DNA of 27,017 nt from positions 1 through 27,017 of the IMG/VR virus record IMGVR_UViG_3300044628_000226; one strand, given 5' to 3'. Positions 1-27,017 of the stretch are shown piece after piece. The notes below the pieces were generated by a model, which was not told where the DNA came from, ran no database searches, and was given only the letters and a program-made list of their open reading frames with translations. The number at the start of each line of letters is the position of its first letter. The stretch's first letter is position 1. Both the position numbers and the translations under genes were made by a program. Source of the stretch: a virus.

Positions 1-280
1 GACGGTCAACCAGCCAACGATTCTGAAGGAAGACAGTCATGAGACCAACTTCCAGAGTACGGATCTGAGATTCATCAAGGTTGAGACCATTGATCTCAGA
101 GATCATCTCCATGACCTCATGAAGTATGGTACTAGTTTCTACTTCCTCTCTCAACCTAAGATTGATTGAAATCCTAGGATAAGGGAAGAAGGAGAACTCA
201 CCAAAGTCACCTTCAGACAACTTTGCGGTAACCACAGGAATACTGTAGTGACCATATATAAGGACTAGGGGGAGCTTCAA
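1..280 (-). CDS. HExxE-motif small phage protein, C-terminus outside window
   Basis: This reading frame is open from a TTG codon at 280-278 to the left edge, giving 93 visible residues. The TTG overlaps the TGA stop of the HNH-like gene (TTGA) and follows GGAGG at 5 nt spacing, so start and coupling are well supported. The centre reads STILHEVMEMISEINGLNLD, then SQIRTLEVGL. This resembles a recurrent small phage family with a TxLHExxEA-type helix and a conserved QIRxLE segment. The HExx part looks like a zinc-metalloprotease helix, but the fifth position is Glu rather than His, so peptidase activity is doubtful. The gene is incomplete because the window ends. I recognise the pattern but do not assign a function. 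Confidence 0.72.
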   Translation of the reverse strand, partial: MKLPLVLIYGHYSIPVVTAKLSEGDFGEFSFFPYPRISINLRLREEVETSTILHEVMEMISEINGLNLDESQIRTLEVGLMTVFLQNRWLVDR

Positions 281-498
281 GCTTTCCTCCGATTAGCTCT
301 ACGAGACATGATTTGGAGGTTGGAACGTCTATTGTCCTTGGGGTTCCCGTTCTTGTGGTCTACTTCCTTACCGTCTCCCTTACGGATCTTTCCTTCTTTG
401 ATCATGAGTCTTCGTGCTTTGTTCCGGTTCGATCTATGGTTGATCTGCTCCGGTTTTGCATGGTACTCACGGTATTCTTTCTTGTAGTCTCGTGCCAT
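277..498 (-). CDS. small HNH endonuclease-like protein
   Basis: This 73-residue, strongly basic protein has a C-terminal core reading GDGKEVDHKNGNPKDNRRSN followed by LQIMSRRANRRK. It matches the short HNH fold: His in VDHKNGN, Asn in DNRRSNL, and a final Asn in the RRAN segment instead of the third His. No separate DNA-binding domain is visible. It sits four genes downstream of terL. HNH proteins beside terminases assist packaging in some tailed phages (HK97 gp74), and free-standing HNH genes can also be homing elements; which applies here is inference. Its stop overlaps the TTG start of the next gene. The N-terminus (MARDYKKEYREYHAKPEQI) is like short phage proteins I recall from cyanophages. 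Confidence 0.78.
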   Translation of the reverse strand: MARDYKKEYREYHAKPEQINHRSNRNKARRLMIKEGKIRKGDGKEVDHKNGNPKDNRRSNLQIMSRRANRRKA

Positions 499-500
499 GG

Positions 501-857
501 TTAGTCTCGTTTGGCTGGGCTTGTCTTCTTGCCGTGGGCTCCACGCATACCGATCTTCAGCTTCTCTCGCTTCTTGGCTGCAAGCTCAGACTTGGACATC
601 TCACCAACGGTCTTGGGAGTCTTCTTGCTGATCTTGAGGGAGGGACGGCAATACTCGTTCTTGCCTCCGCCACCACACGGCTTTCCGGTACGGGTGTCTA
701 CCCACTTTTCGTCTTGCCAACGCTTTAGGTTGGCTCCTGCTTCTCCCTTGCGGACATTGCCCTTGGCCTTGCGGCATTTGGCTGTGGCTTGAGCTGCTCG
801 TGCAGACCACTTCCCGTAGGAGCGCATGACCTTCTTGTAGCAAGCGTCTTTAGCCAT
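501..857 (-). CDS. DUF5872-like basic phage protein
   Basis: This 118-residue, Lys/Arg-rich protein has an N-terminal segment of the form MAKDACYKKVMRSYGKWSAR followed by a conserved KCRKAKGN. I associate this pattern with DUF5872, a family of small proteins in aquatic phages and large DNA viruses whose function is unknown. A central tract holds CGGGGKNEYCR, a possible metal or structural Cys pair. The C-terminus is almost all Lys, Arg, Ser and Gly, suggesting a nucleic-acid or packaged-protein role, but this is inference. It is packed between the 79-aa gene (3 bp gap) and the HNH-like gene (2 bp gap). The ribosome binding site is weak, so translation may depend on the upstream gene. Confidence 0.7.
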   Translation of the reverse strand: MAKDACYKKVMRSYGKWSARAAQATAKCRKAKGNVRKGEAGANLKRWQDEKWVDTRTGKPCGGGGKNEYCRPSLKISKKTPKTVGEMSKSELAAKKREKLKIGMRGAHGKKTSPAKRD

Positions 858-860
858 GGT

Positions 861-1100
861 TCACCAAGCCCTGCAAGACCAGTAACGAGCCTTGGTCTTT
901 GGTCCGGGGTTGTCGCAGTTGTGACGAGCACGGAAGTTCTTGCGCCTTCCGGGAATGTGCTTCTTGATCTTCATGTTGGGATCACCGAAGCGGACGATCT
1001 TGGTCTTCTCCCCATCTTTGACGCAGACAGCAGACTTTTTAGGTCCACCGGGAGTCCTGAAGGGCTTGTTCAGGCTCTTGCCTTCACAGGGGCTTGGCAT
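861..1100 (-). CDS. conserved small Cys-containing phage protein (FRARHxC motif)
   Basis: The start is placed at the ATG at 1100, giving 79 residues, because AAGGAG lies 5 nt upstream of it. An in-frame ATG at 1115 lacks such a site. The protein begins MPSPCEGKSLNKPFRTPGG. It carries VKDGEKTKIVRFGDPNM, then NFRARHNCDNPGPKTKARYW and a terminal SCRAW. This KDG...VRFGDPNM...FRARHxC...YWSCxxW layout recurs in small proteins of aquatic phages, sometimes fused to larger virion or protease proteins. The spaced Cys/His residues could bind a metal. No function is established to my knowledge. It overlaps the end of the upstream 65-aa gene by 31 bp. Confidence 0.72.
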   Translation of the reverse strand: MPSPCEGKSLNKPFRTPGGPKKSAVCVKDGEKTKIVRFGDPNMKIKKHIPGRRKNFRARHNCDNPGPKTKARYWSCRAW

Positions 1101-1267
1101 TTGAACTCCTTGCACATTTCCATGATTTCGGGGGAGACGGATTCACGCATCATTCTCATGCCTCGGGCTAGGTCTTTGGCAGAGTTAATGTGACCACTGG
1201 ACTTGAGATGGTCTTCGTAGAGCAGAACAACAGAAGCCATCAGGATTTGCAGTTCGTCTACATCCAT
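1070..1267 (-). CDS. hypothetical helical protein after terL
   Basis: This 65-residue protein has no family I recognise. It begins MDVDELQILMASVVLLYEDH and is predicted to be almost entirely helical, with several Met residues (ARGMRMMRES, EIMEMCKEF). The start is well supported by AAGGAGG placed 4 nt before the ATG at 1267. It overlaps the terL stop by 10 bp and its 3' end overlaps the next gene. The position directly behind terL suggests late expression with packaging and morphogenesis genes. Nothing in the sequence points to a specific partner. Confidence 0.65.
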   Translation of the reverse strand: MDVDELQILMASVVLLYEDHLKSSGHINSAKDLARGMRMMRESVSPEIMEMCKEFKCQAPVKARA

Positions 1268-2885
1268 GTGTCCTCCTTGGGACGGCGGCCTACAGCGTGT
1301 TCCATAAACCTTTCTAGTTCCTTTTGGAGCACCTCTTCCCTGAAGTTGGCCATCTTCCTGTCTGCATCCTGAGCCATCTTGTCTGCCCAGAAGCCCACAG
1401 CCATGCTGAGGCAGTCAAGACGGTCATCGTGGTACAAAGATCCCTTGGCTCGACTGATGCGACTGAGCTGCCAGATAAGTGAAAATTGGAGAGCCTTCTC
1501 GCTGGCATATGCTTGATGACTGCGATGTCCAAGACCAGACGATGCTGACACAGCACAGGCTCCAGAGTGTCAATGATCCGGCGTTCCTTCTGAATGTTGT
1601 GTCTGACTTCTTCAGTGGTGCATGGGTATTCACGCAGCAGGTACGGCTTGAGCAGCTCAGTGAACATACCGTCACCGAAGTTGGACTCGATCAGGATCAA
1701 ATTGACCTTGTTGTCCTTGGCGATCTTGGTCAGCTTCTTCATGACCTCCTCGCCGTAGCCACCAGCAAGCCCTCCTGCCTGTGTCACATACAAGAAGCCA
1801 TTCAGCATCTTGACCACGCAGTAAGCCGTCTCGTCGCCACCACGGCCCGCAGGATCGATTGCCATGATGCCCCCCTCATAGGGAATCCATCGTCCTTGGA
1901 TCTCCATGGGAGCGTAGAAGCGATCACCGTTGAAGCCGACGCAAGGCAGATCCTTGACGATGTTGTTTGGATTCATCGCCCAGATGGGCTTCTCAGGGGC
2001 ATTTTCAGGGTTGAGCCCAAACACAATCAAGTCGTTGATCTTCAGTGGATATCGATCAGCATCGCTGAGGGTCGAGTCCAGCATGAACTGGAGCGCAAAG
2101 CCCGTTCTGCCATAGGACGCCTCACGCTCCATCAGATCCATGGCGTCGAATCGCTTGGGATCCGTGGGGTCTCCAGACTTGCCTGTGCGGAGCAGCGGAG
2201 CCAGCTTCTCACCGAATGCGACCTTCAGCCGCTCTTCTGGGAACCGTGCTGGCCACACGCGGGTCACATACCCCTTCTCGGCCAGACCGTGGTAAATCGA
2301 CTGTTCCGTCTGGGGCGTACCTAGGTAGATGATCTCCCCACCCGGCTTCAAGACTGCCTCGAACTCAGCTGTACTGGCCAGCAGCTTGTCCCGCATCACG
2401 GCGGTAGCAGAGTTGTTGAGAGACTCAACGTCATCGGCAATGATCAGATCGCCACGGCTACCAGTGATCTGGCTGGTGATTCCCTTTGAGACCACGCTGG
2501 GAGCCTGACTAGGTGGAGCAGGACCAACATCAAAGGCGATCTTGCTGTTTCTCTGGTTGTCCTTTGGCTTCAGATGCTGGCAGAACGGGATCTCATGGAT
2601 CAACCGCAGAGTGAATGTGCTGAAGTCATCTGCTCGTTGCTTGGAGGCAGACACGACCAGAACATTGAGGGTCGGGTCGTGCAGCAGTCTCCAGACTACA
2701 TATGCACTGGTTAGCCAGCTCTTTCCCACTCCACGGAACGCTTGGATGACTCGACGCCGTGGCCCCTTCTGTAGAAACTTGGCAATGTCCAGCTGCACAG
2801 GAGTAGGCTCAGGAAGCCCAAGGTGATCCCACGCAAGACACACAAAGTTGCGGAAGTCCTTGAGCTTGTCCTGCGCCTCGCTCAT
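1258..2885 (-). CDS. terL: large terminase subunit (TerL), interrupted by a -1 frame change
   Basis: This is the packaging motor ATPase and nuclease, homologous to T7 gp19. Frame 0 gives the ATPase: Walker A AFRGVGKS (residues 49-56) and Walker B LIIADD with E154. The nuclease starts with D344 (MAIDPAGRGGDE) and E400/D405 (LIESNFGDG). At about position 1507-1515 the homologous frame changes by -1: frame 0 becomes unrelated sequence and stops at 1314. The other frame continues as AYASEKALQFSLIWQLSRIS, then GSLYHDDRLDCL and ELERFMEHAVGRRP, ending at the TAG at 1258. HDDRLD supplies the last nuclease aspartate, so the 523-aa frame-0 product would lack it. The joined protein would be about 542 aa, against 586 for T7. 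The start overlaps terS by ATGA, with GAGGAGG upstream. The change may be a sequencing or assembly error, a real mutation, or recoding. Confidence 0.93.
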
Positions 2886-3091
2886 GCGGCTTCCTCCTCA
2901 TCTGGATCGAAGGGCATGACCTTGGCAAGGTTCAAGAGCGGCTCTGACGCCTTCATGTTGGCATCGATGCCGTTGTCCTTCAGGAATTGCCTAGCCACAT
3001 TCAGGTCGGCAGGGCTGGCTTCTCCGGATTGAATCCGGTTCAGTAGCTCTGCCCCTAGGGCATTGTGGAGTTGTTTGAATAGTTCTTCCAT
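2882..3091 (-). CDS. terS: small terminase subunit (TerS)
   Basis: This 69-residue protein begins MEELFKQLHNALGAELLNRI and continues QSGEASPADLNVARQFLKDN before an acidic tail (FDPDEEEAA). The QSGEAxPADLNVARQFLKDNGI block is characteristic of the T7-type DNA packaging protein A (gp18 family). It recognises phage DNA and recruits TerL. It is shorter than T7 gp18 (89 aa), which is usual in aquatic T7-like phages. It shares a four-base ATGA overlap with terL, so the two subunits are probably made by coupled translation. The order fibre module - terS - terL matches T7 genes 17-19. Confidence 0.88.
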   Translation of the reverse strand: MEELFKQLHNALGAELLNRIQSGEASPADLNVARQFLKDNGIDANMKASEPLLNLAKVMPFDPDEEEAA

Positions 3092-3093
3092 GA

Positions 3094-4053
3094 TTAGCTG
3101 TTGTAGAGCTCAATGCGGAACGGCTTACCGGAATCGAACTGGCTTTCTGGAAATACCGTGGAAGCCGTGTACATGACGTAGTCAGTACTAAAAGTTGTGG
3201 AAGCTGTCTGCAAGCGGCGAGGATTGGTGAAAAGACGATATCGATTTCCATACACGTTCGCGGGTCCGTAGTACACCTTCATGTATGAATTTGGATTTGC
3301 CGTGATGTATTCCTGCGCTCGGTTTGCGGTCCCATAAACTGATGATGGTCGGAAAGCCAACATTGGTTTGTCGGAATCAAACACATAATTCTGATACAGC
3401 TTTCCCGTTGTGGCATTGCCGCCAAAGATGAATGGGGAGTTATTTGCCAGCTCATCGGTTCCGGGATCGTCGTGGACAAAGCTTCCAATCAACTGGGAGA
3501 TGCCAAGGCTTTCTGCGACAAGTTGAGAGGTAGTGCTTCCGGAAGACATGAAATCCCACCCAGTGCCGTAACTGACAAACTCAGGTTGGAACTCAGGAGG
3601 TGCTGGGTCTGTCGAAACGGTTACGTTGAAGGTATCGAGAACTCTGTCGCCATCCGAAGCATTCAGAACGGACACAATATTCGTGCCAGTCTTACTGGCA
3701 ACGGTACGAAAGGCCACGAAGAAGTTTGGGGAAACAGAAAAGGTCGCTCCAGAAGGCGTAGCTGTCCACGTTGCGGTTCCCGCGAGAAGATCAATGATGT
3801 CCGATGTGACCACACGTTGAATGTTTCCCGCAGTCGTGGACAGTTTCAAGCTGATGGCTTGGGAGGTTCCAGTGACCTTCTGATATGTAAAGCCATATAT
3901 GGCCAAGTTGGATTGAGAATAGAGATCCAACCAGTTCAAAAAGTCCGGAACAACTCCCGTAGTCGGTTGCCTTTCAAGTGTAGAAGACAGATCAAAAGAA
4001 AGACCATCGCTTGTGGTCCTGTCGAAAGCTGTGAAGACAACAAGGTGTTTCAT
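3094..4053 (-). CDS. probable virion or receptor-binding accessory protein
   Basis: This 319-residue protein is rich in Ser, Thr, Asn and aromatic residues, with alternating beta-type segments and no signal peptide or membrane segment. The N-terminus is MKHLVVFTAFDRTTSDGLSF. The middle has Ig/cadherin-like strand patterns (FSVSPNFFVAFRTVASKTGT, then LDTFNVTVSTDPAPP), and the C-terminus is Tyr-rich (MKVYYGPANVYGNRYRLFTN). The segment VTGTSQAISLKL resembles LTGINQPISLRV in the next protein upstream. The gene lies in the fibre-to-terminase interval where T7-like phages often carry extra adsorption proteins. I do not recognise a named family; a fibre tip or capsid appendage role is inferred from composition and position. 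Confidence 0.72.
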   Translation of the reverse strand: MKHLVVFTAFDRTTSDGLSFDLSSTLERQPTTGVVPDFLNWLDLYSQSNLAIYGFTYQKVTGTSQAISLKLSTTAGNIQRVVTSDIIDLLAGTATWTATPSGATFSVSPNFFVAFRTVASKTGTNIVSVLNASDGDRVLDTFNVTVSTDPAPPEFQPEFVSYGTGWDFMSSGSTTSQLVAESLGISQLIGSFVHDDPGTDELANNSPFIFGGNATTGKLYQNYVFDSDKPMLAFRPSSVYGTANRAQEYITANPNSYMKVYYGPANVYGNRYRLFTNPRRLQTASTTFSTDYVMYTASTVFPESQFDSGKPFRIELYNS

Positions 4054-4062
4054 GGTTGACTT

Positions 4063-4542
4063 TCAGTTGAAGACGTATCCAGATCCAATTACGGATGCCG
4101 AATTGATTGAGGCGTTTGAAAACGTAACTGTGACTGGGTTGTCGTGGGCTTCTTTGAATACCCCAACATTCAGTCTCTGAGTGTTTTCAATGTTGATCAT
4201 CGAATCGATGTTAACTGTCTGCCACCCATCTCGTGAAGTCTGCAAAGCAGTAGATGTCAAGTCATTGTCTGAAACACGGACATATACAGTCGTTCCTGTG
4301 ATGTTCGTGATGCCCACAACACGAAGTGAAATTGGCTGATTGATTCCGGTCAACTGATTTGTGCTGTTTACTGAAAACTCGTTTGCGTTAGCTGCAAAGG
4401 TTCCAGTCAAAGTTGCCGCACCACTAGCCAACGTAAAATCAACTACACCTGACGGAACAAGTCCTGCTGAAAGGTTCCAACTTGTTGCCGCAGCTCTTGT
4501 GGACACAATGAAACTGTCGATGACAACGATTGGAAAAGCCAT
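4063..4542 (-). CDS. probable small beta-rich virion protein
   Basis: This 159-residue protein starts MAFPIVVIDSFIVSTRAAAT; AAGGAG lies 5 nt before the ATG. It is Ser/Thr/Asn/Val-rich with short alternating strands (TLTGTFAANANEFSVNSTNQ, then VYVRVSDND), typical of jelly-roll or sandwich modules in tail appendages. It has almost no charge clustering, no cysteines and no membrane segment. The LTGINQPISLRV segment is similar to VTGTSQAISLKL in the next protein downstream, so the two may share a domain. The function is unassigned; a fibre or decoration component is the likeliest reading from context. Confidence 0.68.
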   Translation of the reverse strand: MAFPIVVIDSFIVSTRAAATSWNLSAGLVPSGVVDFTLASGAATLTGTFAANANEFSVNSTNQLTGINQPISLRVVGITNITGTTVYVRVSDNDLTSTALQTSRDGWQTVNIDSMINIENTQRLNVGVFKEAHDNPVTVTFSNASINSASVIGSGYVFN

Positions 4543-4551
4543 TTCAGCTCC

Positions 4552-4860
4552 TTACTGAACGACGTACACGGATGCGGTGGTTCCACCTGCTCCAGCAGTG
4601 GTCACAACGGCCCGAAGATACGGCATCAGCGCCAAGGTCTTTCCAGTCGAGGAGTTAAGTCCAGTGGCGAGGTCGATCCAGTTGTTTCCGCCATCGGCAC
4701 TTCCTTGAATCTTCAGAATTCCCGCACCAGCACTCACAACTTGAGCAGTCCCAATGTTGTTTCGGTTGTTGTTGTCCTTCATGGCATCGATCATGCTGTA
4801 TGAAGTTCCCGTGGTTGTGGTAGCGGTGCTGATTTCGTTGGCAATGAGATGCACGTTCAT
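4552..4860 (-). CDS. small beta-sandwich-like virion protein
   Basis: This 102-residue protein begins MNVHLIANEISTATTTTGTS. Its core is LKIQGSADGGNNWIDLATGL and its end is LMPYLRAVVTTAGAGGTTAS followed by VYVVQ. The pattern of a strand with QGSxDGGxxW, a Thr/Gly-rich turn and a final LRAxVT strand recurs in small phage structural proteins that bind other virion parts. It lacks membrane and coiled-coil segments. It sits between the coiled-coil/membrane protein and the two larger beta-rich proteins. I infer a virion or fibre accessory role; no specific family name can be given with confidence. Confidence 0.66.
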   Translation of the reverse strand: MNVHLIANEISTATTTTGTSYSMIDAMKDNNNRNNIGTAQVVSAGAGILKIQGSADGGNNWIDLATGLNSSTGKTLALMPYLRAVVTTAGAGGTTASVYVVQ

Positions 4861-4867
4861 GTCTGTG

Positions 4868-5077
4868 TCAATCCTTAAAAGGGACCATTTTGACGATCAT
4901 TCCAGCAAGCAGAGAGATAATCGCAGCTGCTCCAAGCATCCACGCTCTGCTTTGTTCGAGTTCTCGAATCCGCTTGTCTAGACTTTTCAGCTCTTGTTCC
5001 TGAAGTCGCAAGGAAGTCATCATCGCGTCAACCTTGCCCTCTAGGCGTCCAAGAGCCAAGAGGATTTCTTCGTTCAT
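4868..5077 (-). CDS. coiled-coil plus single-TM protein, holin-like (XhlA-type layout)
   Basis: This 69-residue protein has an N-terminal amphipathic helix or coiled coil (GRLEGKVDAMMTSLRLQEQE, then KSLDKRIRELEQSR). One hydrophobic segment follows (WMLGAAAIISLLAGMIVKMV) and a short charged tail. This is the layout of XhlA-like lysis-associated proteins. The gene occupies the place of T7 gp17.5, the class II holin encoded just after the tail fibre and before terS. Its start overlaps the collar gene by ATGA. I therefore favour a holin or lysis accessory role, but a single-TM protein in a fibre module could also anchor or chaperone something else. No endolysin is adjacent. Confidence 0.7.
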   Translation of the reverse strand: MNEEILLALGRLEGKVDAMMTSLRLQEQELKSLDKRIRELEQSRAWMLGAAAIISLLAGMIVKMVPFKD

Positions 5078-5385
5078 GGCTCGTACTCGAATGCCTTGAT
5101 GATGTACAGGGTGTTTGCAACAGGCGCAGAGATGTTTGGAAGACTGAAGTTTGAGCCAGATCCTCCAAAGGTTGTTCCGAGCTTAGTGAACAAGTCTGCA
5201 TATGAGGTCTTGCTGACCGAGGCTCCATTACAAGCCAACCATCCCTTCGGAGCCGATGCTGCCGGAATCAACTTGATGTCGCCCACAGCTAAAAGCTGAT
5301 CTGTGTATAAGCGAATCTCAGACAGGTTGTTTGAGGTCTGCAAAAGACCTGTGCTCATGACGGCTTGAACTGTGTTGAGTGACAT
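5074..5385 (-). CDS. phage tail collar domain protein
   Basis: This 103-residue protein carries the Phage Tail Collar signature (PF07484): VGDIKLIPAASAPKGWLACN, then GASVSKTSYADLFTKLGTTF and FSLPNISAPV, ending YIIKAFEYEP. In larger fibres this domain caps or trimerises the shaft; here it is nearly free-standing after a 35-residue helical N-terminus. It overlaps the tail fibre stop (TAATG) and the next start (ATGA). It therefore probably works with the upstream fibre as a separate tip or as an assembly factor. The domain call is firm; the exact structural position is inferred. Confidence 0.85.
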   Translation of the reverse strand: MSLNTVQAVMSTGLLQTSNNLSEIRLYTDQLLAVGDIKLIPAASAPKGWLACNGASVSKTSYADLFTKLGTTFGGSGSNFSLPNISAPVANTLYIIKAFEYEP

Positions 5386-6974
5386 TACGCATACCTCATG
5401 GCAACAAATGTGGAAGTTTGTCCGGAAGCTGAAGTAACATTAACTGGGGTTCCCGGAAGTATCTGTGCAACGGCGGAAGCTGTGCGAGAACCGCTGCTGT
5501 TAAAAGTGATGTAGAGAACAAGCCAAGTTCCAAAACCAGTTTCAACTTGAAGACTTCCACCACTACTAATGTTTAGGAAGTTTGCAATATCAGGAGAACT
5601 GGATGTAAAGTTGGTGTTTCCGTGACTAGTAACGCCAAACATCAAGTGGCGACGTGGAGTGCTATACGCCGTAGAAACATTCCAGCCATTTGCAATTTGC
5701 GCCCCATCGTAAACATCTGCAATGCGAATCGCGTCTCCACTAGAAGTTGGTGCGCCGAGATTTACACACTTGTATGTAGACGTAAAGTCCAAGTTGGATG
5801 AAACTGCACCACCAAAGCCAATGGTGCTGAGAGTCTTAGCGGTGAGTTCTCCAGTTGTAGCAATGTGAAGGAGACGCTCGACACCAGCTCCTGTGAAAGC
5901 AACTCCCTTCATGTTGGTCAAGGCCACAGCATTGAGTCCCAGAGCAGCCGTGTCCACAGCAGCGTTGGCAATCTTCTCGCTGGTGATCGAGTTGTTAGCA
6001 ATCTTCGGCGTCGTGACCGCACTGGTGATCAGCTGATCAGTGCCAACAGAGTTGTTAGCCATCTGGTCGTTACCCACAGCATCGTCGGCAATCTTTGCCT
6101 GAGTCACCGCATCGTTTTGAAGTGCAGCAGTGAACACCGAGTTGTCGGCCAGCTTTGCAGCCGTCACAGCATCATCTTGAATGTTGCTGGTGCTGATCGA
6201 GTTTGCTGCCATGTACGCATTGGTGATCGATGAGTTAGGGACAACATCGAGAGCGTTACGGGCCACGCCGAAGTTGCGAACACGGATTCCCAAACCATTG
6301 CCGGGAGCTGTCGTAAAAACGATTGCGGTTGTAGTAATGGAGTAATCAGTTGAAGGCCGTTGAATTACACCTCCAACTTCGACAATGAACATATCGGCAG
6401 AAGTGCTGCTGGGAGCTGGATTACTCAGTGAGAAAGAGGTCTGCGATCCGGTTCCCGTAGTAGACCACGACTGCGGAATGGTCGAAGCTCCATAAAGGGC
6501 GACTGCGTCCATCTGAGCCTTGGTCACCAGATCGTTTGGATCAATGGCTTGACCAGCGTTCTTCACAGGAAGCGCAGCAGCATTCCAACCCAACTGATCC
6601 GTGGTCTTGCCAAGAGCTCCCGAGCCCGTGTCGTTGGCTTCCTGAACGATGTGGAGCAGTCCCTTGAAGCCCTTGTCGAGATCTTCAGCCGTCAAGACGG
6701 AACCGTTGCTGAAGTCAACGACGTTGCCTGTAAACCCAGCGGAGGTCGCTGGTGTTTCACGAGCAATCTTGACCTTGACTCCAGACGCCGGAGCCGTTGG
6801 ACTGAAGTTCACATTTTCATTTGCAGCGTCAATCGTGTACCCCGTGGTCTGGAGTACGTCATTCAGGTAGACCTTGATGTAGGTCACACTGAGGTAGTCA
6901 TCAATCCCCGCAAAGGAGAACGAGGTCTGAGACCCAGTTCCCGTGTGCAGGACGTAGCTGAGTGGGTTTGGCAT
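5385..6974 (-). CDS. tail fibre protein (T7 gp17-like N-terminus)
   Basis: This 529-residue protein follows AAGGAG at 9 nt spacing. Residues 1-110 (SYVLHTGTGSQTSFSFAGID, DYLSVTYIKVYLNDVLQT, then LTAEDLDKGF) match the T7 tail-fibre N-terminal family (PF03906) that attaches fibres to the tail. A second related module begins at residue 173, again TGTGSQTSFS, with VEVGGVIQRPSTDY. Residues 246-355 form eleven consecutive 10-residue units of the type DDAVTAAKLA / NNSITSEKIA, a common fibre shaft repeat. The last 170 residues form a distinct Ser/Gly-rich C-terminal domain, presumably the receptor-proximal part. No intramolecular chaperone motif is visible. It probably acts with the downstream collar and beta-rich proteins. 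T7 gp17 is 553 aa, so the length is normal. Confidence 0.9.
   Translation of the reverse strand: MPNPLSYVLHTGTGSQTSFSFAGIDDYLSVTYIKVYLNDVLQTTGYTIDAANENVNFSPTAPASGVKVKIARETPATSAGFTGNVVDFSNGSVLTAEDLDKGFKGLLHIVQEANDTGSGALGKTTDQLGWNAAALPVKNAGQAIDPNDLVTKAQMDAVALYGASTIPQSWSTTGTGSQTSFSLSNPAPSSTSADMFIVEVGGVIQRPSTDYSITTTAIVFTTAPGNGLGIRVRNFGVARNALDVVPNSSITNAYMAANSISTSNIQDDAVTAAKLADNSVFTAALQNDAVTQAKIADDAVGNDQMANNSVGTDQLITSAVTTPKIANNSITSEKIANAAVDTAALGLNAVALTNMKGVAFTGAGVERLLHIATTGELTAKTLSTIGFGGAVSSNLDFTSTYKCVNLGAPTSSGDAIRIADVYDGAQIANGWNVSTAYSTPRRHLMFGVTSHGNTNFTSSSPDIANFLNISSGGSLQVETGFGTWLVLYITFNSSGSRTASAVAQILPGTPVNVTSASGQTSTFVAMRYA
5910..6239 (-). repeat. eleven in-frame 30-bp degenerate repeats in the tail fibre gene
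   Basis: Residues 246-355 of the fibre divide without remainder into eleven 10-residue units. Examples are QDDAVTAAKL, ADNSVFTAAL, QNDAVTQAKI, ADDAVGNDQM, ANNSVGTDQL, ITSAVTTPKI and ANNSITSEKI. Positions 4-5 are Ser/Ala plus Val/Ile, and positions 9-10 are polar plus hydrophobic. The DNA has a 30-bp period but has diverged between units. Such repeats build extended trimeric shafts, and their copy number can change by recombination. Confidence 0.85.
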
Positions 6975-6994
6975 GGTTTATAGCTCCTTAGACT

Positions 6995-9900
6995 CTACCG
7001 ACGCGGCTGCTCATACGGGAGGTCGTATTCGTCATTGATCAACTCTTCCAGTTGACTGAGATATCGAGCTACTGGTGGGTAGTTTTGAAGCGGAATCAAC
7101 TTTGAAATATTGTTGGTGGTTTTCCGAGTGATGAATCGGGTGTTTGGGTTGCTCGGATCGAGTTGGTACATAACTTCTCCAGCCACATCACGAACCACGC
7201 TCTGAGCTCGCTTTGCTGTTTCAAGAACCGGGAAATCCAACATATCGGAAGAGCTATAACGGTACTGACTGAGAAGAGGCTCGTCGCTGTAGAAAGACCA
7301 CGCTGCCTCAGCCGCCGTCGTTGGAAGCCACAGCTCACCGGGACCAAGAAGACCCTGCTTCACGAATCCCTTGAGTCCAATGCCTTCCCTGATCTTGTAG
7401 TACTCTTCAAGGTTTCCAGAATCCTTTGCGTTCTGCGCGTTGACGATTGTGATGGCTTGCTTGATGAGCCCAGCGATCATGAAGGATGCGGCAATTTCCG
7501 ACGCGACCTTTGCTCCTGCCGCTGCTTGAGAACGGACATTCCGTGTGTTGTAGAACCGCGAGTAATTCTGCAACAGGAGATTGTCCACAGCCTTGATGTT
7601 GTAGTTTCGGAACTGAGTAAGCAGCGAACCAAGCCCGCTGTCGGCGTATGCCGAAGTATCTGCAATGGTGGCCACGTCCTGAATGCGGGTCTTGACCATG
7701 CGGTCCATGATGCGCCGCACAACGTCAAAGTCAGGATGGTTTGTATTGTTCAAATCGACAATACGTTCCACACCACGCCTATTGACGGTCACAGCGTTTG
7801 CATCTAGGAATCTCCCAGCCGCTTCATATTCAACTCTAGTCAGTCCAAGATTCAGAATCGTGCTTTCATCGAGCTGCTTTACCTGCCCACGACTCATCTC
7901 AAGAAGGTGTTGCAGGGTTGTAACGCCAGTCAAGAACTGGGTGAATGAAGTGATTGGAGCAAGCAGTGTCACATCGGAGTAGATATTGGAAGCTTCTCCA
8001 AGAGCCCGACGAACTCGTCCACGTCTAGAGAATTGAATTTCAGCTTCGGGGGTGCTGTAAACCGTTCGGCGGAGGCGATCCGTGGCAATGCCAAACTGAT
8101 CGAGCATTGCCGTAAGCCCGCGCTGCTGAAGTGAAAGGTCGTTCCACTCACGCATCATCGAGACGGCCATGGGAAGTTCTCGAAGAACTTTGATTGGACC
8201 GAAAGTTCCCATCAACCGCCCTGTTTCTGAAGCCGCAGCCGCACCGAACAATCCTGCGTACAGCAGGAAGGTGTAGCCTTTTGCCACACTCACGCCAGCA
8301 TTCACAATGTTCTCTGCGGTGTCTCCGGCATACCTTCGGACAAATGATCGCGTATCAACTCGCGGTTCAAACTTAAGACTGGCGCGAATTCGCTCGACCG
8401 CGTTGGCTTCCGTGGGATCCAACGGTCGCCCATTTCCGCGAATCTGGCCTTCCCGATTGGCAAAGGAAACCCATTCATCGATGTTCTCAAAGCGAAGACG
8501 AGCATTCCGAGGCCCATTTACCTGTGTTTCGCGGAAGCCCATCTGCCATAGGTCTTCTTCGAGGATGTTGAGAAGCTGACGTTCAGCGGTGGCTCCGAGG
8601 ACCGACGTGGTGTACTTCTTTGAGACATTGACCAAGTCGCGGTTCACGATGTCACCAAAGCGAAGCATCGTCGTTCCAGTTCCAAAGAGATCCACGCCAG
8701 CGTCGATCTCCACATTCTCGTTCAGGATGATTCTCGGACGGCCTCGTGGACTGGGTGATCCAGCTCGGTCGCGTAGCGGGCCTTGCATCTGCTCGATGGA
8801 GTCGATGATCAAGCGGTCAAGATCCAGTAGAGGAGCACCTTCGCCTCCTACAGAAAGCTCCATCAAGCGGTTTGAGAATGCTTCTGCTGCCAGATCGATA
8901 TCCGGAAGATCCAGAATTTGGTAGCTACCCGTCTGAGGATCCCACAGACGAACCTGACGTGTCCCGGGATTGACCTCAAGAGCTGCCGCAAGAAGTTGAG
9001 TGAAGGCGGCACGTCCCTGAGCAGTAGCGGTGACTCGCTGAATTGAGTCGAAGTTGTAGAGTCGTGGGAAGTAGTTCTGAAGCATCCGGTGCATCTCGAA
9101 TCCCGGAACTCCAGCTTGACGTGCATACTCCGCCGTTTCCGTCATCATGGTCCGCATCTCTGCGGCGAAGCTGTTCACAACATCGCTTGCGTCTGGAGTT
9201 CCCGTGGACATGGCGGTCCAAACACGGTTGTCGAATTCCTGACGTGCTGCTCGACTTCCACGACCAAACGCACGAGACACAGATGCTCGGGTGATGGTCA
9301 GGCTGTCCGCAGTGGTCATTCCAAGGGCGAATCGCTGGAAATGCGCCTGATGCGAACGGATCTGCCGTGCAAGTACCGTGTCGAGAATGTTCTTGAACTC
9401 CTCAGACACGGTACGCGGTTGAGGAACAGGGTCGCCAGTGACCGGATCAATCAACACTCGACGCGCAAAGAATGCCCTGTAGGCGAAATGGCGGGCGTGT
9501 GGATTGCTCTGGGGCTCCAGAAGAAGTGCTGCCTGATTCAGGAACCTACGGAGCCACGGAATCCGGATGTTGTTCACAGGAACCGCAGCTTCAAGAGCGG
9601 CAAGCCCCGTGGTTCCGGCAGGAACTGTTCCGGGAAGAGGATTTGCCTTGCCCAGAGAGACTGAGGGAACTCCCTGAGCCGTGATCGTCCCAGTAGGAAC
9701 CGGATTCTGAATGGAGTTTGCAGCAGCGGTTGTTGCGGGAGTTGCTGCTGCTGGAGTCTGCGGAGAAGAGAACTTCACATTGTTCATCTGGTCAGCTTGA
9801 GCTGGATCCTGCTTGAGCCTCCGAAAGCCGAATGGAGAGTTGTAACCGTCCGCAACGTCATCAAACCAAGCATCGAGCTTTGCAATCGTGTCGGGATCGT

Positions 9901-11392
9901 TGGGGATATCCGAAAGCTTGCGGACGCGGTATCCAGCAGCATTCATGTCATCAATTAGGCGATTCGTGGTCGCCTTGACTGCCTCTTCAGCTGTCTTCGT
10001 CAGTGCTCCTGCGGCTTCTGCGGTCTCTTCTGCGGGCTTGGCGACAAGCTTTTCGACCACGTCCTTGGCGCGTTGGGTAATAGCGTCAACTCCGCCATCT
10101 CCAATAGCTCCGGCTGATTCGAGGAAGAAGGGAAGACCCCCAACTTCGGAACCAATAGCCTCCGTCATGATTCGGCTATTGATATCTCCCAAGACAGCCG
10201 GATCATTCGGGATGTCTCCAAACTTGGTTACCGAAGAATCGATAACTCCGCCATCTCTGAGATCGGCAAGAAACTTCTTGGGACTTACTCCAATGGAGCG
10301 CAAGTAGTTGACCAGCCCTCCAGCTTGAGAGCCCAAGATTCGAGTTGGTCCTGCTGGAATAACGGCGGCAAGAGCCCCTGAAATGGCAACTCCAGCCGGA
10401 GGAGCTGAAGCTGCTTGTGCTGTGATGGGCGCGATGGGAAGAGTGCTGAATGCGCTGTCCGCATAGCCCCGCATGAGGTCGTTGGCCATGCGCTTCGAGA
10501 GAGCACCACCAACAGCTCCGCCGAGGGCAAGAGCACCTGCGTATTCGACGGCCAGTTCTTGTGCAGTCTGATCGTAGAAATCGTCAGTGCCGTATCGGGC
10601 CATCGTGAGGATGGTTTGATCGATGACGCCGAGAGCTGCATACCGTCCTGCACGTTCTGCCAGCCCGATCACAGGAGCCGTCTTGGCAAGGTTCTGAGCC
10701 ATGGCAGCAGCAGCCGCTACACGGCCAGAGCCAGCCGTTCCAGCGACAGCGGCTTCAGCAGCAGCCGTACCTGCCTTCGACAGGCGAGAAGCCGTACCAA
10801 GCCACGCAAGAGGCTCTGTAACCATTCCGGTTGCCACCAGAGCGGCAGCGTCGGTCCCAACGTCGGCCCAGATCGGAAGGGATCCTCCGTAGTTTGCGGC
10901 CATCTCTTCCATGACCGAAGGATCCTTCATTCGGTACATGGAAAGACGGTCTTGAAACTCTCCCCAGCTCGGTGCGTTCAGGATGAAGCGTCGATCCTCG
11001 TCTGGGATGTCGTTTGTCATCTCCAGAATGCCTTCGAGGTTGTTGCGGCCAAGCTCCGGATCGGAATCGAAGGCGGTTCCTAGGGAGCCGCTGTATCCAA
11101 ACGGCATCGGCTCAGACATCTTTTTCGGCTCGAAGTTCAACGGGACATTGTGAGTCGCGTCGTTGTCGAAGATGTCGAATCCAAGCTTGTATGCCGCTCC
11201 GGAGGAGATGCGGGCAAAACCAGAGAGAAGTGCTCCTGAGTACCAAGATGGATCCGAAATAAGGGGATCCATCTGTTCCTTGGTCCGTGAACGAACCTTG
11301 GCAGCATGGTCGATGGTCGCTTGCAGCTGCGCTGCTTCGCGATCCGGCATCGTGATGTCTGCAAAACTCCTAGGTTGAAAGAAAGTGCTCAT
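6995..11392 (-). CDS. gp16-like internal virion protein (ejection protein)
   Basis: This 1465-residue protein is the largest in the window and occupies the place of T7 gp16, the DNA-ejection core protein (1318 aa). Its length, position after gp15-like and before the fibre, and ATGA overlap with gp15-like support the call. Visible elements are an Ala-rich hydrophobic stretch near residues 175-200, a Thr/Ala/Pro linker near 540-580, and hydrophobic segments around 1040-1055 (YTFLLYAGLFGAAAA) and 1297-1315 (EIAASFMIAGLIKQAITIV). These could insert into host membranes during ejection. The C-terminal part (LDPSNPNTRFITRKTTNNIS, then LIPLQNYPP) looks like other gp16-family ends. Unlike T7 gp16, I see no N-terminal lytic transglycosylase motif, so local cell-wall opening would need another protein. 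Confidence 0.85.
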   Translation of the reverse strand: MSTFFQPRSFADITMPDREAAQLQATIDHAAKVRSRTKEQMDPLISDPSWYSGALLSGFARISSGAAYKLGFDIFDNDATHNVPLNFEPKKMSEPMPFGYSGSLGTAFDSDPELGRNNLEGILEMTNDIPDEDRRFILNAPSWGEFQDRLSMYRMKDPSVMEEMAANYGGSLPIWADVGTDAAALVATGMVTEPLAWLGTASRLSKAGTAAAEAAVAGTAGSGRVAAAAAMAQNLAKTAPVIGLAERAGRYAALGVIDQTILTMARYGTDDFYDQTAQELAVEYAGALALGGAVGGALSKRMANDLMRGYADSAFSTLPIAPITAQAASAPPAGVAISGALAAVIPAGPTRILGSQAGGLVNYLRSIGVSPKKFLADLRDGGVIDSSVTKFGDIPNDPAVLGDINSRIMTEAIGSEVGGLPFFLESAGAIGDGGVDAITQRAKDVVEKLVAKPAEETAEAAGALTKTAEEAVKATTNRLIDDMNAAGYRVRKLSDIPNDPDTIAKLDAWFDDVADGYNSPFGFRRLKQDPAQADQMNNVKFSSPQTPAAATPATTAAANSIQNPVPTGTITAQGVPSVSLGKANPLPGTVPAGTTGLAALEAAVPVNNIRIPWLRRFLNQAALLLEPQSNPHARHFAYRAFFARRVLIDPVTGDPVPQPRTVSEEFKNILDTVLARQIRSHQAHFQRFALGMTTADSLTITRASVSRAFGRGSRAARQEFDNRVWTAMSTGTPDASDVVNSFAAEMRTMMTETAEYARQAGVPGFEMHRMLQNYFPRLYNFDSIQRVTATAQGRAAFTQLLAAALEVNPGTRQVRLWDPQTGSYQILDLPDIDLAAEAFSNRLMELSVGGEGAPLLDLDRLIIDSIEQMQGPLRDRAGSPSPRGRPRIILNENVEIDAGVDLFGTGTTMLRFGDIVNRDLVNVSKKYTTSVLGATAERQLLNILEEDLWQMGFRETQVNGPRNARLRFENIDEWVSFANREGQIRGNGRPLDPTEANAVERIRASLKFEPRVDTRSFVRRYAGDTAENIVNAGVSVAKGYTFLLYAGLFGAAAASETGRLMGTFGPIKVLRELPMAVSMMREWNDLSLQQRGLTAMLDQFGIATDRLRRTVYSTPEAEIQFSRRGRVRRALGEASNIYSDVTLLAPITSFTQFLTGVTTLQHLLEMSRGQVKQLDESTILNLGLTRVEYEAAGRFLDANAVTVNRRGVERIVDLNNTNHPDFDVVRRIMDRMVKTRIQDVATIADTSAYADSGLGSLLTQFRNYNIKAVDNLLLQNYSRFYNTRNVRSQAAAGAKVASEIAASFMIAGLIKQAITIVNAQNAKDSGNLEEYYKIREGIGLKGFVKQGLLGPGELWLPTTAAEAAWSFYSDEPLLSQYRYSSSDMLDFPVLETAKRAQSVVRDVAGEVMYQLDPSNPNTRFITRKTTNNISKLIPLQNYPPVARYLSQLEELINDEYDLPYEQPRR

Positions 11393-14073
11393 TGATTCTC
11401 CGAAGGAGGGGTGATGAGGCTACGCATACGCGCATTGGCCGCTTCAAAGGTCGCGGAGTAGTCGATCCACTTCTCGCCCCTACCCTCAAGGAACTTCTGC
11501 TCAGTGCCTTTGGTTTTCTCAAAGAAAGTCGCGCGTTGTTCCGCTTCTGTACCAACAAGTTGTTCAATAGTGAACACGCGGTTCTGAACAATGTTTCCGT
11601 TTTGATCACGGAGAGCGTAAATGTGACCGCCTCCCGCCAACTTAGACACCGGGTAGAAGACAGGCTTCTCTACTCCCGGTGCGTAGAAGCCCGCAAGATT
11701 GCGGAAGTGCTCTGCGTTGTAGGAGCCTTCGCCAATTCCAGCTTCTTTGAACATGAACGACCCGTCGAATGTGACGATACGTTCTTTAACAGAAGCAGAA
11801 GCGTCCCGAATCGAAGTGGAAAGGTTGAGGGGGTTTTCTGCACTTGATTGGAATATGCGAATCACCTCTGAACCGTAAAGTCCTTCAAGAAGCCGCCGAG
11901 AATCTGGGTGCGTAATTTTCAATTCCTCCAGAAGACTCTTGACTTGATTACTAAATCGTTCTTGATCCCCCTGTGTTGCCTCTTTGAGATTAGTCCATTC
12001 AAGAATAGAAGATCCTTGTGCAACGGTGTAGTCAGCAGTCGCATCAGCCAGCGCGTTGTCGAAGTCAGCACCATTACCAACTAGGACATCAACGCGGTTG
12101 AAGAGAGTTTCTAGACGCTTGCCTCCGGGTGTATTGAACAAGTTCTCACGGAAATATCCGCTCTTGCTGGATTTCCATGCCCGCCACAGATCTCGAACTT
12201 GATGGGGAACTCCTCGCTCGATTACTTCAGGAGTAAGCATCGTTGCGGCGACGTTCTTCATCGAAGCAATCGTGTCTTCCTGTTCAAAAGCTTCATCAAG
12301 CGACAGAAGAGCGTCCAACTTCACGGCCCTAGCATTCTCCTTGTACTTGCGAAGCTCGGGAGTGTCGTTGGGCCGAGGCTCAAGAGTGTCTAGCTCTACT
12401 GGAGCAATGCCGCCGGAAGTTCCGGACTTCATCAGGAAGGAATCGAGTGACCTCTCGGTCGCTTCAGACATCTCGAAGTACAGCTGATCCTTGGCCACAT
12501 TTCGCTGCTCTTGAGTCAAGCCAGCTGCGCGGAACCGCCTGTCCATGTTTGACTGGAACGCGGGAATAGAGAAGGGACGCTGCCCCTGCATGGGATCGTT
12601 GATCGTCGCTTGGATGAACTGAGTGATCTGGCCCATGGCTTCTTGAGCAACTGCCTGACGCGCGGTGTTGGTACGCAAGATGCCGAGATTCTTCGTGTAT
12701 TCGACAGATCGACTGTTGAAGAACTCAGTGGACGCTTTGGTGTACTTGAGCACATCCTCCTCTGAGTAGCCGTACTGCTTGTTCCGAAGAAGAGAGGTCA
12801 TGATGTCGTTCGCTTCAACGACAGTCACCTGACCAGTGCTGATCTTGTCTCCAAGCTCCAGCTGCTTCTGAGCCTGAATCTGCACAAGACTGTTGGCCCG
12901 CTCTTCCTGAGCTTGCTTGTCCATCTCAGCGGCCTTCTTCAAGGCATCCTCTCTCGCGGAAGCCTTGGCGTTGTCGATGGCTTGGACCTTGCGATACAGG
13001 TACTCGCGCTCCGATTCGGTCTTGGCCGCATCGATGCTGATGTTCCCGGAAGAACGCGCAGCAAACTTGTCGAACTCATCAATCAGCTTCTTGTGCGCTT
13101 CCGGACCTTCCCCCAAGACTCCCGAAGAATACTTGTTCAGAAGTTCGATCTGCTTGTCAAAGAGAATGCGAGTCTCGTTGGTGGTGGCGCGGGATCGCTG
13201 GTTTTCAATTTCTGGTCCGTACTTGATCAACAGGCTTTGGACCGCAGACGTGTCATACAGGTTCCCGGTTCCCGTCTTCAGACTCTTTAGGATCATCTCC
13301 GCTTCTTCGACCTTCTCCGGATCGCTCTTCATGATCTGGACAAGGGACATGGCGTAAGCCTGTGTGATCTCGGAAGCCCGTCCTCCCGAGTTTGCCACAG
13401 CCTCATCGAAAGATGTCTGAATCGCTCCAACTTGGCCCTCAAGGCTCATGGGGGAGACCGATTCCACAGCCATCTTTACCTTGGCATCGGCGGCAAGAAT
13501 GGACTTCTGGAGCCTGTTGTCCTCGATGGCCTCGAAGTTTTCCTGCTGAAGCTTGATGATCGACGGGTTGAAGCTCTCGAAGAAGGCGTCGGACAGGTAC
13601 TTGTTGCCTCCATACTGCTGCGCCTTTCGCTGGGCATATGAAGACACAAGAGCGTCGAAGTGCTTTGAATCATCGAGGAACTCTGGATTCTCCGCAGCGG
13701 CCTTTGAGACCAGTGAGCGAATCTCATTCGAGGAAGTAGCAGCTTCCAAGATTCCAGAAGCCTGTTGAGCTCCAACGGCCATCCAAGGATTCTCTGCTGG
13801 GCGGATCTTGCCTTCCCGTTCCAGTTCCGCATAGGTCTTTCGACTGCTGAGGACGGCGGAAACACCAGCTTCAAGATTTTCCTGCTTCCGCTCCTTCTGA
13901 ATCTGAATAGCAAGGCTTCCAACAGACGCTGAAAGGTCGCTGAATGCCTCAGCAAAGGCGTAGGTGTCTCGGATCGCCTGTTCATTCAGCGGAGTAGCTT
14001 GCTGCTGAATCGGCGTCACAAGCTGGGAATTAGGGGACGCGAAAGTCCCAAGAGTTGGTCGTTGCTTTGCCAT
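11389..14073 (-). CDS. gp15-like internal virion protein
   Basis: This 894-residue protein starts MAKQRPTLGTFASPNSQLVT. The order gp14-gp15-gp16 and this kind of N-terminus (a basic leader followed by a helical AFAEAFSDLSASVG segment) fit the T7 gp15 ejection protein family (747 aa in T7), which forms the periplasmic part of the DNA conduit. The protein is strongly helical and charged, with a coiled-coil-like section around residues 374-412 (REDALKKAAEMDKQAQEERA). There are no membrane segments, as expected for gp15. The gene begins 3 bp after gp14-like and overlaps gp16-like by four bases, so the ejection proteins are likely translated in a fixed ratio. Confidence 0.83.
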   Translation of the reverse strand: MAKQRPTLGTFASPNSQLVTPIQQQATPLNEQAIRDTYAFAEAFSDLSASVGSLAIQIQKERKQENLEAGVSAVLSSRKTYAELEREGKIRPAENPWMAVGAQQASGILEAATSSNEIRSLVSKAAAENPEFLDDSKHFDALVSSYAQRKAQQYGGNKYLSDAFFESFNPSIIKLQQENFEAIEDNRLQKSILAADAKVKMAVESVSPMSLEGQVGAIQTSFDEAVANSGGRASEITQAYAMSLVQIMKSDPEKVEEAEMILKSLKTGTGNLYDTSAVQSLLIKYGPEIENQRSRATTNETRILFDKQIELLNKYSSGVLGEGPEAHKKLIDEFDKFAARSSGNISIDAAKTESEREYLYRKVQAIDNAKASAREDALKKAAEMDKQAQEERANSLVQIQAQKQLELGDKISTGQVTVVEANDIMTSLLRNKQYGYSEEDVLKYTKASTEFFNSRSVEYTKNLGILRTNTARQAVAQEAMGQITQFIQATINDPMQGQRPFSIPAFQSNMDRRFRAAGLTQEQRNVAKDQLYFEMSEATERSLDSFLMKSGTSGGIAPVELDTLEPRPNDTPELRKYKENARAVKLDALLSLDEAFEQEDTIASMKNVAATMLTPEVIERGVPHQVRDLWRAWKSSKSGYFRENLFNTPGGKRLETLFNRVDVLVGNGADFDNALADATADYTVAQGSSILEWTNLKEATQGDQERFSNQVKSLLEELKITHPDSRRLLEGLYGSEVIRIFQSSAENPLNLSTSIRDASASVKERIVTFDGSFMFKEAGIGEGSYNAEHFRNLAGFYAPGVEKPVFYPVSKLAGGGHIYALRDQNGNIVQNRVFTIEQLVGTEAEQRATFFEKTKGTEQKFLEGRGEKWIDYSATFEAANARMRSLITPPSENQ

Positions 14074-14076
14074 GGA

Positions 14077-14763
14077 TTAGGGTCCGTATGCTCCGAAGGT
14101 GACACCGCTCAAGGGATCGGTAGGCGTGTAGGCTGGACCGAGGAGTCCTCCGCCTCCGCCAGTTGTGGTTCCTCCTCCAGTCGCTCCGAAAGATGGAGTC
14201 ACGAGGCCAGCTTGGCGGAACTGCAAATGCATTCCAATTCCTTGCGTAACGCCGTTCATGATGCTGGACGCGTAGTTGACGCTCTGATATGGCGGAAGCG
14301 GCGCAGGGTATCCGCTGTTGATGATGGACTGGCCACGGGCATAGATGGCAGAGGCTTCGCGATTCAACTGGGCCGTGTAGTTAGTCATGTTCCGCTGGGC
14401 GGCAGACGAGTAGTTCAGAACTTCTCGTTGGAACTGATCATGAACCAGTTGAACAGTGCGTCCTTCGATTCCGGTTTCAGCCTGAGACGCGGTATACGCA
14501 GACGAAGCCGCCCGAGCATCAAGGCTGATGTTCTGAAGCTGCTGCTTCTGCGCGGCGATGGTTTCCATCTGCTGCGCCATGAGGGCATCAGTCTGAAGAC
14601 CAACGTCCCGCTGAACCGCTTCCACGGTTTGACGGTAGTTTTCATCAGCAGCCAGTCCCTGACTACGCAGGTACTTGTTCTGATCGGAAGCCGCCTTTGC
14701 CTGAGCACCAACAGAAACAGCTGTACTTGCAACTGCCAAGCCAATAGAAAGTGGGTCACACAT
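14077..14763 (-). CDS. gp14-like internal virion protein
   Basis: This 228-residue protein starts MCDPLSIGLAVASTAVSVGA, a hydrophobic N-terminal segment typical of gp14-type internal core proteins, which enter the outer membrane on ejection. A Gln/Ala-rich helical middle follows (MAQQMETIAAQKQQLQNISL). Then come an Arg/Asn-containing segment (FQREVLNYSSAAQRNMTNYT) and a Gly/Thr-rich C-terminus (GATGGGTTTGGGGGLLGP). T7 gp14 is 196 aa. The gene overlaps gp13-like by 8 bp and lies directly upstream of gp15-like. The family call rests on hydrophobic profile, size and gene order rather than on a catalytic motif. Confidence 0.82.
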   Translation of the reverse strand: MCDPLSIGLAVASTAVSVGAQAKAASDQNKYLRSQGLAADENYRQTVEAVQRDVGLQTDALMAQQMETIAAQKQQLQNISLDARAASSAYTASQAETGIEGRTVQLVHDQFQREVLNYSSAAQRNMTNYTAQLNREASAIYARGQSIINSGYPAPLPPYQSVNYASSIMNGVTQGIGMHLQFRQAGLVTPSFGATGGGTTTGGGGGLLGPAYTPTDPLSGVTFGAYGP

Positions 14764-15229
14764 TGTTGATCCTCACAAAGTGGTAGAACGTCCTACCTTC
14801 ATGTCCGTAGTTATGAAGCTCGTTGATGAATTGGAACCCGAGCCACTGAAGCCACTTGATGTGGACAGCGTTCCGGGAGTCGATGTTGTTGTACAGGACG
14901 GGGTATTCAGTGTGGAAGTTATGCACCCACCCCTTGGACTTCCTTAGAAACTCCATGGAGTGCAGCTTGATCTCGTCAGATCCGAGAAACCACACCTGCC
15001 CAACAGAAGGGTTCAAGGCCATGGAGACCACACCAAACATCGCCAGAGGCTCGTAGACGGCTTCTGGGCGGACGATGGTGTAACAGTGGCTGGACTGCTC
15101 AAAGCCCCTCAGAAGGGCTAGGTGAGGCGTTACGCCCGATGCAGCCTGTATCTCATCGAGATCGGCCTGTCTCAGGTTCCTAGAAAGTGCAAGACAATCG
15201 CTCTGGTGGCTCACTCTGGTGTCGATCAT
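14756..15229 (-). CDS. gp13-like protein (DUF2833, GNAT-like fold)
   Basis: This 157-residue protein has the layout of T7 gp13 (PF11090/DUF2833). It starts with a short helical segment containing LRQADLDEIQAASGVTPH, then CYTIVRPEAVYEPLAMFGVV, VGQVWFLGSDEIKLHSMEFL and HIKWLQWLGFQFINEL. The pattern (A/G)MFGVV...VWFLGSD...KWLxWLGF resembles an acetyltransferase (GNAT) fold as seen in many gp13 relatives. In T7, gp13 is needed for virion maturation, and enzymatic activity is not established. It overlaps the tail tubular B stop by ATGA and overlaps gp14-like at its 3' end. Confidence 0.84.
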   Translation of the reverse strand: MIDTRVSHQSDCLALSRNLRQADLDEIQAASGVTPHLALLRGFEQSSHCYTIVRPEAVYEPLAMFGVVSMALNPSVGQVWFLGSDEIKLHSMEFLRKSKGWVHNFHTEYPVLYNNIDSRNAVHIKWLQWLGFQFINELHNYGHEGRTFYHFVRINNV

Positions 15230-17733
15230 GCAAACCTCTGTGCGCGGTCGGTGTAGTCAGCCTCGACCTCCGCACTGATGATCTTACACGGCAACGGTGA
15301 ATCGTTCAGGATCTTGATCGTTGTTTCGGTGTTCTTACCGTAGACAGGGAACCGGAACGAGCCACGATCAAGGTAGATCTGATTCAACACCGAAGAGCCA
15401 ACAATGTTTCCTGTGTAGACGTATTCGTACTGAGCCTGATCGACGCCTACAGTGACTTGGATCTTGAAGAACGAGGTGTCCTCATACAGCAGGTTCATGT
15501 GCTTTAGCTGGTATCGTCCAGTCTGCAATGCAGCAGTTCCACTGAGAGCACGAGATGGGAGCCACAAGTTTGAGAACTGGAAGATCATCTCGTACTTGTA
15601 GCCAATCCAGACTGGAGTCGTGCTGTAGTTTCCCACGGCCACGACGGTTCCTGCGGTGTCTGTATTTGCGTTGTACGAGGTTCCGGAAGAAGCCAGAATC
15701 CGGAGACCATTTGTGGTGTAGATCTGACTCAGCGTTGAGTTGTAAGAGTACGGCTTTGGAAGATTCCAAGTCGTGAGTCCAGTTCCGCTGTTGTATGCGC
15801 CAGTACCAGAAGCAAAGTACTGACGAGCATCTAGATGCGTAAGCCAGTTGACACCAGCGACGATGTCCGCATCCGTCTGGTCAACGCCGAATCGAATGCG
15901 CTCCAGCACAGGATTCTTAGCAGTATTACGCAAGGTCAGCAGGTACAGGTACGAGTCAACGAACTCGGCCCAGATCACCTTCGCCTTCCCACCAGTCGCC
16001 ACATCGGGGAAGATGAACTTGAACCAAGCGTTCTGAAGAGATTGCTCTGAAGTACGGAGATACTTGTAGATGTACAAGTCTCCGTCACTCACAGCAGCCA
16101 TCATGTCTTCCTGCGTTGTCGAGGCGATGGACACGGGCTTTCCGACGATGTACTTCGGGACAAGATCGCTTAGGGTGTTTACGACATACGAGCCGTCGAT
16201 GTTTGGTTGTGGGACAAGCTCACGGATGCCCGCATATCCACCGCCACGGTTGTACGGGAAGAAGACAGACAAGCCGGAGGAAACAGGCTGGATGTCTGCA
16301 TACGACTCGTAGTCACCGATGGGAAGCAGCGAGACGCTCTTGGGACTCAAGATCTCTCCACCACGGAGGACAAGCTGAGTAGACTCTGTGAACAGAAGAA
16401 GCTCTGTGTTGAAGACAACACCGGACTTCATGGTGCTGATCTTCTGGCTGCTGCTGGAGATGTCGATTGGATCTGAGTCGGGAAGATCGAGAGTCGTGGT
16501 GCGCCAGAAGTTGAAGAACTCTGAAGCCTCACTCAGGATGATGTTCTCACCACTCAAGAAACCAAGACGGTTCTTGAACAACACCATGTTGGTGATGCGA
16601 TCTCCCACAAAGGTAGGATCGCTGTTTGTTTCAAGATCTCCTGCTTCACGATCTCCCCACTTGAAGCTTGTGTAGGTAACACCTGCCGGAACATTACTTG
16701 CAGGAGTAGTTCCATCTGCCTTCTTGAACATGAATGACCCGTCGCTCTGACGAATCAAGATGTGAGGCATCGTTCCGTAGTTGAACTTGTACTTGATTGC
16801 TGGGGCAATGGTCTCACGCCAGATGCCCTTGGAGAATGTTCCGTTTTCAGCCTCGAACTTCACATAGTAGTCATCGATGCCAGACTCAGGAGCTCCAAGA
16901 ACTCGAACGACGTGGTCATGTGGCGCGGTGTAGGGGAGATCCTCGAATCGCTGAATCTGGTCACGGATAAGGACTGCGCCCTGCCCACCGAAATCGTCTT
17001 CGACAGATATGGTGAAGTTTGTTCCTCTGGTGATCTTCAGAACACCATCGACGGCAACAGCGGTGTAGTTGTTGGATCCATTGATCAATGTCGCCAAAGC
17101 GTTTGCGACATGGTCAGTTCCAATCTCATTGTTGGATGACTGAGTATGAGGACTCGTATGGGCGTAAGTAACAGTCCCGTTTCCAGCAGCGTTTGTAAGA
17201 GTTACTGAAGTTTCTCTCGCGTAGTTGTCCTGCTTGATGTACACCAAAGCGATCTGATCGTAGTTGATGCTCGTGGTGGTGGACGCATCCATTGCAACCA
17301 CGGTAGAGCTGTTGCTGCTGGCTGTGTTCACGATGAAGGTGACATCTGCAATGGTCAAAGCCTTGATGGTGTCTCGTGTTCCACCAGTCAGGTAGTTTTT
17401 GGCCCCAGTGTCGTAGTAGACATTCTGGCGAGTGCCATCAAGGTTGTAGACGAAGATCTCATCTGGGTGAATCAAGCAGATGTACTTCTCGTTGACATCT
17501 CGGATGATCAGGTGGGGCTTTGCATCAGACTCGCTGACAAGAGCAAGAATCGCGTTGTCAGTTTGCTTGCGAAACTCCACAATCTTTGACGCCGGAGGAC
17601 GCTTGATAAGCCCTTCGATTGGGCTGGGGAAAGCGTTCTCCATCACCTCGCATTGATTGCTGTCGCGCACAGCAGGAGACTGCTGGCTGACTCCTCCGAT
17701 GAGGTTTGGGATCGACTGAGTAATCAGGGGCAT
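15226..17733 (-). CDS. tail tubular protein B (gp12-like nozzle)
   Basis: This 835-residue protein has the characteristic N-terminus MPLITQSIPNLIGGVSQQSP, then NQCEVMENAFPSPIEGLIKR PP. It matches T7 gp12 (794 aa), the tail nozzle that carries DNA and binds internal proteins. Typical internal blocks include FPYNRGGGYAGIRELVPQ and FKNRLGFLSGENIILSEASE. There is no membrane or signal segment. Its start overlaps the tail tubular A stop (TGATG) and its stop overlaps gp13-like, giving a tightly coupled tail operon. The assignment is firm on family pattern, size and order. Confidence 0.93.
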   Translation of the reverse strand: MPLITQSIPNLIGGVSQQSPAVRDSNQCEVMENAFPSPIEGLIKRPPASKIVEFRKQTDNAILALVSESDAKPHLIIRDVNEKYICLIHPDEIFVYNLDGTRQNVYYDTGAKNYLTGGTRDTIKALTIADVTFIVNTASSNSSTVVAMDASTTTSINYDQIALVYIKQDNYARETSVTLTNAAGNGTVTYAHTSPHTQSSNNEIGTDHVANALATLINGSNNYTAVAVDGVLKITRGTNFTISVEDDFGGQGAVLIRDQIQRFEDLPYTAPHDHVVRVLGAPESGIDDYYVKFEAENGTFSKGIWRETIAPAIKYKFNYGTMPHILIRQSDGSFMFKKADGTTPASNVPAGVTYTSFKWGDREAGDLETNSDPTFVGDRITNMVLFKNRLGFLSGENIILSEASEFFNFWRTTTLDLPDSDPIDISSSSQKISTMKSGVVFNTELLLFTESTQLVLRGGEILSPKSVSLLPIGDYESYADIQPVSSGLSVFFPYNRGGGYAGIRELVPQPNIDGSYVVNTLSDLVPKYIVGKPVSIASTTQEDMMAAVSDGDLYIYKYLRTSEQSLQNAWFKFIFPDVATGGKAKVIWAEFVDSYLYLLTLRNTAKNPVLERIRFGVDQTDADIVAGVNWLTHLDARQYFASGTGAYNSGTGLTTWNLPKPYSYNSTLSQIYTTNGLRILASSGTSYNANTDTAGTVVAVGNYSTTPVWIGYKYEMIFQFSNLWLPSRALSGTAALQTGRYQLKHMNLLYEDTSFFKIQVTVGVDQAQYEYVYTGNIVGSSVLNQIYLDRGSFRFPVYGKNTETTIKILNDSPLPCKIISAEVEADYTDRAQRFA

Positions 17734-18320
17734 CAGTAAGTCCTGTAGGAGGCGTTTCGCATGATGACGCTGGCAGTCGAGTACTCATCAAAGATCGAGT
17801 AGTCGGCAGTGTCCATTTCGTACTCACGCATCTTTCCGAGAGCCACGACTTCATCCTGAATGTTGAAGACGTGGTGCTTCTCCGAGCCAACCATGCGATC
17901 CATGAAGATGCGGGAAGCACGGATCATGATGTACCTACGGGCTGGCTCCGGCATCTCCTCGAAGTCAAGCATGACGATGCGAGTGACCTCGATGGGGCTG
18001 GAGAAGACATACGAGTTCGTAGCCTTGTTGTACAGCCTGTTTCCCCGCGTGACGATGTCAAGACCTTCGATCAGATCCGTATCTACCCGAGCAACATTCT
18101 CGGAGACATACAGAAATCCAGAAGAATCTGGGGTCATCGTCACCTTGTACTCGATGTTGAAGTGCCAGCCATACGACTGAACTTCACGGCTGACCTCGTT
18201 CAGGATCTGCACGGCGATCAGAGAATCGGCCCGCTGCGAGCTCAGGGAGTTCACAGGAGGCTCTCCGATTGTGGACAGCATCGTGTTGATGGCTTCAAGT
18301 TGGCTGGTCTTCGTGAGCAT
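17733..18320 (-). CDS. tail tubular protein A (gp11-like gatekeeper)
   Basis: This 195-residue protein (T7 gp11 is 196 aa) has the typical opening TSQLEAINTMLSTIGEPPVN, then ILNEVSREVQSYGWHFNIEY and a late MIRASRIFMDRMVGSEKHHV. These are conserved landmarks of the gatekeeper ring that joins the portal to the nozzle. It is the first gene after the hairpins that follow the capsid gene, so its transcription depends on read-through of the terminator or on a nearby promoter that I cannot identify. The stop overlaps tail tubular B by one base. Confidence 0.92.
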   Translation of the reverse strand: MLTKTSQLEAINTMLSTIGEPPVNSLSSQRADSLIAVQILNEVSREVQSYGWHFNIEYKVTMTPDSSGFLYVSENVARVDTDLIEGLDIVTRGNRLYNKATNSYVFSSPIEVTRIVMLDFEEMPEPARRYIMIRASRIFMDRMVGSEKHHVFNIQDEVVALGKMREYEMDTADYSIFDEYSTASVIMRNASYRTY

Positions 18321-18336
18321 GAGTACCTCGATAAAT

Positions 18337-18368
18337 GGGCGGTAGGCTCCAAGAGGAACCTACCGCCC
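18337..18368 (-). terminator. strong hairpin after the capsid gene, T7 T-phi-like position
   Basis: A perfect 10-bp GC-rich stem pairs GGGCGGTAGG (18337-18346) with CCTACCGCCC (18359-18368). After a C-A mismatch it extends with TCC/GGA around an AAGA loop. On the minus strand the stem is followed by ATTTATC, only a weak T tract. It lies between the capsid and tail tubular A genes, exactly where T7 has its partial terminator T-phi, so partial read-through is plausible. Confidence 0.8.
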
Positions 18369-18381
18369 TTGTGTTGTGCGT

Positions 18382-18397
18382 TCAGCCGTTAGGCTGA
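18382..18397 (-). repeat. second small hairpin directly after the capsid stop
   Basis: A perfect 6-bp inverted repeat pairs TCAGCC (18382-18387) with GGCTGA (18392-18397) around a four-base loop. It lies 8 bp downstream of the capsid gene end (tandem TGA TGA codons at 18402-18407) and 13 bp before the stronger terminator stem. It may protect the mRNA 3' end or mark a processing site; no function can be proved from sequence. Confidence 0.6.
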
Positions 18398-18404
18398 GGA
18401 TTCA

Positions 18405-19514
18405 TCAGCTTGCGTTGATGATCTCGTAGCAGCACTCTTCGCGGAGAATGCCGTGACCCATTGCGTACTTCGCCAGCATGAGCGTACCGAGACGATCCAT
18501 GATGTAATCGCTCTCGACCGAGAGGTCCATCAGCTTGACCGTACCAACGGCATCCGTGTGGAAGACAATGCCTTGAGTCGTGCTGAAGTTTGCCTGACCG
18601 TAGCCAACGCCGTTGGTTGCGAAGGGGTCGTTCTTGATGCCCGAAGCATTGTGGACATTGGTCGCGTTGGTTTCGGTGGCTGTCGGGATGTGGTTCGACT
18701 TCATCACCGTGATGCCAGCGATCTCAACGATGTTACCCTTGGCGATGCTTCCGTTGCCGCCGTAGTCCTTGTTGATTGCAATCTTCGCGCCGTCACCGTT
18801 GACCAGCTTGTAGTAGTTGCCCGGAGTGAGGAGCGCGTAACGACCATCGGTCGGAACATTGGCCTCGTCCATCTTCTGAGCAGCGGTGAAAAGGGAGGCA
18901 ATGATGTGCTCAGAAGTGATCGTGCCAACCGCTCCCGCCAACTCAATCTGAGAACCGAGGTAGGTCGCATTCGATCCACCAAAGCGGTCCGTAGTCACAC
19001 GAGCACCAGCGATGACGGTACGAATCAGGTTCTTGTCAGCGGTGTACGCAAGAACACGACCGATTTCGCGCGAGTAGGTCGAACGAACATCGTAGTGGTT
19101 CTTGAGTTCATCGATGTCCGCAACGAACACCGAGCTGACGAGAACATCATCGATGAAGATCTGCTTCTCGTTGTGACGGAAACGCTGGAGGTACTTGTTC
19201 GATCCACCGTCAAATGCGACGGTCATGTTCGATGCTGTGTTCGATGCACTCGTAGTATTACCGTAACCCGTAGTGTCACCAGTCGAGAGGACCGATTCAC
19301 CCGGCGTGTGGTACTGAGCCGACGCAACGCCAGTCACGGCGAAGGATGCGACCTTGCCCGAGCTGATGGTGCGGACCTTGGTGAGGGGAAGCATGAGGTT
19401 CGCTTCCTCAAAGCTGGCGATGATTTCGCCGGAGAAGACCTTGAGAAAGAGTGCATCTACGTCGTTGGCCAGATTCACCTGACCAAGACGTGAAGGAGTT
19501 GACTGAATTGCCAT
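18405..19514 (-). CDS. major capsid protein (gp10A-like)
   Basis: This 369-residue protein (T7 gp10A is 345 aa) starts MAIQSTPSRLGQVNLANDVD, then ALFLKVFSGEIIASFEEANL. The conserved KVFSGEVxxAFExxxV-type opening, the RTISSGKVASFAVTG segment, and EKQIFIDDVLVSSVFVADID followed by KNHYDVRSTYSREIG are hallmarks of T7-type HK97-fold capsids. Two in-phase stops end the gene. I see no sign of a T7-like 10B frameshift extension. The ribosome site is AGGAA about 9 nt before the ATG. The preceding 105-bp gap and the following hairpins suggest separate control for high expression. It is separated from its scaffold gene by three small genes, which is unusual for the group. Confidence 0.95.
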   Translation of the reverse strand: MAIQSTPSRLGQVNLANDVDALFLKVFSGEIIASFEEANLMLPLTKVRTISSGKVASFAVTGVASAQYHTPGESVLSTGDTTGYGNTTSASNTASNMTVAFDGGSNKYLQRFRHNEKQIFIDDVLVSSVFVADIDELKNHYDVRSTYSREIGRVLAYTADKNLIRTVIAGARVTTDRFGGSNATYLGSQIELAGAVGTITSEHIIASLFTAAQKMDEANVPTDGRYALLTPGNYYKLVNGDGAKIAINKDYGGNGSIAKGNIVEIAGITVMKSNHIPTATETNATNVHNASGIKNDPFATNGVGYGQANFSTTQGIVFHTDAVGTVKLMDLSVESDYIMDRLGTLMLAKYAMGHGILREECCYEIINAS

Positions 19515-19619
19515 TGTTAGAGATTCCTAGAAAGAGTGCGTGTGAAAGTCTTGACCGTTAGTCGCTACTCTTGAGGTTATCCCACGCATGGGGCCACAAC
19601 TCGCAACTCGTCTCACCCG
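19515..19619 (-). promoter_or_regulatory. 105-bp leader before the capsid gene, candidate late promoter region
   Basis: This is the largest non-coding gap in the window and lies where T7 has its strongest late promoter (phi10). It contains a tandem 7-bp direct repeat (CAACTCG at 19597-19603 and 19604-19610 on the plus strand), a small CCCA/TGGG inverted repeat, and the AGGAA ribosome site near 19525. I find no recognisable T7-class promoter and only a weak TTGACG box (19618-19623, minus sense). Promoter function is inferred from position alone. Confidence 0.4.
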
Positions 19620-19940
19620 TCAAGAAGGTGAAACTTCCTTAGATTCCTCCACAAAGCTAGGAGGAACTACATACCAACCTTCAGGGATGTCCACAATGTT
19701 GTCCATAAGTGTCCATTCCCCTTCGATGTAGGCGTAGACCCGTGCCTTTGCTTTAGGGCCGATCCTGATCGGACTTGATTCCGGAATCAGCACGGCTCTT
19801 GTGCATCCACTGGCGAATCCGAGAACCAGCACGACGCAAAACAGCAGGATCCCGATTAGCCTCGATGGCCTTTCGGGATCCTGCTGCAAGCTTCGCGAAG
19901 AACTCAAGCAACGCCACCACCAGCGTCGTGAGTATTGCAT
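19620..19940 (-). CDS. small lipoprotein overlapping a membrane-protein gene
   Basis: The frame encodes a signal segment (IGILLFCVVLVLGFASGC) ending in a lipobox-like FASGC. Acylation would fall at the Cys that is residue 46 of the longest version. The mature part is TRAVLIPESSPIRIGPKAKA, then IEGEWTLMDNIVDIPEGWYV. A sequence of this type (AVxxPxxxPxRIxxxxxARVY...DxPEGWYxxP) recurs in phage lipoproteins near holin-like genes. The only ATG (19940) gives a 27-residue Arg/Trp-rich leader that looks like out-of-frame sequence, so the real start may be a downstream TTG. The gene is largely nested with the 63-aa gene, recalling Rz/Rz1 spanin overlaps. An outer-membrane spanin-like role is possible but unproved, since the partner lacks a coiled coil. 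Confidence 0.68.
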   Translation of the reverse strand: MQYSRRWWWRCLSSSRSLQQDPERPSRLIGILLFCVVLVLGFASGCTRAVLIPESSPIRIGPKAKARVYAYIEGEWTLMDNIVDIPEGWYVVPPSFVEESKEVSPS

Positions 19941-19944
19941 TCAC
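19753..19944 (-). CDS. small membrane-anchored basic protein in lysis-like cluster
   Basis: This 63-residue frame starts at a GTG (19944-19942) that overlaps the previous TGA stop (GTGA) and follows GGAG at about 5 nt. The N-terminus AILTTLVVALLEFFAKLAAG is a single hydrophobic helix. The rest is basic and soluble (RRAGSRIRQWMHKSRADSGI). Similar small proteins with a short TM helix and an RRAGxRxRxWM-type tail occur beside phage lipoproteins and holins. It overlaps the lipoprotein gene in another frame for most of its length. Its topology suits an inner-membrane partner of the lipoprotein, but it has no periplasmic coiled coil, so it is not a standard i-spanin. Confidence 0.65.
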   Translation of the reverse strand: MNAILTTLVVALLEFFAKLAAGSRKAIEANRDPAVLRRAGSRIRQWMHKSRADSGIKSDQDRP

Positions 19945-20138
19945 TTGGCTCCGGCCTCTTCACTGGAAACATCGTTGTCTCGTGCCAAGATGAGGCCAAT
20001 GCCAGCCATGACTGCCGCGCTGGTCGTAGCCACATCGAACACGGTGTTGGGATCGTTGTCGAAGAGAGCCGTAAGTGCAGCACCGACAGCGGTCAGGATT
20101 GCAGCAACTCCGGCAACGGTGGTCTTCCAAGACTTCAT
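19941..20138 (-). CDS. two-TM small membrane protein, putative holin
   Basis: This 65-residue protein has two hydrophobic segments: TTVAGVAAILTAVGAALTAL near the N-terminus and VATTSAAVMAGIGLILA near residues 36-52. They are separated by a short loop (DNDPNT), and the tail is hydrophilic (RDNDVSSEEAGAK). Two TM helices, small size and a charged C-terminus fit class II holins. The MAGIGLILARDNDVSSEEAG ending is common in phage membrane proteins of this kind. The ribosome site is strong (AAGGAG, 5-6 nt before ATG). It lies between scaffold and the two overlapping small genes, forming a compact lysis-like set without an endolysin. Holin function is inferred from topology and context. Confidence 0.72.
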   Translation of the reverse strand: MKSWKTTVAGVAAILTAVGAALTALFDNDPNTVFDVATTSAAVMAGIGLILARDNDVSSEEAGAK

Positions 20139-20147
20139 GTTTGCTCC

Positions 20148-20894
20148 TTATCGGCTGTTGACCCCGAAGACATTGCTGTTCTTCAGGCGGTTTTCAAGAT
20201 CGCGACGGTACGCAGGATCCTTGGAGTAGCGCGGATCCTTCATGGCGGAAACAACTTCAGCAACGCTGCGGAAGACACCACCAGAAGGTCCAATGACTTC
20301 TCCCTGAATCAGCTTGGCGGGTTGACCGTTGGTCTGGACGTAACGGGCCTGAAGACCACGGACAGCCATCTGCATGGATGCACTGTTTCCAGAGTCCATG
20401 ATCTCGTTGAAGGCGTCGATTTCACCTTCTTCAAGGTTGTCAGCGGCCCACTCCAGCATCGAGTTGTACTGGGCTTCGCCGCCAGCCATCGAGTAGATCT
20501 GCTGGGTCTGACGCTCACCAACAGCCTTGACGCCATCGACGTAGTTGCGAATGACATTCTCAGGAATGCCCTGTGCAACAAGCTTCTGGACACTCTCTTC
20601 GCTCAAGTCGCCAGTCTCTGCGTATTCCTGAGCGTAAGGCTCGAAGTTCAAGCCGCTCGGAGTACCAGCGTCAGTCTGAGGTTCAGCCTTGGGCTTCTCG
20701 GCAGGGGTCGAGAAACGCTTCTCCAGTTCGGAGTATGCCTTGGCAAGATCCTCGGGCGACTTGAACTTCTCAGGCAACCATTGAGGACGCTCCACGGGTG
20801 CGGGAGTGTTCTCTGCTGCCTGTGCTTCTGCCACGGCCTTTGCCATGGCTTCATCAACGGGTTGTTCTGACTTGTAGATGACTTGGGTACTCAT
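20148..20894 (-). CDS. capsid assembly scaffolding protein (gp9-like)
   Basis: This 248-residue acidic, Glu/Ala/Pro-rich helical protein carries PQWLPEKFKSPEDLAKAYSE, then LEKRFSTP, the conserved N-terminal landmark of T7-like scaffolds. Later blocks are LSEESVQKLVAQGIPENVIR, EYNS-like YNSMLEWAADNLEEGEIDAF, and a basic C-terminus (RRDLENRLKNSNVFG). It directs capsid assembly around the portal and leaves the mature head. T7 gp9 is 307 aa, so this is shorter. It overlaps the portal stop by ATGA. Three small membrane-type genes separate it from the capsid gene. Confidence 0.92.
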   Translation of the reverse strand: MSTQVIYKSEQPVDEAMAKAVAEAQAAENTPAPVERPQWLPEKFKSPEDLAKAYSELEKRFSTPAEKPKAEPQTDAGTPSGLNFEPYAQEYAETGDLSEESVQKLVAQGIPENVIRNYVDGVKAVGERQTQQIYSMAGGEAQYNSMLEWAADNLEEGEIDAFNEIMDSGNSASMQMAVRGLQARYVQTNGQPAKLIQGEVIGPSGGVFRSVAEVVSAMKDPRYSKDPAYRRDLENRLKNSNVFGVNSR

Positions 20895-22426
20895 GCTTGC
20901 GATCTCATGTTTGCTTGAGCCATGCCGCTCATCGATTTGATGACTTCATTGCCATGGTTTGCCAGCAGGTTCGACTGCATCTGCATCTGCTGTTCTGCGG
21001 CGAGTTGCTCTTCGGTCTTTACCAGCCCAGCCGTGTCGATGCCAAGGGCGGCTGCGCGACGATTCATGTATTCACGGACATCAATGTACTGCTGGATCAT
21101 CTGAGGGCCAAGGATCTGTCCGATTCCCTGTAGGTAGACATCCAGTCGGTTGAGGTCGTTTCCACGGCCAAGGGCGTCGATGCCTGTGACGATGGTCGGA
21201 GTGACGAAGTCCTTGGGGAGCTTCGGCATCCTGCGGCTCTTGGTGAGGCGGTCGATGATCCGTCCAACCAGCGGGAGCTGGAACTCCTGAGACAGGATCG
21301 AGTAGATGCCACCAAGCTGCCGCTCGATGCTCTGGGTGACAAGGCGAACTTCTTCGGCAGTCACACGCTCTGCGTTGCGGATTGTAGCCTCAGTGAGCAG
21401 GAAGGCGTAGCTGAGGCGCTCCGAGATTCCCTGAGCAGTAGTCAGGGCAACCTGAAGATCCTGTCCCTTGTTCACCTGAAGCACGGAGACATCCGTAGCC
21501 ATGCCCTCTCGGATCGCTCCATTTGGAGCCTGAGCCAGAGTCTTGGCGCGGGTGGTTCCAGTCGGGTTCACGAGGAAGAGAACCTTGGAGGCGGCTGCTG
21601 CGGCTTCCACGATGCTCTTGGACAGGCTCTCAAGCGAGATCAGGTCTCCAAGGTACTGCTCGACATACGACCGCCCATAGTCCTCGCCGTCCACGCGGTT
21701 CATGCGGAGGGCAAGGAAGGGATTCTGTTCCATCGGGTAGACACCGTAGGAATCGGGAACAATCTCTCCCTCGACCTCTTGGTAGACCTCGACCTTGCCA
21801 TTCGGCATGGTGTGGCAGCAGGTGTAGATGTCCACGGTGTCTTCGTGGGAACACATACACGAGCGAACGAAAGGTTGAATCTCTTCCGGAAGCATCGACG
21901 GAGAGACTGTCTCCTTGATGACGATCTTCTTGGCGTTGCCCATTGGATCACGCTTGACTACGAAGCGATCAAGCTTGATGACCCGCATCGGACCATCGTC
22001 TGGGAAGTAGAGAAGCACGGAGCCGCAGACAATCAGCTGCTTCACCGCCTCGAACAGACTGCTGCGGATGCCGAGAGATTCGATCTCCTTGCTGACACGA
22101 CGCTCCAGTTCAGCAAGGCTTGTCTCTACCTCCCCCTTCGCATTGGGCGAAAGTGCCATGAGCTTCATCTGGGCCTTGGTGTCCAAGATGAATCGGAAGA
22201 ACGGCGCGTTCGGGGGAAGTAGAGACAGCAGTAGTGCAGAAGCAAGGTTGTTCACGCCACGCGCACCTACGGATTGGTAGGGGGTCGGAAGGCGCTGGGC
22301 CGATTGATCCCCGTCATCCGTCATCAGGTGCGGCAGGGTCAGTCGAGCGCAATCTCGGGCTCTCAGCAGGTAGCTGTGCCGCTGGTTCTCAAGATTGGCG
22401 TAGGTGGCCTTCGCGGTTTGTGGCAT
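20891..22426 (-). CDS. portal protein (gp8-like head-tail connector)
   Basis: This 511-residue protein (T7 gp8 is 536 aa) has the N-terminal pattern LENQRHSYLLRARDCARLTL, then RLPTPYQSVGARGVNNLASA and LLLSLLPPNAPFFRF. Later landmarks are RVIKLDRFVVKRDPMGN, DYGRSYVEQYLGDLISLESL and RNAERVTAEEVRLVTQSIER. These identify the T7-type dodecameric portal that nucleates head assembly and passes DNA. A GGGAG ribosome site precedes the ATG by 7 nt. The Gln/Met-rich C-terminus (AAEQQMQMQSNLLANHG) is typical. It overlaps scaffold by four bases. Confidence 0.95.
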   Translation of the reverse strand: MPQTAKATYANLENQRHSYLLRARDCARLTLPHLMTDDGDQSAQRLPTPYQSVGARGVNNLASALLLSLLPPNAPFFRFILDTKAQMKLMALSPNAKGEVETSLAELERRVSKEIESLGIRSSLFEAVKQLIVCGSVLLYFPDDGPMRVIKLDRFVVKRDPMGNAKKIVIKETVSPSMLPEEIQPFVRSCMCSHEDTVDIYTCCHTMPNGKVEVYQEVEGEIVPDSYGVYPMEQNPFLALRMNRVDGEDYGRSYVEQYLGDLISLESLSKSIVEAAAAASKVLFLVNPTGTTRAKTLAQAPNGAIREGMATDVSVLQVNKGQDLQVALTTAQGISERLSYAFLLTEATIRNAERVTAEEVRLVTQSIERQLGGIYSILSQEFQLPLVGRIIDRLTKSRRMPKLPKDFVTPTIVTGIDALGRGNDLNRLDVYLQGIGQILGPQMIQQYIDVREYMNRRAAALGIDTAGLVKTEEQLAAEQQMQMQSNLLANHGNEVIKSMSGMAQANMRSQA

Positions 22427-22428
22427 GG

Positions 22429-22632
22429 TCAGGCTCCCGGAACATTGACGGAAGTTGTGCGGGGAATGGTCAGACCGCGCTTGCCCTTCTTCTTGTAAGT
22501 AATCTCGTCACGAGGAGTCGCTGGCGCAGGAGTAGACTGCATCATCTGCGGAGCAACCATCGGAGCTGGGGCAGGAAGAGTTGTTTTCTCAACCGTTGTT
22601 TGGTAGGTACGTCCACCGCCAACACACATCAT
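22429..22632 (-). CDS. small Pro/Thr-rich pre-portal protein
   Basis: The ATG at 22632 overlaps the TGA of the previous gene (ATGA), giving 67 residues; an extension to 22665 has no support. The product starts MMCVGGGRTYQTTVEK, has a low-complexity middle (LPAPAPMVAPQMMQSTPAPA), and ends with ITYKKKGKRGLTIPRTTSVN. It looks disordered with a basic C-terminal motif. Short proteins of this shape often precede the portal gene in T7-like phages of aquatic bacteria, but I know no function. It ends 2 bp before the portal ATG. Confidence 0.68.
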   Translation of the reverse strand: MMCVGGGRTYQTTVEKTTLPAPAPMVAPQMMQSTPAPATPRDEITYKKKGKRGLTIPRTTSVNVPGA

Positions 22633-22817
22633 TGCACCTCGTTCTGCTCGTTGTAGACTTGCCACAGGGTTCTAACGAGCGCGCGTTGCCCTGCGTAGAA
22701 GAAAATATCCCGCTCTCCCATGGAGAGATCGGGACACTTCTCAGGAACTAGTTCCTCAAGCTTATTTAGCAAGCTCAAGGGAACAGGCGGAAATTCGCCG
22801 TCCTTAAACTCATTCAA
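22629..22817 (-). CDS. small conserved-looking phage protein, TTG start
   Basis: I place the start at the TTG at 22817-22815, giving 62 residues, because AGGAGGT lies 7 nt upstream and the TTG overlaps the end of the Nmad1-like gene (TTGAATGA). An ATG at 22856 would add 13 residues and a 47-bp overlap without a comparable ribosome site. The product reads MNEFKDGEFPPVPLSLLNKL, then EELVPEKCPDLSMGERDIFF, with a YAGQRALVRTLWQVYNEQNE end. The PPVPxxLLxxLE...AGQRxLVRxL pattern resembles a small protein placed before the portal in other T7-like phages. The function is unknown. Confidence 0.68.
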   Translation of the reverse strand: MNEFKDGEFPPVPLSLLNKLEELVPEKCPDLSMGERDIFFYAGQRALVRTLWQVYNEQNEVQ

Positions 22818-23166
22818 GGAAGAAACCTCCTGCGGCTTCCTTATTCTTCCGCTCATTGTGGATGGCGTAGAAGATCACGATGTAGTTGATGACATCGAGG
22901 ACGGTGTCGAGAACCTTCTCATCGGCAACCTCATACTTGAGGCTTGAATCCGCAAGGGTGTTGAGACGGGAGAGCTTGTCGCTGAGACGGACAAGAACAC
23001 CAGTCTCGGTCTTGCAGAAACCAAGCTCCTCGCACTTGATGAAGTTCAGGAAGGCGTGGGTCTGGTCCTTGCCTCCGCTGTAGTCGTGGTTCTTCTTGCG
23101 AGAAAGTTCACGGGCCTGATCACACAGGCTTTTGTGGAGTTCCATCAGTTCTTCGCGGGTTGCCAT
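22810..23166 (-). CDS. DUF1599 / Nmad1-like protein
   Basis: The start is the ATG at 23166 (118 residues). The frame is open further upstream, but that part lies over the exonuclease gene and looks out-of-frame. Landmarks are LSRKKNHDYSGGKDQTHAFL, NFIKCEELGF, then GVLVRLSDKLSRLNTLADSS and DEKVLDTVLDVINYIVIFYA. The KNxDYGG...F.NF...GVLVRLxDKLSRL...DExVxDTxxDxxNY pattern is that of PF07659 (DUF1599), called nucleotide modification associated domain 1. It has been linked by genomic context to nucleotide or DNA modification, without a proved reaction. It overlaps the exonuclease by 22 bp and the following TTG-started gene by 8 bp. Confidence 0.82.
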   Translation of the reverse strand: MATREELMELHKSLCDQARELSRKKNHDYSGGKDQTHAFLNFIKCEELGFCKTETGVLVRLSDKLSRLNTLADSSLKYEVADEKVLDTVLDVINYIVIFYAIHNERKNKEAAGGFFLE

Positions 23167-23906
23167 AGTCGTACCTTTCTGCTGTCCCAATCGTACTCGT
23201 CCATGCGGAGAATGCGAGCCAGCCTCGCTTGATTCAACGCATATTCGGGGGTGAAGCCGCTGTTGACATACGCATCCTCGACCTCCTGCCAAGTCCCCTG
23301 CTTCAGGATCTTGGCAGCAGTCACGGGACCGACACCTTCAAGGCCGGGGTAGCCGTCTGCCTTGTCTCCAGTCAGAGTCTGGAGAAGCCAGTTCCGATCA
23401 GCCTCTTCCGGCTTTACAAGAGTAAAGGCGTCGTGGTCTGGGTTGTAGAGCCATCCCGGAATGGTCTTGAAGTCCTTGTCAGTGGAGATGATCAAGGAAG
23501 TCAGTCCACGGTGGCTGTCGCGAGTGTGGCACAGACCGATCAGATCGTCAGCCTCGATGCCGTTCTCGGTCATGCAGTGGTACTTCTCTTCCAGCATCTC
23601 TTTCAGAGCCTTGAACCCAGCGGGCTTCCTGACCTTCTTGCGATGCGCCTTGTACTCAGGGTAGATCTCCTTGCGGAAGTTTCCGGATCCAGTGAAGTGA
23701 ATGGTCAGGCTTCCCTTGGTCATGGCCGTGTACTTAGCCATGGTCGCTTCTGCCATCCCCATGGCCTCGTTGAGATTGCAGAACACAACATCGAGATCAT
23801 CATCGAACCGGGCGCAGTACTCACAAGCAGAGCAGATCCCGTAGATCAGGATGTCTCCGTCGATGTGGACTCGGTCGAACTTGTCGGGAAGAAGATCAGT
23901 CTTCAT
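23145..23906 (-). CDS. 5'-3' exonuclease (T7 gp6-like, FEN family)
   Basis: Starting at the ATG at 23906 gives 253 residues; a longer version to 23948 begins with unlikely sequence inside the preceding gene. FEN-type features occur in order: D16/D18 in HIDGDILIYG, the arch and R89 region EIYPEYKAHRKKVRKP, acidic NGIEADDLIGL (118-121), STDKDF (D143, D145), GDKADG (D181, D184), and the helix-two-turn-helix GLEGVGPVTAAKIL (188-201). All metal-binding acids appear intact. In T7 this enzyme degrades host DNA to nucleotides, removes RNA primers and aids concatemer processing. It follows DNA polymerase after one small gene. Confidence 0.92.
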   Translation of the reverse strand: MKTDLLPDKFDRVHIDGDILIYGICSACEYCARFDDDLDVVFCNLNEAMGMAEATMAKYTAMTKGSLTIHFTGSGNFRKEIYPEYKAHRKKVRKPAGFKALKEMLEEKYHCMTENGIEADDLIGLCHTRDSHRGLTSLIISTDKDFKTIPGWLYNPDHDAFTLVKPEEADRNWLLQTLTGDKADGYPGLEGVGPVTAAKILKQGTWQEVEDAYVNSGFTPEYALNQARLARILRMDEYDWDSRKVRLWQPAKN

Positions 23907-24108
23907 CGGATGCTCCAATGTCTCTGGCGATGTCCTTGGCCATCTCAAGAAGACCGATGACCTCGTGGGGATCTGCGTTCGTCGCGCAGTGGTAATCAGA
24001 ACGCTTGTTGGTCGTGCGCTTGTACCCGATGAAGAACATCGAGTCGTAGCGGCGCTTGATCTCTGAAATCAGTTCTTCAGTGGGAATAAAGTCGAGTGGC
24101 TGGTCCAT
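23896..24108 (-). CDS. hypothetical protein between DNA polymerase and exonuclease
   Basis: This 70-residue protein starts MDQPLDFIPTEELISEIKRR. It contains YDSMFFIGYKRTTNKRSDYH, then EVIGLLEMAKDIARDIGASD. The TxELxxEIxxRYDxxxFxG beginning occurs in many unrelated small phage proteins, but I cannot name a domain family. It looks like a small alpha/beta protein with helices at both ends. It starts within one base of the polymerase stop and overlaps the exonuclease start by 11 bp, which argues for translation with both replication genes. The function is unknown. Confidence 0.72.
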   Translation of the reverse strand: MDQPLDFIPTEELISEIKRRYDSMFFIGYKRTTNKRSDYHCATNADPHEVIGLLEMAKDIARDIGASDED

Positions 24109-25853
24109 CAGTGAGTCTCCGCCCAGTTCTTACCCACACGGTATTCGCCATCCAACGGGCATCGGAAGCCGAACGAAGCACCCGCACGACGGATCGCCTC
24201 GACCATGATCTTACCAACGGCGTCCGCATGGAGGGGATCGCACATCAGCTGGTATTCGTCGTGAACCGCAGCAACTTGTTGCACATCAAGGTTGTTCTTC
24301 TTGAACTCATCGTGGGCAATGATGCAAGCCTCCTTCATGATCACAGCACCCGCGCTTTGCAGCAGAGTGTTCAGTGCTGCGTGTGAGCTGCGGATCGGAA
24401 GCACTCGACCATCAATGCCCTTGAGTTGTCCTTTGGTTCCAACGATGCGCTCAACATCATCCTTGAGTTTCTGAAACGCAGGTACAGCCGTGTAGAAGTT
24501 CGCACGGCTCTTCTTGCCCTTCTTCACATCACCGCCGAGAACCAGCCCAAGCTTGGTGTCTGCTGCGCCGTAGATCAGGGCGTAGATTCCTCCCTTGGCT
24601 TGGTTTCGTGCAGACTTGTGGCTTGGGTTCGCCTTGTCTTGCTGCTGCTGAGGAGCCAGACCAAACGCCTTCGCATTCTCCCAGTGAATGTCACAAGAGA
24701 TGACCTTCTTGGCGTACTCGCCTTTGTCGTACCTCCCGAGGAAATGCGCGAGACAACGAAGCTCAAGACCAGAAGCGTCAGCACCTACGAGAACCTTTCC
24801 GTCAGCAGGAATGAACAGAGACCTGTAGGCCGGATCGGTGGGAACCTGAGCCATGTTGGGAACGCTGTGGGTGCAACGGCCAGTCACTGCACCGTTGGTG
24901 TTCACACGACCATGAAGCTTGCCGTCGATGTGAAGCTTCAGCCAAGCGTTCTCACCGTCTGCAAGTTGCCCAAGACGCTTGACGCAGGTCAGGTACTTGG
25001 CGAGAAGCTTTGCCTCTGGGTAATCCAGAGAGTCAAGCACAGACTCATCAACACGAGCACGACCATCAGGAGTCATCTCCGTTGGTTGCCATCCATACTT
25101 CTCGATGAGACGCTCTGCGATCTGTGTGCGTGAGCCGGGATTGAACTCTTCGATCTTCGGCTTCAGAGGCTTGCCAGTCTTCTCGCTGACTCTGTTGATG
25201 ATCTTGTCAGGAAAGACCTGACGCATCTGTGATTCGATCTCCAGCTTCTCCCTGATCAGCGCGGAGTGAAGCTTCTCGGCGGCGTGAACATCGAACTTGA
25301 ATCCGTTGCGTTCTTGTTGCCTGATGATCTCTGCGAACTTGTGCTCGACCTCCACAGCCTTCGGATCAATCTCTGCGATGTTGAGATGCTCGTACAGCTT
25401 CACCGTGACGCGCACATCCTGCTGGCAATACTCCAGCATCTCTTCGGAGAACTCGGTGAAGTCTGGAGCATCTCCCTTGTGGAGCTTCAGCCTGTGTCCC
25501 CAAGCCTTCAGGCTGTGTGAACCAACCAGCTCCTTCGGGAAGCCGCTGTTCAGGGTTCCGAAGTCATCGTTGCGGAGATCCGGATACTTGAGGCGAGACA
25601 CGACAAGCGTGTCGATGATCGGGCAGGAAAGCTTCAGACCAATCAGCTTCTGAAGAGCTGGGAGATCGAAGGCCATGATGTTGTGGCCGATGACGATCTC
25701 CGCGATGGCACACAGCTCGATGAGTTGTGAAGCAGTTACTTGCCGAGGTTCTGCTCCATCGACGCTCACGACGATGCAGTGCAGCGTCTTGAGATCCGTC
25801 ATGTGGATCCAGTCCTCGATCATGTTCGTTTCGATGTCTAGGAAGAGTTTCAT
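24108..25853 (-). CDS. family A DNA polymerase with 3'-5' exonuclease (T7 gp5-like)
   Basis: This 581-residue protein (T7 gp5 is 704 aa) has an intact proofreading domain: exo I FLDIETN (D6, E8), exo II GHNIMAFD (N58, D63) and exo III YCQQD (Y142, D146). Polymerase motif A is DASGLELR (D359, E364). Motif B is RNQAKGGIYALIYG (R416, K420, Y424, Y428), and motif C is HDEYQL (H531, D532, E533). Y424 corresponds to T7 Tyr526 and E. coli Pol I position 762; Tyr there is associated with lytic phages. The shorter length suggests a reduced thioredoxin-binding/thumb insertion, which I infer from size only. It overlaps the upstream small gene by ATGA and abuts the next gene. Confidence 0.95.
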   Translation of the reverse strand: MKLFLDIETNMIEDWIHMTDLKTLHCIVVSVDGAEPRQVTASQLIELCAIAEIVIGHNIMAFDLPALQKLIGLKLSCPIIDTLVVSRLKYPDLRNDDFGTLNSGFPKELVGSHSLKAWGHRLKLHKGDAPDFTEFSEEMLEYCQQDVRVTVKLYEHLNIAEIDPKAVEVEHKFAEIIRQQERNGFKFDVHAAEKLHSALIREKLEIESQMRQVFPDKIINRVSEKTGKPLKPKIEEFNPGSRTQIAERLIEKYGWQPTEMTPDGRARVDESVLDSLDYPEAKLLAKYLTCVKRLGQLADGENAWLKLHIDGKLHGRVNTNGAVTGRCTHSVPNMAQVPTDPAYRSLFIPADGKVLVGADASGLELRCLAHFLGRYDKGEYAKKVISCDIHWENAKAFGLAPQQQQDKANPSHKSARNQAKGGIYALIYGAADTKLGLVLGGDVKKGKKSRANFYTAVPAFQKLKDDVERIVGTKGQLKGIDGRVLPIRSSHAALNTLLQSAGAVIMKEACIIAHDEFKKNNLDVQQVAAVHDEYQLMCDPLHADAVGKIMVEAIRRAGASFGFRCPLDGEYRVGKNWAETH

Positions 25854-26041
25854 TTGTTCACCATATCCTCGTATGTCTTTCCCTGATCTTCAAGCAGTCG
25901 CTTCAGCTTCCGTAGAGCTTGTAAGCCACATTCCTTGATGGATTCGGGAGAGTCAGTCTTGTTCTCTTGTGAGTTCCAGATCCGAGTTACCTCAGACCAA
26001 GACCTCAGTCCTTTGTCGAATTCAGTACTCACGGGCCTCAT
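25850..26041 (-). CDS. hypothetical small protein upstream of DNA polymerase
   Basis: This 63-residue charged helical protein starts MRPVSTEFDKGLRSWSEVTR and ends LKRLLEDQGKTYEDMVNK. No family is recognised. It overlaps the DNA polymerase start by ATGA and the upstream gene by 20 bp. A GTG at 26032 is an alternative start. The heptad-like ALRKLKRLLEDQG suggests a short coiled coil. The tight coupling to polymerase hints at a replication-related role, but this is only context. Confidence 0.6.
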   Translation of the reverse strand: MRPVSTEFDKGLRSWSEVTRIWNSQENKTDSPESIKECGLQALRKLKRLLEDQGKTYEDMVNK

Positions 26042-26381
26042 ACTCCGCGAGTCGAAGCAGAAGTTTTGTGTTCTCTTTCTTCAGCCTCGTGATCGTCTCT
26101 TCCTTGGTCTCGATTGGTTCCATGAGGATCGGAGTGTGAACCCCATGCCAGCCTCCCAAGATGTTGAAGTTGAAGAACTCGATGGCATCAGTTTCATCCA
26201 TGCCTTCAGCCATCAGATTGGCACGGATGATTGCGTTGTCGTAGACAGCAAGAGCTAACTGGCCGCACCTCTGGCCGACACCAATGATTGCGTTGTCGTG
26301 ACCATCCACGAACAAGGCAAGTTCATTGTGCTCTGCGACGAATGTGCGAGGGTCATCCAAGAAGCACCTTCGTGACTGCAT
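26022..26381 (-). CDS. conserved-looking phage protein with VYD...FNxxGGW pattern
   Basis: The longest frame has 119 residues from the ATG at 26381. A TTG at 26360, next to the upstream TGA, with AAGG before it, would give 112 residues beginning MDDPRTFVAEHNELALFVDG. The core reads NAIIGVGQRCGQLALAVYDN, then MAEGMDETDAIEFFNFNILG and GWHGVHTP. A domain with DGxDxAIIGxGxR...AVYDxxKxIxxLMxxDGMxxxEAxEYFxFNxxGxW layout is widespread as a small hypothetical protein in phages and bacteria. The C-terminus adds a coiled coil (IETKEETITRLKKENTKLLL). No biochemical role is known to me. It overlaps both neighbours. Confidence 0.72.
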   Translation of the reverse strand: MQSRRCFLDDPRTFVAEHNELALFVDGHDNAIIGVGQRCGQLALAVYDNAIIRANLMAEGMDETDAIEFFNFNILGGWHGVHTPILMEPIETKEETITRLKKENTKLLLRLAEYEAREY

Positions 26382-26562
26382 CTAGTGCTTGAACCATCTG
26401 CGGAAGGGGGACTTCGACTTTGGTATTCACGATCTCATCTTTCTCAAGATCGTGCTTCTCCACAGTCAATGTGACCGTGGAAGAATCTTCAGTCCACCCA
26501 GAGACGATCAATGTTGTCCTGCTGACCTTGCGCTGTTCCTCACAAGTGATTCGTATGTCCAT
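26353..26562 (-). CDS. hypothetical small beta-rich protein
   Basis: Three in-frame ATGs exist (26580, 26568, 26562). The last is preferred because AAGGTGAG ends 6 nt before it and the first lies inside the upstream gene; the choice remains uncertain. The 69-residue product starts MDIRITCEEQRKVSRTTLIV and alternates strands (SSTVTLTVEKHDLEKDEIVN, then TKVEVPLPQMVQALDAVTKV). No family is recognised. It is part of a run of small early or middle genes ahead of DNA polymerase and overlaps the next gene by up to 29 bp. Confidence 0.62.
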   Translation of the reverse strand: MDIRITCEEQRKVSRTTLIVSGWTEDSSTVTLTVEKHDLEKDEIVNTKVEVPLPQMVQALDAVTKVLLG

Positions 26563-26569
26563 AGTCATC

Positions 26570-26746
26570 TCACCTTCCATTTTCTGTTAGCTCCTTCAGC
26601 TTCGTCTCGTTCATCTTGATCTCGATCTTGAGCATCTTGATCTGCTCGTTCAGTTCCCCGATTCGATCACGAATCCGTCGAGTCTGCACATCGATGTTGA
26701 TGGCCTTGTTCCATGGATGATCCTTCTTGGGCTTTACGGCAGTCAT
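26570..26746 (-). CDS. short coiled-coil protein (58 aa)
   Basis: An ATG at 26746-26744 overlaps the stop of the upstream gene (TAATG). The frame runs 58 codons to a TGA at 26572-26570. The product starts MTAVKPKKDHPWNKAINIDV and ends in a Lys/Glu heptad helix (RDRIGELNEQIKMLKIEIKM, then NETKLKELTENG). It fills what would otherwise be a gap of about 170 bp between neighbouring genes in a region with no other gaps, which supports its reality. The function is unknown. The helix could mediate dimerisation. Confidence 0.62.
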   Translation of the reverse strand: MTAVKPKKDHPWNKAINIDVQTRRIRDRIGELNEQIKMLKIEIKMNETKLKELTENGR

Positions 26747-27017
26747 TAGTCAACCTCGCAGTTTCCGGGGCGTCCGTTCTTCTTGAAATCGTTCACGAAC
26801 TGATGCTTGTAGTGCTTTCCATCCGGCCAAGTGATGAGCAGTTGGAGATGGCCGATCTTCACCGTGGGACACACGCAGATCCGTCTGGAGTAATTCCGCA
26901 TCTGCTGCCAGAAGTAGATGTCCTCGTCGGTCTTGTACGGCCCCCATTGCCCGCTCATGTCAGGCTTGCTGAGGAACAACGGCCTAGGGAGGCGGTTCAA
27001 CGAAGAGACGCGAAGCA
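26746..27017 (-). CDS. C-terminal part of a possible glycosyltransferase-like protein, start outside window
   Basis: The frame is open to the right edge and ends with TAA at 26748-26746. A TTG at 27000 could serve as start, but no stop precedes it in the window, so a truncated larger gene is more likely. The segment YKTDEDIYFWQQMRNYSRRI, then CVCPTVKIGHLQLL, matches the acceptor-side end of GT-A type glycosyltransferases. There a (T/E)EDxxFxxxxRxxG...V.P.V..GH block carries the general base and a metal-binding His. The tail WPDGKHYKHQFVNDFKKNGR is unassigned. With only about 90 residues visible, the donor site cannot be checked, so the call is tentative. Confidence 0.55.
   Translation of the reverse strand, partial: LRVSSLNRLPRPLFLSKPDMSGQWGPYKTDEDIYFWQQMRNYSRRICVCPTVKIGHLQLLITWPDGKHYKHQFVNDFKKNGRPGNCEVD

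Follow-up and report, generated by a model that had tools for sequence, protein, structure and literature searches.

The DNA analysed here is a linear virus record of 27,017 bases (the window). It derives from an autographivirus and carries on its minus strand the gene of a T7-like large terminase (TerL; gp19/maturase B family). The main open reading frame of terL (frame 0) starts from an ATG at position 2885, stops at 1314 and specifies a protein of 523 aa that matches the T7-type RNase H-like domain PF22530 (E 2.3e-39). A family profile search matched chains 8dgc_E and 4bij_A at 1.3e-237 and 4e-222, respectively. The ATPase motifs and the RNase H-like nuclease core of the gene are homologous to those of gp19. 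The gene is collinear with that of T7 gp19 (DNA maturase B; PDB 4bij, NC_001604) over the ATPase and the first nuclease part, and shares with the T7-like family the motifs FRGVGKS, ADDVE, DPAGRGGDE and ESNFGDGMF. Compared to T7 gp19, however, it lacks 22 bases, and frame 0 terminates with neither the DYxS segment nor HDDRLD included. The TerL proteins annotated in Desulfovibrio phage ProddE and in uncultured phage MedDCM-OCT-S45-C18 (Autographiviridae) are 51-62% identical to that of the window but, unlike it, are encoded by one unbroken frame. The features of the locus are as follows.

1258 to 1514, minus strand: 3' part of terL, lying in the −1 frame and closed by the ancestral TAG stop; its 84 codons, HDDRLD among them, are nearly identical to those of relatives.
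1314 to 1514, minus strand: out-of-frame tail of the 523-aa product (HMPARRLSNF...SKRN), with no counterpart in TerL relatives.
1514 to 1515, minus strand: junction where 22 bases are absent according to the alignment; AA microhomology.
1515 to 2885, minus strand: 5' part of terL, read in frame 0; its 457 codons run collinear with those of intact relatives and include PF22530, the ATPase motifs and the RNase H-like acids at DPAG and ESNFGDG.
2882 to 3091, minus strand: small terminase subunit (DNA packaging protein A; PF11123, 1.3e-16), intact and overlapping the start of terL.

When an intact relative was used as query in tblastn, the window returned a split match: residues 1-459 aligned in tblastn frame −1 (2885-1509) and residues 461-549 in frame −3 (1527-1261). 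Such a split was seen for the window only. Homology in frame 0 is lost after the residues V-I, the final agreeing codons ending at 1515, while the C-terminal stretch AYASEKALQFSL...HDDRLDCL...TWM is encoded one frame back, up to a TAG at 1260-1258. The HDDRLD motif, presumably the site of the third metal-binding acid of the RNase H-like nuclease as in terminase nucleases generally, is thus present in the DNA but only in the −1 frame. The invariant Asp of the (K/R)xDYxS segment that precedes it is absent at the junction. These results bear out the first-pass annotation, which had placed a −1 frame change inside terL at about 1507-1515, with a stop at 1314 and a resumed frame ending in the TAG at 1258, and had noted that the last nuclease acid falls outside the main frame. 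Relatives of terL were found in 2,550 phage records; the best of these mostly align only to about query residue 458, the same place as the break. A TGA at 1572 closes the −1 frame on its upstream side; any shift between the frames would therefore be confined to the interval from about 1569 to 1314.

With the window protein as query, 29 loci were retrieved from IMG/VR, and the 24 close relatives spanning the site were aligned. The relatives read as a single open frame of 549 codons and cover the 523-residue query with 3 x 523 + 22 bases. The alignment contains one gap, of 22 bases and in the window only (the bases are present in 24 of 24 relatives), preceded directly by GTCATC at 1515 and followed by AAGCATATG. 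Across this gap the relatives encode (K/R)-N-D-Y-E-S-T, and the 22 bases are part of that coding. Since the homology between the two breakpoints amounts to the dinucleotide AA, the exact junction is ambiguous by 2 bases. By eye, the lost piece is flanked in the relatives by an imperfect direct repeat of the GTC-A-C-CAAA type, CAAA recurring at both of its ends. The identical sequence would result if 21 bases between the CAAA copies were lost in frame and one more base in addition, and one event is therefore indistinguishable from two. Among the relatives, L009 (IMGVR_UViG_3300032309_001000), L004, L007 and L008 show about 97% nucleotide identity to the window TerL gene on both sides of the junction and have the same genes next to it; they differ from it in possessing the 22 bases and an open frame of 549 codons.

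The loop between the nuclease motifs had already been noticed to look short, correctly so, and the homologue alignment proposed at that stage, once run, showed residues to be missing at the junction relative to every relative. One could still suppose that this lineage has a naturally shorter loop and that a single base was lost from it. The sense of the frame change fits a one-base loss, and the two-step path through CAAA would have the same appearance. Yet every close relative has the full-length loop, including those with up to about 98% nucleotide identity upstream; residues must therefore have been lost in this contig as well, and single-base loss alone is excluded. We regard this explanation as very unlikely. 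Of the three causes originally put forward, then, a deletion of about 19-22 bases holds, as a loss of 22, whereas neither a lone missing base nor recoding does (see below).

Two further possibilities were considered and set aside. Relocation of the segment, as in a split gene or one acting in trans, was dismissed because nowhere in the window does the sequence come closer to the 22-mer than 7 mismatches. The presence of an att site, promoter, RNA element or other special nucleotide element here was likewise rejected, synonymous-site conservation being unexceptional: 0.70-0.71 for residues 451-480 against a gene mean of 0.64 +/- 0.065.

A wider set of loci was collected with two queries, an alignment of 14 TerL proteins (A1) and the C-terminal 101 residues, for which 80 and 45 loci were fetched. 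Hits were obtained in 154 loci, the window included. In 147 of them residues 440-500 are spanned in one frame, 6 end before the site, and the frame change is found in the window only. Some contigs were fetched twice among the wider TerL loci; over this stretch the 147 one-frame loci reduce to 104 distinct nucleotide sequences. No further IMG/VR contig has the 22-mer that reads across the junction, uniqueness here referring to the searched set, outside which very near records may lie. A search for terL relatives in bacterial and archaeal genomes found none, and a literature search found nothing specific to this break. One of the 147 loci, L157, has a lone in-frame stop elsewhere in TerL, at the start of the nuclease (GADETA*AVV), and is otherwise intact; it constitutes a second isolated lesion in this TerL family, on another metagenomic contig.

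These data bear directly on the idea that the two frames are joined by programmed −1 frameshifting, or by bypassing, into a functional and slightly shorter TerL. Sequence conservation in the downstream frame is good, and shifting by −1 near 1515 would yield a protein of 542 aa that includes HDDRLD. Moreover, some natural T7-like TerLs have loops that are equally short, counting 53-55 residues from position 440 to 500 as opposed to 61. Against this, the first-pass annotation had suggested looking for the same break in related genomes, and it was present in 0 of the 147 relative loci, leaving recoding unsupported. Its remark that no slippery heptamer lies at the junction agrees with a scan of the whole gene, in which the three X-XXY-YYZ sequences map far away, at 2727, 2487 and 1875, with none in the frame overlap that the stops at 1572 and 1314 delimit. 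The missing piece includes the codon for Asp460 of the 549-aa protein, which corresponds to Asp480 of T7 gp19 and is an Asp in all 105 distinct aligned protein stretches, in 14/14 members of A1 and in T7 gp19 itself. The joined protein would lack this residue, whereas the 8 loci with natural short loops (53-55 residues) keep it. Because an invariant Asp lies in the missing piece and no heptamer occurs between the stops, a recoded and working TerL appears unlikely; conservation of the downstream frame is fully accounted for by recency. Programmed joining of the frames we hold to be highly improbable. Even less credence is due to a variant in which a non-canonical −1 shift allows expression of the shortened gene, the nuclease works without the invariant Asp and the lineage is hidden from the databases searched.

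We conclude, with a probability of roughly 0.94, that the frame change is caused by a private deletion of 22 nt in an ordinary T7-like terL, originating either in a natural defective genome or in a library or assembly error. We regard the frame change as damage to the gene and not as a programmed mechanism, and the window gene is a broken member of the T7-like TerL (gp19/PF22530) family.

Sequence comparison also gives an indication of age. On either side of the junction, the same relatives match the window at about 97% nucleotide identity. Relative to the closest of them, the upstream 457 codons contain 28-40 synonymous and 1-2 nonsynonymous differences, and the downstream 84 codons 4-5 synonymous and 2-4 nonsynonymous ones; the slight nonsynonymous excess near the C-terminus (e.g. 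M to V) is too small for interpretation. As the downstream frame is undecayed, the deletion would be either very recent or not biological. A chimeric join of two strains was considered, but the equal identities to the same relatives on the two sides do not obviously point to a join. A generally error-prone contig was also discounted. In about 25 kb aligned with G001, the closest long relative (39.9 kb), the deletion is the only genic difference whose net length is not divisible by three. The other genic indels are multiples of three or are compensated a few bases on, so that the contig is otherwise clean over the aligned length.

Two origins of the 22-nt deletion then come into question. It may have arisen naturally in a living phage population, defective or mixed, where complementation during co-infection maintained the defective genome or where it was sampled inside a cell ahead of its loss; we put this at not quite even odds. 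The near absence of homology at the junction implies that some of the sequenced molecules probably carried the deletion, the imperfect repeat of the relatives could favour slippage, and the contig is intact elsewhere. T7-like phages cannot do without TerL, however; such a genome should be rare in its population, yet it forms the assembled consensus, and no second contig of IMG/VR shows the junction. Alternatively, the contig may have taken up a library molecule that was chimeric or had slipped, or a fault of low-coverage consensus or gap closing. The single occurrence in one metagenomic contig, the lack of decay and the essential nature of the gene are in line with such an artefact, and the lone stop of L157 shows that isolated lesions occur in contigs of this kind. 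On the other hand, the junction repeat is too short to mislead a k-mer assembler (repeat collapse seems unlikely with an exact breakpoint homology of only 2 bases), and no other frame-breaking indel was seen in the 25 kb. To this origin we assign an even chance.

In this one sequence, 22 consecutive bases are missing between the nuclease motifs ESNFGDG and HDDRLD; a loss of this length is not divisible by three and leaves the 3' end out of frame. The encoded product of 523 aa lacks both Asp460 and HDDRLD. Most likely, it would retain the ATPase part and have no working nuclease domain, a loss of TerL function deduced from the coding capacity of the DNA. The genome would then be unable to cut concatemers and to be packaged unless complemented, and, if the deletion is real, the contig would provide one example of a defective phage genome appearing as the consensus in a sample. 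The importance of the finding is mostly limited to annotation: the contig should be flagged as having a broken terL, and without its reads it should serve neither as evidence for recoding nor as a marker-gene sequence in TerL trees.

Some additional features of the neighbourhood were noted. Identity to G001 (the same as L039/L040) is 96% over window positions 1-2873 and 80-85% over 2875-9963, a segment with terS and tail genes; the drop just upstream of terL looks like a recombination boundary. Downstream of terL lie a small HNH endonuclease gene (277-498; PF13392, 8.7e-10) and a small DUF5872 gene (501-857, region 493-860). The latter is present in L007-L010 and missing from L004, L005, L006 and L028, in which its flanks adjoin each other, making it a presence/absence gene. 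Over window positions 1-502 identity to close relatives is about 96% (L007) or about 82% (L004-L006), which makes this end of the window mosaic. Finally, G001 has about 260 bases between the parts matching window positions 23896-26579 and 26586-27017; this difference, at 26580-26586 of the window, is a small indel between early genes.
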